A DNA stretch of 59,095 nt from assembly GCF_003316695.1 (NCBI RefSeq), contig NZ_PDKB01000016.1, positions 1 through 59,095 on the forward strand, written 5' to 3'. Each line of letters begins with the position of its first letter. Positions within the stretch are counted from its first letter, which is position 1. Below, one piece after another: positions 1-59,095 of the stretch. The notes below the pieces were generated by a model that worked only from the letters and a program-made list of their open reading frames with translations, made no database searches and had not been told where the DNA came from. A program made the position numbers and the translations under genes. The stretch comes from Aliarcobacter vitoriensis. GTDB lineage: Bacteria > Campylobacterota > Campylobacteria > Campylobacterales > Arcobacteraceae.

Positions 1-1347
1 GATATGGCAAGTATCGAGAAAGTAAAAAATTATAATCCCGATTGGATAGAAAATGAGTTTAAATCAAATAGAGTTGAAAATAGTATAAGATATGATATCA
101 ATGATATTTTTACACTAAGAACAAATACCTTCTATGAAAAGATGAAACATAAGGCAAGAAATATTAATATAACATATAAGAATGGCTATTCAATAGGTGA
201 TGATAGTTGGTCTGGCACTTGGTCAAGTAATGATGCTTGGCAAGAAACAAAAAATTATGGAACAAATATATATTTAGATTCAAAATTTAATACAGGAAGT
301 GTTGGTCATACTATAACTACAGGATATTCTTTAAGTGAAAGTACAAATTATAAACATAAAGATGAAGGTAAATATTATTTATATAAAAACAATATGACAT
401 TAGGTGAGTTAAAAAAACTTGATATACCTAGAACAGGTTATATTTCTTTTACTGGATATGATACAATAGGGGAAGAAGCACTTACTAAGAGCAGAGAATG
501 GCAATTTGAAAATATCTTAATAGGTGATGATATAGTATTTAATGAACAATGGAGTGCATTAGTTGGATTAAACTATGCAACAATAGTTTTTAATAATAAT
601 CAAAATAATACAAAATACAAAGAATCAAAACTTACACCAACACTGTCTTTAATATATAAGCCTTTTGAAAACTTAACAACTTATGCGACTTACATTGAAA
701 GCTTAGAAGAAGGAACTATTGTAGGGAGTTACTATCAGAATGATGGCGAGATTTTAAGTCCATATAAAAGTAAACAATATGAAATTGGTGCAAAATATAG
801 TATGTTAGATGAAAGAGCTTTATTAACAGCCTCGTTATTTAGGATAGAAAGAGCAAATCAATATACTGATAATACAACAACACCAAAACCAACTTTAACT
901 CAAGATGGAGAAGCTATCCATCAAGGTATTGAAATTGGACTTATAGGAAAAGTAACAGATAACTTAACTTTGATGGGTGGAGTGACATTTATGGATTTAG
1001 GTATAGAAAAACATACTAATAAAGATATTGAAGGTAAAAAACCAATAGAGGCTGCTACAAAAATGGCAAAGCTTTATTCAGAGTATAATATTCCATATAT
1101 AAATGGTTTATCTATCAATGCTGGTGCATATTATACGGGTAAAAAATATTCAGATGAGGCAAATACAGATATTTTACCAAGTTATACTCTTTATGATGCA
1201 GGACTTAGATATTCTACTAAGTTAGGAAATTATCCTACAAGTTTTAATCTAAATGTACAAAACTTAACTGATAAAGTTTATTGGACAAATGGAAATATGT
1301 TAGGCGATCCTAGAAGTGTTGCTTTCTCTATGAAAATGGAGTTTTAA
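1..1347 (+). CDS. TonB-dependent outer-membrane receptor, 3' part (5' end outside window)
   Basis: The reading frame is open from the first base and the first in-frame Met at base 4 is not a credible start, so this is the C-terminal ~447 residues of a larger gene. The visible part looks like a TonB-dependent siderophore-receptor barrel: alternating aromatic and polar strands, a late LNVQNLTDK segment typical of these receptors, and a terminal Phe that fits outer-membrane beta-barrel assembly signals. The plug and any STN domain are not in the window. A tandem TAATAA stop is followed at once by a strong hairpin. The ligand cannot be told from the sequence; an iron-siderophore complex is the family default and is only inferred. 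Confidence 0.85.
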   Translation, partial: DMASIEKVKNYNPDWIENEFKSNRVENSIRYDINDIFTLRTNTFYEKMKHKARNINITYKNGYSIGDDSWSGTWSSNDAWQETKNYGTNIYLDSKFNTGSVGHTITTGYSLSESTNYKHKDEGKYYLYKNNMTLGELKKLDIPRTGYISFTGYDTIGEEALTKSREWQFENILIGDDIVFNEQWSALVGLNYATIVFNNNQNNTKYKESKLTPTLSLIYKPFENLTTYATYIESLEEGTIVGSYYQNDGEILSPYKSKQYEIGAKYSMLDERALLTASLFRIERANQYTDNTTTPKPTLTQDGEAIHQGIEIGLIGKVTDNLTLMGGVTFMDLGIEKHTNKDIEGKKPIEAATKMAKLYSEYNIPYINGLSINAGAYYTGKKYSDEANTDILPSYTLYDAGLRYSTKLGNYPTSFNLNVQNLTDKVYWTNGNMLGDPRSVAFSMKMEF

Positions 1348-1360
1348 TAATATTTAAAAA

Positions 1361-1390
1361 TAAAGAGAGTTTAGGCTCTCTTTATAGATT
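1361..1390 (+). terminator. Rho-independent terminator after TonB receptor
   Basis: A perfect 9-bp stem TAAAGAGAG/CTCTCTTTA (1361-1369 with 1376-1384) has a 6-nt loop and is followed by a T-rich stretch. Confidence 0.8.
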
Positions 1391-1451
1391 TTTTATAAAT
1401 TGTAAAGATATTTAAAGTACAATAGTCAAATTAAAAATATTAGGAATTACT

Positions 1452-2663
1452 TTGAAATCTATTATTAAAAACTTTTTTATAAATAATTTTATATATAAAG
1501 GTAAAGAAAAATTATCGAAAATCACCATTTTAGCTTTGGCCATTTTAGATATTTTTATTTTAACTATACTTTATCAGGGGATAGATTTTCAAACACAAGT
1601 TTTAAATAATCCAAGTACAAAATTTCCATATGATTGTAGAGATATTTTTGCTTACAATTCAAAAGTTGATGATTTTAACAACTATATATACAATCCAAAA
1701 AATTATTCTTCAAAATACCAAAATATAAAAGATTTAGAAGTTGATAATAGATGTAATTTAATTTATGAGAAAATAGATTTTATAAAAGATAATATAGATG
1801 TAAAATTATTGAAAAAGACAAATGAAGAAATATCAAATAAATCTTATGAATTAAATAATCAAATTTCATATTTAAAGGACAATTACAACACTATATTATT
1901 TGAAAAACTAAGTAATCAAGATGTTGATAAGTCGATTATTGAAGGAGATTTAACAGCTAAGAATATCAAGGATAAATATGATAATTTATCATTAGAATTA
2001 GAAAAACTAACAAAACAAAAGGAAGATTTATACAATAGCTTTAAGGAAAATAGTTTTGTAAAAGAATTTAATTTATATATTGATTCAAATAAAAATATTA
2101 TTTTAGAAGATATAGAAAGTAGCGAAAAATATTATTCTATTAAATATGAATTGGTGATTTTGCTATTTTTAATACCTTTAGTTTTGATTTTCTTCTATAT
2201 TATGAAAAACTATCTAAAAAAAGATAGATATATTTTATATATTATTTTTAAAAATCTTTTAGTTGTTACTTTAATACCGACTTTGATTTCACTTTTGAGT
2301 TTGATAAATATTTTTATTCCAAATATTTTTATAGAAAAACTTTTAATGTTTTTTTATAATTTAGAAATACCTTTTATTGTTTATTATTTTGCCATTGCAA
2401 TTGCTATATTGTTTTTTATTTTTATAATAGTAAAAATACAAAAAAGATTTAAAGATGATAATGAAAAACTAAAAAATAGTAAAATATCAATCATTGAATC
2501 TTATAGTAGAAATCTTTGTAATAGTTGTGGAACTAGAGTTGATTATATAAATATGAATTATTGCCCTTGTTGTAAGAATGAGTTAAAAATAGAGTGTCAA
2601 AATTGTCATAAAGATACTATAAAAGGTTTAGGGTATTGTTTTAATTGTGGTGATGAAATATAA
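1452..2663 (+). CDS. Membrane protein with coiled coil and C-terminal zinc ribbons
   Basis: No family is recognised. The 403-residue protein has a hydrophobic segment near residues 25-45, a long charged helical region (about 110-215) that looks like a coiled coil outside the membrane, then three hydrophobic segments (about 230-250, 265-292, 303-330). The last ~55 residues hold four CxxC or CxxCC knuckles (CNSC, CPCC, CQNC, CFNC), typical of zinc-ribbon domains and presumably cytoplasmic. The start is a TTG at 1452 preceded by TAGGAAT; no better ATG precedes the first membrane segment. It stands alone between two terminators. Function unknown; a membrane-anchored regulator or scaffold is only a guess. 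Confidence 0.7.
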   Translation: MKSIIKNFFINNFIYKGKEKLSKITILALAILDIFILTILYQGIDFQTQVLNNPSTKFPYDCRDIFAYNSKVDDFNNYIYNPKNYSSKYQNIKDLEVDNRCNLIYEKIDFIKDNIDVKLLKKTNEEISNKSYELNNQISYLKDNYNTILFEKLSNQDVDKSIIEGDLTAKNIKDKYDNLSLELEKLTKQKEDLYNSFKENSFVKEFNLYIDSNKNIILEDIESSEKYYSIKYELVILLFLIPLVLIFFYIMKNYLKKDRYILYIIFKNLLVVTLIPTLISLLSLINIFIPNIFIEKLLMFFYNLEIPFIVYYFAIAIAILFFIFIIVKIQKRFKDDNEKLKNSKISIIESYSRNLCNSCGTRVDYINMNYCPCCKNELKIECQNCHKDTIKGLGYCFNCGDEI

Positions 2664-2686
2664 AGAGTAGAAATTTTACTACTCTT
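2663..2686. terminator. Bidirectional terminator between convergent genes
   Basis: An 8-bp perfect stem AAGAGTAG/CTACTCTT (2663-2670 with 2679-2686) lies between the converging ends of the zinc-ribbon gene and dadA, and overlaps the dadA stop codon. Confidence 0.7.
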
Positions 2687-3935
2687 AATATTTACCTTGA
2701 TAGAATCCAGAAAATAAAAGAATATCATCAGAGTTTTTGTTTTCTAAATTATTTACAATCAAATCTTTTAATATAGAAGCAAGAGCTGGACCAAATGTCA
2801 TTCCAAGCCATCCTAATCCCATTCCATAAATTAAATTTTTATATTTTTCGTCTCTTCCAATTAAAGGCATGTCATTGGGTGTTAATGGTCTAAAGCCAGT
2901 CCACTCAACTATATTTTTCATCTCAAAAGGAATAGTATATTTTTTAAAGTTTTCTTTTATACTTTCTATTTGTTTTTTTACTATTTTATGATTGGTAGAA
3001 CCTATTTCTAATTTTGATGTAATTCTTACATCATCTCTTCTTGGTGTCATAACAATAAATAAATCAGAAAATAGTGTTGATGTAATTGGTTGGAACTCTT
3101 TTGGCATATTAAAGGTAATACTATAGCCTTTTGCTGGAATCATCATAAGATTTTGTTTTAATTTATTTGCTAAATTAGTTTGATAACCAGTTGATAGGAT
3201 ATATGTATCAGCTTCATAAGTATTTAGAGTAGAACTAATTGATTCGATTTTTGTATCAGAATACGTAATATTTGAAATTCGTTCATTTAATATAAATTCA
3301 ACTCCATTTTCTTTTAAATATCTTTTTAGCTCTAATATAGTTCTTTTAGGATCGAAATGAGTATTTCTTTTAAAATGAATAGCTCCTTTTACATCATCTG
3401 TAACACAAGGTATAAAATCTTTAATTCTATTTTTTTCAATAACCTCAAAAATATCATCATTTTTAACTGCATAATCAAGTAGTTTTTTATTATAACTTTT
3501 TTGTTCTGTAAAAACTGATAACATACCTTTTCTATGGAAATCTAAATCTAGTCCATCAATTTTTTGCATATTTTCATAACTATTATTTGATATATGACCA
3601 TACTTTTCAAATAAAGCAAGGGTTCTTTTTAATCTATCTTTATTTGCACTATTGATAAATTTCCATAACCATTTATATATATTTATATCTAAAGTTGGAT
3701 GTATATTTACAGGTGATTCACCTTTAATCATAAGTTTTAATGTATTAAATACAATTCCTGGATTTGCAAGTGGACCTTTATCAAAAGCAGATAATAAACC
3801 TGCATTTCCAAAAGAAGTTGAATTTGTAATATCATGTTCATCTATAATTGTAACTTTTCTACCTACTTTTATAAGTTCATAGGCCGTAGTTAAGCCCATA
3901 ATTCCAGCACCAATTATTATAATATCTCGTTTCAT
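2685..3935 (-). CDS. dadA: D-amino acid dehydrogenase / glycine-oxidase-like FAD oxidoreductase
   Basis: A 416-residue FAD-dependent oxidoreductase of the DAO family. The N-terminus has the Rossmann fold signature GAGIMG followed by a TYEL-like helix and an acidic residue ending strand 2 (TIIDE). The C-terminal region has WTGFRPLTPNDMPLIG and GLGWLGMTFGPA, the FAD-contact segments of D-amino acid dehydrogenases. It oxidises D-amino acids (D-Ala in DadA) to 2-oxo acids and passes electrons to the respiratory chain at the inner membrane. Its AAGGAG ribosome site (3943-3948) lies partly in the 5-bp target duplication, so the prophage starts only 14 bp upstream of the ATG and its native promoter region is now at 38114 onward. 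A glycine oxidase or other DAO member is possible. Confidence 0.82.
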   Translation of the reverse strand: MKRDIIIIGAGIMGLTTAYELIKVGRKVTIIDEHDITNSTSFGNAGLLSAFDKGPLANPGIVFNTLKLMIKGESPVNIHPTLDINIYKWLWKFINSANKDRLKRTLALFEKYGHISNNSYENMQKIDGLDLDFHRKGMLSVFTEQKSYNKKLLDYAVKNDDIFEVIEKNRIKDFIPCVTDDVKGAIHFKRNTHFDPKRTILELKRYLKENGVEFILNERISNITYSDTKIESISSTLNTYEADTYILSTGYQTNLANKLKQNLMMIPAKGYSITFNMPKEFQPITSTLFSDLFIVMTPRRDDVRITSKLEIGSTNHKIVKKQIESIKENFKKYTIPFEMKNIVEWTGFRPLTPNDMPLIGRDEKYKNLIYGMGLGWLGMTFGPALASILKDLIVNNLENKNSDDILLFSGFYQGKY

Positions 3936-3944
3936 TTAATAACT

Positions 3945-3949
3945 CCTTA
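3945..3949. repeat. Prophage target-site duplication, left copy (CCTTA)
   Basis: CCTTA lies directly outside the left prophage terminus TGTGAA and is repeated directly outside the right terminus at 38109-38113. A 5-bp duplication is the standard product of Mu-type transposition. On the minus strand this copy supplies the first half of the dadA ribosome binding site. Confidence 0.93.
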
Positions 3950-4060
3950 TGTGAAGTATTGTTTAAAATGTAAGTAAAAGAATAAGAGGCTTTTTTTCTT
4001 AATTAGCCCTATTTAATGGTATTTATAGACCTTTTTACAATGCGGTTGTAGAAATGTAAC
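3950..4060 (+). repeat. Left prophage end with candidate transposase binding sites
   Basis: The terminal TGTGAA is followed at 3962-3974 by TTTAAAATGTAAG and at 4045-4060 by GTTGTAGAAATGTAAC. These resemble three sites at the right end (38013-38027 forward; 38062-38075 and 38084-38097 reversed) with the shared core AAATGTWA. Multiple spaced sites at each end are what a MuA-type transpososome needs. That the transposase binds them is inferred. Confidence 0.7.
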
Positions 4061-4139
4061 TGCATTAAACTTTACTATACAAACTCTTTAACAATATTTA
4101 ACACTGTTTTATACATATTATAGCATTAAATGATGATGA

Positions 4140-4279
4140 GTTTACCTACATACCTTTTTTATAAATAAGTAAGCGGTTGTAAAAGTATAGTAATACAACC
4201 TAGCAATACAACTAATACAACTTGAAGTAATACAACCTAATTTTTAAATTAAGTAGTTGTAAAAGTTAAGTAGGTAAAC
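4140..4279. repeat. GGTTGTA/TACAACC repeat array inside a 10-bp inverted repeat
   Basis: A perfect 10-bp inverted repeat, GTTTACCTAC (4140-4149) and GTAGGTAAAC (4270-4279), encloses copies of RGTTGTA on the plus strand (4175-4181, 4255-4261) and its complement TACAACY (4194-4200, 4207-4213, 4216-4222, 4231-4237). The CGGTTGTAA at 4174-4182 and a second CGGTTGTAG at 4043-4051 match the 9-nt unit of the hairpins at 13477-13664. It lies downstream of the repressor gene and upstream of the left terminus. It is probably a multi-site protein-binding region for transposase, enhancer protein or repressor; which one is unknown. Confidence 0.65.
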
Positions 4280-4285
4280 ATATGT

Positions 4286-4927
4286 TTATCTTTGAATACT
4301 TAAAACTTTTATACCTAATACTTGAAAAGGTAGTTGGTTTTCTTTTGGATTGAAAACTTCTTTATCATATTTGTCATTATCTGAAATAATAAGTATAGTT
4401 CCATCCATTTTAAATTGAAGTCTTTTTATGAGTATTTGTCCACCATATTGAATAGCATATATACCATTTGTACCAAAGTTTATATTTTCATCTATTAAAA
4501 CATAATCGCCATCTCTTAGAGTTGGCTCCATACTATCGCCATCTACTTGAATACCTTTAACTTTATTTGTATTTATAGGTGTTCTAAAAAAGCTTTTATC
4601 TAGTGAAATTGTATCTACCGTTTCTATAACATAGTTGTAAATTCCTTCTCCTGCACCAGCTCTAACATTTAATAAATCTATATTGTAATTGCTTGATATT
4701 AAATTTACATTATTTTCTTTAAATTTATTTCCTCTGCCTGTTAATAACCAATTTATATTAATATCTTCTTTATCACAAACTTCAGCAAATGTATCAGTTA
4801 AAGTTTTTTGATTTGTCAAGAAATTGTTTACAAGTTGTCTTGAGATATTGTATTTTTTTGATAAGAAAGCATTATTTATTCCTTTTTCACTCATAACTTG
4901 AGAAAATCTTTCACTAATTTTAGACAA
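4286..4927 (-). CDS. Phage repressor, HTH plus S24 (LexA/CI-like) peptidase
   Basis: 213 residues. The N-terminus (1-65) is an HTH domain of the CI type, with NISRQLVNNFL as recognition helix. The C-terminal S24 domain has the nucleophile in GDSMEP (Ser132) and the general-base Lys168 in LIKRL, 36 residues apart as expected, with an Ala-Gly pair at 90-91 as likely self-cleavage site. It should hold the lytic early promoter shut and be cleaved in a RecA-dependent way. It is divergent from the early operon, with palindromic operators in between (4953-5011). It is transcribed toward the left terminus with no strong terminator seen before dadA, so read-through into dadA is possible. Confidence 0.88.
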   Translation of the reverse strand: MSKISERFSQVMSEKGINNAFLSKKYNISRQLVNNFLTNQKTLTDTFAEVCDKEDININWLLTGRGNKFKENNVNLISSNYNIDLLNVRAGAGEGIYNYVIETVDTISLDKSFFRTPINTNKVKGIQVDGDSMEPTLRDGDYVLIDENINFGTNGIYAIQYGGQILIKRLQFKMDGTILIISDNDKYDKEVFNPKENQLPFQVLGIKVLSIQR

Positions 4928-4952
4928 TTTAAACCCCTTAAAATGGCAATAT

Positions 4953-5015
4953 TTGTATTTATGTAAATAAAATATTTACAAAACTCTTGACAAATGTAAA
5001 TAAATCATTTATACT
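4953..5015 (+). promoter_or_regulatory. Early lytic promoter overlapped by repressor operators
   Basis: A near-consensus sigma70 promoter has TTGACA at 4987-4992, a 17-bp spacer and TATACT at 5010-5015. A perfect palindrome TGTAAATA-AAA-TATTTACA (4962-4980) lies just upstream. An imperfect second copy beginning TGTAAATA (4995) falls in the spacer, and TATTTA-TG-TAAATA overlaps the first. This is a typical repressor operator set; binding by the 4286-4927 repressor is inferred. Confidence 0.8.
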
Positions 5016-5137
5016 TTCAAAAGTTAATCAAATGATTAATAAACATTATAACAAAAAGAGATAAAAAAATGTTTTTATCCTGAGTTCTTTAAAAAATCAT
5101 TGTTAAGGGGATAAATTTTTTAATTAAAGGATTTATT

Positions 5138-5263
5138 ATGAAAAAAAAGAAAAATAGCTTTTTAAAGAGATTATCAAAAATAAAAAAGAAACAAAAAAAA
5201 GGATTTGCTTCTTTTGAAGGTGGATACCTTGGAATAAAAGTAAGAGCTAGAGAGTCTCTTTAA
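5138..5263 (+). CDS. Small, very basic phage early peptide (41 aa)
   Basis: Begins with ATG after a good ribosome site (AAAGG, 7 nt upstream), directly downstream of the early promoter. The first half is dominated by Lys/Arg; the second half is FASFEGGYLGIKVRARESL. It could bind nucleic acid, but no family is recognised. Its 3' end overlaps the end of a convergent gene and a hairpin. Being the first gene behind the early promoter, it may be a lysogeny switch or host-modifying peptide; this is inference only. Confidence 0.55.
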   Translation: MKKKKNSFLKRLSKIKKKQKKGFASFEGGYLGIKVRARESL

Positions 5264-5273
5264 TTCTCTCTAG
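5247..5273. terminator. Hairpin between convergent early genes
   Basis: An 8-bp perfect stem CTAGAGAG/CTCTCTAG (5247-5254 with 5266-5273) covers the ends of the basic peptide gene and the minus-strand gene. There is no long T tract, so termination would be modest. Confidence 0.45.
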
Positions 5274-5561
5274 GTTATTGTGAATAACATTGAGTCTTTC
5301 ATCAAACATTTTTGCTACATTTTGAGTTCTTTTGTCAGTCATCTCATTAAATTGTTCTACTATGAATTTTTTATTTTTCAAAAAACTTTTTGATTCTTCT
5401 AATGTTTTAGAGTTGTATATCTCATTGTAAATATCATAAAAGTCTGTATTGAGTTTCTTTGCTTGTTCATTAAATGAAACATTCAAATCAAATTGTAATT
5501 GCAATAAGTCATGAATTTGAGTTTGAAATTCAATTAGTATTTCTTTTAAATTATTATCCAT
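5247..5561 (-). CDS. Hypothetical helical phage protein (104 aa)
   Basis: No family is recognised. The protein is highly charged and predicted helical throughout (for example DRTQNVAKMFDERL-like segments near residues 75-92), without membrane segments or Cys. The ATG at 5559-5561 is preceded on the minus strand by AAAAGGACTT, a good ribosome site. It points against the early operon, so it may be expressed in the lysogen like the repressor. It could be a superinfection or regulatory factor, but nothing in the sequence shows this. Confidence 0.5.
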   Translation of the reverse strand: MDNNLKEILIEFQTQIHDLLQLQFDLNVSFNEQAKKLNTDFYDIYNEIYNSKTLEESKSFLKNKKFIVEQFNEMTDKRTQNVAKMFDERLNVIHNNLERIKETL

Positions 5562-5912
5562 TGATAAGTCCTTTTTTATGATTTTGTTTTGTGATTTGAT
5601 TATAACAAAAAGGGCTTACCAATATCCCTTTAACTATGTTTTTTGAACATAAAGTTCTTTAAAAATTTAAGCCACACTCCAAACTGATTGGCTGAACTGT
5701 TAAAAGATATCTTGTATTTGGTTGAGAGTAAATACAAAGATTGAGGTGTAGGTGTAGATACCAAGAAAAGAAAAGTCTACAACATAATATATATGGAAGT
5801 ATTTATTATTAAGTCTTAGTAGAAATGAGCACTCAACTAAGGCTTAACTGTGAATATTGACTTAAGATAAATATTTGAAGTGAGTATTTATTACTTAGAA
5901 AGAGAGGTTGAT
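5562..5912. other. Gene-poor 350-bp stretch with a long stem-loop before the Ner-like gene
   Basis: No convincing gene. A 12-bp inverted repeat TTAAGTCTTAGT/ACTAAGGCTTAA (5809-5820 with 5836-5847, one G-T pair, 15-nt loop) sits about 65 bp before the Ner-like start. The 5' half is AT-rich without a clear consensus promoter. The stem could be a leader structure, an operator or a processing site. Confidence 0.5.
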
Positions 5913-6140
5913 TTGATTAAAAAAAGTTTTAAAGATAAGACTCTTAAAGAGAGATTTGACGATAGAGGATTTGCAGTAAAAAAATATGCTACTGCTTATG
6001 GAGTGAATCAAGCGATACTTAGCTTAGTTCTTAATGGTACTTTAGTTGGGAAAAATAATATCAATGGTGATACTAGAAAGATAATAGCCCAACTTAAAAA
6101 AGATAGTGTTTGGATAGGAAAGCTTCCTTGGGAGGTGTGA
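5913..6140 (+). CDS. Ner-like HTH DNA-binding protein
   Basis: 75 residues from the TTG at 5913, which has a strong ribosome site (AGAGAGG); the same frame can be extended upstream to a GTG at 5880 with no good ribosome site. It has a compact HTH fold: FDDRGFAVKKYATAYGVNQAILSLVLNG, as in Ner/Nlp and transposase-associated regulators, and ends 1 nt before the transposase start. In Mu, Ner shuts down early and repressor transcription after induction. Position directly before MuA supports that role. Confidence 0.75.
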   Translation: MIKKSFKDKTLKERFDDRGFAVKKYATAYGVNQAILSLVLNGTLVGKNNINGDTRKIIAQLKKDSVWIGKLPWEV

Positions 6141-6141
6141 T

Positions 6142-8256
6142 GTGGAGTATACAGAGAAAAATTTAGTTGAATTTTTTAATATTTCACAACAATCTGTTTC
6201 AAAAGCACTTAAAGATACTCATTATGAACTAAAAATTATTGAAGGAAGTTTTAAGCCTGTAAAACACTATCAATTTGAAGATTTGCCTCAGAGGTATAAA
6301 GATAAATTAGTAGATCTTGGAGTTGTGCAAGATGATAAAACTGAAGATATAAAATCTTCTAATATTACACAATCAAATTTTACTGAAGTTTATTTGATGT
6401 CCAGTCCTATTAAACAAGAAATAGCACTTGCAAGATGTAAATTAATTAAATTTTATCTTATGCGAAAGTCTAATACAAATAGAATGAAGTGGCTTAAAGA
6501 GACTTTAAAAAATAATATAGAGTTTGATTGTTTAGGTAGTGTAACAGAACGTCAATTGAATATATGGCTTAGAAAATATAAAGAAGCAGAGATAAGTGGC
6601 AGTAATGTAGTTGAAATCTTTATAGATAAAAGAGGTGCTAGTTCAGGTGCTGGAATAAAAAGTTTAGATGATAAGATGAAAGAGGTAGCTATTGCTTATT
6701 TTATAAAAGATAGCATTATAAATATCTCTGAAATATATCTAAATATGAAACATAAGTTCGGTGGACTTATGCCATCTTATGATGTTTTGAATAGATTTTA
6801 TAGAGAATGGAAAGATAAAAATCCACTTATATATGAATTTTCAAAATCTCCTGATAGTGCAAAAAATAAATATATGCCAGCTTTCGGAAAAGCAGATGAA
6901 AAAGCTAAATATAAAAACCATTATTGGGAACTTGACTCAACTCCTGCTGATATTATTTGTTCCGATGGTAAGAGATATACAATCTTAGCCGCAATAGATG
7001 TATTTACAAGAAGAGTTGTATTTCATATAGCTGATAGTTCTAGCTCTTATACTATTTCACAACTTCTTCGAAAAGCAATTATAAAGTTTGGTATCCCTGA
7101 AAATGTGATTATAGATAATGGTAAAGATTATACATCAAACCATTTTATGAGTGTTTGTTATAACTTAAAGATAAATCCAATCATTGTACCACCATTTAGT
7201 GGAGATAAAAAACCACATGTTGAGAGAATATTTGGAACTTTAAGTAGACAGTTATTTATGCAAGTGCCAGGATTTATTGGAGCAAATGTAAGTCAAAAAG
7301 CACAAATTCAAGCAAGACAATCTTTTGCACAAAAGATTAATTCAATAGAGGCTTGGAGAAGGTTAAATGCTTCAAGAACTGATGAAGAAAAAAGGCTTAT
7401 AAAGGATGCTTGGAAAATCAAAAAAGAGAATTTAGGACTTAGATTGGAAGTTCTTAAAACAGCAGATGAATTGCAAGACCTTTGTGATAAATGGGTCTCA
7501 AATCTTTATGAGCAAGAAAAGCATGGTGGCTTAGGAATAAGCCCTGTGATGAAATGGAATAGATGTCCATTTAGTGTTAAGTCTATACCTAATACAAGTA
7601 TGTTGAATTTACTTCTTGGTGAAAGTATTACAAGAAAAGTAGGTAAAAAAGGTATTGCTCTTGATGGGCTTATGTATTGTCATGATGATTTAGTTGATTA
7701 CATGGGACAAAATGTATTTCTTCTTGTTCCTGATGATATGGGATATATATTTGTTCATCAAACAAATATGGAATTTATTTGTATAGCTGAAGACCCAGCA
7801 TATACTGGACAAAGTAGGTCAATGGCAAAAAGAGCAGCAAAGAAATGGAATGCACTTACAAAACATCTTGACAAAATGCTACATGAAGCTAAGAACTTGG
7901 CTGATATTACAATCATTGACAGAATTGAAGCTGTAAAAGATAGAGTTGAAACTCATACTATTGCAGTTACAAAACGAAGTGAAGTTATAGATGCTGTTAT
8001 TAAAAATACTCCAGTTATTGAAGCTGAAGATTTAAAAGCTTTAGAAAAGTCAAATAAATATGACTTCAAGAATAAAGATGAAGAGGGTAAACCACAAAAG
8101 GTTCTCGAGAGTGGAAGACCACAATTTAAAGGAAAAGTTGAGAGGTTTATTTGGATATTAGAAAATCCTGAACAAATGAATGAAAAAGATAAGGAACTGA
8201 TGGATAAATATCCAGATTTATATGAAATCGCAAAATCACAAGTAAAGGTAGGATAA
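6142..8256 (+). CDS. MuA-like DDE transposase
   Basis: 704 residues, close to the size of Mu A (663). An N-terminal winged-helix/HTH region (about 1-70, with SQQSVSKALK) would bind the phage ends. The catalytic RNase H-like core has Asp265 (ELDSTPAD), Asp325 (IDNGKDYTS) and Glu361 (HVERIFG), giving a DD(35)E arrangement. A C-terminal beta-barrel and tail follow. It would cut and join the TG...CA termini for integration and replicative transposition, giving the 5-bp CCTTA duplication seen at both ends. GTG start with GGAGG 7 nt upstream. The MuB-like gene follows after 3 nt. Confidence 0.95.
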   Translation: MEYTEKNLVEFFNISQQSVSKALKDTHYELKIIEGSFKPVKHYQFEDLPQRYKDKLVDLGVVQDDKTEDIKSSNITQSNFTEVYLMSSPIKQEIALARCKLIKFYLMRKSNTNRMKWLKETLKNNIEFDCLGSVTERQLNIWLRKYKEAEISGSNVVEIFIDKRGASSGAGIKSLDDKMKEVAIAYFIKDSIINISEIYLNMKHKFGGLMPSYDVLNRFYREWKDKNPLIYEFSKSPDSAKNKYMPAFGKADEKAKYKNHYWELDSTPADIICSDGKRYTILAAIDVFTRRVVFHIADSSSSYTISQLLRKAIIKFGIPENVIIDNGKDYTSNHFMSVCYNLKINPIIVPPFSGDKKPHVERIFGTLSRQLFMQVPGFIGANVSQKAQIQARQSFAQKINSIEAWRRLNASRTDEEKRLIKDAWKIKKENLGLRLEVLKTADELQDLCDKWVSNLYEQEKHGGLGISPVMKWNRCPFSVKSIPNTSMLNLLLGESITRKVGKKGIALDGLMYCHDDLVDYMGQNVFLLVPDDMGYIFVHQTNMEFICIAEDPAYTGQSRSMAKRAAKKWNALTKHLDKMLHEAKNLADITIIDRIEAVKDRVETHTIAVTKRSEVIDAVIKNTPVIEAEDLKALEKSNKYDFKNKDEEGKPQKVLESGRPQFKGKVERFIWILENPEQMNEKDKELMDKYPDLYEIAKSQVKVG

Positions 8257-8259
8257 AAA

Positions 8260-8964
8260 ATGCAACATAGATTTATAAAAACAACAAATTATATAGATTG
8301 TTTGGAAGCTATGAAAGAACTAGAAAAACTTCCAAGAGATATGGAAAAAATGGGGCTATTTTATGGAAATGCTGGAAGAGGTAAAACTTTAATTATAGAA
8401 AAAATAGCAATAGATGAAGGTGCTGCATTAGTAAGAACATTGGGAAGTTGGACACCAAAACAGATGATGATAGATATATGTGAAGCTTTGGAACTTATGG
8501 ATACTGGAACTACTGCAACTTTACAACATAGAATAATAGATGAACTTACTATGAATAAAAGAATACTTATCATAGATGAAGTTGATACTTTATTTATGAA
8601 TGGAAAGAAACAACTACTTTTAATGATAAGGGATATACATGACTTAGCAAAAACTCCAATTATATTAACTGGAATGGAACAATGTGACAAAATGTTCAAA
8701 AGAGACACTCACTACTATGAGAGGTTTTCAAGAAAAGTAAAAATGGGAGATACAACAAAGCATGATATTAAACAACTTTGTTTAAATTCTGATGTTGAAA
8801 TAGAAGATGATTTAGTAGAACATTTCTTTAATAAATATGGAAATTTTAGACCCGTAAAAGTATTGATTAATGCTTTAGAGGAGTATTGTGAAAACAATGA
8901 TTTACAAAGTGCTAGTTTAAATACTTTTAAATCAAGTGGTGTGGAAAAAATAAATGCAAAATAA
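8260..8964 (+). CDS. MuB-like AAA ATPase, transposition target selector
   Basis: 234 residues. Walker A is GNAGRGKT (36-43), Walker B is LIIDEVD (about 102-108), and LTGME (about 127) looks like a sensor segment, as in the AAA-type MuB/IstB/ExeA group. It lacks Mu B's long N-terminal HTH extension (Mu B is 312 aa). It would bind DNA in an ATP-dependent way, choose targets and stimulate the transposase. It is tightly linked to the transposase gene and overlaps the next gene by 11 nt, so translation of the group is coupled. Confidence 0.92.
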   Translation: MQHRFIKTTNYIDCLEAMKELEKLPRDMEKMGLFYGNAGRGKTLIIEKIAIDEGAALVRTLGSWTPKQMMIDICEALELMDTGTTATLQHRIIDELTMNKRILIIDEVDTLFMNGKKQLLLMIRDIHDLAKTPIILTGMEQCDKMFKRDTHYYERFSRKVKMGDTTKHDIKQLCLNSDVEIEDDLVEHFFNKYGNFRPVKVLINALEEYCENNDLQSASLNTFKSSGVEKINAK

Positions 8965-9793
8965 TATACTCGAAGATAGAGTTCGAAGATATATAAAGAT
9001 AAAAAAATTCTTCCTACTAAGTGATGCACTACTTGTTACAAGTTTAAATAAAAATACTCTTTTAAATATACTTGATAAGCTTGAAGATGAAGGATTGATC
9101 ATCAAAGATAAAGATGAAAAATCTTTGATGAATAGATCCTATATTGTACTTTTAAATAGAAATAAAAAACTTTTAAAAGCTAACAATATAAGGATAAATA
9201 TTGAATTAATAAAATCATTAAATAAGATTATGAAAGTCCTTCAGGATTTACAAAAGCAGGACATTTACTATTATGAATTATTTAAACTCACATCTTTTAC
9301 TAAAGGAGTTTTTGCAAATTTAATTAAGACTTTAGTCTCTTTAAAAATTTTAACACAAAGAGTTGAACTTGAAAACAAAGAAAATAGAAGTTTTAGAATA
9401 AATAGATATTTACTAGATGTTTTACTTACATTCTTAAAGCAAAAAAAATATAAAGATTTACAAGAAATTTTAGATGGTAAAAGAGAGTTACAGTATGTAG
9501 AAGTTCCTGATGAACTAGTTAGTGTAATTGGAATAATTATAAAAAATGAAGTTTTAACAATAAAAGAATTGGCTCATCTATCTAAATTAACTACAAGAAG
9601 AATAAAAAAATGGTTGTGTTTAATGACAAAGTTAGGGATTGTATTGGATTTCTTTAAAGAGAATACAAAAGAGGTTCACTATGTTTTTTCAAACAGAAGG
9701 GCTAAAACGGTTTTAAAACATATTAATAATGGAGCTTATGAAAAAGATAAAGAGTTAAAACATTTATGGTCTATAAAAGCTACTAAATCTTAA
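8954..9793 (+). CDS. Winged-helix-like hypothetical phage protein
   Basis: 279 residues without an assigned family. Three regions look like winged helices: residues 12-60 (LSDALLVTSLNKNTLLNILDKL then a beta hairpin), 105-140 and 195-235 (TIKELAHLSKLTTRRIKKWL). It is basic and has no membrane segments. It overlaps the MuB-like gene and is probably translated with it, so it may act in DNA replication, target choice or early regulation. The role is inferred from position only. Confidence 0.65.
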   Translation: MQNNILEDRVRRYIKIKKFFLLSDALLVTSLNKNTLLNILDKLEDEGLIIKDKDEKSLMNRSYIVLLNRNKKLLKANNIRINIELIKSLNKIMKVLQDLQKQDIYYYELFKLTSFTKGVFANLIKTLVSLKILTQRVELENKENRSFRINRYLLDVLLTFLKQKKYKDLQEILDGKRELQYVEVPDELVSVIGIIIKNEVLTIKELAHLSKLTTRRIKKWLCLMTKLGIVLDFFKENTKEVHYVFSNRRAKTVLKHINNGAYEKDKELKHLWSIKATKS

Positions 9794-9808
9794 CAAGGAG
9801 ATAGAAAA

Positions 9809-9928
9809 TTGATAGGTATGTTATTTATAGCAAGTGCTGGATTTGTATGTGGTTATATGGTTTGTTCTATAGTAAGAAATAGAGATAAAAAAGATAAGAA
9901 AATACCTTTTAAGGAGGATATTAAATGA
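9809..9928 (+). CDS. Small single-pass membrane protein (39 aa)
   Basis: TTG start with AAGGAG 8 nt upstream. Residues 2-22 are a hydrophobic helix (LFIASAGFVCGYMVCSIV) followed by a lysine-rich tail. Its TGA overlaps the ATG of the next gene in an ATGA arrangement, which supports real, coupled translation. Function unknown; early-region membrane peptides of phages can alter host membrane proteins or exclude superinfecting phage, but that is only a possibility. Confidence 0.6.
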   Translation: MIGMLFIASAGFVCGYMVCSIVRNRDKKDKKIPFKEDIK

Positions 9929-10179
9929 GTGCAAATACTCCAATAGTTAGAAAATTTCCAACAGAAGATGATAAATATAGGTTTTTGATAGGAAAAGGTG
10001 GAGTTGGAATACAACTTAGTGAAGATGAAGCTATGAGTGTAGCTAGAAGATTAGCTTTATTGTTAGGACTTTGTGTGCTTGAAAAAGGTGTGAATATGCC
10101 TTTTGCTATTCTAAATGCAAATCAAAATAGTACAAGAGAAAAGCCTCTTGGTGGTGATGATACAGAAGAACATTCATAG
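9925..10179 (+). CDS. Hypothetical early phage protein (84 aa)
   Basis: No family is recognised. A folded part (residues 5-65, with a Gly-rich IGKGGVGIQLSEDEA stretch and a hydrophobic helix ARRLALLLGLCVLE) is followed by a polar tail. AAGGAGG lies 8 nt before the ATG. It is in an ATGA overlap with the small membrane protein upstream, and a perfect hairpin follows its stop. Confidence 0.6.
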   Translation: MSANTPIVRKFPTEDDKYRFLIGKGGVGIQLSEDEAMSVARRLALLLGLCVLEKGVNMPFAILNANQNSTREKPLGGDDTEEHS

Positions 10180-10203
10180 AGCTATCTTATTTTCAAGATA
10201 GCT
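10180..10203 (+). terminator. Stem-loop in early operon
   Basis: A perfect 9-bp stem AGCTATCTT/AAGATAGCT (10180-10188 with 10195-10203) with a 6-nt loop. Only a short T stretch follows, so it may attenuate or protect mRNA ends and not terminate fully; the downstream genes share orientation. Confidence 0.5.
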
Positions 10204-10239
10204 TTATTGAGTGCTCAAAAAATATATAAAAGGAGATTT

Positions 10240-10896
10240 ATGCCAACAGTAAATGAAAAAGGTATGTGGCGAAATAAAGAAGGTGATTTTATCCATCCTG
10301 ATATGATAACACCTGATAAGCAGCTTGAAGATGAAGTTGTGGAGAAACTAATAGATAGTGCAATAGTAGTACAAAATAGAATGATTAACTTTAAAGCTAA
10401 AGCTTTTGAAGAGTGTTATGGGTTTGTAGATCTACTTCGACAAAAGTATGATATGGAAAGAATAACTTCAAGAAGTGGAGCTGTTACATTAAAAAATTTT
10501 GATGGAACAAAGGCAGTTGAGATACAAGTTGCAAAGCTTATATCTTTTGATCAAAAATTATCTTTAGCAAAAGAGAAAATAGATGAGTATTTAACTTTAA
10601 AAACAAATGGAGCTGATGCAGAGATACAAACTCTTATAACTAGAGCCTTTGATGTGAAAAATGGAAAAGTAGATGCAAAACAGATACTTAGTCTTAAATC
10701 TTATCCTATATCTCATGAGCTTTGGAAAGAAGCTATGAGTATGATAGATGATGCAATAGAGATAGTTGGTACAAAAAGCTATATAAGATTTAAACATAGA
10801 AAAAATGGTGAAGTAGATGGAAGTTTGGAGCATATAGTTTTAGATTTAGCTGGACTTGAAATACCAACAGAAGAGGCTAAAGATGACAATATCTAA
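10240..10896 (+). CDS. DUF3164-family phage protein
   Basis: 218 residues from the ATG at 10240, which has AGGAG 5 nt upstream; an in-frame GTG at 10207 has no ribosome site. The opening (GMWRNKEGDFIHPDMITP) followed by a long helical region matches the DUF3164 family of Mu-like phages, usually found in the early operon near the transposition genes. The molecular role of the family is unknown. It overlaps the endolysin start by 14 nt. Confidence 0.75.
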   Translation: MPTVNEKGMWRNKEGDFIHPDMITPDKQLEDEVVEKLIDSAIVVQNRMINFKAKAFEECYGFVDLLRQKYDMERITSRSGAVTLKNFDGTKAVEIQVAKLISFDQKLSLAKEKIDEYLTLKTNGADAEIQTLITRAFDVKNGKVDAKQILSLKSYPISHELWKEAMSMIDDAIEIVGTKSYIRFKHRKNGEVDGSLEHIVLDLAGLEIPTEEAKDDNI

Positions 10897-11326
10897 CAAA
10901 GGCTTAGAACTTATAAAAGAGTTTGAAGGTTTTAGTGCAAATGCTTATCTTTGTCCTGCAAAAATACCAACTATTGGTTATGGGAATACTTTTTGGGAAG
11001 ATGGACGAAAAGTTAGAATTGGTGAGCAAATAAGTAAAAACAAAGCGGAAACTTTACTAAAACAAATTGTTACAAAATTTGAAATAGGAGTTAGTGCAAG
11101 AGTAACTATAAAAATAAATCAAAATCAATTTGATGCTCTTGTAAGCTTAGCTTACAATATAGGGCTTGGAGCTTTTGAAGATTCTACACTACTTAGACAA
11201 TTAAATCGTGGTAACTTTGAGGGTGCAAGTAATGAGTTTTTGAGATGGAATAAAAGTGCTGGTAAACCTTTGCTTGGTCTTACAAGACGAAGAGAGCGAG
11301 AAAAGACTCTTTTCGATGCAGTCTAA
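10883..11326 (+). CDS. Endolysin, T4/P21-type lysozyme (glycoside hydrolase 24)
   Basis: 147 residues. The catalytic arrangement is Glu15 (FEGF), Cys24 (AYLCPA) and Thr30 (PTIGYG); the 9- and 6-residue spacing equals that of T4 lysozyme's E-D-T triad, with Cys in the Asp place as in other phage lysozymes. FDALVSLAYNIG and the C-terminal GLTRRREREKTLF are hallmark segments. There is no signal or SAR helix, so it needs a holin to reach the cell wall. The start is the ATG at 10883; an upstream TTG would overlap DUF3164 more deeply. Oddly, it lies in the early operon, 14 kb from the spanins and holin. Confidence 0.93.
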   Translation: MTISNKGLELIKEFEGFSANAYLCPAKIPTIGYGNTFWEDGRKVRIGEQISKNKAETLLKQIVTKFEIGVSARVTIKINQNQFDALVSLAYNIGLGAFEDSTLLRQLNRGNFEGASNEFLRWNKSAGKPLLGLTRRREREKTLFDAV

Positions 11327-11337
11327 AAAGGAGTTAG

Positions 11338-11559
11338 ATGTTAAATGAAGTAACTAGATTAACAAAAGGTGATTTTTCAAGGTTTAAGAATAAAAAATAT
11401 CAAGTTAAACAGATTGGTTTTGTTGGCTCTAATGTTATATCAAAACAAAATCTTGAACGTTTTAATACTAGAGATGAAGCTATTAGGTATTTAAATGAAT
11501 TAGATAAGAAAAATCAAGACAAAGATGTCTATTTTAAAATAAAAGAGGTTTATATATGA
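11338..11559 (+). CDS. Hypothetical phage protein (73 aa)
   Basis: No family is recognised. It is small and basic, probably alpha/beta (QVKQIGFVGSNVISKQ, then EAIRYLNEL). A good AAGGAG ribosome site lies before the ATG, and its last 4 nt overlap the next ATG. It belongs to a string of tightly packed small early genes. Confidence 0.55.
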   Translation: MLNEVTRLTKGDFSRFKNKKYQVKQIGFVGSNVISKQNLERFNTRDEAIRYLNELDKKNQDKDVYFKIKEVYI

Positions 11560-11804
11560 ACCCTCAAGAAACTTATTATTTTGAAGAGAAAGAAGCTGGA
11601 GAGAAAGCTGAAGCTGAAAAAATGAAAGGCAAAAAGAAAGTTTATGAATGGATGTACAAAGTTAGTAATGAACAACATTGGCATGTATTGAGTAGGCTTA
11701 TGACACCTGATGAAGTCAAAATATGGCTTAAAAATAGTGAATTAAAACCTATTAAATATAAAAAAACTGGTAGAGAATTTATAGTAAAGGTAGATAATGG
11801 ATAA
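11556..11804 (+). CDS. Hypothetical phage protein (82 aa)
   Basis: No family is recognised. It is charged, with a Glu/Lys-rich N-terminal helix (EEKEAGEKAEAEKMKGKKK) and a folded C-terminal half with WMYKVSNEQHWHVLSR. Start and stop overlap both neighbours (4 and 8 nt), consistent with coupled translation. Confidence 0.55.
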   Translation: MNPQETYYFEEKEAGEKAEAEKMKGKKKVYEWMYKVSNEQHWHVLSRLMTPDEVKIWLKNSELKPIKYKKTGREFIVKVDNG

Positions 11805-12006
11805 AGAGATAAAAGTAATATTCAAAAAAGAAAATTTACTTAGATTTAAACAAGAGTGGATGACAGCTAAAACAGATGAAATAGATTGTGTAGTTTGTAG
11901 TGAACTTGAAGGTACAAAATTACAAATTATGATTAATGGAGATAGTTATGTTGCAGATGTAGCAGATATAGCAAATGATTTAATAGAAAAAGTAATTTCA
12001 AAATAA
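11797..12006 (+). CDS. Hypothetical phage protein (69 aa)
   Basis: No family is recognised. It is a short mixed alpha/beta protein with two Cys (VVCSE near residue 34) and an acidic C-terminal helix. It overlaps the preceding gene by 8 nt. A stem-loop follows its stop. Confidence 0.5.
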   Translation: MDKEIKVIFKKENLLRFKQEWMTAKTDEIDCVVCSELEGTKLQIMINGDSYVADVADIANDLIEKVISK

Positions 12007-12012
12007 TTTCAT

Positions 12013-12033
12013 AGAGCACTCTTTGAGTGTTCT
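12013..12033 (+). terminator. Stem-loop after small early genes
   Basis: A 9-bp stem AGAGCACTC/GAGTGTTCT (12013-12021 with 12025-12033, one G-T pair) with a 3-nt loop. No strong T tract follows, so it is an attenuator or RNA-stability element at best. Confidence 0.45.
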
Positions 12034-12058
12034 ATTGAGATTATTAATAGGAGGGAAA

Positions 12059-12289
12059 ATGAAAAGTATAGCTTGGTATGTTTTAAAAGACAAAATATTT
12101 AAGCTTGAGGAAAAAATATCTTTATTGAAGAACTTTTTATATCAAACAAAAGAACACATTTTGGAATTGGAAGACAGGCATACAACTAGTAGCCGTAAAG
12201 ATGATTTAAAAAAGTATGCAAAATGGTTAAATAGAAAGATATTGATATTAAAGTTAAGAAAGGTAAAAAATGAACATACTAACAGTTAA
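12059..12289 (+). CDS. Hypothetical basic helical phage protein (76 aa)
   Basis: The start is the ATG at 12059 because it follows an excellent GGAGGG site; the frame can be extended to 12023, but through the stem-loop above. Almost all helical, with a heptad-like stretch at residues 12-40 and a lysine-rich end. No family is recognised. It overlaps the next gene by 20 nt. Confidence 0.55.
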   Translation: MKSIAWYVLKDKIFKLEEKISLLKNFLYQTKEHILELEDRHTTSSRKDDLKKYAKWLNRKILILKLRKVKNEHTNS

Positions 12290-12575
12290 TACAGGCAATG
12301 AAAAACTAGATGAAGCTTATAAAAGGATGCAAATACATATTTGCACCTATGATAAGGTTGATGAGTTTATGAACTACTTTAGAACTATCACAAAAGATAA
12401 AAAGGAGGATGAACTCTTAAAATGGCTTTTAAAAGTTTTATTTTGGGAGTTTAAATATGGAAGAGTTGATAAAAAACACGATTTTGATTTATTGCTTGAG
12501 AAAGTTGGAACAGCAAAAAAAGAGCAACTAGAAAAGTGGCTAAAAGATAATTTAGAAAAGGTTGAAAATGTTTAG
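12270..12575 (+). CDS. Hypothetical helical phage protein (101 aa)
   Basis: No family is recognised. An amphipathic helical protein rich in Trp, Lys and Glu (LLKWLLKVLFWEF near residue 50). AAAGGT lies before the ATG. It overlaps the ATPase gene start, so it probably forms one translation unit with it. Confidence 0.5.
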   Translation: MNILTVNTGNEKLDEAYKRMQIHICTYDKVDEFMNYFRTITKDKKEDELLKWLLKVLFWEFKYGRVDKKHDFDLLLEKVGTAKKEQLEKWLKDNLEKVENV

Positions 12576-13476
12576 TTTTTTAAATGGAAGTATTTTAGAA
12601 CAAAAAGATTTTATTTTAGAAGATAGAAAAGCTTATATAAAAGATTTTCTTTATTCTAATAATGTTTTACTTATCTACTCTCCACCAAAACAAGGTAAAA
12701 CATGGCTAGGATATGGAATAACTACAACACTAGCTAAAAGAGAAGATATAAGAGCTATTATTTATGTAGATATGGATAACAGCTTATCTTCTTTAAATGA
12801 AAGAGCAATAGATAATAAACTGATAAATATACCTAAAGTTAGATATGTGAGTCGTGCTAAGACTGATTGTTCACCTCTTGAGTATCTTAAAAAAATAGAT
12901 GATGAAGCAAAAAGAGATAACTATAAAGATGTTGTATTTGTACTAGAAACTACAAAAGATTTTGTGGATACAGATAGTAAAAGTCAGTCTGAAGAGTTTA
13001 TGAAGATAGTGATGAGAATGAGAGATGCAGGTGCAACAATTATAATAATGCACCATGCAACTAAAACTGGTAAAACTATCTCAGGAGTTCAAGTATTTAT
13101 AAACTCTCCTGATAATGTATATGAGATGACTCAAAAAGCAAAAGAGACTGATAAACTACATTTTATGCTAAATGTAACTCACTCAAGAACTTTGGTAAAA
13201 GATATAGGGCTTACAGTTTCTACACAAACACTAGAACTTGAAAAGCTTGATGAAGTATATGCAACTATGAGCGAATATGAAGAGAGCTTTGTAAGAGCTG
13301 CAAAAGGTGTTTTAGAAAATAACCCTAATGGTCTTACTAAAAAAGAGCTTCTAGAAATGCTAGGATATGAGAAAAATGACAATACAGCAAACGATACTAT
13401 CAATAAATATAATGGTAAATTTTGGGAATGCAAACAAGAAAAAAAAGGCAAACCTTACAATATATCACTTTTATAG
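12568..13476 (+). CDS. RecA-fold AAA ATPase (AAA_25/RepA-like)
   Basis: 302 residues from the ATG at 12568. Walker A is SPPKQGKTW (Lys44, Thr45), Walker B-like is VVFVLETTKDF (about 120-130), and IIIMHHATKTGK (about 151-162) matches the third motif of RepA/RAD55-type hexameric ATPases. The C-terminal ~60 residues look like a winged helix (GLTKKELLEMLGYEKNDNTANDTINK). Such proteins act as replicative or loader helicases, or as primase-linked ATPases on plasmids and phages. Mu itself has no such gene at this place. The covarying 9-nt-repeat hairpins begin directly at its stop codon, so a recognition relationship is possible but unproven. Confidence 0.75.
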   Translation: MFSFLNGSILEQKDFILEDRKAYIKDFLYSNNVLLIYSPPKQGKTWLGYGITTTLAKREDIRAIIYVDMDNSLSSLNERAIDNKLINIPKVRYVSRAKTDCSPLEYLKKIDDEAKRDNYKDVVFVLETTKDFVDTDSKSQSEEFMKIVMRMRDAGATIIIMHHATKTGKTISGVQVFINSPDNVYEMTQKAKETDKLHFMLNVTHSRTLVKDIGLTVSTQTLELEKLDEVYATMSEYEESFVRAAKGVLENNPNGLTKKELLEMLGYEKNDNTANDTINKYNGKFWECKQEKKGKPYNISLL

Positions 13477-13664
13477 TACTACTGCTACGACCGTTACGAC
13501 CGCCACAAATAAAGCCCTAGAATAGGCAGTCGTAGCAGTCGTAACGGTCGTAATAAATAATAAATCAAAACTATTATTTAAATTAATAAAAACTGCTACC
13601 ACCGTTACAACCGCCTAAATATAAGCCCTATAAATGGCAGTTGTAACGGTGGTAACGGTTGTAG
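13477..13664. repeat. Two tandem long hairpins built from 9-nt units (covarying)
   Basis: Hairpin 1 has arms 13477-13504 and 13525-13552 (28 nt, 22 Watson-Crick plus 2 G-T pairs) and a 20-nt loop. Hairpin 2 has arms 13592-13615 and 13636-13659 (24 nt, 21 Watson-Crick pairs) and a 20-nt loop. Both loops contain AAGCCCTA. The right arms are three consecutive 9-nt units each (13527-13553 and 13638-13664) with consensus CRGTNGTAR; the left arms carry the same units inverted. Between the copies, two paired positions change together (G-C to A-T, and G-C to C-G). There is no T tract, so these are not ordinary terminators. They lie between the AAA ATPase and gemA genes. Confidence 0.9.
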
Positions 13665-13699
13665 TAAAAATGATATAAAATTTAATCAAAGGATAAAAC

Positions 13700-14110
13700 A
13701 TGACACAAGCACAACTAACATATAAAAAAAGTCTTATTCAAAAAATACAGATAGTTAAACATAATGTATTTTTTGATGATGAGATGAGAAAAGAGTTTAT
13801 GCTCTCTCGCTTTGGAGTTGATAGCACTACAAAGCTAAGTATAGATGAACTAAAACTACTTTTAGATTTTTGCAATAGAAATGTAAGTGATATTCCTATG
13901 CTTAAAAGAGATACAAAAGAAGTTTACAAAATAACATTTGCACAAAAAGAGAAAATAGGAGTTATTTGGCAAGAAAAGGCTAGAGATAAAAGTGATAAAG
14001 CTTTGCTTCAATTTGCTTGTAAAATAGCAAGATACAAAGCTTTAAGACTAGATGACTTTACAGTTTTTGAATCACAGGATATTATTACTGCTCTTGAGAG
14101 GATGTATTAA
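13700..14110 (+). CDS. GemA-like protein (Mu gp16 family)
   Basis: 136 residues. The opening KKSLIQKIQIVKHNVFFDDEMRKEFMLSRFGVDS, followed by LSIDELKLLLDFC, follows the GemA/DUF1018 pattern (helical repeat plus a small-residue SxxxLSxxEL motif). In Mu, GemA is an early/semi-early protein that modulates host gene expression and DNA topology; the biochemical function is not settled. AAAGGA lies before the ATG. It follows the double hairpin and is the last rightward gene before the defence-like cargo. Confidence 0.8.
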   Translation: MTQAQLTYKKSLIQKIQIVKHNVFFDDEMRKEFMLSRFGVDSTTKLSIDELKLLLDFCNRNVSDIPMLKRDTKEVYKITFAQKEKIGVIWQEKARDKSDKALLQFACKIARYKALRLDDFTVFESQDIITALERMY

Positions 14111-14121
14111 TTTATTCTTCT

Positions 14122-15390
14122 TTATAAAGTATAGTTTTTTGCAACATCTTTTGGAGAATAATCTAAGATAGCTAATTTAGTATCTATCTTATTTAAATAG
14201 TCTGACGGTTCTTTTTTTAATAATTGTAAATATTGCTCAAGTTCTTCATTGGAAAAATATTTATAAAAATCTAAGTATTTATATTTATATTCATGCTGAT
14301 TATTTTTTTTGTTTTCTGGTGAACCTATTTCACTATTTATTTTATCTTGAATTTCACTATTTATTTTATCTTGAATTTCACTACTTAATGATTCTACTAT
14401 ATATTTATTTTTTATTCCAAAAGCTTTAATATCATATATTGATTTATAAAAAATATACTTAAAAAATTCATTCTCTTTTTCAATATTTAAGTGCTCTAAA
14501 AATTCAAATTCTTCTATAAGAAGTTTAAATCTTGTTGAGCCAATACTAGCACTACAATGATAAAATAAAAGTTTTAATTCTTTAGATGAAAATTGAGCTC
14601 TAAATAGATCCGAATATTTCCTTTTATCTTCTATTTCATTAGTTGATATAAATTTAAGTATCTGATATATATTTCCAAAATAATGTCCTATAATATCTGA
14701 ATAACATTGATGAATAAGATCATAAATTAAAGTTGGTTTTCTATTTTTATTGAATGAGTTGGTTTTAGATTTATTTTCGATAAAGTCATCAATATTATTA
14801 CAAATTTTTTCTATAGAATCCCTACCAAAAATTGATGTATTTGACTCATTATTCCTTTTTATTAAATCAAATTTTATTGTATCATGAGGAAAACCATTAA
14901 TGACTTCTGTTTCTGAAACATAATCTATGAAATGATTTCCAAACCTCAAATTATTTACTATTTCATTGTGTAACCTTATCATATTAAAAAAAGTGTTTTC
15001 AAAATTTTGTAGTTTTATGGAATTACTTTGTTCTCTTAAAGCTTCAGCTGAGTCTTTTGTTGCTTGTTTAGTTTCACTCAGCTCTTCTCTTGTAAGTGAT
15101 AGTTCTTTTTGTTGTAGTATTATAGTCATTAAAAGTGCCATAAATGTGCAAAATGTTAAAAGTGGATTTATCATTCCACCGAAAAAGTCTCCAAATGCTC
15201 CTAATTTATCAATATCATAAAGACAAATAACTAAAATAAGTTCAATTAAAAATATAGATCCAATAATACATAAAGCTATAATAAAAATATAAAATAAACT
15301 TTTTCTTGTTTTTCCTTCATCATTTAATGTATTAGATAATTTTGAATAGATTTTATCTAAAAAATCTAGGTCTTTTTTATTTTCTTCCAT
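14122..15390 (-). CDS. AbiC-like membrane protein (putative phage abortive infection family)
   Basis: 422 residues. Two membrane helices (about 31-58 and 66-92) are followed by a coiled coil (about 93-125), then a cytoplasmic domain containing NTFFNMIRLHNEIV, FGRDSIEKI, HYFGNIYQILKFI, YSDLFRAQFSSKELKLLFYHC and STRFKLLIEEFEFL. These ordered motifs match the putAbiC family (PF16872), associated with abortive infection. It starts 3 nt after the stop of the TIR-like gene, so the two form one leftward operon. A 24-bp tandem duplication near the C-terminus repeats SEIQDKIN. It probably acts as a membrane effector or partner of the TIR-like protein; that pairing is inferred from the operon. Confidence 0.78.
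   Translation of the reverse strand: MEENKKDLDFLDKIYSKLSNTLNDEGKTRKSLFYIFIIALCIIGSIFLIELILVICLYDIDKLGAFGDFFGGMINPLLTFCTFMALLMTIILQQKELSLTREELSETKQATKDSAEALREQSNSIKLQNFENTFFNMIRLHNEIVNNLRFGNHFIDYVSETEVINGFPHDTIKFDLIKRNNESNTSIFGRDSIEKICNNIDDFIENKSKTNSFNKNRKPTLIYDLIHQCYSDIIGHYFGNIYQILKFISTNEIEDKRKYSDLFRAQFSSKELKLLFYHCSASIGSTRFKLLIEEFEFLEHLNIEKENEFFKYIFYKSIYDIKAFGIKNKYIVESLSSEIQDKINSEIQDKINSEIGSPENKKNNQHEYKYKYLDFYKYFSNEELEQYLQLLKKEPSDYLNKIDTKLAILDYSPKDVAKNYTL
14327..14383. repeat. 24-bp in-frame tandem repeat in the AbiC-like gene
   Basis: Two exact copies of a 24-bp unit (14327-14350, 14351-14374) are followed by 9 more matching bases. The unit encodes SEIQDKIN on the minus strand. Because 24 is a multiple of 3, copy-number changes would alter length but not frame. 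Confidence 0.85.
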
Positions 15391-15393
15391 GAT

Positions 15394-16203
15394 TTATCCT
15401 ACTAATAAATTTAAGTCTATTGTATATCCTGCTGTTCGAAGTTCTTTTGCTAAAGGTAAATGCCAAGAACCATTATTATCCATATGTGTATAAACCACTC
15501 CACTTATGTCCCCTGGTGTTTCAATACTTCCTTTAACCAATGGACAAACTTTATCTCTTCCTAATAATCCAATTAAATAACCATGTTCAAATACCACATT
15601 TTGTCTAGCTCTTGATTGAAGATTATCTTTATCTTTACCTCCAATATCACAAGCTGTATATAAAACAACTCCAAAACCAACTTCTCCTGCGTAAGATTCA
15701 ATTTTTTCAATAATAGTTTTTTGACTACTTGCTTGTTCATGTAAAATGATAGGTTCTAAGCCTAATTTTTCTAAAAATCTAGCGACCTCTTGTTTTGCTC
15801 CATTATCATGTCCATGTACTATAAACACTTTATTTGAATTACTTGTATTAATTATTTGCTTAGGCTTATTATCTTCTATAACATCATCATCCCATTCTTC
15901 AACTTCTTCAATAAATGATTCAATTAATCCTTCCGCATTTAATCTTTGTTTCATATGGTGATTAAAAAATACTTCATTTTTAACTTCTGGTATAAGATAA
16001 CCGTTAGTTTTATATTCAAATTGTATATCAATAAAATCAGTTGATTGTCCATTTATATTTTCAAATATTTGCTCAATATATCTTTTTGATTTTCTTAACC
16101 ATTTATTGAACTCATTATTATTGCCATTAAATTGATATTGAGGTAACTTCTTTAGTTCTTGAATTAAAGAATTTAATTTTTCTAATGCTTCAATCTTTGT
16201 CAT
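15394..16203 (-). CDS. TIR-like nucleotide-binding protein (PF10137-type), candidate defence effector
   Basis: 269 residues. The N-terminal ~110 residues are a helical/mixed domain of unknown role. Residues 125-265 form a TIR-like domain of the predicted nucleotide-binding (PF10137, CAP12/Pycsar-effector) type: KVFIVHGHD (125-133), LGLEPIILHE (Glu156), QKTIIEKIE, VVLYTACDIGG, RARQNVVFEHGYLIGLLGR (198-216) and AGYTIDL. Members of this class can hydrolyse NAD+ when triggered. No nucleotide cyclase gene is adjacent, so the trigger is not a classic Pycsar/CBASS one. It is the first gene of a leftward two-gene operon with the AbiC-like protein and has its own promoter divergent from mor. Confidence 0.83.
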   Translation of the reverse strand: MTKIEALEKLNSLIQELKKLPQYQFNGNNNEFNKWLRKSKRYIEQIFENINGQSTDFIDIQFEYKTNGYLIPEVKNEVFFNHHMKQRLNAEGLIESFIEEVEEWDDDVIEDNKPKQIINTSNSNKVFIVHGHDNGAKQEVARFLEKLGLEPIILHEQASSQKTIIEKIESYAGEVGFGVVLYTACDIGGKDKDNLQSRARQNVVFEHGYLIGLLGRDKVCPLVKGSIETPGDISGVVYTHMDNNGSWHLPLAKELRTAGYTIDLNLLVG

Positions 16204-16262
16204 ATCTATGTTTCCTAAAATAAAATCTTATATTCTACTTTAAGCACCATAAAAACTACATA

Positions 16263-16311
16263 TATAACACTTTGTTATACTATTGCAAAATGTAATCAAT
16301 TTAGCTATAAT
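16263..16311. promoter_or_regulatory. Divergent promoters sharing a -35 box, with palindromic operator
   Basis: Rightward (mor): TTGCAA 16283-16288, 17-bp spacer, TATAAT 16306-16311. TTGCAA is self-complementary; on the minus strand the same bases are followed after 16 bp by TATATA, a plausible leftward promoter for the TIR/AbiC-like operon. A perfect palindrome TATAACA-CTT-TGTTATA (16263-16279) lies in the leftward spacer/-10 area, a likely operator. Confidence 0.65.
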
Positions 16312-16341
16312 CTCCCATATTATTTTATAAAGGAGTTCATT

Positions 16342-16584
16342 TTGTTTACTATTGAAGATATAGCTGAAGCTGTAAAAAAAGGTGTACCAACTGAACAACT
16401 TTATAAAAAGTTTGGTGGATTTTCCGTATATATTCCTAAAGTTATGCCTGATTATGAAAAAAAGGTATTAGCTGAATTTAACGGATATAATCATGCTACC
16501 CTTGCTACAAAATACAATGTAAGTATGAATACTATATATAAAATTATAAGAGATCATAAACCAAAACAAGCAAAACTTTTTTAA
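16342..16584 (+). CDS. Mor-family transcription activator
   Basis: 80 residues. GGFSVYIPK (residues 25-33) is the Mor/C family beta-strand linker (consensus GGxxxYIP), and the C-terminal half is an HTH (HATLATKYNVSMNTIYKIIRDH). Mu Mor is 129 aa; this protein lacks part of the N-terminal dimerisation region. It should activate middle or late phage promoters. AAGGAG precedes the start codon at 16342 (TTG). It has its own sigma70-like promoter and its stop overlaps the end of the convergent gpG-like gene. Confidence 0.85.
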   Translation: MFTIEDIAEAVKKGVPTEQLYKKFGGFSVYIPKVMPDYEKKVLAEFNGYNHATLATKYNVSMNTIYKIIRDHKPKQAKLF

Positions 16585-17096
16585 GTTCTTTTCTTTTCAT
16601 CTAATAAATAATCTGTTATATCTTCTATTAATTCATCTTTTAATTTTGTTGGTAAGTCTAAAGAATCAGTAAAAGGCATATATCTTCTTTGTTTAATATT
16701 CCTCTTATTGTCCCCAAAAAAATGTGTTGCTGCATATACCTTACTTGCATATATTTCTGAACTATCTTTTGTTGCTTCATAATCTATTGATTTAAATAGA
16801 TCACCTTCTTTGATTAATAGTCTTTTTTTATCAATTTTGTTTTTAAAACTCTTTGTATGGCTTTTCTTATTTTTAGTAAATGCTTTCTTTTTACCACCAG
16901 TTTGTGCAAAAAGAGAAGTAGAGCTTATAGGACTCCAAGCTCTACTTGTTATAGGATCTTGTTCCTTCTCAAAACTCTCTAAAGATACTCTTTTGACTTT
17001 TTCCCCAATAGTGTGCATAATAGGTTTTAAATTTTTTGTTTTATCTTTAATGCTGGTTAAATAATCCTCTAATTCTTGAATATTTACTTCAATCAT
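16581..17096 (-). CDS. Phage virion morphogenesis protein (Mu gpG-like)
   Basis: 171 residues. The opening helices, the FEKEQDPITSRAWSPIS segment (family consensus ...F...DPxGxxWxPL), the LxxxGxLxxSI-type stretch (KEGDLFKSIDYEA) and YAATHFFG...RRYMPF match the phage virion morphogenesis/tail completion family. It helps join head to tail or stabilise the tail end. It is the last gene of the leftward head operon; AAGGAATT lies before its ATG. The tRNA-like element separates it from the gpF gene. Confidence 0.82.
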   Translation of the reverse strand: MIEVNIQELEDYLTSIKDKTKNLKPIMHTIGEKVKRVSLESFEKEQDPITSRAWSPISSTSLFAQTGGKKKAFTKNKKSHTKSFKNKIDKKRLLIKEGDLFKSIDYEATKDSSEIYASKVYAATHFFGDNKRNIKQRRYMPFTDSLDLPTKLKDELIEDITDYLLDEKKRT

Positions 17097-17112
17097 TGTA
17101 TAATTCCTTACT

Positions 17113-17185
17113 AAGATAGATGTACACTTAAGTGGTAAAGTGGCAGGTAACTGTGTTTGTGTATTCGAAATGCACCATCTATCTT
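17113..17185 (+). ncRNA. tRNA-like cloverleaf with shortened anticodon arm (unassigned)
   Basis: A 10-bp outer stem (17113-17122 with 17176-17185, perfect) encloses, on the plus strand, a D-arm-like hairpin CACT...AGTG with an AGTGGTAA loop (17125-17142), a tiny GCAG-GTAA-CTGT hairpin (17143-17154), and a 5-bp T-stem with the canonical TTCGAAA T-loop (17159-17175). The T-stem is directly followed by the 3' acceptor strand, as in tRNA. Only about 16 nt separate D- and T-arms, too short for a normal 17-nt anticodon arm plus variable loop, so it cannot be a standard decoding tRNA. A T7 run follows on the plus strand, so it might also work as a terminator against rightward transcription. It is antisense to the head operon. 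Confidence 0.5.
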
Positions 17186-18399
17186 TTTTTAATTAATATA
17201 TAAATTCCACTTTTTATATTTCCAATTATGTTACTACTTTGTACTTTGCCAGTAGTTACAATTCTGTTGTACTCTTGTGTTTTTGATATATAATTTATCT
17301 CTATTACGATTTTAATATCTTTATCTAGATAGTCATTAAAAATATATAAGATATTTTGGTGAACTGTGTCATATAAAATCATATCAGGGTTGTTTAATGT
17401 AATAGGAATATTTCTAATATCTTCTAAGCTTAATGCAGTTTCTTTTTTGATTTTAACCTCTCTTTGCATGTGAGTTAAAGCTTTTTTATCTAAAAATATA
17501 TGTGGAGTAATTGGAATTAGATTTTTTGTTTTTAAGAAGTTAAAAACTTCAAAACTTATTATACCTGCTGGAATAATGTTTTTATAATAGCTTTTGTCTT
17601 TTGATACTTCATCTACGAACTCTTGATAGTTTTTTAATCTATCAAAAGAGCTTATATCATCTAGTGCTTTATTGATTATATTATCACTATTAAATTTTAA
17701 GGCTTGTAAATAGTAGGCATTTTCTAAACTCTCAATAGATAGATGTCTTACATCATAAGCAAAATCATTTTTTATATGCCCTGTATAATCTTTGGTATCT
17801 AATACTAAACCTAATCTTTCTAAATCTTTTTTACTTAGAGATATAACATAACATTCACAACCAAATCCATTTGGTGGGTAATATGTAGCCCAAAATTTGT
17901 CATTTCTATGTTTTACCATATTGTGTAAAGCTTTATGATCTATTCTTCTATTATTTCCATATAGTAGGGATTTGTATTGTATAAACTCATTTGTACTACT
18001 ATAAATATTATTAGCACTTCCAACAGCATAAGCCATTCTAGTATTTGTATGAAATATAACTCTTAGCCTTCTTGAACCAATATAAAACTCTTTTATCTCT
18101 CCTGTATTTGGATTTATGGCTTCTTGCTTTCCATACCATCCTTTTTTAATTAACGTTTGTTTTATCTCTCTCTTCCATTTATCAAAACTTTTTCCATCTT
18201 TAAGACTACTAACTAAAGATTTTTGAATATCCTCCAATAGATCTAGTTTTGATATTTTAGCAACTGTAAACGCTTTATGATGAGCCTCTTTTTGAATATC
18301 TTTATAATCAAAACTAAGCTCTACATTTTTATCTTTTAAATATTTTATTGTATTTTCAGGGCTTGTACTAAAGTTTAGTTTGTGAAACACTTTAGGCAT
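17179..18399 (-). CDS. Mu gpF-like head morphogenesis protein with C-terminal nuclease-like domain
   Basis: 406 residues. Residues 50-230 carry the Mu gpF/SPP1 gp7 pattern: FHTNTRMAYAVGSAN, YKSLLYGNNRRIDHKALHNMV and YYPPNGFGCECYVISLSK with the paired CxC. This minor head protein is probably ejected with DNA or acts at the portal. Residues ~300-406 form an extra domain (LTHMQREVKIKKETAL, IPITLNNPDMILYDTVHQNILYIF, YNRIVTTG) resembling the phage-Barnase/EndoU/ColicinE5-RelE-like nuclease domains fused to such proteins. Whether that domain is active cannot be judged. Its ATG overlaps the portal stop by 8 nt. Confidence 0.82.
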   Translation of the reverse strand: MPKVFHKLNFSTSPENTIKYLKDKNVELSFDYKDIQKEAHHKAFTVAKISKLDLLEDIQKSLVSSLKDGKSFDKWKREIKQTLIKKGWYGKQEAINPNTGEIKEFYIGSRRLRVIFHTNTRMAYAVGSANNIYSSTNEFIQYKSLLYGNNRRIDHKALHNMVKHRNDKFWATYYPPNGFGCECYVISLSKKDLERLGLVLDTKDYTGHIKNDFAYDVRHLSIESLENAYYLQALKFNSDNIINKALDDISSFDRLKNYQEFVDEVSKDKSYYKNIIPAGIISFEVFNFLKTKNLIPITPHIFLDKKALTHMQREVKIKKETALSLEDIRNIPITLNNPDMILYDTVHQNILYIFNDYLDKDIKIVIEINYISKTQEYNRIVTTGKVQSSNIIGNIKSGIYILIKKR

Positions 18400-19780
18400 T
18401 TAAACTTCCAGATATAGTCGCATTAAACATATAATTTTCAATAAGGCTTTCTAAACTATCTAAATTTAGATTTTCATACTCTTGAGAGATAATTAAAATA
18501 GCCTCTTGATAGCTATCGGCTTTTTGCATTATGTTCTCTATATTTTTTAAAATATCATCTTCTGTATTTTTAGTATCAAGTTTATTTAACTGAATATCAA
18601 GTTCTGAATTGGCAAGTTTTTTATTAAATTCTACGAATTTGTAGTTTTTATCTATGTTATTGTTCTTTGGCTTTTGTTCGCTTTGTGCCTGATTATACTG
18701 AGTAGAACTTTCATATATCAATGAAAACTTCGGATACTCTTTAATATTATTAAAATTTAAGTCACATATTTTTTTTATAAGTTCATTTATAGTGTCGCTA
18801 ACTAGTTTCATATCTGCTTCATGATAAGAGTCTTTTATACTGTTATGAACATTATCCCTTGCAAAACTTCCACTAGTATTTGAAGAGCTAGATATACTAC
18901 CTCCTAAAATTATATGTGTTATAGCATTATCACAATATTTAATAAAGTTTAAAAACATATCACTTGAGGCTTTACCTTCTACCAATGATACTTTGTCATC
19001 TTTTCCAAAAACTCCAGCACTTCCACTTCTTAACTCTAAAACTTGCTCCATCATCTCTAAAATAGTATCTTTATCATTTGAGTTTGAATTTACTATAATT
19101 GGAGGAACTCCTAAAAGCTCACAATAATTCATACTCTGACCAACAATAAAATGTTTAATAGTAAAAATCCAAATAAGAGTTGATAAAATAGAGTAATCTA
19201 AAATATCACCAGAACTCATTTTGTGAGTATGTAGTAAAAACTTATAGCTATAATCATCTAAATAGTATTTATTTAATTTATTGTCCTGTACAAATAAGCC
19301 TTTTTTATCATCTAGTTGTACTAAAATTTGTTGTATAAAATTAAATTTTGTAGGTAAAAAGTAAGTAACACCATCTATGCTTTTTGAATCCCAAATTAAA
19401 TCTATTAGAGAGTATCCATATTCAATACCTGAGTTTATATCTGCTAAAAGTGAAGTTAGCTTTATATTTAAAAAATAGTTTTCAATAAAGTTTAATATTC
19501 TTTTATCTTTACCATCTATTTTATATTTTGCACCAATTATTTCAACTTGTCGTTCTTTTAAATCTCCACTTATTTGCCAATCTCTTTTGAGCATGGTTCT
19601 ATATAATTTCATTGTTTGAGTGAAGTTTTGGTTATTTAGAATATCTTTAACAGTACCTATATTTATATCATTAAATATTGTTGCTTTTGAACTATAATTT
19701 ATACCTTTTATAACAATCTTTTCATTTAAAGTTTGTTTCTCTTTTTGTATTGTTTTATTCTTTCTTTTTTTATTTATCAT
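18392..19780 (-). CDS. Portal protein, Mu gp29-like (DUF935)
   Basis: 462 residues. The segments KLYRTMLKRDWQISGDLKERQVEIIGAK-like (about 60-90), EYGYSLIDLIW (about 123-133) and STSGSFARDNVHNSIKDSYHEAD (about 300-325) follow the DUF935 portal family. It forms the dodecameric ring at one capsid vertex for DNA packaging and tail attachment. A lysine-rich N-terminus precedes the core. It starts 3 nt after the large terminase stop and overlaps gpF by 8 nt. Confidence 0.85.
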   Translation of the reverse strand: MINKKRKNKTIQKEKQTLNEKIVIKGINYSSKATIFNDINIGTVKDILNNQNFTQTMKLYRTMLKRDWQISGDLKERQVEIIGAKYKIDGKDKRILNFIENYFLNIKLTSLLADINSGIEYGYSLIDLIWDSKSIDGVTYFLPTKFNFIQQILVQLDDKKGLFVQDNKLNKYYLDDYSYKFLLHTHKMSSGDILDYSILSTLIWIFTIKHFIVGQSMNYCELLGVPPIIVNSNSNDKDTILEMMEQVLELRSGSAGVFGKDDKVSLVEGKASSDMFLNFIKYCDNAITHIILGGSISSSSNTSGSFARDNVHNSIKDSYHEADMKLVSDTINELIKKICDLNFNNIKEYPKFSLIYESSTQYNQAQSEQKPKNNNIDKNYKFVEFNKKLANSELDIQLNKLDTKNTEDDILKNIENIMQKADSYQEAILIISQEYENLNLDSLESLIENYMFNATISGSLNA

Positions 19781-19783
19781 TGT

Positions 19784-21382
19784 TTAATACCTTTTTTTTA
19801 AATAGTTAAATTTGTTTTTTAAAGATTGTTGAACTTTTTTTACATCTTTGAAGTTTGCAGTTTTGTATCTTGCTACTCTGTAAGCCATTTCACCACTATC
19901 AGGAGCATCATCATGTTTTGCTTTTGGATATTTAATATATTGTTCGTTGTAAGCTTTCATATTTGGATTAAATAGGATTGTTCCATCATTTACATTTGGT
20001 GCAATAGACTCTATTCTTAGTGCTTTTCCAGCTTCACTATTTGCCAATGGAGTTACTGGGAAATGTATCTTTTCTTTTATGGCTTTTTTCTGAACAGTAT
20101 CTTTATAGTACTCTTGAAACTGTACGATTTCAAAACCTATGTTTTGTAGATAGTAAGTTTGTGCATATTTAAGCATTCTTATAGTTACTTCATCAGGGTG
20201 AATTCTCGCTATAAAGCCATCAACTATAAAATATTTATTTAAACTAGGAGAGAATCCTAAAATTGTAATAGCAGCAAAATCTCCTTTAGTTTTTCCCAAT
20301 GCAGAGTCTACTCCCATGTAATAAACTAAATCAGCTGGTAAATAAGAGTAGTATTGCATTTTGAATATTTGAGAAGCTTCATCATGTGAGCTCATTTGTA
20401 TCTCTTCATTGAAGGCTTTTGGATCTTCAAAATAGTCTAACATTAAAGAGAATATTACGGGATAATCCATATCTATACCTAAACTTAACCAGCTTGTGTC
20501 ATCTACTTTTAATCCTTCTTGTAAAAGTTCTATGTTTTCTAAATAGAATGAGTATGCCTTTTTAATATCACTATTTTTTGCAATACCATATAGCTTTTCC
20601 CATAAATCAATATTTTTAGGAAATGTTATAATCCCTGGATAGATGTGTGTAGATACATCTACTCTTTGACTTAATCTCATAAGTGGGGAATCATAGTGCA
20701 AGACAGTTCCTAGAAACCAAATATTGTAAGGTTTATTTCTATTAGAAAGCTTGAATAATACTTTTATAATCCACTTATAAAGCTTATCTCTTTGATCTGG
20801 ATTTTCTATATTTACATCATTTTCCAAGTCATCACAATAAATATCATCTGGTCTTGAACCCATAAAGTTTTTACCTCTTATTCTTGTTCCACTTCCAAAG
20901 GCTTGATACTTTATAAAATGTCCTTCAATATTTACAATAAAAACTTTTGCTTTCCATACCCAACCTTTTTGAATTAAGAAATCAGCTTTGAGCCTTTTGT
21001 TCTCTTCAAATTCTAGTTGTATTGCTTCTAAGTTTTCAGTTGCTAGTTCTGCACCATCACTTACTTGAATAGCATACTTATGTATTTTTCTGATACTCCT
21101 CCACATACATAAAGCTCGTGAACCCATTGTTGTTTTTGCACTACCTCTAAATGCCAAGAACTCATTTATTCTATTTTTTTCAAACTCTTTTATATCTTTA
21201 TAAAACTCTTTTCTAAATGAAGAAGTCTCTTTTTTATTATGATCTAAATAGTGTGGAAGATAGTTTTCTACAAAAAATCTAAACTCATTTTTTGCTTTCT
21301 CTACTCTTTTATTTTTTCCAGAGTCATTTTGAGCTTGTAATACTGCTAATCTATTTTTTAAGTCTGAATAATCTAATAACAT
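19784..21382 (-). CDS. Terminase large subunit, Mu gp28-like
   Basis: 532 residues. The N-terminal ATPase domain has a Walker A-like FRGSAKTT (about 78-85) and Walker B acidic residues in DDIYCDDLEND (about 179-189). The C-terminal RNase H-like nuclease has GVDSALGKTKGDFAAITIL (about 354) and a late Asp in DDAPDSGEMA. It packages phage DNA headful-wise into the prohead and cuts it, including the host flanks typical of Mu-like phages. It is in the leftward head operon with a 40-aa gene overlapping its start. Confidence 0.88.
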   Translation of the reverse strand: MLLDYSDLKNRLAVLQAQNDSGKNKRVEKAKNEFRFFVENYLPHYLDHNKKETSSFRKEFYKDIKEFEKNRINEFLAFRGSAKTTMGSRALCMWRSIRKIHKYAIQVSDGAELATENLEAIQLEFEENKRLKADFLIQKGWVWKAKVFIVNIEGHFIKYQAFGSGTRIRGKNFMGSRPDDIYCDDLENDVNIENPDQRDKLYKWIIKVLFKLSNRNKPYNIWFLGTVLHYDSPLMRLSQRVDVSTHIYPGIITFPKNIDLWEKLYGIAKNSDIKKAYSFYLENIELLQEGLKVDDTSWLSLGIDMDYPVIFSLMLDYFEDPKAFNEEIQMSSHDEASQIFKMQYYSYLPADLVYYMGVDSALGKTKGDFAAITILGFSPSLNKYFIVDGFIARIHPDEVTIRMLKYAQTYYLQNIGFEIVQFQEYYKDTVQKKAIKEKIHFPVTPLANSEAGKALRIESIAPNVNDGTILFNPNMKAYNEQYIKYPKAKHDDAPDSGEMAYRVARYKTANFKDVKKVQQSLKNKFNYLKKRY

Positions 21383-21495
21383 TTAAAAACCTTTTTAAAG
21401 CTATCTAAGACCCCTCTAAAAATGCTTAATTTGTTTTTGTCGTATCTTTTATTGATTTGAAGTAAAAAAGGCTTTAAGGCTAAAGTATGGCTCAT
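21373..21495 (-). CDS. Small coupled ORF between the terminase genes (40 aa)
   Basis: Start and stop fit a translational relay: its ATG overlaps the TGA of the small terminase gene (ATGA at 21492-21495), and its TAG lies 10 nt inside the large terminase gene. The product is basic (LLQINKRYDKNKLSIFRGVL) with no recognised family and no membrane segment. Without it there would be an unusual 109-nt gap in a packed operon, so it is likely real or needed for coupling. Confidence 0.45.
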   Translation of the reverse strand: MSHTLALKPFLLQINKRYDKNKLSIFRGVLDSFKKVFKCY

Positions 21496-22007
21496 TTTGA
21501 TTTTTTCACTTTTTCAACGGTTTTTACAACAATATCTTCAAAGTGTTCATTTAAAAAATCTATAAAATCATTTTTATTTTGTTCATCACAAAAATCTATG
21601 ATAGTATCAAGTACTAATCTTGAAGCTTTATCAGCTACTCCTTTGCAATCATTTACAGCAGGTCTTTTTAATTTGAAGTAATTTGTTGCAAAACTGTTTA
21701 GTTTTTCTAATCGAGCTTTTGGATCTTCTATTTGCTCTATACTATTTTTCTCATTTTCGAATGCATTAAATAGTGTTGTTAGAAATTGTTGCTGATTCTT
21801 TTCAAAATTCTCACTAGAAGTTAGGTTATTGTAATTTTTGTTTGATCTTATTTCATCCCAGTCTATACCTAAATCTTTATCTTTCTTTTTATGATAAGAG
21901 ACTGTTCCTCTGTTTATATTAAGCCTAGTAGCTATTTCACTATCTCCTAAACCATCCTCTATGTATAATTTTTTTATAACTGCCTTTTTACTTTTGTCTT
22001 TTGCCAT
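21492..22007 (-). CDS. DUF1804-family protein, probable small terminase subunit
   Basis: 171 residues. The N-terminal HTH (residues 8-40: KKLYIEDGLGDSEIATRLNI then RGTVSYHKKKDKDLGIDWDE) plus a helical middle and C-terminal charged helix matches DUF1804/Mu gp27-type proteins at this place in Mu-like head operons. It would bind phage DNA near the pac end and recruit the large subunit. It is the first gene of the leftward operon, reading away from the divergent late control region. Confidence 0.78.
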   Translation of the reverse strand: MAKDKSKKAVIKKLYIEDGLGDSEIATRLNINRGTVSYHKKKDKDLGIDWDEIRSNKNYNNLTSSENFEKNQQQFLTTLFNAFENEKNSIEQIEDPKARLEKLNSFATNYFKLKRPAVNDCKGVADKASRLVLDTIIDFCDEQNKNDFIDFLNEHFEDIVVKTVEKVKKSK

Positions 22008-22203
22008 TATTTACTTCTTTCATTTATGGAATGTTCTTCCATCTATTTCTACTTTTTAGTTGTAATTATAATCCTGTAAATACAGGCTATTAAAAAATGT
22101 AGTTTGTAATATTTTTGATATCAATTTTCCCAAAAATCTTAAAAAATTAGCTTTTCAAGAGGTGTCATAATTCTGTTTTAGAAAATTAGAAAGGAAAAAA
22201 AAG
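22008..22203. promoter_or_regulatory. Divergent late control region with perfect palindrome
   Basis: This gap separates the leftward packaging/head-completion operon from the rightward capsid/tail operon. It contains the perfect 14-bp palindrome CCTGTA-AA-TACAGG (22073-22086), roughly central. No strong -35/-10 pair stands out in either direction, as expected for activator-dependent late promoters; TTATAAT at 22067-22073 is a possible -10. Binding of the Mor-like activator here is inferred. Confidence 0.55.
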
Positions 22204-23034
22204 ATGAATGAACACTTGAGACGTCTTTTAGAACTAAACTATAAAGCTAAAGAGAAAGTACTTATCTCTCCTGTTGGTTCAGTAGTTGGTTTAGATGGTC
22301 GTACATTCAATATTGATGGTGCTATTGTTATTGAAAATACAAAATCAAATGGTATTGATTTGGTTTTTGAAGTAGATCATGGATTTGGTGAACATGGAGG
22401 AAAAGCAGCTGGTTGGTTTAAAGTTGATACTTTGGAATTGAGAGCTGATGGTATTTATGCATCTTTAGACACAACACCTTTAGGTGATGAATTAATTGAT
22501 AAAAAACTTTATAGATATGTAAGTCCAGCTTTTGTGATGGATAGAAATAAAGATGATAGATCAGTTTTAGCACTTGATAGTGTTGGACTTGTTAATAGAC
22601 CAAATCTAATAAAAGATGCTTTAAATTCTAAAGATCAAATACTAATTAAAGATTTGAACTCAAAAGTTGAGAATTTAGAACTTGAAAAAAATGAAGCTAT
22701 GAAAACAGTTGAAGCTACATCTAAAGAGTTAAGTGAGACAACTGATAAATTAACAGAAGCTAATAGTAAAGTTGAAAAAGTTGAAAAATCGTATGAAACA
22801 GCTTTAGAAGCAAATAAAAATCTAAAAATTGATTTAGCAGTTGAACAAAATAAAATTTTACCTAAAGATAGGGAGTTTTGTAAAAGCTTAAATGATGAGC
22901 AACTAGATAGTTACATTCAAAATAATGCAGGAAGCATACTAGCAAAAGAGTTAGGAAAAAATATAGATTTGAAAGAAAATAATAGCTCTAAGAATTTAAT
23001 AGATAAAGCAATAGCTGCTGGATCTAAAAAATAG
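22204..23034 (+). CDS. Mu gpI-like prohead protease fused to scaffold
   Basis: 276 residues. The N-terminal protease part has SPVGSVVGLDGRTFNID, FEVDHGF, GGKAAGWFKVD and YRYVSPAFVMDRN, the motifs of Mu I proteins. His at VDHGF and Ser at VSPAF are candidates for the catalytic pair. Residues ~150-220 are a coiled-coil scaffold region, with a C-terminal helix likely to bind the capsid protein. It assembles and matures the prohead. AAAGGA lies before the ATG. Confidence 0.85.
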   Translation: MNEHLRRLLELNYKAKEKVLISPVGSVVGLDGRTFNIDGAIVIENTKSNGIDLVFEVDHGFGEHGGKAAGWFKVDTLELRADGIYASLDTTPLGDELIDKKLYRYVSPAFVMDRNKDDRSVLALDSVGLVNRPNLIKDALNSKDQILIKDLNSKVENLELEKNEAMKTVEATSKELSETTDKLTEANSKVEKVEKSYETALEANKNLKIDLAVEQNKILPKDREFCKSLNDEQLDSYIQNNAGSILAKELGKNIDLKENNSSKNLIDKAIAAGSKK

Positions 23035-23046
23035 AAAGGATAAAAA

Positions 23047-23529
23047 ATGCAAAAGAATCAAGCGTATAAAGGCTTAAGTACAAGAGGTGTAACACAAGAT
23101 GATGTTATTTTAAAAGTAAATAAATCTCTTAGTGCAACAGTTATTCTAACTAAAGGACAAATAGCTGGTGTAGGAGAGTTACTTGTATCAAAAGATGGTG
23201 GTAAAACTTTTAGATTAGCATATAAGCAAGAGTTAAATGATGATGGAACATATATCAAAGAAGATGAAGTAGTACATGAAGGGATTATATACAAAGCTTT
23301 AAAAGACAATGTATCTATTGCAGATATAGAAGATAATACTTCTTGGAAAGAGCTAGGTAAGTATGTAGTAAATGGATCTTTAATGGTAACTTTCGAAAGA
23401 GAAGCTGTTGATGAACAAGAGAGTTTTAGGGCTGCTGTTATGGTAGATGGTGAGTTGTTATATACAAATTTAAAAAATAAAAATGAGCAGTCAAGAGTGG
23501 TTGCTTATCCAAATATTTTAATTAAATAA
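23047..23529 (+). CDS. Head decoration-like protein with carbohydrate-binding-type insert
   Basis: 160 residues. Outer parts (VTQDDVILKVNKSLSATVIL; SLMVTFEREAVDEQESFRAAVMVDGELL) resemble small decoration proteins between protease and capsid genes. A middle insert (VVHEGIIYKALKDNVSIADIEDNTSWKELG) looks like a CBM5/12-type module, common on phage surface proteins. It probably binds capsid trimers. Assignment is by position and motif, with no direct family certainty. Confidence 0.6.
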   Translation: MQKNQAYKGLSTRGVTQDDVILKVNKSLSATVILTKGQIAGVGELLVSKDGGKTFRLAYKQELNDDGTYIKEDEVVHEGIIYKALKDNVSIADIEDNTSWKELGKYVVNGSLMVTFEREAVDEQESFRAAVMVDGELLYTNLKNKNEQSRVVAYPNILIK

Positions 23530-23540
23530 AGGGATTTAAA

Positions 23541-24524
23541 ATGAAAGAGTTATTAAAACAGTTGATCGCTCAATGGGGGATTGTTGAAGCTGTAAAGATG
23601 ATAAACCAAATTGTTACACCAAATAACTATTTTGAGAAAAAGTTTTTTACAGATAAAGAGGGTAAATATGCTGATAATTTAGTTATCCCTATCATGAGAG
23701 GTGACACTATTATTATGGAAGCAATTCCAAGTGGAGCACCAAGACCAGTTACAGGAAATGAATCTATACATAAACTAAATGTTGAACTAGCAAGATTTGC
23801 TGATGAAGCATTAATTAGTGTTAAAGATTTAAAGCATTTGGCTAGTTTTAATGATGGTGACAAACAAGCTGAGGAGTTTGCAGTTATTATTGGTAGAAAA
23901 GCTGGGCTTTTAAAAAATAAATTTACAGCCACTAAAGAGTTTATGAGATTAGGTGCAATCTTAGGAACTGTTAGAGATGGGAGTGGTAAAACTTTATTTG
24001 AATTTAGAGATGAGAATATAGAATCTCTAAAACTTGGTTCAAATGTAAATCCTGAAGCAATCTTTGAAGAGTATGAAGATGATTTAGTTACAGAGTTTGG
24101 ATATACACCTGATTATATGATGCTAACAGATAGAGAGATGTATAACGGAATTTATCAATATGCTGTTGATAAAGGCTTAGTTAAATCTGGTCTTGTAAAA
24201 AAAGTAAAAATTGATGGTGTTACAGAGATTGATTATGCTGGTAGGTCTGTTAGACCTATTACAAATGCCTATGGCGATGTACATGGAAATCCTAGAAAAT
24301 TCATTGAAAATAAAAGAGGTATCTTGGTACCTGTTGGAGCTGATGGATTTAAAGAATATTTTACACATGCAGAACATATTGATGCAATAGATGGAGCACC
24401 AGCTGAATATTTCTCAAAAGTTGAAGAGATGAAAGATGGAGAAGGTGTGAAACTTATAGCTGAGAGTGTTTGTATTCCTATTAATACAAGACCTTATTCT
24501 GTTAGAAACGTAAAATGGAATTAA
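23541..24524 (+). CDS. Major capsid protein (lambda gpE-like family)
   Basis: 327 residues. FFTDKEGKYADNLVIPIMRG, then GAPRPVTGNESIHKLNVELARFADEALISVKDL and MLTDREMYNGIYQYAVDKG are consistent with the phage major capsid protein E (HK97-fold) family. It builds the icosahedral head. It directly follows protease/scaffold and decoration genes and overlaps the next gene by 10 nt. Confidence 0.82.
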   Translation: MKELLKQLIAQWGIVEAVKMINQIVTPNNYFEKKFFTDKEGKYADNLVIPIMRGDTIIMEAIPSGAPRPVTGNESIHKLNVELARFADEALISVKDLKHLASFNDGDKQAEEFAVIIGRKAGLLKNKFTATKEFMRLGAILGTVRDGSGKTLFEFRDENIESLKLGSNVNPEAIFEEYEDDLVTEFGYTPDYMMLTDREMYNGIYQYAVDKGLVKSGLVKKVKIDGVTEIDYAGRSVRPITNAYGDVHGNPRKFIENKRGILVPVGADGFKEYFTHAEHIDAIDGAPAEYFSKVEEMKDGEGVKLIAESVCIPINTRPYSVRNVKWN

Positions 24525-24838
24525 AACAAAGGCTTGAAGTAAGAGCAAAAGCAGGAGTTAGTAATCCTGCTGAAGTAACAAATGATGCTTTAGATTTGGC
24601 TTTAAAAGAGGCTTTTGAAATAGTTGGTAAAAAGCAAGTAAGTGATACTACAAAACTTGATATTGCTTTTTTTAGGTTGATGATAATGATTAAAAAGAGT
24701 GGTGCTAGTGAAGATGATATGGAACTATATAAAGCAGCTTTACAAATTGTAAAAAATGCAAATAGTTTAGAATCAACTGGAGAAGAAATACCAGCAAATT
24801 TTGTAAAAGTAAAACAAAGGGGTAACTCATGGCAATAG
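24515..24838 (+). CDS. Putative head-tail connector (Mu gp36-position)
   Basis: 107 residues, helical (DALDLALKEAFEIVGK; DTTKLDIAFFRLMIMIKK), in the place of DUF1320/gp36-type head completion proteins right after the capsid gene. No clear family match by eye. It overlaps both neighbours (10 nt each), so it is a structural-operon member. Confidence 0.55.
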   Translation: MELKQRLEVRAKAGVSNPAEVTNDALDLALKEAFEIVGKKQVSDTTKLDIAFFRLMIMIKKSGASEDDMELYKAALQIVKNANSLESTGEEIPANFVKVKQRGNSWQ

Positions 24839-25170
24839 ATAAAGCAAAAGCAAAAGTTAAAAAGATTCTTTCTCTAGATTTGATTGATGCAGTAGGAATA
24901 ATAAATACTCAAGGTAATTATATATATTTAGTAGGTACAAGAAGAGAAGATACTTTAAACACAAAATATACTTTTGCAATATCTATTATGGGGCATAGTT
25001 TAGTTGGAAGTAGTGAGTCAAGTGAGCAGTTATTAGAACAAGCTTTAAAAGAGATATATGACTATGAGGTTGGAACTGCAAAAGATTTAGAAGTGAGCTC
25101 AAAGCTTGTTGAGTTTGAAGAGTTACTAGGATATGTAGTAACTTTATCATTAATAGAGACAACAAAGTAG
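24829..25170 (+). CDS. Putative tail terminator (Mu gp37-position)
   Basis: 113 residues, alpha/beta: an N-terminal helix, a central beta part (VGTRREDTLNTKYTFAISIMG) and a late helix, in the position and size range of DUF1834/gp37-type tail terminators. Assignment rests on gene order. Confidence 0.5.
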   Translation: MAIDKAKAKVKKILSLDLIDAVGIINTQGNYIYLVGTRREDTLNTKYTFAISIMGHSLVGSSESSEQLLEQALKEIYDYEVGTAKDLEVSSKLVEFEELLGYVVTLSLIETTK

Positions 25171-25179
25171 GGTAATGTT

Positions 25180-25506
25180 ATGAACCTTTTAAGAGGAATA
25201 GATTTTAAAACTATTTTATTTATTGTTTTAGGTTGTGTTACAGCTTTTGTTTATTTATCTAAAAATAATCAAATTGATTCATTAAAAGATAAAACAATAA
25301 CTACTCAAGAAGATTTAATTAAAAATCAAAGAGACCTTAGGACTTGCGAAAATAAGCTACAAGAACAAAATAGACAAATTGAAGATATGAGGGTTGAAGT
25401 TACTTATAAAGAGCCTGAAACAATAGAAAAAATAAATAATATTTATCTAAAAGATAAAACTTGTGAAGCTGAATTAAAAGCTTATAAGGAGTTATTCAAT
25501 GACTAA
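25180..25506 (+). CDS. Inner-membrane spanin subunit (Rz-like)
   Basis: 108 residues. An N-terminal membrane helix (about 10-28, TILFIVLGCVTAFVYLS) is followed by a long periplasmic coiled coil (30-75) with one cysteine (CENK) and another near the C-terminus (KTCEAEL). The type-II topology and the overlap with a small lipoprotein gene are the classic Rz/Rz1 signature. It joins the outer-membrane partner to fuse membranes at the last lysis step. Confidence 0.8.
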   Translation: MNLLRGIDFKTILFIVLGCVTAFVYLSKNNQIDSLKDKTITTQEDLIKNQRDLRTCENKLQEQNRQIEDMRVEVTYKEPETIEKINNIYLKDKTCEAELKAYKELFND

Positions 25507-25738
25507 ATTAGTTTTAATATCTTTCTTTTTTGTTTTGGTTTTTAGTGGTTGTTCTACAAAAGTTCAAACAGAATATATCTATAAGGATGTTTATATTCCT
25601 GTTAAATGTAATGCAACAATTCCTATAAAACCTAAGAATGATGGAAGCTTTGAATCTAATAAGAAAAAGATGATCTATTTTTTAAGAGTTGAAAGTTTAT
25701 TAAAAGAGTGTGTAGGAGCAGAAGATGAGAACAACTAG
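25499..25738 (+). CDS. Outer-membrane spanin lipoprotein (Rz1-like)
   Basis: 79 residues. The signal peptide ends in a lipobox LVFSGC with Cys18 to be lipidated. The mature part has an IPVKCNATIPIKPK segment, proline-bearing as in Rz1 proteins. It overlaps the Rz-like gene by 8 nt in another frame. Partner of the preceding protein in outer-membrane disruption. Confidence 0.8.
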   Translation: MTKLVLISFFFVLVFSGCSTKVQTEYIYKDVYIPVKCNATIPIKPKNDGSFESNKKKMIYFLRVESLLKECVGAEDENN

Positions 25739-25853
25739 TAAGAAACAAAAAACTAAAACAGAGTTTAAAGTTTATGATGAATTGCTTTGCGTGATAGTTC
25801 TTATTGTTTTTGGATTATTTGCTTATGAAATGTTACTAAAGGCTTCAGTATGA
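25725..25853 (+). CDS. Small membrane protein in the lysis cassette (42 aa)
   Basis: An ATG inside the end of the Rz1-like gene opens a 42-codon frame with a Lys-rich N-terminus and one membrane helix (ELLCVIVLIVFGLFAYEMLL). Its TGA overlaps the next ATG (ATGA at 25850-25853). Position beside the holin suggests a second holin, pinholin or antiholin; inference only. Confidence 0.55.
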   Translation: MRTTSKKQKTKTEFKVYDELLCVIVLIVFGLFAYEMLLKASV

Positions 25854-26164
25854 AGTTTGATGATTTCCTTTTTATGCTTTATTTAGCTGTTATTAGTTTT
25901 CTTGCAGGTGTTATTGGACTTATAAATAGGGCTGAACATAAATCCAAAGAGAGATTAAAAGATAGATTTCTTTTTTTGTGGTCTGGTGGAATTAGTTCTG
26001 TATTTATAGGTTTTGTAGCTTATGAAATATGTTTTTATTTTACAGAGAATCAAAGGTTTTGTGTTGCTGTGAGTGCTTTTTGTGCTTGGATTGGTACAAA
26101 ATTATTACTTGAAGCTCAAACTAGAGCTTTGGATTTTATTCAAAATTATAAAAAGAGGAGTTAA
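25850..26164 (+). CDS. Probable holin
   Basis: 104 residues with two or three membrane helices (about 5-22, 44-63, 70-90) and a charged C-terminus, the size and topology of phage holins (LydA/HP1-like group). It lies directly after the spanin pair. It would make membrane holes to release the endolysin encoded at 10883. No exact family is claimed. Confidence 0.65.
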   Translation: MKFDDFLFMLYLAVISFLAGVIGLINRAEHKSKERLKDRFLFLWSGGISSVFIGFVAYEICFYFTENQRFCVAVSAFCAWIGTKLLLEAQTRALDFIQNYKKRS

Positions 26165-26168
26165 ATAG

Positions 26169-26351
26169 ATGAAAGTAGAAGTATTAAAACCTTTAAATCA
26201 TAAAGGTAAAACAGTTGAGATTGGAAAAATTATAGAACTAGATGATGATACTGCTAAAAAACTTATTGTTGTAAAAGCAGTTAAAACAGTTGAAGAGGTA
26301 AAAGCACAAAAAAATGAAAATAAAAATCTAACAATAGGAGAGCAAAAATGA
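26169..26351 (+). CDS. Small phage structural-operon protein (60 aa)
   Basis: VLKPLNHKGKTVEIGKIIELDDDTAKKLIVVKAV matches the pattern of short phage proteins (DUF7210-like) of the form LKPVxxxGxxxxxGxxxELxxxxAxxLIxxGAV. It is basic with a Lys/Glu-rich tail. Role unknown; genes of this kind sit between head completion and tail tube genes. It overlaps the tail tube start by 4 nt. Confidence 0.55.
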   Translation: MKVEVLKPLNHKGKTVEIGKIIELDDDTAKKLIVVKAVKTVEEVKAQKNENKNLTIGEQK

Positions 26352-26905
26352 TTACTGAAGGACAAAGATATATCGGTGGTGGGAAACTATTTTTTACAGA
26401 GAATAAAATAGGTGCAAGTGAAATTGAAATTGGTGAGATTCAAGAAGCTTCTTTAAATGTTGGTGTAGAAACTGCTGAAGCTTTTAGTAAAGATAATACT
26501 ATGAAAAAATTAGTTGAAAAAGTGCCTACAAATATAACTGGAAGCTTGAAGTTTACAACTCAAAAAATAAACTTAAATAATATGGCTATGGCAATGCTTG
26601 GAACATTAACAGATGAAGAGTTTGATATAGGTGAAGTTTTACCTGATGGAACAACTGCAACAACTTTAACAACTGTTCCTGTAATAAAAATAGGTGAGAA
26701 ACCTATTATTGAAGGTCAGTTTAGATTTGTTGGCGATGAAGATGGTGCATTTAAACCAGTTTTAGTTGTGTTTAATGCAGCAGTTACTCCAAGTGGTGAG
26801 TTGCCTTATATTACAGATAATTTCGCAACTTTAAGTTTTGAAGGTGCTGTTTTAAAAACAGATAATGGATATGCAAAAGAGTATAGAATGAAAGTAGGAG
26901 CATAG
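26348..26905 (+). CDS. Major tail tube protein
   Basis: 185 residues, mostly beta, with the typical opening (GGGKLFFTENKIGASEIEIGEIQEASLNV-type) and repeated VPTNITGSLKFTTQKINL-like strands of siphovirus tail tube proteins. It polymerises into hexameric rings around the tape measure. No sheath gene is nearby, which marks the tail as non-contractile, unlike Mu. Confidence 0.78.
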   Translation: MITEGQRYIGGGKLFFTENKIGASEIEIGEIQEASLNVGVETAEAFSKDNTMKKLVEKVPTNITGSLKFTTQKINLNNMAMAMLGTLTDEEFDIGEVLPDGTTATTLTTVPVIKIGEKPIIEGQFRFVGDEDGAFKPVLVVFNAAVTPSGELPYITDNFATLSFEGAVLKTDNGYAKEYRMKVGA

Positions 26906-26906
26906 T

Positions 26907-27404
26907 ATGAATAATAAATTAAATCCTTTAAAAACAAAACATGATCTAACACTTGTAATAGATGATGTATCTTATAAGTTTACTTATAAACCTGTGAATA
27001 TACAAACTCAAAGTGAACTTGATGACTTTAAAAATAAGAACTCTTTAGAATATGAAAAAATTGATGAAAAAAGAGCTGAACTAAAAGACCTTAAAGAGAT
27101 GAAAGCTCTCAATGAAGAGATTGTTAAAGATGTAAATTTAATAGATAAAGCAAAAATCTTCTTTGAACAAAAAGAGTTGCTTAAAAAAATATCTGCTTTG
27201 GAAAAAGAGTTAAAAGAACTTGAAAAAGATATAAAAAATATTGATGATGTAGTTGAAGAGTATTATCAAAAGCAGTTCGAACTGTGTGTTATTGGTGATG
27301 GAAAAGTTGCTTTACAAAACGCTATTGAAGATGCAGGAATATCTTATGCAGTTATAAATGTGTATCTTCAAGAAGCTTTAAAAGAGGCTGTTGAAAAAAA
27401 GTAG
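26907..27404 (+). CDS. Tail assembly chaperone, short form (gpG-type)
   Basis: 165 residues. A beta-rich N-terminal part (TLVIDDVSYKFTYKPVN) is followed by a long helical Lys/Glu-rich region. It lies between tail tube and tape measure genes, where siphoviruses encode the G/GT chaperones. The frame ends with GAA AAA AAG TAG, a slippery heptamer A-AAA-AAG (27395-27401) directly before the stop. The short form coats the tape measure during tail assembly. Confidence 0.8.
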   Translation: MNNKLNPLKTKHDLTLVIDDVSYKFTYKPVNIQTQSELDDFKNKNSLEYEKIDEKRAELKDLKEMKALNEEIVKDVNLIDKAKIFFEQKELLKKISALEKELKELEKDIKNIDDVVEEYYQKQFELCVIGDGKVALQNAIEDAGISYAVINVYLQEALKEAVEKK

Positions 27405-27640
27405 ATAGTTTAGTTAGATATCTAAAAGTACAAGGTAAAGATAATGGTATCTTTGCCTATAAACTAAAAAGTGATTTTGAAATAATACTTTTTAATATTT
27501 ATAGTTTAGCAATAAAATCAAATGGTTTTGGTGCAGAAATAGACTATTTGATAGTTAAAGATTATTGTAATAAAGAAGGATATGAAGCTTTGGAAGTTTT
27601 TCAGATATTAAAAAATGTAAAAAGTAGAGTTATTAGTTAA
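26907..27640 (+). CDS. Tail assembly chaperone, frameshifted long form (gpGT-type)
   Basis: A -1 shift on A-AAA-AAG (27395-27401) changes the frame to GTA GAT AGT..., which stays open for 79 further codons to a TAA at 27638-27640, 10 nt before the tape measure ATG. The extension (for example GIFAYKLKSDFEIILFNIYSL) is a helical T-domain like those that bind tail tube and tape measure. A Shine-Dalgarno-like AAGAGG (27381-27386) lies 9 nt upstream of the slip site, the known stimulatory arrangement. No ATG/GTG/TTG plus ribosome site explains the extension as its own gene. Confidence 0.85.
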
Positions 27641-27650
27641 GAGAGAAAAT

Positions 27651-30600
27651 ATGGGAAAAGATGTAAGAGTAAAAATTAAAATAGACTCAGATAGTACGAA
27701 ACTAGATGAGTTAAACAGTAAAATTAATAATACCAAAGAGCATTTTAATAATACAAACTCTGCAGTAACTACTTTTCTACAAAGAATAAACTTTGGTGTA
27801 AAAGCCATAGGAGGTTTTTATTTATTAGGTAATGTTTTAGGAAGTATTAAAAATGTAGGATTTGAAGCAAATAGACAGCTTCAAAATATTGAAAATTCCT
27901 TAACAACTTTAAAGGCTGTTAGTTCTTCTAATGTAGATACTTTGGGAAAACAACTAACAGTACAAGAAAAATATAATTTAGCTCAAGTTGAATCAAAAGA
28001 GATACTAGAAAAGTTAATTAAGATTAATAAAGAGGTTCCACATAGTGTAGAGCAAACATCAAGAATTTATGATGCAATATTTATAAGTATGTCAAAAGCT
28101 GGAGCTTCAAGTGAAGACTTAATAGAAATTACTAAAAAGTTATCTATTGCAACAGGTAATAGAATGAGTATAGATGAATTACTTAGTGCAATTGATAATT
28201 TAGCTGATGGAACGGTTGTTGCTAGTTCTAGTATGGGTAGATTCTTAAAAAGTATAGGCTTAGGAAATGATGAAATTAAAAGAAGTACAAATGTGGTACA
28301 ACTCTTTAAAGATAAACTATCAGGTTTCCAGTCATTAGATAGCTTTGATGGACGAGTTTCTAGACTTAAAGAAAACTTTTCTAATTTATCAACAACCTTA
28401 ATAAAGACATCTTTTGATAAATTTTCATCAAGTTTAATACCTCTTTCTTCATTATTAGATTCATTAAATGAAAAGCTTGTGAAATTTGATAATAAAATTA
28501 ATAAAGTACAAGACATACATAAGCAAAATAGTATTTCTGTTTTAAAAGATCAATTAAAAGACTTAGATAAAAGAATAGAAGAGTCAAAATTATCTCAAAA
28601 TAGATGGTATAACGACTCAAGCAATATACAAGCAGAAATAAATAAACTAAATCTTCTTAAAAAAACTACAGAAAAAAAGATAAAATCTTTAGAAGATGAT
28701 AATAATGCGAAGTTAAAATTTGATTTTTCTGATCAAATAAAACAAGGTGAAAAGCTAATAAATGAAGTATTAAATCCTACAAGTGCAAAAATAGAAGAAA
28801 TAAACGCTAAGTATAAAAAATATTTTGATTTATATAAAAAAGAGGGTAAAGATACTACACAACTTCAACTTGCATTAAATAAAGAGATAGCTGATGTTCA
28901 TGATAAAGATATATTAAAAAATAAAAAGAATATAAAATCTTTAGAAGATTTACGAAAAGCCTATACTGATATTGCAAAAATAGGAATGAGTGATTATGAA
29001 AAAGCATTAATTGGTATTTCTGAACAGTCAAAATCTTGGCTTGAAACTGGAGTAAGTATAAATGATACTTTAGCAGCACAAATTAAATTAATAGATGAAC
29101 TAAATACAAAGAAAGTTATTGATGATTCAAAAGAAGATTTAAGCTATCAAGAAAGATTGCTTCAATTAAAAACAGATTCTTATGAAAAAGAACTGGAGTT
29201 AGCAAATATATCTTATAGTCAAAAAGCTTTAGATATTCAAGGTTCAAATAAACCTATTGAAGATAAACAAAAGCTTCTTGAACTTGAAACACAAATCTAT
29301 AAAAAAACAGTTGAACGATTAGGAGTTGAAAACCAAATAAATATCTTAGATGAAACTTCAAACTCTTATCAAGATATGCTAGAGTCTCAAATCTCTTTAA
29401 TAGATGCAACAAATGATTGGAATAGTAATCTTACAGGCACAGCTGCAAGTTTAAATAATATTGCAAGTGCAACAGCTAATTTGTCTAAACTAAATCTTAC
29501 AAATTTAAAAGCAGAAAATAAATTAAATAATGAGTATGAAAAAAATAAATTAAAATATGCAAGTGATAGTAAAAAGCTAAAAGAACTTGATATTAAATAC
29601 ACAAAAGATAAAGCCTCTTTAGATTCAAAAAATATAAGTGCAACACTACTTGGATATTCAAATATAGCTGGTGCTTTGAGTTCTATGTATGATGAAGGAA
29701 GTAAAGAAGCCGCTGCTTTTCAAATAGCTCAAAGTTCACTAGCTTTAGTTGAAGGAACAAGAGCTGTTCTAACAGCAGGAACTGGTGATCCATATACTGC
29801 AATTCCTAGAATGATTGCTATGGGTGCAATGGTTCAATCTTTACTTGGAAGTATTGGTGTAGCTTTTGGGATGAATAAAGAGAGCCAAAGTTGGGATAGT
29901 TTTTCTAAAATGGGAGCAAATACAGGTGTTGGTTCTGTTTTAGGAGATAGTAGTGCAAAAAGTGAAAGTATAAGTAACTCTTTAGCTATTTTAGAAGATT
30001 TTGCAAAACCACAATTCCAAGTTTTACAAGATATGAATAAAGCAGTTCAAAGTATTGAAAGTAAAATTGCTGGTATTACAAAGATTTTAATAAATAATGC
30101 TGGATTTGCTCTAGGTCATGGATTTGAAGGATTTGAAACAGATTATAAAAATAGTGTAAAAATTAGTAATACTTTGTCAACTGCAATTATAAGTGGTGGA
30201 GCTGGATTAATACTATCAAAATTAAAAATCCCAGTTGTTAGTGATATTGTTGGTTTTTTAGGTAGTGGAATAAATAAAGTTTTAGGTGGAGTTTTTGGAA
30301 AAACTTCTGTTAAACAAACACTGCATGATTCAGGAATTACTTTTAATGATATTAGTTTAGTTCAAGCTTTAAAAGATTTAGATGGAGATGCTTATCAAAC
30401 TATAAAAACTGTTAAGAAAAAAAAGAGTTGGTTTGGAAGTTCAACATCAACATCGTATAAATCATATTTTCAAGATTTAGATAAAGAGACAAATAGACAA
30501 TTTACTTTAGTTCTAAATAATCTGTATGATACAGTATTGAATGCAGGTGTTGCATTGGATAGTTTAGAAAAAGATACTCAAAAAAATCTCTCAAAATTTG

Positions 30601-32525
30601 TAGTGAGTATTGGAAAAATATCTTTAAAAGATAAAAGTTCTGCTCAAATTCAAGAGATATTAGGAAATATTTTTAGTAAATTAGGTGATGATTTAGCTAA
30701 GAGTGCTTTTCCACTTCTTGAAGAGTTTCAAGCTGTTGGAGAGGGTATGTTTGAAACTCTAACAAGAGTTGCAACTGGTATGGAAGAGGCTGGATTTTAT
30801 ATAAAAAGATTAGGACAAGGATTTGAAGATATAAAATATACAGAGATTTTAAATAAACAAGGTAAAGTTGGATTTGAAGCACTCTATCAAAGTATAGAAA
30901 AGTTTGAAGAAAAAACTTATGGTGCTAATAGTGGATTGTTACAAATTATAGATAGTCTTAACTCTACAGCTGAAGAGTTATATGGAGTTTATATAATTTT
31001 AGATGAATTAAGAGATAGAATTAAGTTCTTAGGACATGATACTTATGGTTTAACAAGAGCTATGATAAGTGGTGCTGGAAGTATAAATGCTTTACAAGAT
31101 GGATTCAAAGATTTCTTTGATAATTTTTTAAATGATGATGAACAACTTACTTTTAATACAAAACAACTAATAGATAATTTTAACTCTTTAAATATTGCAT
31201 TACCAACTTCAAAATCTAACTTTAGAAGCTTAATAGATAGTATAGACTTAACAAATGAATCTGGACAAGAGCTGTATGGAAGATTGATAACTTTAAGTGG
31301 AGCTTTTGCAACTGTTAGTGATAAAACAACTTCTAGTTTGGAAGAACTTATAAAAGAGATAGATGAACTAAATAATAGTAGTTTTAATAGCTTTGTATTA
31401 AGTTTAGAAAAAGTAGGAGATAGTCTAAAATCTTTAAAAGATATTGCATTTGGATTTATAAATAGTTTTAATACTTCAAACTCTGATTTAAAAACAAATA
31501 TCATAACTTATAATCAAAAAAGAGCAAGCTTTGAAGAGTATTTTAATGAGAATGGAAGTTTAAAAGATGGTGTTGAGTTTGATGCTGTAAAATCACTTTA
31601 TAGTGAAATATCTTCAATTGCAAAGAATATAGCTTCTAAAGATGATAATTTAACAAGTAGTTTAATATCTAAATTTGAAAAAGATATAGAACAGTTTGAT
31701 TTGGCAAATGATGTTGTAAAAGTAAAAATAGTTGATGGTTTAGGAGGTCTTTTGGATTTACAATCTTTACAACTTGCACAACTTCAATTAGCTTTTAAAG
31801 ATGGAACTATATCAAAAGATGAACTTGAAAAAATAGCAGGATTAGATGATGTAACTATAAAAAAGATATTGGAATTTGTAGAAAAAAGTAACTATTTTAA
31901 TATAGATAATAAACAAGAAGATATCTCAAATAAAAAAGAGCTAGAAAAACTTGATACACAATCTTTTATAAAAAATGATTATATAGGTAAACAAGAGCAA
32001 GTTGATATTATGAAACTTTTAGGAGTTTCATATAACACAGCAAAACCTTTAATCGAAAGCTTACAAGATTTAAACTCTATTGCTAGTAAAGATCTATTCT
32101 CTTATGTATCAAATTTAGTTGGTTTTAAAGGTGGTGAGTTTTACGATTTAACTATCTATGATCATATCAAAAAATTAAATCCATTCTTACAAAAAGATTT
32201 ATCAAATATTTTAGAACAAATAAGAAAAGAGGCTTTATTTAATAAAGATAAAAATGCAAAATCAAAAAAAACTTTAAACTCTTATTCTGTAGGAAGTACA
32301 AATATAGAGTATGACCAAATAGCACAAATACATAAAGGTGAAGCAATCATTCCTAGAAATTTTGCTGATGGATTAAGAGATGGGAATTTAAGCTTAGGAG
32401 ATAACTCAAAGGTTGTTAAGACAATAGAAAATCTTATCACTATTTGTATTCAAGGTTTTGAAGAGTTACGAAAAGTTAGAAAAGAGGTGCAAATAATAGA
32501 AGCTAAAATAGGAGGTAATATTTAA
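27651..32525 (+). CDS. Tape measure protein
   Basis: 1624 residues, the longest gene of the phage. It is largely helical with coiled coils (about 270-330, 480-560), an N-terminal domain with ASSEDLIEITKKLSIATGN typical of tape measure proteins, hydrophobic Gly/Ala-rich segments around 650-720 and 840-870, and an end motif SVGSTNIEYDQIAQIHKGEAIIPRNFADGL found at the C-terminus of many phage tape measures. It sets tail length (about 240 nm by the usual 0.15 nm per residue rule) and is ejected with DNA. No lytic transglycosylase motif is seen. Confidence 0.92.
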   Translation: MGKDVRVKIKIDSDSTKLDELNSKINNTKEHFNNTNSAVTTFLQRINFGVKAIGGFYLLGNVLGSIKNVGFEANRQLQNIENSLTTLKAVSSSNVDTLGKQLTVQEKYNLAQVESKEILEKLIKINKEVPHSVEQTSRIYDAIFISMSKAGASSEDLIEITKKLSIATGNRMSIDELLSAIDNLADGTVVASSSMGRFLKSIGLGNDEIKRSTNVVQLFKDKLSGFQSLDSFDGRVSRLKENFSNLSTTLIKTSFDKFSSSLIPLSSLLDSLNEKLVKFDNKINKVQDIHKQNSISVLKDQLKDLDKRIEESKLSQNRWYNDSSNIQAEINKLNLLKKTTEKKIKSLEDDNNAKLKFDFSDQIKQGEKLINEVLNPTSAKIEEINAKYKKYFDLYKKEGKDTTQLQLALNKEIADVHDKDILKNKKNIKSLEDLRKAYTDIAKIGMSDYEKALIGISEQSKSWLETGVSINDTLAAQIKLIDELNTKKVIDDSKEDLSYQERLLQLKTDSYEKELELANISYSQKALDIQGSNKPIEDKQKLLELETQIYKKTVERLGVENQINILDETSNSYQDMLESQISLIDATNDWNSNLTGTAASLNNIASATANLSKLNLTNLKAENKLNNEYEKNKLKYASDSKKLKELDIKYTKDKASLDSKNISATLLGYSNIAGALSSMYDEGSKEAAAFQIAQSSLALVEGTRAVLTAGTGDPYTAIPRMIAMGAMVQSLLGSIGVAFGMNKESQSWDSFSKMGANTGVGSVLGDSSAKSESISNSLAILEDFAKPQFQVLQDMNKAVQSIESKIAGITKILINNAGFALGHGFEGFETDYKNSVKISNTLSTAIISGGAGLILSKLKIPVVSDIVGFLGSGINKVLGGVFGKTSVKQTLHDSGITFNDISLVQALKDLDGDAYQTIKTVKKKKSWFGSSTSTSYKSYFQDLDKETNRQFTLVLNNLYDTVLNAGVALDSLEKDTQKNLSKFVVSIGKISLKDKSSAQIQEILGNIFSKLGDDLAKSAFPLLEEFQAVGEGMFETLTRVATGMEEAGFYIKRLGQGFEDIKYTEILNKQGKVGFEALYQSIEKFEEKTYGANSGLLQIIDSLNSTAEELYGVYIILDELRDRIKFLGHDTYGLTRAMISGAGSINALQDGFKDFFDNFLNDDEQLTFNTKQLIDNFNSLNIALPTSKSNFRSLIDSIDLTNESGQELYGRLITLSGAFATVSDKTTSSLEELIKEIDELNNSSFNSFVLSLEKVGDSLKSLKDIAFGFINSFNTSNSDLKTNIITYNQKRASFEEYFNENGSLKDGVEFDAVKSLYSEISSIAKNIASKDDNLTSSLISKFEKDIEQFDLANDVVKVKIVDGLGGLLDLQSLQLAQLQLAFKDGTISKDELEKIAGLDDVTIKKILEFVEKSNYFNIDNKQEDISNKKELEKLDTQSFIKNDYIGKQEQVDIMKLLGVSYNTAKPLIESLQDLNSIASKDLFSYVSNLVGFKGGEFYDLTIYDHIKKLNPFLQKDLSNILEQIRKEALFNKDKNAKSKKTLNSYSVGSTNIEYDQIAQIHKGEAIIPRNFADGLRDGNLSLGDNSKVVKTIENLITICIQGFEELRKVRKEVQIIEAKIGGNI

Positions 32526-33424
32526 TGGTAATAGTTCCAAGAGATGAAGTTGTTATCTTAGATAGTAATATTCCTGAAGTTGAAGCTGGTATTCCTGTAT
32601 TTAGTTCAACAGCTAATTATTCTCTAAATCAAACTGTACAGTTTGGAGATTCTATATATGAGAGTTTAAAAGATAATAATAAAGGCGTTGTTCCAACTCA
32701 AGACAAAAATAATCTAAATTGGTTTTATAAAGGTAAAACAAATAAATATCGAATGTTTGATGAGTATATAGATAGTATATCTTCAAACCCAAATACAATA
32801 ACTTACTCTTTTAATGTCTCTGATATAGATACAGTTTGTTTTTTGAATCTTGAAGCTTTTTGGGTAAAAGTTGAACTTTATAATAGATATAACGACTTAA
32901 TTTTTTCACAAACAAAATCAACATATACAAGAAATGCTAGTAACTGGTACGAATGGACTGTTGCAAAAAGTGCTAGTGAAAAAGTTTTATTTTTTAAAAA
33001 TATTCCTTTTTCATTAAACTGTACTTTAAAAATAGAGATAAATAAACAAGGCAATATAGCAAAATGTGGTTTGTTAATGTTTGGTGGAAGTATAAATTTA
33101 GGAGCTACATTAACAGAACCAAAGCCTGTAAGCTCTATAAGAAATATTGCCTCAAAAGAGAGATTGCCAGATGGAACTATAAAGTTTACAAACTCAAGAG
33201 TTTATAAAAGGGTAGTTTTAAATGTAATCGTTGAAACACAAAGAATATCACAGGTTCAAAATATACTAGAAGAGTACACAGATAAACCTTTGCTTTTTAT
33301 AGGTGCTGAGAGAGAAGATAATAGTCTAAATGCTTTAACAGCATTTGGATTTTTTAGAGACTTTGATAAACCAATAGGTTTAGATTTTACACAATATCAA
33401 ATTGAAATAGAAGGGATAGTTTAA
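32525..33424 (+). CDS. Tail tip/baseplate protein with carbohydrate-binding-like module
   Basis: 299 residues right after the tape measure gene. VFSSTANYSLNQTVQFGDSIYESLKDNNKGVVPTQ followed by WFYKGKTNKYRMFDEY is a CBM5/12-like module joined to a beta-sandwich (about 70-190). The last part (VYKRVVLNVIVETQRISQVQ; PLLFIGAERED) is alpha/beta. Probably a distal-tail or hub component. Start and stop overlap neighbours (TTTAATGG). Confidence 0.65.
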   Translation: MVIVPRDEVVILDSNIPEVEAGIPVFSSTANYSLNQTVQFGDSIYESLKDNNKGVVPTQDKNNLNWFYKGKTNKYRMFDEYIDSISSNPNTITYSFNVSDIDTVCFLNLEAFWVKVELYNRYNDLIFSQTKSTYTRNASNWYEWTVAKSASEKVLFFKNIPFSLNCTLKIEINKQGNIAKCGLLMFGGSINLGATLTEPKPVSSIRNIASKERLPDGTIKFTNSRVYKRVVLNVIVETQRISQVQNILEEYTDKPLLFIGAEREDNSLNALTAFGFFRDFDKPIGLDFTQYQIEIEGIV

Positions 33425-34464
33425 TGGCAACTATAAATAATTTAACACCATTTAATACACAAAAAAAAGCAGTTGAAGGTAGTGCAAACTTTAGAGAGAA
33501 TGCTTCGTATTCTTGGGATTGGTTAATACAACACACAAGTGAAGTAAATCAACTAATAAATGCACTAAATACAAAAACAAATGAGATTATAAATGAAGTA
33601 AATTTATATGTTCAACAAAATCTAGAGAATAATCCTATAAATAAAAATACTCTAGGACTTGATAAAGTAGATAATACAAAAGATACAGATAAAAAGGTTT
33701 TATCTGCTTCGAAACTAACAACAGCTAGAAACTTTGCTCTTGCAGGAGCTATTGTAGGAAATGTAAATGTTGATTTTTCTGGAAATGTATCACTTAATAC
33801 TTCATTTGATGTAACTTCTATAACTCCTAATTCATATAAATTAGGAGGTTTTACACAAACAACAGCAGCTAGTGCAAATACAATAGTAGCAAGAGATAGT
33901 GTAGCAGATGTAACAGCTAGATTATTTAGAACAAATTATGAAAATAATCAAGCTTCTGAAACTTCAGGTATCTGTTTTAGAAATAACGCTGAAAGTGATA
34001 ACTATCTAAGAGTTATGTCACCTATACATTTTAAAACATATTTGACTTCAATAGGAGTAAAAATAACAGATACAGTTCCTACAAATGTAGCAAGTGCAGA
34101 TAAACTAACAACAGCTAGAAATATTGTAATAAGTGGAGCTGTAACTGGTAGTGCAGCTTTTGATGGAAGTGGAAATATAAATATCCATACATCTGTCTCA
34201 AGTAGTTTATCAGTCGGTACTTATGTTTTTGCATATCATAATGTTCTTGCAGATATACCATTAGGTGGAACAGTTGCAGGTTCGACTTTAATTCCTGCTT
34301 CATTCATACAAGATGCTCTTCCTTCTGTAGGTACAGCTAAGACTATGTATCTTGCTGGACAAGGTACTTTGTCTGGTACTTGGAGATCATGCGGTGGTAC
34401 AAATGTACAGCTTCCTGGAAATCAAAAAACAAAAAAAGCAAGCTTATGGCTAAGAATAGCCTAG
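33424..34464 (+). CDS. Tail fibre / receptor-binding protein
   Basis: 346 residues. The N-terminus has YSWDWLIQHTSEVNQLINAL and TLGLDKVDNTKDTDKKVLSA, a classic fibre segment. Two repeats of the type KLTTARNxxxxGAVTGxxxFDGSGNxxI follow (about residues 96-125 and 225-250). The C-terminus (LAGQGTLSGTWRSCGGT...LWLRIA) is the receptor-binding tip. It should set host adsorption. The gene ends 15 nt before the next start. Confidence 0.82.
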   Translation: MATINNLTPFNTQKKAVEGSANFRENASYSWDWLIQHTSEVNQLINALNTKTNEIINEVNLYVQQNLENNPINKNTLGLDKVDNTKDTDKKVLSASKLTTARNFALAGAIVGNVNVDFSGNVSLNTSFDVTSITPNSYKLGGFTQTTAASANTIVARDSVADVTARLFRTNYENNQASETSGICFRNNAESDNYLRVMSPIHFKTYLTSIGVKITDTVPTNVASADKLTTARNIVISGAVTGSAAFDGSGNINIHTSVSSSLSVGTYVFAYHNVLADIPLGGTVAGSTLIPASFIQDALPSVGTAKTMYLAGQGTLSGTWRSCGGTNVQLPGNQKTKKASLWLRIA

Positions 34465-34478
34465 TAAAGGAAAATAAA

Positions 34479-34949
34479 ATGCAATTTATAAAAATAAGAG
34501 ATTTAAAATATGCTTCAAAGAATAAAACTTTAATAGATTTATTTGCAATAAATGAAGAGTTAGGAGAAATCCCTATGACTTTAAATTTAGAAGATACAGA
34601 GAATATACATACTTTTTTTGATGTAAAGAAAAATAAAGAGTATCCATTAGAGATATATTGTAAATCACAAATAATAGCTGATTATGTAGAACCTGAAATA
34701 GAACAAGAGATTGTATATGTTCCAAGTTCTATTACTCAAAGACAATGTAGATTAATGCTTCATAAAATGGGTAAATATAAACAAGCAGCTACTTTGATTG
34801 AAGATAGTGTAGATGATGAGATAAAAATAGAGTGGGAATATGCCACAACAATAGAAAGAACAAATCCATTAGTAAGTTATTTAGAAGATAAACTAGAACT
34901 AACAAAAGAGCAATTAGATAACTTATTTATTGAAGCGAGTAAATTATGA
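34479..34949 (+). CDS. Probable tail fibre assembly/partner protein
   Basis: 156 residues from the ATG at 34479 (AAAGG 8 nt upstream); an earlier in-frame start at 34380 lies inside the fibre gene and lacks a ribosome site. The C-terminal part (SITQRQCRLMLHKMGKYKQA...WEYATTIERTNPLV) has the xxTxRQxRLxLxxxG...WEYAxxxxRxxPLV pattern of proteins encoded after phage fibre genes. Probably helps fold or attach the fibre. A terminator follows. Confidence 0.7.
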   Translation: MQFIKIRDLKYASKNKTLIDLFAINEELGEIPMTLNLEDTENIHTFFDVKKNKEYPLEIYCKSQIIADYVEPEIEQEIVYVPSSITQRQCRLMLHKMGKYKQAATLIEDSVDDEIKIEWEYATTIERTNPLVSYLEDKLELTKEQLDNLFIEASKL

Positions 34950-35028
34950 ATATGTAAAACTAAAAAATTACTTCATAAGAAAACAGCCACCACCCCTGAT
35001 AGCTGCATAAAAATTTTACAAAAAAAAT

Positions 35029-35059
35029 AACATTACTTTAAAAAAAGTGATGTTTTTTC
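35029..35059 (+). terminator. Terminator at end of the phage late operon
   Basis: 11-bp stem AACATTACTTT/AAAGTGATGTT (35029-35039 with 35044-35054, one G-T pair), followed by TTTT. Confidence 0.8.
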
Positions 35060-35072
35060 ACAAAGGATAATT

Positions 35073-35855
35073 ATGCAAAAAACAAAACTAAAAGCCCCAT
35101 TTGGTTGGGTAGGTGGTAAAACTCAACTTGCTCCTGATATTATAGAACTTATTCCACAAGAACATAAAACTTATATTGAAGTTTTTGGAGGAGCAGGAAG
35201 TGTACTTTATCAAAAAGAACCAAGTAAACTTGAAGTGTTTAATGATATAAATAGTGAACTTATAAATCTTCATAGAGCTATTAGAAATAATCCACAAAGC
35301 TTATCTATATATTTAAATGATTTACTTATCTCAAGAGATATTTTTAATGCTATAAAAACTAAGCATTTAAGAGGTAGAAATAATATAGAAAAAGCAGCCT
35401 TTTACTTTTATCAACTTACCCAATCGTTCGGAAGTAAAGGTGATAACTTTGCTATGTCTGCAAAGTCAGGACGAAAACCTAAAAATATTTATAGAAACTT
35501 TAAAACTATAAGTGAAAGATTAAAGTTTGTAACTATTGAGAATATGAGCTTTAATAAGCTTATACCATTATATGATAAAGATGATGCATTCTTCTATGTA
35601 GACCCACCTTATGTATCAACTGAAAGCTACTATAAAAATACGGGAGGTTTTGGAATAGCAGAACATGAAGAGTTAGCACAACTGTTGTCAAATATAAAAG
35701 GTAAATTTTTATTGAGTTATAACGATAGTGTAATAGTTCGAGAGTTATATAAAGGCTTTAATATTAGAAGTACAAAAGAGATAAGATATACTCTTGGAGC
35801 AAATATGCATGGTAAAAAAAAGAGTGTAAATGAGGTGTTTATAACTAACTACTAA
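35073..35855 (+). CDS. DNA adenine methylase, D12 class (Dam-like)
   Basis: 260 residues. Motif X is GWVGGKTQL (near residue 8), motif I is EVFGGAGSVL (about 33-42) and catalytic motif IV is DPPY at 177-180, the order of alpha-class N6-adenine methyltransferases. Target sequence unknown (GATC is the family's best-known site). No restriction gene accompanies it, so it is an orphan methylase that could shield phage DNA or regulate expression. AAAGGA lies before the ATG, after the late terminator. Confidence 0.9.
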   Translation: MQKTKLKAPFGWVGGKTQLAPDIIELIPQEHKTYIEVFGGAGSVLYQKEPSKLEVFNDINSELINLHRAIRNNPQSLSIYLNDLLISRDIFNAIKTKHLRGRNNIEKAAFYFYQLTQSFGSKGDNFAMSAKSGRKPKNIYRNFKTISERLKFVTIENMSFNKLIPLYDKDDAFFYVDPPYVSTESYYKNTGGFGIAEHEELAQLLSNIKGKFLLSYNDSVIVRELYKGFNIRSTKEIRYTLGANMHGKKKSVNEVFITNY

Positions 35856-35870
35856 CTAAGAATTTCTTAG

Positions 35871-36539
35871 TTAGTTTAAATGAGTAGCCAAGAAATTTTC
35901 AATATCTCTTATCATGTCTTCAACATCTTTATGTGTAAATTCACTATCTTTACCATGGGCAGCACTATTTCTAATATCAGCTAATGCAGTAATACTTTTT
36001 TGTTGGAACTTATTATAAACACCAGCTTTTGCTAAATCGGCATTCATTTTATCAAGTTTTCCATGTGGTATTTTTTCTTTATCACATAGACTCCTAAGAG
36101 CTGTCTCTAAAACTACTCCTGCAATTACAGCAGCAGCTAACTTATACTTATTCGATAGTAATTCTTTAGCTTGTTCTAACTCTGTATCAAAAACATCTGC
36201 TTCTATTAAAGACTTTATAGAAGATAAAAGCCCCTTATTATAATCATCTTTTAGTGCCAAAAATAATGCTTTCTGTCTATCGAAGATATTAGAATTATCA
36301 TCGAAACCATTTTTTACTTTAGATTCATTTTCTAATTCTTTATAGTACATGCAATCAATATTATTACTATGTATTAATAATATTATATTTTTTAGGTTTA
36401 GTGACCATTTTTTATGTAATTCATCATTAATATCTGTATAAGATAAACCAAATTCACTGCTATTTTTTTGTTTAGAAGCTTCTATTCCTAACATTTCTTT
36501 TTCTAGATCTTCAAATCTAGAAGATATTTTATTTTTCAT
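35871..36539 (-). CDS. HEPN-like protein (DUF4145-like C-terminal domain)
   Basis: 222 residues. The N-terminal 110 residues are polar and helical. The C-terminal part (KYKLAAAVIAGVVLETALRSLC...ITALADIRNSAAHG...EDMIRDIENFLATHL) is a four-helix HEPN-type fold with the Rx4H motif Arg190-Asn-Ser-Ala-Ala-His195. HEPN Rx4H proteins are often RNases in toxin-antitoxin or anti-phage systems, but DUF4145-like members are not all nucleases. It is on the minus strand in the right-end cargo block with its own upstream gap. Confidence 0.7.
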   Translation of the reverse strand: MKNKISSRFEDLEKEMLGIEASKQKNSSEFGLSYTDINDELHKKWSLNLKNIILLIHSNNIDCMYYKELENESKVKNGFDDNSNIFDRQKALFLALKDDYNKGLLSSIKSLIEADVFDTELEQAKELLSNKYKLAAAVIAGVVLETALRSLCDKEKIPHGKLDKMNADLAKAGVYNKFQQKSITALADIRNSAAHGKDSEFTHKDVEDMIRDIENFLATHLN

Positions 36540-36652
36540 GTAAATCCTTTATGTGTTAAAATTAAGTATGCAAAACTATAACTAAATATTAAAAGATATA
36601 CAAATAAAAATTGATGATATAATAATTTGAAATTAAGACAAGGAATATAAAA

Positions 36653-37378
36653 ATGAAAAAAGAAATTAGTAATTTAAAAATAAAGCCTTATTCAGAGCTT
36701 GTGATAGATGCAGCTGAAGATGTTTGTAAAGGTGCTTATAATTTTAGTAAATTTGCTTTGAATGTATTTTATAGAGCATCAAATCTAAAGGCATTAAAGG
36801 AAAGCTTTGATGCATATCAAATTGAGAAATTATCACAAGTAATTGAAGATTTTCAATATGAGCATTCTAAGATAGATGATGATAAAAAACGAGAATTTTA
36901 TGAAGATTTAAAATATAATAAACAGAATTTAGAATTTTTATACTCATTATTTGAAAAATCTAGAAAGTCAACATATAGAATTCATATGCAACTATTGACT
37001 TATTTATCAAGTTCATTAGTAAATAAGAAAGAATTAAATTATCATGAGAAAACATTATTATCAAATATAAATATTTTAAATGATGAAGATTTAATTTATT
37101 TCCATAAAATTTTAAAGGAAAGTGTATCTGATATTAATGAAGCAAAAATAAAAGAAATAAAAATATCTTTTCCTATAAAAACATATACTGAACATTATAT
37201 ATTTGAAAAACTTGAGAGAGTTGGATTTATAGTTAAATACGTTAGTGATGCAGGAATAATGGCTGATATTGAATATGAACCATATGTTTATAAAGATCAA
37301 TTTTTTTATATACATGATTTTACAGTAGAAATCTATAATTTCTTAGATTTAATTTTTGGAGATAAACATAGCTCTTAA
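36653..37378 (+). CDS. Hypothetical right-end cargo protein (241 aa)
   Basis: No family is recognised. Mostly helical in residues 1-155, then an alpha/beta C-terminal part (FEKLERVGFIVKYVSDAGIMADIEYEP). AAGGAA lies before the ATG. It overlaps the S24 gene by 23 nt, so the two may be co-expressed. The setting (between HEPN-like and repressor-like genes at the phage end) is typical for lysogeny-expressed extra genes. Confidence 0.6.
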   Translation: MKKEISNLKIKPYSELVIDAAEDVCKGAYNFSKFALNVFYRASNLKALKESFDAYQIEKLSQVIEDFQYEHSKIDDDKKREFYEDLKYNKQNLEFLYSLFEKSRKSTYRIHMQLLTYLSSSLVNKKELNYHEKTLLSNINILNDEDLIYFHKILKESVSDINEAKIKEIKISFPIKTYTEHYIFEKLERVGFIVKYVSDAGIMADIEYEPYVYKDQFFYIHDFTVEIYNFLDLIFGDKHSS

Positions 37379-38006
37379 CGAAATATTAGAAAAATTAAAA
37401 GATATACTTTCCAAAGAACTAGATAATAAAAAAGTATTTGATAAAGATATAGCTCAAGCTTTAGATATAAACTATGATATATTTAGAAAAGCTAAACAAT
37501 ATAACAGAGTTCCATATTGGGAGATAATGCAATTTCTAGCTAAAAGAAGTATATCTATTAATTGGTTCTTCTTTAACCAACTTCCTGAGAGCCTTATTGA
37601 AAATACATCTAACTACATTATATTAAAGTATTATAATAATGTATCAGGCTCAGCTGGCCTTGGAACTATAAACTATCACTTAGATCAAGAACCTCTTATT
37701 ATTGATACTCAAGTATTAGATTATATAAATAGTAACTATAAATATACAGAACTAATAAAAGCCAATGGTGATAGCATGTATCCACTTATTCATGAAGATA
37801 GTTTGATATTTATTGATACTTCAATAAAAGAGATAAATAATAAAGATATCTTTGTAGTAAATGTAGATAATGAACTTTTTATAAAACAAATTATATATAA
37901 AGGTGAATACTATATATTAAAAAGTATAAATACATATTATAAAGATATAAAAACAAAAGAATTAGTTGTAATAGGTAAAGTAAAAGGAGTTCTAAATAAG
38001 ATTTAA
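37356..38006 (+). CDS. Second S24 repressor-like protein with CI-type HTH
   Basis: 216 residues from a TTG at 37356. The N-terminal region (FDKDIAQALDINYDIFRKAKQYNRVPYWEIMQFLAK) is a CI-repressor-like HTH. The C-terminal S24 domain has GDSMYP with Ser140 and Lys177 in LFIKQ, 37 residues apart, plus an Ala-Gly pair at 100-101 as potential self-cleavage site. It differs strongly from the left-end repressor. The start is uncertain since no ATG fits. The gene ends 7 nt before the right-end transposase sites. Confidence 0.82.
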   Translation: MEINIALNEILEKLKDILSKELDNKKVFDKDIAQALDINYDIFRKAKQYNRVPYWEIMQFLAKRSISINWFFFNQLPESLIENTSNYIILKYYNNVSGSAGLGTINYHLDQEPLIIDTQVLDYINSNYKYTELIKANGDSMYPLIHEDSLIFIDTSIKEINNKDIFVVNVDNELFIKQIIYKGEYYILKSINTYYKDIKTKELVVIGKVKGVLNKI

Positions 38007-38012
38007 TTTTGC

Positions 38013-38108
38013 TTGTAAAATGTAACCAAAAAAGCTTAAAAAGTATTGTTTTTTATAGATACTGACATTTCATAAGCAAAATAATAACATTTCAAATGCG
38101 TTTTCACA
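38013..38108. repeat. Right prophage end with candidate transposase sites
   Basis: The terminus reads ...TTTTCACA and ends in CA. Reverse-oriented sites CTGACATTTCATAA (38062-38075) and ATAACATTTCAAAT (38084-38097) and one forward site TTGTAAAATGTAACC (38013-38027) share the AAATGT core with the left end. Confidence 0.75.
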
Positions 38109-38113
38109 CCTTA
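38109..38113. repeat. Prophage target-site duplication, right copy (CCTTA)
   Basis: Identical to 3945-3949 and directly adjacent to the phage terminus TTCACA. It begins the host intergenic DNA that belonged upstream of dadA. Confidence 0.93.
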
Positions 38114-38123
38114 TTAAACTAAA

Positions 38124-38152
38124 ATTATGAAACAATACAATATTTATTTAAA
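38124..38152 (-). promoter_or_regulatory. Orphaned probable dadA promoter
   Basis: On the minus strand TTTAAA (38147-38152), a 17-bp spacer and CATAAT (38124-38129) lie just outside the right phage end. Joining host flanks at CCTTA would place this -10 about 25 nt before the dadA ribosome site. The -35 is weak, so the call is tentative. Confidence 0.4.
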
Positions 38153-38163
38153 AAAGGAGTTAA

Positions 38164-38232
38164 TTGAGAAATATAAAATTAAACTTAATTAAGCTTATAA
38201 TTGATATTTTATTCCTTTATATAAGGAAATAA
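38164..38232 (+). CDS. Possible leader peptide/short ORF (22 aa) in host intergenic region
   Basis: TTG preceded by a strong AAAGGAG; the product is hydrophobic and basic (NIKLNLIKLIIDILFLYIRK). It ends over a small inverted repeat TTCCTT/AAGGAA (38212-38228). There is no other support, and it lies upstream of the rpsJ promoter. Confidence 0.25.
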   Translation: MRNIKLNLIKLIIDILFLYIRK

Positions 38233-38266
38233 ATTTATAAATATTTTTCTAAAACACCCATAAATA

Positions 38267-38295
38267 TTGACATTTAACACAATTTAAGTTATAAT
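38267..38295 (+). promoter_or_regulatory. S10 operon promoter
   Basis: TTGACA (38267-38272), a 17-bp spacer and TATAAT (38290-38295) form a perfect consensus sigma70 promoter about 67 nt before rpsJ and 158 bp outside the prophage. A leader stem GTTAGA/TCTAAC (38314-38319 with 38334-38339) follows and might take part in autogenous control. Confidence 0.9.
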
Positions 38296-38362
38296 CCGCG
38301 TCCACTTAATGTGGTTAGAGCCATTTTTTGGTGTCTAACGAGTTCTTTAAAGGAAAAAATAT

Positions 38363-38677
38363 ATGGAAAAAATCAGATTAAAGCTTAAAGCTTATGATCA
38401 TAGAGTTTTAGACAGAAGTGTTGCTTCAATAGTTGAAGCTGTTAAAAGAACTGGTGCTGATTTAAGAGGTCCTATTCCTCTTCCTACAAAAATCAGAAGA
38501 TATACAGTTATCAAAGGTCCTCACGTAAACAAAGATTCTAGAGAGCAATTTGAAATTAGAGTTCATTCAAGAATGATTGACATCATCTCTGCAACTGCAG
38601 ACACTGTTGATTCATTAATGAAACTAGACTTAGCTCCTGAAGTTGATGTTGAAGTAAGATCAATGGGTCAAGAATAA
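38363..38677 (+). CDS. rpsJ: 30S ribosomal protein S10
   Basis: 104 residues, full family length. [21 protein letters not shown] at the start and [35 protein letters not shown] are diagnostic S10 segments. It binds 16S rRNA in the 30S head and, as NusE, joins antitermination complexes. First gene of the S10-spc cluster behind a consensus promoter; AAAGGAA before the ATG. Confidence 0.99.
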
Positions 38678-38696
38678 TAAGAAAGGGTAATACAAG

Positions 38697-39272
38697 ATGG
38701 AATTTATAGTTCAAAAAATCGGTATGAGTAGAACAGTATCTGTTCCTAGTACAGCGGTTACACTTTTAAAAGTTCTTGATACAAAGGTATGTCAAGTTAC
38801 TGATGGTGTAGCACTTGTATCTTATAGCAATGGTAAAAAAAATAACAAAGCTATCGAGGGACAACAAAAAAAATACAATCTATCTAAAGAGTTTAATAGA
38901 TTTGCAACAATTACTGTGGCTAATGCAGAAGCTGGAGATTTAGATGTTTCAGGTTTGGGTGTTGCTAAAGTAGTTAAAACAACTTTTAAAACAAAAGGTA
39001 GAGGTTTCTCTGGTGCTGTAAAAAGATGGAATTTTGCTGGTGGTAGAGGTTCTCACGGACACAGAATGGGAAAAAGAACAGGTTCAATTGGTAACTGTGA
39101 ATTTCCAGGAAGAGTTCAACCAGGTAAAAAAATGCCAGGACAATACGGAAATACAAATGTATCTGTAAAAAATGAAATCATTTCATTTGATGCTGAAACT
39201 GGAATTTTAGTATTAAAAGGTTCAGTATCTGGTGCAAATGGAACATTAGGTAAAGTAAAGGTTGCTAAATGA
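38697..39272 (+). CDS. rplC: 50S ribosomal protein L3
   Basis: 191 residues. The opening VQKIGMSR, the [13 protein letters not shown] and RGSHGHRMG loop and [14 protein letters not shown] are L3 hallmarks; the loop reaches toward the peptidyl transferase centre. Early 23S rRNA assembly protein. Its stop overlaps the rplD start (ATGA). Confidence 0.99.
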
Positions 39273-39880
39273 GTAAAGCAATAGTATTAAATGAAAAATT
39301 TGAAAATAATGGTGAAGTAGTTTTACCAGCAAGTTATGAAGAAATTAATCAACATAACTTATATTTATATGTTAAATCATATTTAGCTTCTTTAAGAGCA
39401 AATACTGCTAGAGCAAAAACTAGAGCTGAAGTGAGTGGTGGTGGTAAAAAACCTAAAGCTCAAAAAGGTAGTGGTGCTGCTAGATGGGGTTCTAAAAGAT
39501 CTCCTTTATTTGTTGGTGGGGGACAAGCTTTTGGACCTACTAAAAGAAACTATGATCAAAAAGTAAATAAAAAACAAAAAGCTTTAGCACTTAAATATGC
39601 TTTAAATGCACAAGCTAATAATGGTTCACTTTTTGTTGTGGATTCATTTAAAGTTGAATCAGGTAAAACTAAAGATGCAGTTGCAGTTTTAAATAAATTA
39701 AATAAAAGAGATACATTAATTGTTGTTGATACAATTGATGAAAAAACTTATTTATCATTTAGAAATATTAAAAACTGTTATATGGTTGAAAAGCAAGAAG
39801 TAAATGCTTACTTAATTGCAGTTTACCACTCTGTACTAATTGAAAAATCAGTACTAGAAGTATTAACTAAAGAGGCTTAA
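39269..39880 (+). CDS. rplD: 50S ribosomal protein L4
   Basis: 203 residues. The extended loop [21 protein letters not shown]...[15 protein letters not shown] lines the exit tunnel in known L4 proteins. In enterobacteria L4 also represses its own operon; whether that occurs here is unknown. ATGA overlap with rplC. Confidence 0.99.
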
Positions 39881-39881
39881 G

Positions 39882-40163
39882 ATGGCAGATATTACAGATA
39901 TTAAATCAATTTTATATACAGAAAAAACAATTGAGCTTCAAGAAAATGGTGTAATCGTTGTTCAAACAAGTCCTAAAATGACTAAAAACGGTTTAAAAGA
40001 GGTGTTTAAAGAGTATTTTGGAGTAACTCCATCAAAAATTAATTCTTTAAGACAAGACGGTAAAGTTAAAAGATTTAGAGGAAAAGTTGGTAAAAGAGCT
40101 GATTTCAAAAAATTCTATGTAACATTACCAGAAGGCGCAGCTATTGCGAACCTATCAGCGTAA
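39882..40163 (+). CDS. rplW: 50S ribosomal protein L23
   Basis: 93 residues. [21 protein letters not shown] and [33 protein letters not shown] fit L23, which sits at the tunnel exit and docks trigger factor, SRP and the Sec translocon. One base after the rplD stop. Confidence 0.98.
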
Positions 40164-40173
40164 GGAGTAAAGA

Positions 40174-41001
40174 ATGGCAATTAAAAAATTTAGACCAATA
40201 ACTCCTGCTAGAAGATTTATGTCAGTTATTGAGAGTTCTGATATTACTTCAAAACCAACAGTAAGATCTTTACTTGTAAGAGTAAAAGCAAATGCTGGTA
40301 GAAATAATAATGGTAGAATTACATCAAGACACAAAGAAGCAGGTGCTAAAAAACTATATAGAATTATCGATTTTAAAAGAGATAAATTTGGAGTAGAAGG
40401 TACAATTGCAACTGTTGAATATGACCCATATAGAAACTGCAGAATTTGTTTAGTTTCTTATTTAGATGGAGATAAAAGATATATTATTCAACCATCTGGA
40501 TTAAAAGTTGGAGACAAAGTTCAAGCTGCTGAAAGTGGATTGGATATTTTACCAGGTAATGCAATGAGATTAAGTAACATTCCAGTTGGAACAATGGTTC
40601 ATAATGTTGAGTTAAAACCAGGTAAAGGTGCACAGTTTGCTAGATCTGCTGGTGGATATGCCCAAATTATGGGTAGAGAAGATAAATATGTTATCTTAAG
40701 ATTACCTTCTGGAGAAATGAGAAAAATCCTTGGTGTTTGTATGGCTACAATCGGTGTAGTTGGTAACGAAGATTATATTAATATGGTAGTTGGAAAAGCT
40801 GGTAGAAATAGATACTTAGGAGTTAGACCTCAAACTAGAGGATCTGCAATGAACCCTATTGATCACCCACACGGTGGAGGGGAAGGTAAAACTAACTCTG
40901 GAAGACATCCTGTTACTCCATGGGGTATGCCAACTAAAGGTTATAAAACTAGAAAGAAAAAAGCTAGTGATAAACTAATCATTTCAAGAAGAAAGAAGTA
41001 A
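40174..41001 (+). CDS. rplB: 50S ribosomal protein L2
   Basis: 275 residues, full length. [39 protein letters not shown] and [20 protein letters not shown] are the conserved L2 core; the His-rich loop lies near the peptidyl transferase centre. Essential for subunit joining. AAGGAG before the ATG. Confidence 0.99.
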
Positions 41002-41010
41002 GGGTTTAAG

Positions 41011-41286
41011 ATGGCAAGATCAGTAAAAAAAGGACCATTTGTAGATTCACATCTATTAAAAAAAGTTGTAGCTGCTAATAGTTCAAAAGATAAAAAACCA
41101 ATTAAAACTTGGTCAAGAAGATCAACAATATTACCAGATATGATTGGATTAACATTCAATGTACACAATGGTAGAAACTTTGTACCAGTAAATGTAACAG
41201 AGAACCATGTTGGATATAAATTAGGTGAGTTTGCACCAACTAGAACGTTTAAGGGCCATAAAGGTTCTGTTCAGAGAAAGGCGTAA
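41011..41286 (+). CDS. rpsS: 30S ribosomal protein S19
   Basis: 91 residues. [41 protein letters not shown] and [18 protein letters not shown] are the conserved S19 signature. It is located in the 30S head with S13, near the A-site tRNA. Confidence 0.99.
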
Positions 41287-41288
41287 TA

Positions 41289-41621
41289 ATGGCAAGAGCA
41301 ATATTAAAATTTATTAGAGTTTCTCCAATTAAAGCAAGACTTATTGCAAGAGAAGTTCAAGGAATGAATGCAGAGTATGCTATAGCATCTTTACAATTTA
41401 CTCCAAATAAAGCTGCTGGAATTATCTCTAAAGTAATAGCTTCTGCTGTTGCAAATTCTGGTTTAGATCCTGTTGATGCAGTTATCACATCGGCTAGAGT
41501 GGATAAAGGTCCAGTTCTTAAAAGATTTACTCCAAGAGCAAGAGGTTCAGCTTCACCAAAGCATAAACCAACTGCACATATTATGATTGAAGTAGCTGCT
41601 GCAACAAAAGGAGACAAATAA
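41289..41621 (+). CDS. rplV: 50S ribosomal protein L22
   Basis: 110 residues. [17 protein letters not shown] at the start and the long beta-hairpin part ([20 protein letters not shown]) that lines the exit tunnel near the macrolide site. Its stop overlaps the rpsC start (TAATG). Confidence 0.99.
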
Positions 41622-42325
41622 TGGGTCAAAAAGTTAATCCAATAGGTTTAAGATTAGGTATTAATAGAAATTGGGATTCAAGATGGTTCCCAAAATTTGA
41701 AACAATGCCTGCAAATGTAGCTGAAGATGACAAAATTAGAAAATTTGTTAAAAAAGAGTTATATTATGCTGGAATTGCTCAAACAGTTATCGAAAGAACT
41801 GCTAAAAAAGTAAGAGTTACAGTTGTTGCTGCAAGACCTGGTATTATCATTGGTAAAAAAGGTGCGGATGTTGAAAAACTAAAAAATTCTTTATCTAAAT
41901 TAGTAGGAAAAGAGATTGCAGTTAATATTAAAGAGGAAAGAAAACCTCAAATATCAGCTCAATTATCTGCTGAAAATGTTGCTCAACAATTAGAAAGAAG
42001 GGTAGCATTTAGAAGAGCTATGAAAAGAGTAATGCAAAATGCATTAAAAGGTGGAGCAAAAGGTATTAAAGTATCTGTTTCTGGAAGACTTGGTGGAGCT
42101 GAAATGGCTAGAACTGAGTGGTATTTAGAAGGAAGAGTTCCATTACATACTTTAAGAGCTAGAATTGATTATGGTTTTGCTGAAGCTCATACAGCTTATG
42201 GTTGTATAGGTATAAAAGTTTGGATTTTCAAAGGTGAAGTTTTAGCTAAAGGAATTCCTGCTGAAAAATCAGAAGATACTGCTTCAAAACCAAAAAGAAG
42301 ACCAGCTAAGAAAAGAGGTAAATAA
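41621..42325 (+). CDS. rpsC: 30S ribosomal protein S3
   Basis: 234 residues. [21 protein letters not shown] at the start, a KH domain with [16 protein letters not shown] (GxxG loop) and the C-terminal [26 protein letters not shown]. Binds 16S rRNA in the head and forms part of the mRNA entry site. Lys-rich tail. Confidence 0.99.
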
Positions 42326-42327
42326 TT

Positions 42328-42753
42328 ATGTTAATGCCTAAAAGAACAAAATTTAGAAAAATGATGAAAGGCCGAAATAGAGGTCAAGCTCATAGAGGTA
42401 ACTCTTTAGCTTATGGAGATTTCGGAATTAAAGCTGTTGAACACGGAAGAGTAGATTCAAGACAAATCGAAGCTTCTAGGGTTGCAATGACTAGAAAAGT
42501 AAAAAGACAAGCAAAAGTATGGATTATGGTATTCCCTGACAAACCACTTACTGCAAAACCACTTGAAACAAGAATGGGTAAAGGTAAAGGTTCTGTAGAT
42601 AAATGGGTTATGAACATTAAGCCAGGAAGAATTTGTTTTGAGATGGCTGGTGTTGATGAAGCGTTAGCAAGAGAAGCTTTAGCTTTAGCTATGCATAAAT
42701 TACCATTTAAAACTAAATTTGTAACAAGAGATAGCGAAAATGAACTATACTGA
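42328..42753 (+). CDS. rplP: 50S ribosomal protein L16
   Basis: 141 residues. [11 protein letters not shown] start, [22 protein letters not shown] and [13 protein letters not shown] are typical. It is near the A-site and helps tRNA accommodation. The upstream ATG at 42328 is kept because MLMPKRTK is the usual family start. It overlaps rpmC by 14 nt. Confidence 0.99.
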
Positions 42754-42931
42754 TATTAAAGATAAAAGCTTGAATGAATTACAAGCGTTATTAAAAGAGA
42801 AAAAGGTGCTTCTTTTTGAATTAAAAGCTAAGCTAAAAACTATGCAGTTAACAAACACTTCTGAATTAAGAGTAGCAAAAAAAGATATTGCTAGAATTCA
42901 AACAGCTATTACTGCATCAAAAGCTAACTAA
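42740..42931 (+). CDS. rpmC: 50S ribosomal protein L29
   Basis: 63 residues, all helical ([38 protein letters not shown]). It lies at the tunnel exit beside L23. It starts inside the end of rplP. Confidence 0.97.
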
Positions 42932-42940
42932 GGATCTAGT

Positions 42941-43192
42941 ATGACACATAAAAGAGAGATTCAAGGTGTAGTAGTAAAAAGATCAGGTGATAAAACAGCT
43001 TCTGTTTTAGTTACAAGATCAGTTTTACACCCAAAATATCACAAAACTGTAAAAAGATTTAAAAAATATTTAATTCATGATGAAAAAAATGAATTAAATG
43101 TTGGTGATAGTGTTATTGCAGTTGAGTGTAGACCATTGTCAAAAACTAAATCTTTTAGATTAAAGACAATCGTTGCTACAGGAGTTAAATAA
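42941..43192 (+). CDS. rpsQ: 30S ribosomal protein S17
   Basis: 83 residues. OB-fold with [41 protein letters not shown] and [16 protein letters not shown], the standard S17 motifs. Primary 16S rRNA binder in the 30S body. TAATG overlap with rplN. Confidence 0.99.
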
Positions 43193-43560
43193 TGATTCAA
43201 AGTTTTACAAGATTAAATGTAGCTGATAATACAGGTGCTAAAGAGATTATGTGTATCAAAGTTTTAGGTGGTTCTAAAAGAAGATATGCAACTGTTGGTG
43301 ATGTTATTGTTGCTTCTGTTAAAAAAGCTTTACCAACTGGAAAAATTAAAAAAGGTCAAGTTGTAAAAGCTGTAATCGTAAGAACTCATAAAGAAGTTCA
43401 AAGAGAAAATGGTTCATTAATTAGATTTGATGATAATGCAGCAGTTATTCTTGATGCAAAAAGAGAGCCTGTTGGAACTAGAATTTTTGGACCAGTTGCC
43501 AGAGAAGTTAGATATTCAGGTTTTATGAAAATCGTTTCACTTGCACCGGAGGTATTATAA
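43192..43560 (+). CDS. rplN: 50S ribosomal protein L14
   Basis: 122 residues. [27 protein letters not shown] and [13 protein letters not shown] are the L14 signature. It sits at the subunit interface near L19. Overlaps both rpsQ and rplX by one base. Confidence 0.99.
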
Positions 43561-43799
43561 TGGCAATTAAATTAAAAATTAAAAAAGGTGATACTGTAAA
43601 AATCATCGCTGGTGATGATAAAGGTAAAACTGGAGAAGTTTTAAAAGTATTACCAAAAGCTAACAAAGTAATCGTGAAAGATTGCAAAGTTGCTAAAAAA
43701 ACTGTTAAACCTGATCAAGAAAAAAATCCAGATGGTGGATTTATAAATAAAGAGATGCCAATTGATATTTCAAATGTGGCAAAAGTAGAAGGTGAGTAA
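43560..43799 (+). CDS. rplX: 50S ribosomal protein L24
   Basis: 79 residues with the KOW motif ([23 protein letters not shown]). Shorter than E. coli L24 (104 aa) at the C-terminus, as in relatives. Assembly initiator of the 50S subunit. Confidence 0.97.
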
Positions 43800-43800
43800 G

Positions 43801-44349
43801 ATGGCATCAAGATTATTAGAAAGATACAAAGCTGAAATTAAACCTGTACTTGAAGCAGAGTTTGCAAAAAATAAAACTTTAACAGCTAAAGTTGATAAAG
43901 TTGTAATCTCTGTTGGTGCTGGTGAAGCTATGAAAGATACTAAGTTAATCCAAAATATTCAAGACACAATCTCTTTAATTGCTGGTCAAAAAGCAGTTAA
44001 AGTTATTGCTAAAAAATCTGTTGCAGGATTTAAAGTAAGAGAAGGAATGCCTGTTGGTGTTAAAGTAACTTTAAGAGGTGAAAACATGTATCATTTCTTA
44101 GACAAACTATGCAATGTTGCACTACCAAGAGTTAAAGACTTCAGAGGTTTGAATAAAAATGGTTTTGATGGTAGAGGAAACTTTAACTTTGGACTAGATG
44201 AACAACTAATGTTCCCAGAAGTAGTTTATGATAACATCATTAAAACACACGGGATGAATATTTCAATTGCAACAACTGCAACAAGTGATGCTGAATCTTT
44301 CAGATTACTTGAATTAATTGGAATTCCATTTACAAAAGGAAGAGCGTAA
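43801..44349 (+). CDS. rplE: 50S ribosomal protein L5
   Basis: 182 residues from the ATG at 43801, which follows GGTGAG; an in-frame GTG at 43792 lies in the end of rplX and is less likely. [30 protein letters not shown] and [17 protein letters not shown]-type segments mark L5, the 5S rRNA binder contacting P-site tRNA. Confidence 0.99.
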
Positions 44350-44534
44350 TGGCAAAAAAATCTATGATCGCTAAACAACAAAGAACACCTAAATTTGCTG
44401 TAAGAGCATATACAAGATGTTCTGTTTGTGGAAGACCACACTCTGTTTACAGAGATTTTGGTTTATGTAGAGTTTGTTTAAGAAAAATGGCTAACGAAGG
44501 TTTATTACCAGGTGTTAGAAAAGCTAGTTGGTAG
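44349..44534 (+). CDS. rpsZ: 30S ribosomal protein S14, zinc type
   Basis: 61 residues, the short C+ form of S14 with a zinc ribbon: Cys24, Cys27, Cys40, Cys43 (CxxC-x12-CxxC). The long zinc-free S14 would be about 100 aa. Overlaps rplE by one base. Confidence 0.98.
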
Positions 44535-44546
44535 GAGAAAAAAGCT

Positions 44547-44945
44547 ATGATGAATGATTTAATCGCAGATGCTTTAACTAGAATTAGAAATGCTGCAATG
44601 AGAAGATTAGAAGTTGCAACATTATTACACTCAAATACAGTTGTTGGTGTGATGAATGTACTTTTACAAAAAGAGTATATTACTGGATTCAAAGTTATCG
44701 ATGGAACAAATAATAAAAAAACAATTCAAGTAGAATTAAAATATGATGAAAATGAAAAATCAGTAATTAACGAACTTGTAAGAGTTTCTAAACCAGGAAG
44801 AAGAGTTTATAAACCAGCTTCTGAAATTAAAAACTTTAAAAATGGGTACGGTACTATTATTCTTTCAACTAACAAAGGTATTATCGCTAATGATGAAGCG
44901 TATGCTGCTAATGTTGGTGGAGAAGTACTTTGTACTGTTTGGTAG
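44547..44945 (+). CDS. rpsH: 30S ribosomal protein S8
   Basis: 132 residues. [15 protein letters not shown] start and the C-terminal [10 protein letters not shown]...[12 protein letters not shown] motif are diagnostic. Central 16S rRNA binder; regulates the spc operon in E. coli, with no evidence here. Confidence 0.99.
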
Positions 44946-44954
44946 GAGAGTGTA

Positions 44955-45491
44955 ATGTCAAGAATTGGTAAAAAACCTATCGCTATTCCTTCAGGAATTG
45001 AAGTTACTGTAAATGATACAGTAATTAATGTAAAAAAAGGAAACAGTGTTTCAACAGTTGAAACTCATGGAAGAGTTGGTGTAGAAGTAGCTAATGGTCA
45101 AGTTGTTTTATCTAAAATTGGTGAAACAAAAGAATCAGCAGCATTCTGGGGAACTTATAGAGCATTAACTGCGAATGCAATTAATGGATTACATGAAGGT
45201 TTCACAAAAACTTTAGAGATTAATGGAGTTGGTTATAAAGCTGCCGTAAAAGGTAATATTTTAGAACTAATTTTAGGATATTCTCATCCAATTAATTTTG
45301 AGATCCAAAAAGGTTTAGAAATCTCTGTTGAGAAAAATATAATTACTGTTAAAGGTGCAGATAAACAACAAGTTGGTCAGGCTGCTGCAATTATTAGAGG
45401 CTTTAGAAAACCAGAACCTTACAAAGGTAAAGGTGTAAAATATTCTGATGAGAAAATCATTAGAAAAGCCGGAAAAACTGCTAAGAAGTAA
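44955..45491 (+). CDS. rplF: 50S ribosomal protein L6
   Basis: 178 residues. [18 protein letters not shown] start, two repeated L6 domains, and the C-terminal [22 protein letters not shown]. Binds 23S rRNA near the sarcin-ricin loop. Confidence 0.99.
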
Positions 45492-45500
45492 GGTGTAACT

Positions 45501-45860
45501 ATGAGTAGAGAAAAAGATTTAGCAAAAAAAGTTGCTTTAAGAATCAAAAGAAAAAAAAGAGTTAGAGCTAATATTTCTGGTACGGCTGAAAAACCTAGAG
45601 TATCAATTTTTAAATCTAACAAATACATTAGTGCACAAGCTATCAACGATGTTGAAGGTAGAACTTTAGCAGCTGTTAGCTCTCAAGCTATGGGTTTAAA
45701 TGGTAATAAAGAGAATGCTGCAAAAGTTGCAGCTGAGTTTGCTTCTAAATTAAAAGCAGCTGGTATAGAAACAGTTGTTTATGATAGAAACGGGTATCTT
45801 TATCATGGTGTTGTTGCAGCATTTGCTGACGCATTAAGAGAAAATGGTATTAAATTATAA
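45501..45860 (+). CDS. rplR: 50S ribosomal protein L18
   Basis: 119 residues. Basic N-terminus, [20 protein letters not shown] and the C-terminal [10 protein letters not shown]-type segment ([22 protein letters not shown]). 5S rRNA binder. Confidence 0.98.
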
Positions 45861-45869
45861 GGATTAATG

Positions 45870-46310
45870 ATGGCAGTAAATAGAGAAGAATTTCAAGAAG
45901 CAATCGTTAAAATTGGAAGAGTAACAAAAGTTGTAAAAGGTGGTAGAAGATTCAGATTTACAGCTTTAGTTGTTGTTGGAGATAAAAACGGAACAGTAGG
46001 ATTTGGAACAGGAAAAGCAAAAGAAGTTCCAGATGCTATTAAAAAAGCATTAGATGATGCTTTTAAAAGCTTAGTAACAGTTTCTATAAAAGGAACAACA
46101 ATTGCACATGATATTGAACATAAATATAATGCAAGTAAAATATTATTAAGACCAGCATCAGAAGGTACTGGGTTAATTGCTGGAGGAGCTGCGAGACCTG
46201 TTCTTGAGCTTGCTGGATTAAAAGATATTATTGCAAAATCTTTAGGTTCAAATAATCCAAATAACCTTGTACAAGCTACTGTTGAAGCTTTAGCAAGAAT
46301 TAAAGGATAG
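45870..46310 (+). CDS. rpsE: 30S ribosomal protein S5
   Basis: 146 residues from the second of two adjacent ATGs; it is better spaced from [29 protein letters not shown] and [21 protein letters not shown] are the S5 signature. Shapes the decoding centre and mRNA entry. Confidence 0.98.
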
Positions 46311-46313
46311 TAT

Positions 46314-46712
46314 ATGATATTAGAAAATTTACAACCAGCTTGTGGAAGTACAAAAGATACAAAAAGAAAAGGTAGAGGTCAAGGTAGCGGTAACGGTAAA
46401 ACTGCTGGAAAAGGTAACAAAGGTCAAAAAGCTAGATCTGGATACAATGTAAAAAGAGGTTTTGAAGGTGGACAACAACCATTAGCAAGAAGACTTCCAA
46501 AAGTTGGATTTGTTTCTAGAGTTGTTAAACCTTACTCAATAAATGTTGATAAAGTTACAGCAGTTGCAAATCTTGATGAAATTACATTAGATTCTATTAA
46601 ATCTGTGTATAAGTTATCTAAATCAGTTGTAAAAGTTAAATTAATTGGTGCAACTGCAAAAAATTTAAGTGCTAAGATTAAAGACGAAAACATTACAACT
46701 ACTGGAAAATAA
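46314..46712 (+). CDS. rplO: 50S ribosomal protein L15
   Basis: 132 residues. The Gly/Lys/Arg-rich N-terminal [21 protein letters not shown] and [18 protein letters not shown] are typical for L15. Late assembly protein. Followed at once by secY, the usual order of the spc operon. Confidence 0.98.
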
Positions 46713-46714
46713 TT

Positions 46715-47977
46715 ATGAGTAAAGATCTAATAAATAAGATTCTTATTACTTTAGGCTTTATTCTTCTTTACAGGTTATTGGCATATGTGCCAGTACCTGG
46801 AGTTAATATAGATGTAGTTAAAGAATTTTTTGACTCAAATGCAAATAATGCTTTAGGGTTGGTAAATATGTTTAGTGGAAATGCAGTTGAAAGACTAAGT
46901 ATTATCTCACTAGGAATTATGCCTTACATTACTGCTTCTATTATTATGGAACTTCTTGCAGCAACTTTCCCAGCTTTAGGTAAAATGAAAAAAGAGAGAG
47001 ATGGTATGCAAAAATATATGCAAATCATCAGATACACTACAATAGTTATTACATTAGTTCAATCTGTGGGTGTTTCAGTAGGTCTTAATTCATTAACTGG
47101 TCAAAATGGACAAGGTGCCATTTCTATTGATATGAATACGTTTATAGCAGTATCAGCTATTTCAATGCTAACAGGAACAATGCTTTTAATGTGGATTGGA
47201 GAACAAATCACTCAAAAAGGTATTGGAAATGGTATTTCACTAATTATCTTTGCTGGTATAGTATCTGCAATACCTAGTGCTATTGGTGGAACTGTAGAGT
47301 TAGTAAATAATGGTCAAATGCATTTCTTAACAGTTATTGGTATTTTAATTGTTATTATAGCAACTGTTGGTGCTATTATTTATGTTGAATTAGGTGAAAG
47401 AAGAGTTCCTGTATCATACTCAAGAAAAGTTATGATGCAAAACCAAAAAAGAAGAGTAATGAATTATATACCTATTAAGGTGAACCTTTCAGGAGTAATT
47501 CCAGCAATTTTTGCAAGTGCTATTTTGATGTTCCCTGCAACAGTGTTACAAGGTAGCCAAAATAAGTATCTAATTATGATTGCTGATTATTTAAATCCTA
47601 GTTCATATACTTTTAATCTATTTATGTTTTTATTTGTTGTTTTCTTTGCATTTTTCTATGCTTCAATTACATTCAATGCAAAAGATATTTCAGAAAACCT
47701 AAAAAGACAAGGTGGATTTATTCCTGGAGTTAGACCAGGAGAAAGTACAGCTGAATTTTTAAATACAGTTGCAGGAAGATTGACTTTCTGGGGAGCTATA
47801 TATATGGGATTAATATCTACTATACCATGGTTAATCGTAAAAGCTATGGGAGTACCTTTCTATTTTGGAGGGGTTGCAGTATTAATTGTTGTTCAAGTTG
47901 CTATTGATACAATGAGAAAAATTGAAGCTCAACAATATTCAAGCAAATATCAAACTCTAAGTGCGGTTGGACTATAA
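46715..47977 (+). CDS. secY: Protein translocase channel subunit SecY
   Basis: 420 residues with ten membrane helices. RLLAYVPVPGVNI (helix 1), GIMPYITASIIMEL (helix 2b/3) and the cytosolic loop GERRVPVSYSRK are conserved SecY segments. Forms the SecYEG pore for exported and membrane proteins. Two bases after rplO; map follows after one base. Confidence 0.99.
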   Translation: MSKDLINKILITLGFILLYRLLAYVPVPGVNIDVVKEFFDSNANNALGLVNMFSGNAVERLSIISLGIMPYITASIIMELLAATFPALGKMKKERDGMQKYMQIIRYTTIVITLVQSVGVSVGLNSLTGQNGQGAISIDMNTFIAVSAISMLTGTMLLMWIGEQITQKGIGNGISLIIFAGIVSAIPSAIGGTVELVNNGQMHFLTVIGILIVIIATVGAIIYVELGERRVPVSYSRKVMMQNQKRRVMNYIPIKVNLSGVIPAIFASAILMFPATVLQGSQNKYLIMIADYLNPSSYTFNLFMFLFVVFFAFFYASITFNAKDISENLKRQGGFIPGVRPGESTAEFLNTVAGRLTFWGAIYMGLISTIPWLIVKAMGVPFYFGGVAVLIVVQVAIDTMRKIEAQQYSSKYQTLSAVGL

Positions 47978-47978
47978 A

Positions 47979-48743
47979 ATGTCAATCGCTCTTAGAAAAC
48001 CACACGAAATTGAGAAACTTTTTGTTGCAAATCAAGCAGTTGCTAAAACTTTAAAATATCTTGAAGAAAATGTTAAAGCAGGAATGACTTTAAAAGAAGT
48101 AGATACAATTGGAGAAAAATTTATAAGAGACTTAGGTGCAAGACCTGCATTTAAAGGATTATATGGTTTTCCTAATGCTATTTGTACATCTTTGAATGAA
48201 GTTATTATTCATGGTATTCCTAGTGATGTTGTTTTAAAAGAAGGCGATATACTAGGCCTTGATATTGGAACAGAAATTGATGGTTGGTATGGTGATAGTG
48301 CAATTACTATGCCAATAGGTAAAATTTCAAAAAAAGATGAAGATTTAATAGCTTGTTCTAAGGATTCTTTGTATTATGCAATTGACATAATAAGAGATGG
48401 AATGAGATTTAAAGAGTTATCTAAAAAAATTGAAGATTTTATTGTTGCTAGAGGATACCAACCGCTAGTTAGATTTTGTGGACATGGTATTGGAAGAAAA
48501 CCACATGAAGATCCAGAAATTCCAAATTACTTGGAACATGGAGATACAAAGTCTGGACCAAAAATTAAAAATGGAATGGTATTTTGTATCGAGCCAATGA
48601 TTTGTCAAAAAGATAGAAATCCAGTTATTTTAGAAAATGGTTGGGATGTAATCTCAGCTGATGGATTAAGAGGTAGCCATTATGAACATACAGTTGCTGT
48701 TGTTAATGGTAGAGCAATTATTTTAAGTAATCGGGAAGATTAA
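47979..48743 (+). CDS. map: Methionine aminopeptidase, type I
   Basis: 254 residues from the ATG at 47979. The metal ligands are in LGLDIGTEIDGWYGDSAIT (two Asp), CGHGIGRKPHEDP (His), FCIEPMI (Glu) and SHYEHTVAV (Glu). Removes initiator Met from nascent proteins. The secY-map-infA order is the classic spc end. Confidence 0.98.
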   Translation: MSIALRKPHEIEKLFVANQAVAKTLKYLEENVKAGMTLKEVDTIGEKFIRDLGARPAFKGLYGFPNAICTSLNEVIIHGIPSDVVLKEGDILGLDIGTEIDGWYGDSAITMPIGKISKKDEDLIACSKDSLYYAIDIIRDGMRFKELSKKIEDFIVARGYQPLVRFCGHGIGRKPHEDPEIPNYLEHGDTKSGPKIKNGMVFCIEPMICQKDRNPVILENGWDVISADGLRGSHYEHTVAVVNGRAIILSNRED

Positions 48744-48752
48744 GGGGAGAAA

Positions 48753-48971
48753 GTGGCGAAAGATGATGTAATAGTTATTGATGGTAAAGTTATTGAAGCT
48801 TTACCTAATGCTATGTTTAGAGTACAATTAGAAAATGGTCATATAGTTTTATGTCATATCTCAGGTAAAATGAGAATGCACTATATCAAAATATTACCAA
48901 ACGACGTAGTTACTGTGGAAATAACACCTTATTCATTGGATAAAGGTAGAATAGTACATAGAAAAAAATAG
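48753..48971 (+). CDS. infA: Translation initiation factor IF-1
   Basis: 72 residues, OB fold ([45 protein letters not shown]). GTG start after GGGGAGA. Binds the 30S A-site during initiation. It is the last gene of the cluster here; a hairpin follows and no rpmJ/rpsM/rpsK block is adjacent. Confidence 0.98.
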
Positions 48972-49000
48972 TTTAAATAAGGTTTTTACCTTATTTAAAA
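48972..49000 (+). terminator. Terminator of the S10-spc cluster
   Basis: Long perfect stem TTTAAATAAGG/CCTTATTTAAA (48972-48982 with 48989-48999). Immediately after the infA stop codon. The T tract is weak. Confidence 0.7.
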
Positions 49001-49049
49001 CTTCTTAAATACAAATCAATACTAAAGTATATTTTTTGTAAAATCTCAT

Positions 49050-49718
49050 ATGACAAAACAAGTTAAGAATCAAATTTTAAAATATCTATACAATCAAAAA
49101 CTTTTTGGATTTAACTATCATAGTAATTTAAATATCAATTTTTATAGTAGTTGTGATTTTAATTTACCAAATAGTTTAAATGATTTGAAAAATTCTGTTG
49201 CAAACTGTCATTTATGTGAACTATCAAAAGGTAGAAAGAATACTCTTTTTAGTTATGGAAATAATCAAAGTAAACTTATGTTTGTCTGTGATGAACCAAC
49301 AAAAAGTGAAGATGAGTTAGGAATTTTTTATTCAGGAAATACTGGAGAATTACTCTCTAAAATGATTGAAAATGTTTTAAATATCAAAAAAGAAGAAGTT
49401 TATATAACAACTTTAGCCAAGTGTAGAGGGTCAAAAGAAGCAAGTTTTCAAAACTTTGAAAGTTGTAGTTGTTATTTTCATAAACAGCTTGAAATTATAA
49501 ATCCAAGGCTTATTATTGCTGTTGGGGAGAAAGTTTATAGTTATTTAATGAAAAATGATGAAGATTTTTCGCAAAATAGAGGGAAAACTTTAAATTTTAA
49601 TTCTAGTTTATTGATACCAATATTTTCTCCTATACACTTACTAAAAAATCCATCTTTAAAAAAAGATACTTACCTTGATATGTTAAAAATAAAAAATCTA
49701 TATGAGGAGTTAAATTGA
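49050..49718 (+). CDS. Uracil-DNA glycosylase superfamily protein (family 4-like, Fe-S)
   Basis: 222 residues. Four Cys fit the 4Fe-4S pattern of family 4: Cys53 and Cys56 (CHLC), Cys125 in AKCRGS, Cys139 in ESCSCYF. IFYSGNTGELLSKMI corresponds to the GxxG-LL segment and FSPIHLLKNPS to the HPS/YLL motif. The GEGPG/GEAPG loop that normally carries the catalytic step reads CDEPTK, so activity may differ. It has a 50-residue N-terminal extension. DNA uracil repair is the family role. Its stop overlaps the next start. Confidence 0.78.
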   Translation: MTKQVKNQILKYLYNQKLFGFNYHSNLNINFYSSCDFNLPNSLNDLKNSVANCHLCELSKGRKNTLFSYGNNQSKLMFVCDEPTKSEDELGIFYSGNTGELLSKMIENVLNIKKEEVYITTLAKCRGSKEASFQNFESCSCYFHKQLEIINPRLIIAVGEKVYSYLMKNDEDFSQNRGKTLNFNSSLLIPIFSPIHLLKNPSLKKDTYLDMLKIKNLYEELN

Positions 49719-50878
49719 AGCATTTAGTAACTTTAATTTTTATGGCTATTTTATTTTCAGGTTGTTTACAAAAACAAGTTGTTCAGTTAAAACTGCCAAA
49801 TCAAACTGTTCCAGTAAAACAAGTTGATGAAGATAAAAAAACAGTTGTTGAAGAGTTTATTTCAAATGATACTATAATTCAAGAAGAGATTATCAATAAT
49901 AGCGGTTCACAAAATGAAATTATCAAAGATGGTGATAGTATTGTGATAAGTGATATTGATGGAACAAAAGCTAATATAAAAGTAGCTTTTGTTTATCCAT
50001 CTTCTTTGGTATCTAAATATGCAAGAAATTCTATAAATACAGTTTCAGGTTATCTATCTTTTGTAAAAGCTAATTACAATTTAGTTGTAATTGATAGTAT
50101 AAATGAGAGTCCTGAAAATATAAATAAAGCTTTTGATAAAGTAAAAGAAGAGGGAATTACAAAAGTAATTGCTTTATATACTCCGAATTCTATAAACAAT
50201 ATAAATAAAATTGCTTTAAATGATATTTTAGTATATCTACCTTTAATAGAGAAAAAAGAGTCATTAGAAAATAATGATAATTTAATTTTTGGTTCAATAT
50301 CTTATGAAGAACAACTTAAAAAATTAAGTTATTACACTGATGGTCCAAATGTGTTATTTTATCAAGATACATATTTAGGAACAAAATTAAAAAATAGTTA
50401 TGAATCAGTAGTTGATTATACGATTGTTAGAAAAGAGATAAAAAAAGATGAAACAAATTTTAGAAGTATTGTTGTAGATTCGAGATTGAGAAATAGTGCT
50501 TTATTTTTAAATACTGATATTGTAAAAAGCTCACTGATTTTATCTCAATTAAGAGCAAATGATATATATCCTAAAATGATATTTTCTACACAAATAAATT
50601 TTGATCCAGTTTTGATGACTTTAACTCAAGATAAAGATAGAGAAAGGCTAGTTTTAGCAAATTCTATTGAAAATATTGATAACAAACTAAAAGATGAGAT
50701 TTTATCTTATGGTGGTAATATCATCTATGAATGGGTTGATTATTCAACATTAGTAGGAATAAACTATTTAATTAATGGCAATAATAGTTTTATTCCGACA
50801 AAAGTTTTAGAAAATCAAGCAATTTATACTCCAAGGCTATTTAAAAGTACAGAGTATGGGTTTGTAGAAATTAAGTAG
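49715..50878 (+). CDS. Lipoprotein with periplasmic-binding-like fold, unknown function
   Basis: 387 residues. Signal peptide with lipobox LFSGC (Cys17). After a low-complexity linker, residues ~85-380 alternate strands and helices (KVAFVYPSSLVSKYARNSI; GITKVIALYTPNSINNI; NVLFYQDTYLGTKL; SSLILSQLRANDIYPKMIFS), like type-I periplasmic-binding/LpoA-type folds. It could bind a small ligand or regulate cell wall synthesis, but neither is shown. TTG start overlapping the UDG stop by 4 nt. Confidence 0.7.
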   Translation: MKHLVTLIFMAILFSGCLQKQVVQLKLPNQTVPVKQVDEDKKTVVEEFISNDTIIQEEIINNSGSQNEIIKDGDSIVISDIDGTKANIKVAFVYPSSLVSKYARNSINTVSGYLSFVKANYNLVVIDSINESPENINKAFDKVKEEGITKVIALYTPNSINNINKIALNDILVYLPLIEKKESLENNDNLIFGSISYEEQLKKLSYYTDGPNVLFYQDTYLGTKLKNSYESVVDYTIVRKEIKKDETNFRSIVVDSRLRNSALFLNTDIVKSSLILSQLRANDIYPKMIFSTQINFDPVLMTLTQDKDRERLVLANSIENIDNKLKDEILSYGGNIIYEWVDYSTLVGINYLINGNNSFIPTKVLENQAIYTPRLFKSTEYGFVEIK

Positions 50879-50922
50879 GTTTTGGATAAAATCGCGGATT
50901 ATTTAGAAAAATGGAGTTTAAT

Positions 50923-52674
50923 TTGAGAACACATTATAATACAAGTGTAAGAGAAAATTTAATAGGACAAAAAGTAACAGTTGCTGGTTGGGTAAATAGC
51001 AGACGTGACCACGGTGGGATTATTTTTATAGATTTAAGAGATAAAAGTGGTTTAGTTCAACTTGTTGCTGACCCACAAGATTGTAAAGAGGCTTTAGCTG
51101 TTGCAGAAACTGTAAGAGATGAGTATGTTTTAATTGCAACAGGAACTGTAAGAGCAAGAGGTGAGGGATTAGAAAATCCAAATTTAGAAACTGGAAAAAT
51201 AGAGATTATTTTAGAAAGTCTTGTTATTGAAAATAGATCTAAAGCTATGCCTTTTGATATAAATGATGAAAAAGTAAATGATGAGATAAAATTAAGAAAT
51301 AGATTTTTAGAATTAAGAAGTAAAAAATCATTTGATATTTTCCAATTAAGAAGTAAAGCAACTATTCAAGCTAGAAATACACTTGATGAGTTAGGGTTTT
51401 TAGATGTTGAAACTCCAATTTTGACAAAATCAACTCCAGAAGGTGCAAGAGATTATTTAGTTCCATCAAGAGTTCACGCTGGAGAGTTTTATGCACTTCC
51501 TCAATCACCACAACTATTCAAACAACTTTTAATGGTTGCAGGATTTGATAGATACTTCCAAATTGCAAAATGTTTTAGAGATGAAGATTTAAGAGCAGAT
51601 AGACAACCAGAGTTTACTCAAATAGATGTTGAAATGAGTTTTTGTAATCAAGAAGATGTTATAGGTGTTGCTGAAAAATTAATCTATGATGTATTCACAA
51701 AATGTGGAAAAGATATTCCAAAAACTTTTAAAAGAATGAAATACTCTGAAGCTATGGAAAGTTATGGTTCAGATAAACCTGATTTAAGATTTGATATGCC
51801 TTTAATTGATGTTATTGATATATTTGAAAAATCTTCAAATGAGATTTTTAGTGAAATTGCAAAAGATAAAAAAGCAAATAGAATAAAAGCTTTAATATGT
51901 CCAAACGGAGATAATATATTTTCAAAAAGACAGATGAAAGGTTTTGAAGATTATGTAAGAAAGTTTGGTGCAAAAGGTCTTGGATACTTCCAAATGAAAG
52001 AGGATGGTCTTAAAGGTCCACTTACAAAATTCTTTACAGAAGCTGATTTAGAAGAGATAGTAAAAGTTACACAACTTGAAGTTGGAGATGTAGTATTCTT
52101 TGGAGCAGGGGATAAAAAAACTGTTTGGGACTATATGGGAAGATTTAGACTATTTTTAGCTGATGAGATGAATATTGTTCCAAAAGATAAATATGAATTT
52201 TTATGGGTTGTAGATTTCCCTATGTTTGAAGTTGAAGATGGAAGAACAAAAGCACTTCATCACCCATTTACAATGCCAAAAGATTTAAATAAAGAAGATT
52301 TAGAAGAGATTGAATCAATCGCTTACGATATTGTATTAAATGGAACAGAACTTGGTGGTGGAAGCATAAGAATCCATAAAGAGGAAATTCAATCAAAAGT
52401 ATTTGAACTTATGGGAATAAGCCAAGAAGAAGCAAAAGAAAAATTTGGATTCTTACTTGATGCTTTACAATATGGAGCTCCAAGTCATGGTGGATTTGCT
52501 TTAGGACTTGATAGAATGATTATGTTACTTGCTGGAACAGATTCTATTAGAGATGTTATAGCATTCCCTAAAACTCAAAAAGCTCAATGTTTACTAACAC
52601 AAGCACCTTCGAGTGTTGATGAAACTCAATTAAAAGATTTACACATTCGTGTAAGAAAAAGTGTAGATAGCTAA
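50923..52674 (+). CDS. aspS: Aspartyl-tRNA synthetase
   Basis: 583 residues from the TTG at 50923; this start fits the family (xRTHYNTSV...[22 protein letters not shown]) and uses GGAG at 50912-50915. An upstream ATG at 50911 would place that site inside the gene. N-terminal OB anticodon domain, class II catalytic core ([40 protein letters not shown] is motif 2), bacterial GAD insert, and motif 3 [13 protein letters not shown]. Charges tRNA-Asp (possibly also tRNA-Asn in this group). Confidence 0.98.
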
Positions 52675-52720
52675 TTTTAGCTTTCTACTTTCAATACAAA
52701 AACTTATAATACACAAAAAT

Positions 52721-54496
52721 ATGCTAAATAAAAACATAAACAATTTTTCACAAAATAAATTTTTACCTACAACAAAAGAAGAGATGAAACAACGAGGTTG
52801 GGAAGAACTTGATGTTGTTTTAATAACAGGTGATGCTTATATAGATTCACCTTTTATGGGAATTGCTGTTGTTGGAAGAATTTTAGAAGATATTGGACTT
52901 CGTGTAGGTATTATTGGTCAACCTGATGTTAATAGTGATATAGATGTAAAACGACTTGGTGAACCAAAACTTTTTTGGGGAGTAAGTGGTGGAAGTATTG
53001 ATTCTATGGTTTCAAACTATACTGCAAGTAAAAAATTTAGAAATGATGATGACTATACTCCTGGTGGAAAAAACAATAAAAGACCTGATCGTGCAACTTT
53101 AGTTTATACAAATCTTATAAGAAGATATTTTAAAAATACAGTTCCAATAGTTTTAGGAGGAATTGAAGCTTCCTTGCGAAGACTTACTCACTATGATTAT
53201 TGGTCAAACACTCTTAGAAAACCAATTTTATTTGATTCAAAAGCTGATTATATGGTTTATGGTATGGCTGAACAAGCTATTATTGATTTAGGAACATATT
53301 TAAAAGAAGGAAAAGATGTACGAACAATAGCAGGGCTTTGTTATATCTCAAAAGAGCCAAAAGATGACTATCTTCAAATACCTTCACATAAAGAATGTTT
53401 AGCAAATAAAGAAAAATACATAGACCTTTTTAGAACTTTTTATGATAACAATGACCCAATTTATTCAAAAGGACTTTGTCAAGAAGTTGATGGAAGATAT
53501 TTGATACAAAATCCACCAAGTCGCCATTTAGAAGAAGAGGAAATGGATAAAATAGCATCTTATCCATACCAAAGAGATGCCCATCCATATCATGCAAAAG
53601 ATGGAAAAGTAAAATGTTTAGAGACTATTAAATTTTCAATTATGACTCATCATGGCTGTTGGGGAGAGTGTAACTTCTGTGCCATTGCAGCTCATCAAGG
53701 TCGAACTATACGAACGAGAAGTGAACAAAATATTATCTCTGAAGCAAAACATTTTACTACGATGAAAGATTTCAAAGGAATAATCTCTGATGTCGGTGGA
53801 CCCACAGCAAATATGTATGGATATGAGTGTAAGAAAAAAATAAATCTTGGAACTTGTGTTGATAATAAAAGATGTGTTGATGCCCATAGACTTTGTCGAA
53901 CTATGAAAGTTGATCATAGCAGAAATATTCAGCTTTTAAAAGATATTAGAAAAGTTCCGGGAGTTAAAAAAGCCTTTGTTGCTTCAGGTGTTCGATATGA
54001 CTTGATAACTGCTGATAAAGTTTATGGAAAAGAGTATTTAAAGCAGATGATAGACCATCATATTTCAGGTCAAATGAAAGTTGCTCCTGAACATACAAAT
54101 GATGAGGTTTTACATCATATGGGAAAACCAGGAAAACAAACACTTATTGATTTTAAAAAAATGTATGATGATTTGAATAAAGAATCGGGTAAAAAACAGT
54201 TTTTAACTTATTATTTAATTGCAGCTCATCCTGGATGTGAAGAAAAACATATGCATGAATTAAAACAATTTACAACTCATGAACTTAAAATGAATCCAGA
54301 ACAAGCACAAATATTTACTCCAACTCCAGGAACTTATTCTGCTGTTATGTATTATACTGAACTTGATCCATTTACAAAAAAGAAAATCTTTGTAGAAAAA
54401 GATCCAAGAAGAAAAGAGAGACAAAAAGAGATTGTTATTGAAAAAAAGAGTTTTTGTAACTCAAAACAGAAGTTTACTCAAGGAATGCAAGGTTAA
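52721..54496 (+). CDS. YgiQ-family radical SAM protein
   Basis: 591 residues. The radical SAM cluster motif is Cys313-x3-Cys317-x2-Cys320 (GCWGECNFCA). N-terminal B12-binding-like region with GDAYIDSPFMGIAVVGRIL and GGIEASLRRLTHYDYWS is typical of YgiQ. C-terminal Cys/Lys-rich end. The family's substrate is unknown. No ribosome site stands out, and the start ATG follows the aspS gene by 46 nt. Confidence 0.9.
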   Translation: MLNKNINNFSQNKFLPTTKEEMKQRGWEELDVVLITGDAYIDSPFMGIAVVGRILEDIGLRVGIIGQPDVNSDIDVKRLGEPKLFWGVSGGSIDSMVSNYTASKKFRNDDDYTPGGKNNKRPDRATLVYTNLIRRYFKNTVPIVLGGIEASLRRLTHYDYWSNTLRKPILFDSKADYMVYGMAEQAIIDLGTYLKEGKDVRTIAGLCYISKEPKDDYLQIPSHKECLANKEKYIDLFRTFYDNNDPIYSKGLCQEVDGRYLIQNPPSRHLEEEEMDKIASYPYQRDAHPYHAKDGKVKCLETIKFSIMTHHGCWGECNFCAIAAHQGRTIRTRSEQNIISEAKHFTTMKDFKGIISDVGGPTANMYGYECKKKINLGTCVDNKRCVDAHRLCRTMKVDHSRNIQLLKDIRKVPGVKKAFVASGVRYDLITADKVYGKEYLKQMIDHHISGQMKVAPEHTNDEVLHHMGKPGKQTLIDFKKMYDDLNKESGKKQFLTYYLIAAHPGCEEKHMHELKQFTTHELKMNPEQAQIFTPTPGTYSAVMYYTELDPFTKKKIFVEKDPRRKERQKEIVIEKKSFCNSKQKFTQGMQG

Positions 54497-54631
54497 AAAC
54501 TATATAAAAGTTTTTTTCTGATAGAATTTCCAGATTTTTTAAATCATACATAAAATAGGAGAATAAAAAATTATTTTTTATTGAACATAGAAGTTCAACA
54601 CAACTCAAAATAGCCCTAATAGGAGATTGTT
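54497..54631. other. Intergenic spacer with small stem-loop
   Basis: AT-rich. It contains a small hairpin TTGAAC/GTTCAA (54581-54586 with 54593-54598) and TAGGAG before the next start. No further feature is seen. Confidence 0.5.
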
Positions 54632-57199
54632 ATGCAAGAGGAAACAATAAATTATAAGGGTATAAACATAAAAAATGAGTTATATCCAATTATAAAATAT
54701 GTTGAAGATGTAGATAAATACAAAGATGAATTAGGAACTTTGAACTCATCTTGGGATATTCTATCACTTCTAGGACAACTTGGCGATATTAATATAGATA
54801 TAGGAAAAACAAAAGATAATTTTCTAAATCTTACTTCAACACTACTAAATCATTTAACTATCCAACAAATTAAAAAAGTTACTCAAGAGATGAATTTTAA
54901 ATCTCAAGTATCTATTGATATTCTTATTAGAAATCTTTTTGAAAGAAGAGCTGATATTGGTTTTTTGGCAACGGATGATGATATTAGGCTTTTTTTAGAG
55001 AATTTTGTATCAAAATATGCTGAAAATAGTTTGGTTTTAAAACAAAATATTAAAAAAAGATTTAAAGAGTATGTTTCTAAATATTCTGTATATTTTGATA
55101 TTGTTTTATTAGATACAAATGGACGAGTACTTGTACGAATGAATGAAGATATTGATGTAGAAAAAGTTGATATATCTTTTATTCACAAGGTTTTAAATAC
55201 AAGTGAAGACTATGTTGAAAGTTATCAATATCATGATTTTATTCCAAAATATAAACAATCTTTAGTATATTCATATAAGGTTAAAAAATCAAATAGTAAT
55301 GAAATCTTAGGAGTTTTATCTCTTTGTTTTAAATTTAAAGATGAGATGAAAGTAATTTTTAATAATTTAGTAAATCCAAAAAATAAAGAGTGTCTAACTA
55401 TACTTGATGAAAATGGTTATGTAATAGCAAGTAGTGACAAAGCTCATATAAATTTAGATGTAAAGTTACCAATAATTTTAAATGAAAAGTATAAAATTAT
55501 ATCATTCGCTGGACGAGATTATATAGCAAAAAGCTCACAAACAACTGGATATCAAGGATTCTTTGGTCCAAAATGGTATGCTCATATTATGATACCACTT
55601 GAATATGCTTTTTTAAGTGAAAAACATGAAGGTTTAGCTATTGATGAGCAAATTGTAAATTCAATGATTAAAAATGAACAGCATTTTTCTAAAGAGCTAA
55701 AAGATGTATTTGAAAATAGTAAAAAAATTCAAGATAATTTAACAAGAGTTATTTGGAATGGGAATATTATTCAAAGTAAATTTAATTCAACAAATAGAAC
55801 ATTTTCAAGAGCTTTATTAAATGAAATTGGACTTACAGGAAATAAAGCTAGTTCATCTTTAGATAATCTAAACCAAACAATAATCTCTTCAATATTAAAA
55901 GATTGTGAGTTTTTATCTTCACTTGCTATTGATATTATGGATAGAAATTTGTATGAAAGAGCAAACGATTGTAGATGGTGGGCTTTAACTTCATACTTTA
56001 AAGAAGCTTTAGAAGACAATTTAGCAATAAACCAAAAAGAAGAAAATTTGGGTTCTATTTTAAAATATATCAATAGTCTATATACCGTCTATACAAATTT
56101 GATACTTTTTGATAAAGAAGGAAAAGTAATTGCTATATCAAATGATAAATATAGTTCTATCATTGGAAAAACTTTAACACAAGATTTAGTAGAAAAAACT
56201 CTATTTTTAGATAATACTTCAAAATATTATGTTTCAAAATTTGAAAAAACTACTCTTTATGATAACAATTCAACATATATTTATAGTAGTGCAATTTTCT
56301 CTTTAAAAGATGAAAAAAGAGTTATTGGTGGAATCGCTACTATCTTTGATTCAACATCACAGTTTTATACAATGCTTGATGAAGTTTTACCAAAAGATAA
56401 CAATGGAGTAAAACAAAAAGGAGTTTATGCCTTTTTTACTGATAAAAATCGACAAATTATAGCTACAACTAGCACAAATTTTGAAGTAAATTCATATTTA
56501 GATATAGATGAGAACTTTTTTAAACTAAACAATGGACAAAGTTTAAGTCGTATCATAGAATTTCGTGGAAACTACTATGCAGTTGGAGTTAAATGTTCAA
56601 GTGGATATAGAGAGTACAAAAATGATGTTTTATCTTTTATTTTTATCTTAATTGGAAAAGTTGAAGTTGATACTATTTTAACTCAAGCTAAAACAAAATT
56701 TATAACTTCTCAAAAAAAGGATTTTACAGGAAATACAACAGAATTAGCAACTTTTTATTTAGGTAAAAAACTACTTGCAGTAAATTCAAAAAATGTAGTA
56801 GAATCTATAGGGATAGAAGAGCTTCAAGAATCAATAGAAATGGATAATACAAATCCTTTTAAAGGTATGGTTTTACATAAAAATAGACTAATATCTGTTT
56901 TAGATATAAGAGAATTTATAAATGAAGATATAAGTGATGAAACACTTTCAAATATTATCTTAGTTGAGTATGATAAAGATAATGTAGAACATTGTATAGG
57001 GCTTTTAGTAAGTTCACTTGAAACTATTTGTACAGTGGAAGAAAAATCAATTCAACATATACAAAATCATTTTTTAGGAAGTGGAACTTTAATAGAAAGT
57101 TTAGTTGAGATAAAAGATACAGATGATGTAAAAGAATCAAAAGTAGCTATGCTTTTGGATATTAAAAAACTAGATGAAAATTTTACGCAAAGAGTTTAA
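54632..57199 (+). CDS. Soluble double-sensor protein with C-terminal CheW domain
   Basis: 855 residues. Two Cache/PDC-like sensor units are visible: residues ~150-330 (FDIVLLDTNGRVLVRMNEDI; LTILDENGYVIASSDKAHI; KWYAHIMIP) and ~475-690 (TNLILFDKEGKVIAISND; GVYAFFTDKNRQIIATTS). Residues ~700-850 form a CheW-like domain (YLGKKLLAVNSKNVVESIG; MVLHKNRLISVLDIREFI; CIGLLVSSLETI). No membrane helix or methyl-accepting domain is seen, so sensing and coupling to CheA would be cytoplasmic. A chemotaxis/energy-taxis link is inferred from CheW. The terminator after it is shared with adk. Confidence 0.75.
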   Translation: MQEETINYKGINIKNELYPIIKYVEDVDKYKDELGTLNSSWDILSLLGQLGDINIDIGKTKDNFLNLTSTLLNHLTIQQIKKVTQEMNFKSQVSIDILIRNLFERRADIGFLATDDDIRLFLENFVSKYAENSLVLKQNIKKRFKEYVSKYSVYFDIVLLDTNGRVLVRMNEDIDVEKVDISFIHKVLNTSEDYVESYQYHDFIPKYKQSLVYSYKVKKSNSNEILGVLSLCFKFKDEMKVIFNNLVNPKNKECLTILDENGYVIASSDKAHINLDVKLPIILNEKYKIISFAGRDYIAKSSQTTGYQGFFGPKWYAHIMIPLEYAFLSEKHEGLAIDEQIVNSMIKNEQHFSKELKDVFENSKKIQDNLTRVIWNGNIIQSKFNSTNRTFSRALLNEIGLTGNKASSSLDNLNQTIISSILKDCEFLSSLAIDIMDRNLYERANDCRWWALTSYFKEALEDNLAINQKEENLGSILKYINSLYTVYTNLILFDKEGKVIAISNDKYSSIIGKTLTQDLVEKTLFLDNTSKYYVSKFEKTTLYDNNSTYIYSSAIFSLKDEKRVIGGIATIFDSTSQFYTMLDEVLPKDNNGVKQKGVYAFFTDKNRQIIATTSTNFEVNSYLDIDENFFKLNNGQSLSRIIEFRGNYYAVGVKCSSGYREYKNDVLSFIFILIGKVEVDTILTQAKTKFITSQKKDFTGNTTELATFYLGKKLLAVNSKNVVESIGIEELQESIEMDNTNPFKGMVLHKNRLISVLDIREFINEDISDETLSNIILVEYDKDNVEHCIGLLVSSLETICTVEEKSIQHIQNHFLGSGTLIESLVEIKDTDDVKESKVAMLLDIKKLDENFTQRV

Positions 57200-57203
57200 A
57201 ATA

Positions 57204-57232
57204 AAAAAGTAACCACACTATGGTTACTTTTT
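57204..57232. terminator. Bidirectional terminator
   Basis: A perfect 12-bp stem AAAAAGTAACCA/TGGTTACTTTTT (57204-57215 with 57221-57232) with a 5-nt loop and flanking A/T tracts on both strands, between convergent genes. Confidence 0.9.
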
Positions 57233-57238
57233 AAAGAT

Positions 57239-57865
57239 TTAAGAAAGTGAGTTTATCATATCTTTTGTAACTTCTGAAACATCTTTTGTTCCATCAAGTT
57301 CTATAAATATTCCTTTAGCTTTGTAAAAGTCGATTAAAGGAGCAGTTTGAGTATGATATGCTTCTAGTCTTTTTGTAACAGTTTCTTCTGTATCATCTGC
57401 TCTTTGTTCAAGATCTTCTTCTTTTTCATCTACTGGTGGATTGAATTTAATATGATAGATTTTACCAGTTACTTTTGATGTTCTTCTTCCTGTGATTCTT
57501 TCAACTATATTTGAATCTGGAACATTTAAAGAGATTACTTTATCAAGTGATATTTTCATATTGTTCATTAACTCGTCTAAAGCTTCTGCTTGAGCTAGAG
57601 TTCTTGGAAAACCATCAAGAATAAATCCATTTTTACAGTCAGATTCTACAAGTCTATCTTTGATAATACCAATGATTGTTGAATCAGGTACTAATTTTCC
57701 TTCATCCATAAATTTTTTTGCTTCCATTCCCATAGCAGTTTTATCTGTAATTGCTGCTCTTAAAATATCTCCAGTTGAGATTTGAGGAATATTGTATTTT
57801 TCAATCAAGAACTTTGCTTGAGTTCCTTTTCCAGCTCCTGGTGCTCCAAATAGCATTAAATTCAT
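57239..57865 (-). CDS. adk: Adenylate kinase, canonical form
   Basis: 208 residues. P-loop GAPGAGKGT (7-15), [23 protein letters not shown] and the LID region [24 protein letters not shown] followed by [14 protein letters not shown]. Interconverts ATP + AMP and 2 ADP. It is divergent from a second, shorter adenylate kinase gene. Confidence 0.95.
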
Positions 57866-57997
57866 ATTTTATCCTTAAAAATTTTTAGCACATTGTATAT
57901 AAAAAGCATTTAATAGTAGATAAGTTTTTTAAGTTACACTTTTGTTTTAAATGATTTTTGATACAATGAATACTTTAAAATCGGAAAGGTTATATAT

Positions 57998-58567
57998 ATG
58001 AAAAAACTATTTTTAATAATCGGAGCTCCAGGAAGTGGAAAAACAACAGATGCAGAACTTATTTCACAAAAACACAAAAATATTACTCATTATAGTACAG
58101 GAGATATGTTAAGAGCTGAGGTTGCAAAAAAGAGTGAAATTGGAAAAGAGATAGAAAAATACATAAATAACGGTCTGATAGTTCCAATACAAATAGCTAT
58201 AAAAACAATATTAAATGCCATAAAAAATGCACCAACAAATACGATAATAATAGATGGTTATCCTAGAAGTTTGGAACAAATGAATGAGCTTGATAAGTAT
58301 TTAGTAAATGAAAGTGAAGTTGAACTTATAAATTGCATAGAAGTTGTTGTGAGCCAAGAGGTTGCACGAGATAGAGTTCTAGGACGAGCAAGAGGAGATG
58401 ATGATAAAGTTGAGGTATTTAATAACCGAATGAAAGTTTATACTGAACCATTAGCACAAATTCAAGCATTTTATGAAGAAAAAGGTTTATTAAAAAAAAT
58501 AGATGGTGAAAGAACTATTGAAGAAATTGTAAATGAAATGGATAATTTTATACAATCTAAAATATAA
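57998..58567 (+). CDS. Adenylate kinase-like nucleoside monophosphate kinase, Campylobacter type
   Basis: 189 residues. P-loop GAPGSGKTT (7-15), HYSTGDMLRAEV, IIDGYPRSLEQM and GRARGDDDKVEVFNNRMKVYTEP. It has a short LID and closely follows the pattern of the single Adk in Campylobacter jejuni, so it may be the ancestral adenylate kinase of this lineage and the neighbour an addition, or the two may differ in substrate (AMP vs other NMPs). GGAAAGG before the ATG. Confidence 0.88.
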   Translation: MKKLFLIIGAPGSGKTTDAELISQKHKNITHYSTGDMLRAEVAKKSEIGKEIEKYINNGLIVPIQIAIKTILNAIKNAPTNTIIIDGYPRSLEQMNELDKYLVNESEVELINCIEVVVSQEVARDRVLGRARGDDDKVEVFNNRMKVYTEPLAQIQAFYEEKGLLKKIDGERTIEEIVNEMDNFIQSKI

Positions 58568-58764
58568 TAAAAAAGGTAGAAAATATATCTTTTTTTATTT
58601 TGTTTTATTTTAAAATTCAAACTTTTTTCCACTCTTTTTGTTACAAAAAGTAACTCTAATTAATAAATTTCAAAATTCTTTTGTAAAAATTGTCCATTTT
58701 TTTCATTTAAATCGTCTTACTATATAGAGAAACAAATTCTCAAAATTAATACAAAGGATTTAGG
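58568..58764 (+). promoter_or_regulatory. Upstream region of TonB receptor with inverted repeat
   Basis: AT-rich, no gene. GAGAA-ACAAA-TTCTC (58727-58741) is a perfect 5-bp inverted repeat close to the start, possibly a regulator site (Fur would be typical for such genes, but the match to a Fur box is poor). AAAGGA before the ATG. Confidence 0.4.
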
Positions 58765-59095
58765 ATGAAAAACAAAGTTTTCATGTCAGTTGTAACATCA
58801 ATGATGTTAAGTGGAACAATGTTAAATGCAAAAGAGATAAGTTTGCAAGAAGCAGTAGAGAATATAGTAAAGAAATATAATGTAACATATATCTCAAAAG
58901 CTAATAACTTGAAAGATAAAAGTATAGATTCTCAAAAAGTTAGGTTTCGGGGGGGGGTACGGTATTAAGTAATCTAAATAGCGTACTAGAAGAACATAAT
59001 CTCAAAGCTATCGAAGAAGATAGCATAATTTACATAATAGAAAAACCAAAATATCAAAACTTTGGTAATACTACTGTTTTAGATGAAATATCTGT
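58765..59095 (+). pseudogene. TonB-dependent receptor 5' part, out of frame at G9 (phase OFF), continues past window
   Basis: Signal peptide (VFMSVVTSMMLSGTMLNA, cut before KE) and the start of an STN domain (ISLQEAVENIVKKYNVTYI). At the G9 tract (58949-58957) the frame runs into a TAA (58966-58968) after 67 residues. With one more G the frame stays open to the window end, giving VLSNLNSVLEEHNLKAIEED and IIYIIEKP, the expected second half of the STN domain. With eight Gs it stops again soon. So this copy is OFF but switchable; STN implies a receptor with transcriptional signalling (FecA type). Confidence 0.85.
58949..58957 (+). repeat. Homopolymeric G9 tract (phase-variation switch)
   Basis: The only long G/C homopolymer in a very AT-rich window, placed inside a coding region. 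Frame analysis: 9 G = OFF, 10 G = ON, 8 G = OFF. Confidence 0.88.

Follow-up and report, generated by a model that had tools for sequence, protein, structure and literature searches.

The window, by which we mean the whole 59,095-nt stretch of Aliarcobacter vitoriensis DNA that was analyzed, holds a Mu-like prophage in which the gene of a RecA/KaiC-fold ATPase is followed directly by an array of 9-nt repeats. We consider it probable, from comparison of related loci, that these repeats are cognate iterons read by the C-terminal winged helix of the ATPase encoded just upstream, and that together they would form a specificity cassette placing several ATPase subunits. The ATPase gene (12568–13476, forward strand, 302 aa) belongs to PHROG 6357 (phrog_6357, E 2.4e-68), a family annotated as of unknown function, and stands downstream of genes for a MuA-like transposase (6142–8256), a MuB/TniB-like ATPase (8260–8964) and a DUF3164 protein (10207–10896). 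It is followed by gemA (13700–14110, forward strand; Pfam GemA 38.7 bits, cut-off 27), and in many relatives, too, a gemA-like gene lies close downstream of the ATPase. Genes for a putAbiC protein and a CAP12/Pycsar-type TIR protein, which are probably anti-phage cargo, lie on the opposite strand between gemA and a mor-like gene named by eye (14122–16203); by eye, too, a similar-looking gene stands behind gemA in locus L309, and a Dam-like DNA methyltransferase gene (35073–35855) lies near the right end of the prophage.

The stop codon of the ATPase gene occupies 13474–13476 and the first 9-nt unit starts at 13477, which bears out the statement of the first-pass annotation that two adjacent hairpins begin exactly at this stop. 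The two inverted arrays, with three units per arm, span 13477–13552 and 13588–13663. The left arm of hairpin 1 (13477–13503, minus strand; the plus strand reads TACTACTGC TACGACCGT TACGACCGC) is followed by a spacer containing TAAAGCCCTA (13504–13525) and by a right arm of three direct units, GCAGTCGTA GCAGTCGTA ACGGTCGTA (13526–13552, plus strand). Hairpin 2 has a left arm made of a degenerate outer unit and then TACCACCGT TACAACCGC (13588–13614, minus strand), a spacer containing TAAGCCCTATAAAT (13615–13636) and a right arm of three direct units, GCAGTTGTA ACGGTGGTA ACGGTTGTA (13637–13663, plus strand). The earlier count of 12 CRGTNGTAR units holds exactly for 10 of them and fails for the other two, and the core GTNGTA is found in 11 of the 12 and is missing from the outer left unit of hairpin 2. 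The array had also been described as richer in GC than its surroundings, and indeed the 43% GC of positions 13450–13549 is the highest among the 100-base windows of 12000–15000. Among the loci fetched, paired side-by-side hairpins occur in the window's lineage only (the window/L040, and G025 = L035), and L041 has a single hairpin although its ATPase is 95% identical to that of the window. A ~2.6-kb insertion splits the ATPase gene in G025:C1:79319-82819 (L020, L035), and both hairpins are present behind it.

The AlphaFold2 model of the window ATPase (pLDDT 90.9) consists of a RecA-type core at residues ~20–228 and a C-terminal winged helix at residues 229–302 (13252–13473, plus strand), a domain assigned from the secondary structure of the model, from matches to winged-helix proteins and from co-variation with the iteron core described below. 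Helix 272–280 occupies the recognition position of the modeled winged helix. The nearest PDB folds of the core are RadA, KaiC, RecA/RAD51 and DnaB-type ATPases, as exemplified by RadA 8rxc (Z 18.6, rmsd 3.9, 204 aligned) and G40P 3bh0 (Z 17.5, rmsd 3.5, 205 aligned); identity among the matches listed is 7–14%, and the alignments stop near residue 230, leaving the winged helix uncovered. Neighbors of the core among viral models are primase-helicases and AAA proteins. When modeled alone, the C-terminal domain is again winged-helix-like and resembles many winged-helix proteins at Z 8–9, with no match at Foldseek E ≤ 0.001 and no preferred family. In the Pfam scan, AAA_25 was the one domain found at E ≤ 0.001, its score of 21.3 bits lying below the gathering cut-off of 27, and no RepA_N domain was seen; AAA_25 is matched at E ≤ 0.01 by all 14 members of set A1.

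Searches with the ATPase and its profile gave relatives in 19 of 100 related genomes, in viral loci (13 at first and 79 later, when the best 80 of 94 were kept), in 4 genome contigs and in 24 of 104 family genomes. Removal of duplicate stretches left 103 loci, of which 80 have a strong profile score and enough DNA, and counts over these 80 include close relatives; named relatives come from Arcobacter, Sulfurimonas and Campylobacterales. For each locus, tandem triples in a 180-base segment around the ATPase stop were compared with 100 shuffles. At period 9 the triples beat all 100 shuffles in 47 of the 80 Mu-type loci, and at lags 5–8 and 10–15 this happened in only 0 to 6 of the 80. With arrays called at a triple score of 19/27 or a six-unit score of 90, a threshold that is not clean since shuffles occasionally score 19 to 21, 52 of the 80 loci have an array around the ATPase stop, 5 have one at another gene end in the DNA compared and 23 have none. 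Weaker or changed arrays below the threshold can be seen by eye in L019, L039, L073, L086, L090, L092 and L095. Of 53 array calls, 44 have GTTGTA as their majority core, followed by three variable bases; the seed used for phasing the units, GTTGTAACG, favors likeness to that core.

Period, position and core persist across ATPases down to ~30% identity, which is hard to reconcile with a repeat that arose by chance or by mutational expansion and has no function. The array locus is also the sole long match in its host genome. Tandem repeats do arise easily, and the bare pattern of three spaced GTTGTA occurs in at least 120 viral stretches, including very regular repeats without the ATPase; even so, a functionless origin seems to us scarcely credible. 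The bare pattern failed as a diagnostic for the array, the ATPase being encoded in the DNA compared for 4 of those at least 120 stretches, among the matches listed. Its exact form is present in 7 of 104 family genomes, as compared with 1 for the reversed control.

A covariance-model search of relatives, which the first-pass annotation had proposed as a check, gave matches to the hairpin model (R1) in 15 of 104 family genomes. A match abuts the ATPase in 10 of the 10 family genomes with a Mu-type ATPase (≥297 bits); three of these contributed sequences directly, and viral loci with the same hairpin represent at least two others. In four genomes the matches are all weak (no higher than 33.4 bits), and a single additional weak match is present in each of G000 and G004. 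G123 has a further match, beside a prophage remnant that retains, of the ATPase gene, only the coding end of the winged helix, with the hairpin ahead of a gemA-like gene (L309, ~6970–7234). A triple lies inside the 3' end of the ATPase gene in the Helicobacter prophage record L154, and in Campylobacter phage CAM-P21, which has the ATPase, nothing clearly exceeded three shuffles in 18.5 kb of its 39.7 kb. Phage searches with ATPases of relatives lacking the opposite arm returned the same two Campylobacter/Helicobacter records only. By eye, 9-nt repeats such as GATAACNNN or ACAACNNN are present at or near the 3' ends of distant RecA-type ATPase genes of other elements (L025, L029, L030, L031, L142); among 21 distant loci, 3 exceed every shuffle at lag 9, and 0 or 1 do so at other lags.

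In these loci the repeat, more than the hairpin, is the conserved feature. In window-like phages, three TACAAC units are separated from three GTTGTA units by a spacer that often contains AAGCCC. Many relatives lack the opposite arm and show three direct GTTGTA-type units, some of them overlapping the stop codon (examples are L083, L101, L102, L112 and L119–L122), and L087, L089 and L093 have one left and three right units. The first-pass annotation stressed the compensatory changes in the hairpins, and two both-sided changes between hairpins 1 and 2 are present as it described (in alignment A4, columns 17/69, G-C to C-G, and columns 26/60, G-C to A-T). Its statement that pairing was kept fits hairpin 1 poorly, however, because within that hairpin the facing units are less alike (21/27) than the non-facing ones (24/27). 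Over 32 loci whose six-unit score is at least 90 (L079 left out), facing units are 78.2% identical as compared with 75.5% for non-facing units (p 0.025). For the variable triplets the values are 54% vs. 50% in 28 of these loci (p 0.08; L028, L070, L074 and L120 fell out) and 56% vs. 49% in 18 non-redundant loci (p 0.007).

These measurements bear directly on the alternative that the element is a structured RNA, with the hairpins acting in the transcript as an attenuator, a stability element or a control of gemA translation. The 251 nt of the array region fold at −81.3 kcal/mol, as compared with −39.5 (sd 4.1) in 200 shuffles (z −10.3), and no shuffle folds as low. When 19 hairpins are aligned, in-register pairing is found in 82.1% of cells, with a covariation of 0.181, and the in-register structure exceeds 500 of 500 column shuffles on all five measures. 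The better in-register pairing of the variable triplets in the non-redundant loci also agrees with an RNA, as do two further observations, namely that the arrays of several phages stop just ahead of the ribosome site of the next gene (by eye) and that G108 carries a perfect hairpin of related design and different sequence at the stop of a MuA-like gene (L310, 3905–3977), despite having no ATPase match in its genome. Yet structures slipped by one unit pair nearly as well (77.2% and 77.5% of cells, covariation 0.106 and 0.167, above 494 to 500 of the shuffles), and with the many direct triples that lack an opposite arm this weakens the hairpin as the functional core. Both the pairing and the apparent compensatory changes are mostly accounted for by identity among the repeat units, and the covariance model also scores 64–66 bits on the opposite strand. 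Scans for known signals also speak against the RNA reading: a search of Rfam with permissive limits returned 13 matches up to E 5, every one under its gathering score and none near it, and 0 intrinsic terminators (a stem and then a T run) were found in 13300–13800, where shuffles gave 0.3, in keeping with the earlier remark that the hairpins lack T tracts. Since the sequence of the units moreover follows a predicted DNA-binding helix, as described next, we regard a structured RNA as unlikely, and a weaker, secondary constraint on the hairpin is possible.

A link between the winged helix and the array favors the iteron reading. Across 30 non-redundant loci (from 53, after thinning at 90% identity and with L065 left out as a false array), the distance between iteron cores correlates with the distance between recognition helices when the ATPase-core distance is held constant (partial Mantel 0.48, p 0.002 in a permutation that does not model the tree), and the raw correlation of the iteron core with the ATPase core is just 0.14. 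The helix motif D.[TS]A[RN], which was picked after the sequences had been inspected, is present in 49 of 57 loci with an array and in 5 of 22 without one (79 of the 80 loci, L020 with its interrupted ATPase being left out). The difference is retained after thinning at 90% identity (28/35 vs. 5/19, p 3e-4) and at 70% (16/23 vs. 4/16, p 0.0095); it is not significant at 50% (7/12 vs. 2/8, p 0.20) and borderline at 40% (3/5 vs. 0/6, p 0.06). Deviant cores were also tallied by hand against deviant helices (4/5 vs. 6/25, p 0.03), a result that is not part of the main evidence.

Locus L051 is a mosaic whose breakpoint falls at the domain boundary. Its ATPase core (3001–3700) is 97–100% identical to that of L047 and 46–68% identical to that of L017, and its winged helix and hairpin (3701–4000) are 92–97% identical to L017 and 66–73% identical to L047; positions 4001–4400 are mixed, and the sequence is L047-like again from 4401. 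The same type of ATPase core can thus carry either of two combinations of winged helix and array, and judged from these sequences the two parts behave as one exchangeable specificity cassette. The first-pass annotation had offered iterons of an origin or partition-like site, a cruciform recognized by the ATPase and a structured non-coding RNA as options. Iterons recognized by the ATPase are the part of this list to which the period of 9, the covariance-model matches, the co-variation, the helix motif and the mosaic point, and a reading with the hairpin and its compensatory changes as the core has lost ground.

We also considered that the array might duplicate, inside the prophage, the repeats of its left end, which would be sites for MuA or a repressor. 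Positions 4170–4265 are probably the left end of the window's prophage, and this segment and the left ends in L288–L294 share a framework, GCGGTTGTAAAAGTA, combined with repeats. Four AATACAAC repeats in the window's left end share the hexamer core of the array, as do the left-end repeats of G021, G022 and G025, and AATACAAG appears in one of the three left-end blocks of G048:C7. At first look the left-end repeats and the array therefore seemed to be one motif, an identification that was dropped on comparison of eight left ends. A 4-base word of the left-end repeats changes in concert between phages (TACA, GTAA, TGTA or TATA), and the left ends of G048:C7 and G025 each have three tandem blocks with their own word in each. 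Four of the eight left ends carry a different word although their hairpins keep GTTGTA units (G006 with AAGTAAACC, G057 with AATGTAACT, G123 with AATATACCC, and the other two blocks of G048:C7), so that the left-end and array systems look separate. The window's left-end repeats, furthermore, are spaced at 13, 9 and 15. We accordingly find an origin of the array in the transposition machinery very improbable.

A reading with more to recommend it, which we hold tentatively, is that the array is an operator or activator site through which the ATPase or another regulator switches gemA/mor and the late genes without taking part in replication. It overlaps with the cognate-iteron reading if the ATPase is the binder. 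In its favor, G048:C24 and G116:C34 have a second array (L285, 8201–8254, and L286, 8432–8485; reverse-complement, ATPase orientation) that separates divergent portal-terminase-like and scaffold-capsid-like operons (gene names by eye), the array of L237 lies ~5.4 kb from its ATPase, and gemA follows the array in many phages. On the other hand, promoter-like sites in 13300–13800 are at chance level (3 vs. 2.6 in shuffles), the gene after the array is by eye neither gemA nor mor in L076, L079, L080 and L082, and the ATPase core resembles helicases and recombinases. Hairpin 2 contains one of the promoter-like sites, which lies on the minus strand. We considered a −10 box in the spacer and abandoned it because the spacers are, by eye, not uniformly promoter-like. 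By eye, too, the phages with the second array have an Ogr-like zinc ribbon gene after gemA.

Under the preferred reading of the array as cognate iterons, the basic site would be three direct 9-bp iterons, each GTTGTA (GTNGTA in the window) plus three variable bases, to which window-like phages would have added a second triple in inverted orientation, and the hairpin would exist because the second triple is inverted relative to the first. The winged helix of each ATPase subunit would read the iterons, and several subunits may dock side by side on the array. Such docking might nucleate a ring or filament at one place in the phage genome, much as an initiator does at its iterons, and from there the ATPase could open or remodel DNA or control the neighboring genes. 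As to the output of the bound ATPase, our first guess, which is itself tentative, is replication by initiator-like loading; the second is transcription, with the ATPase perhaps serving as a gene switch.

Textbooks present transposable phages as the prime example of replication that proceeds by transposition and not from an origin. The Mu-like phage described here seems to possess an additional control site that is self-addressed, and this raises the question of whether some Mu-like phages have an internal start or switch site. It is conceivable, although we would not yet count on it, that the Mu-like phages of this lineage have a second self-addressed DNA-processing system, in which an initiator-like ATPase with an exchangeable cassette builds an internal nucleoprotein complex that serves either as an origin-like entry for the replisome or as an assembly point coupling transposition to the early-late switch. 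PHROG 6357, whose members apparently have an address of their own on phage DNA, gains a first testable job, and the linked, exchangeable winged helix and repeat offer a compact model in which to follow changes of DNA-binding specificity.

Among known systems, plasmid iterons are repeats that lie near the gene of their binding protein, and the satellites SaPI and P4 likewise have iteron-type replication origins. For a further satellite, the PLE of Vibrio cholerae, the portions of the published accounts consulted describe RepA as a RepA_N protein and semi-palindromic repeats of ~30 bp (PMC7145576; PMC8263062). The iteron origins of plasmids and PLE and the array in the window are alike in that short repeats are paired with a DNA-binding protein encoded by the same element, which is a prediction in our case. 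The window differs from PLE in its 9-bp units, its RecA/KaiC-fold ATPase and its setting in a phage with MuA and MuB, and PLE RepA was set aside as a model because it belongs to another protein family. RSF1010 RepA and the AAA_25 ATPases have the RecA-type ATPase fold in common with the window protein, which differs from the AAA_25 family in scoring under the Pfam cut-off and in having a predicted C-terminal winged helix. To our knowledge RSF1010 RepA has no such C-terminal domain; its absence from the 50 PDB matches listed for the full ATPase model excludes nothing. The resemblance to RadA, KaiC, RecA and DnaB-type ATPases is likewise one of core fold, with the winged helix outside the match.

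Phage Mu itself has internal sites, namely the enhancer and the strong gyrase site, and the array resembles these in being an internal cis site in a transposing phage. We know of no period-9 array among the Mu sites, and a search of the open-access literature found no publication describing an array of this kind in Mu-like phages, in agreement with the first-pass annotation, which knew of no such element in Mu. AMLP1, a Mu-like prophage of Arcobacter butzleri with MuA and MuB, is described with no report of such a repeat in the portions of its publication consulted (PMC2147049); judging from its IMG number, L050 would be this prophage. Repeat arrays that belong to an initiator are known, and what would be new here is their occurrence in Mu-like phages, as an inverted pair and together with an uncharacterized RecA/KaiC-fold ATPase.
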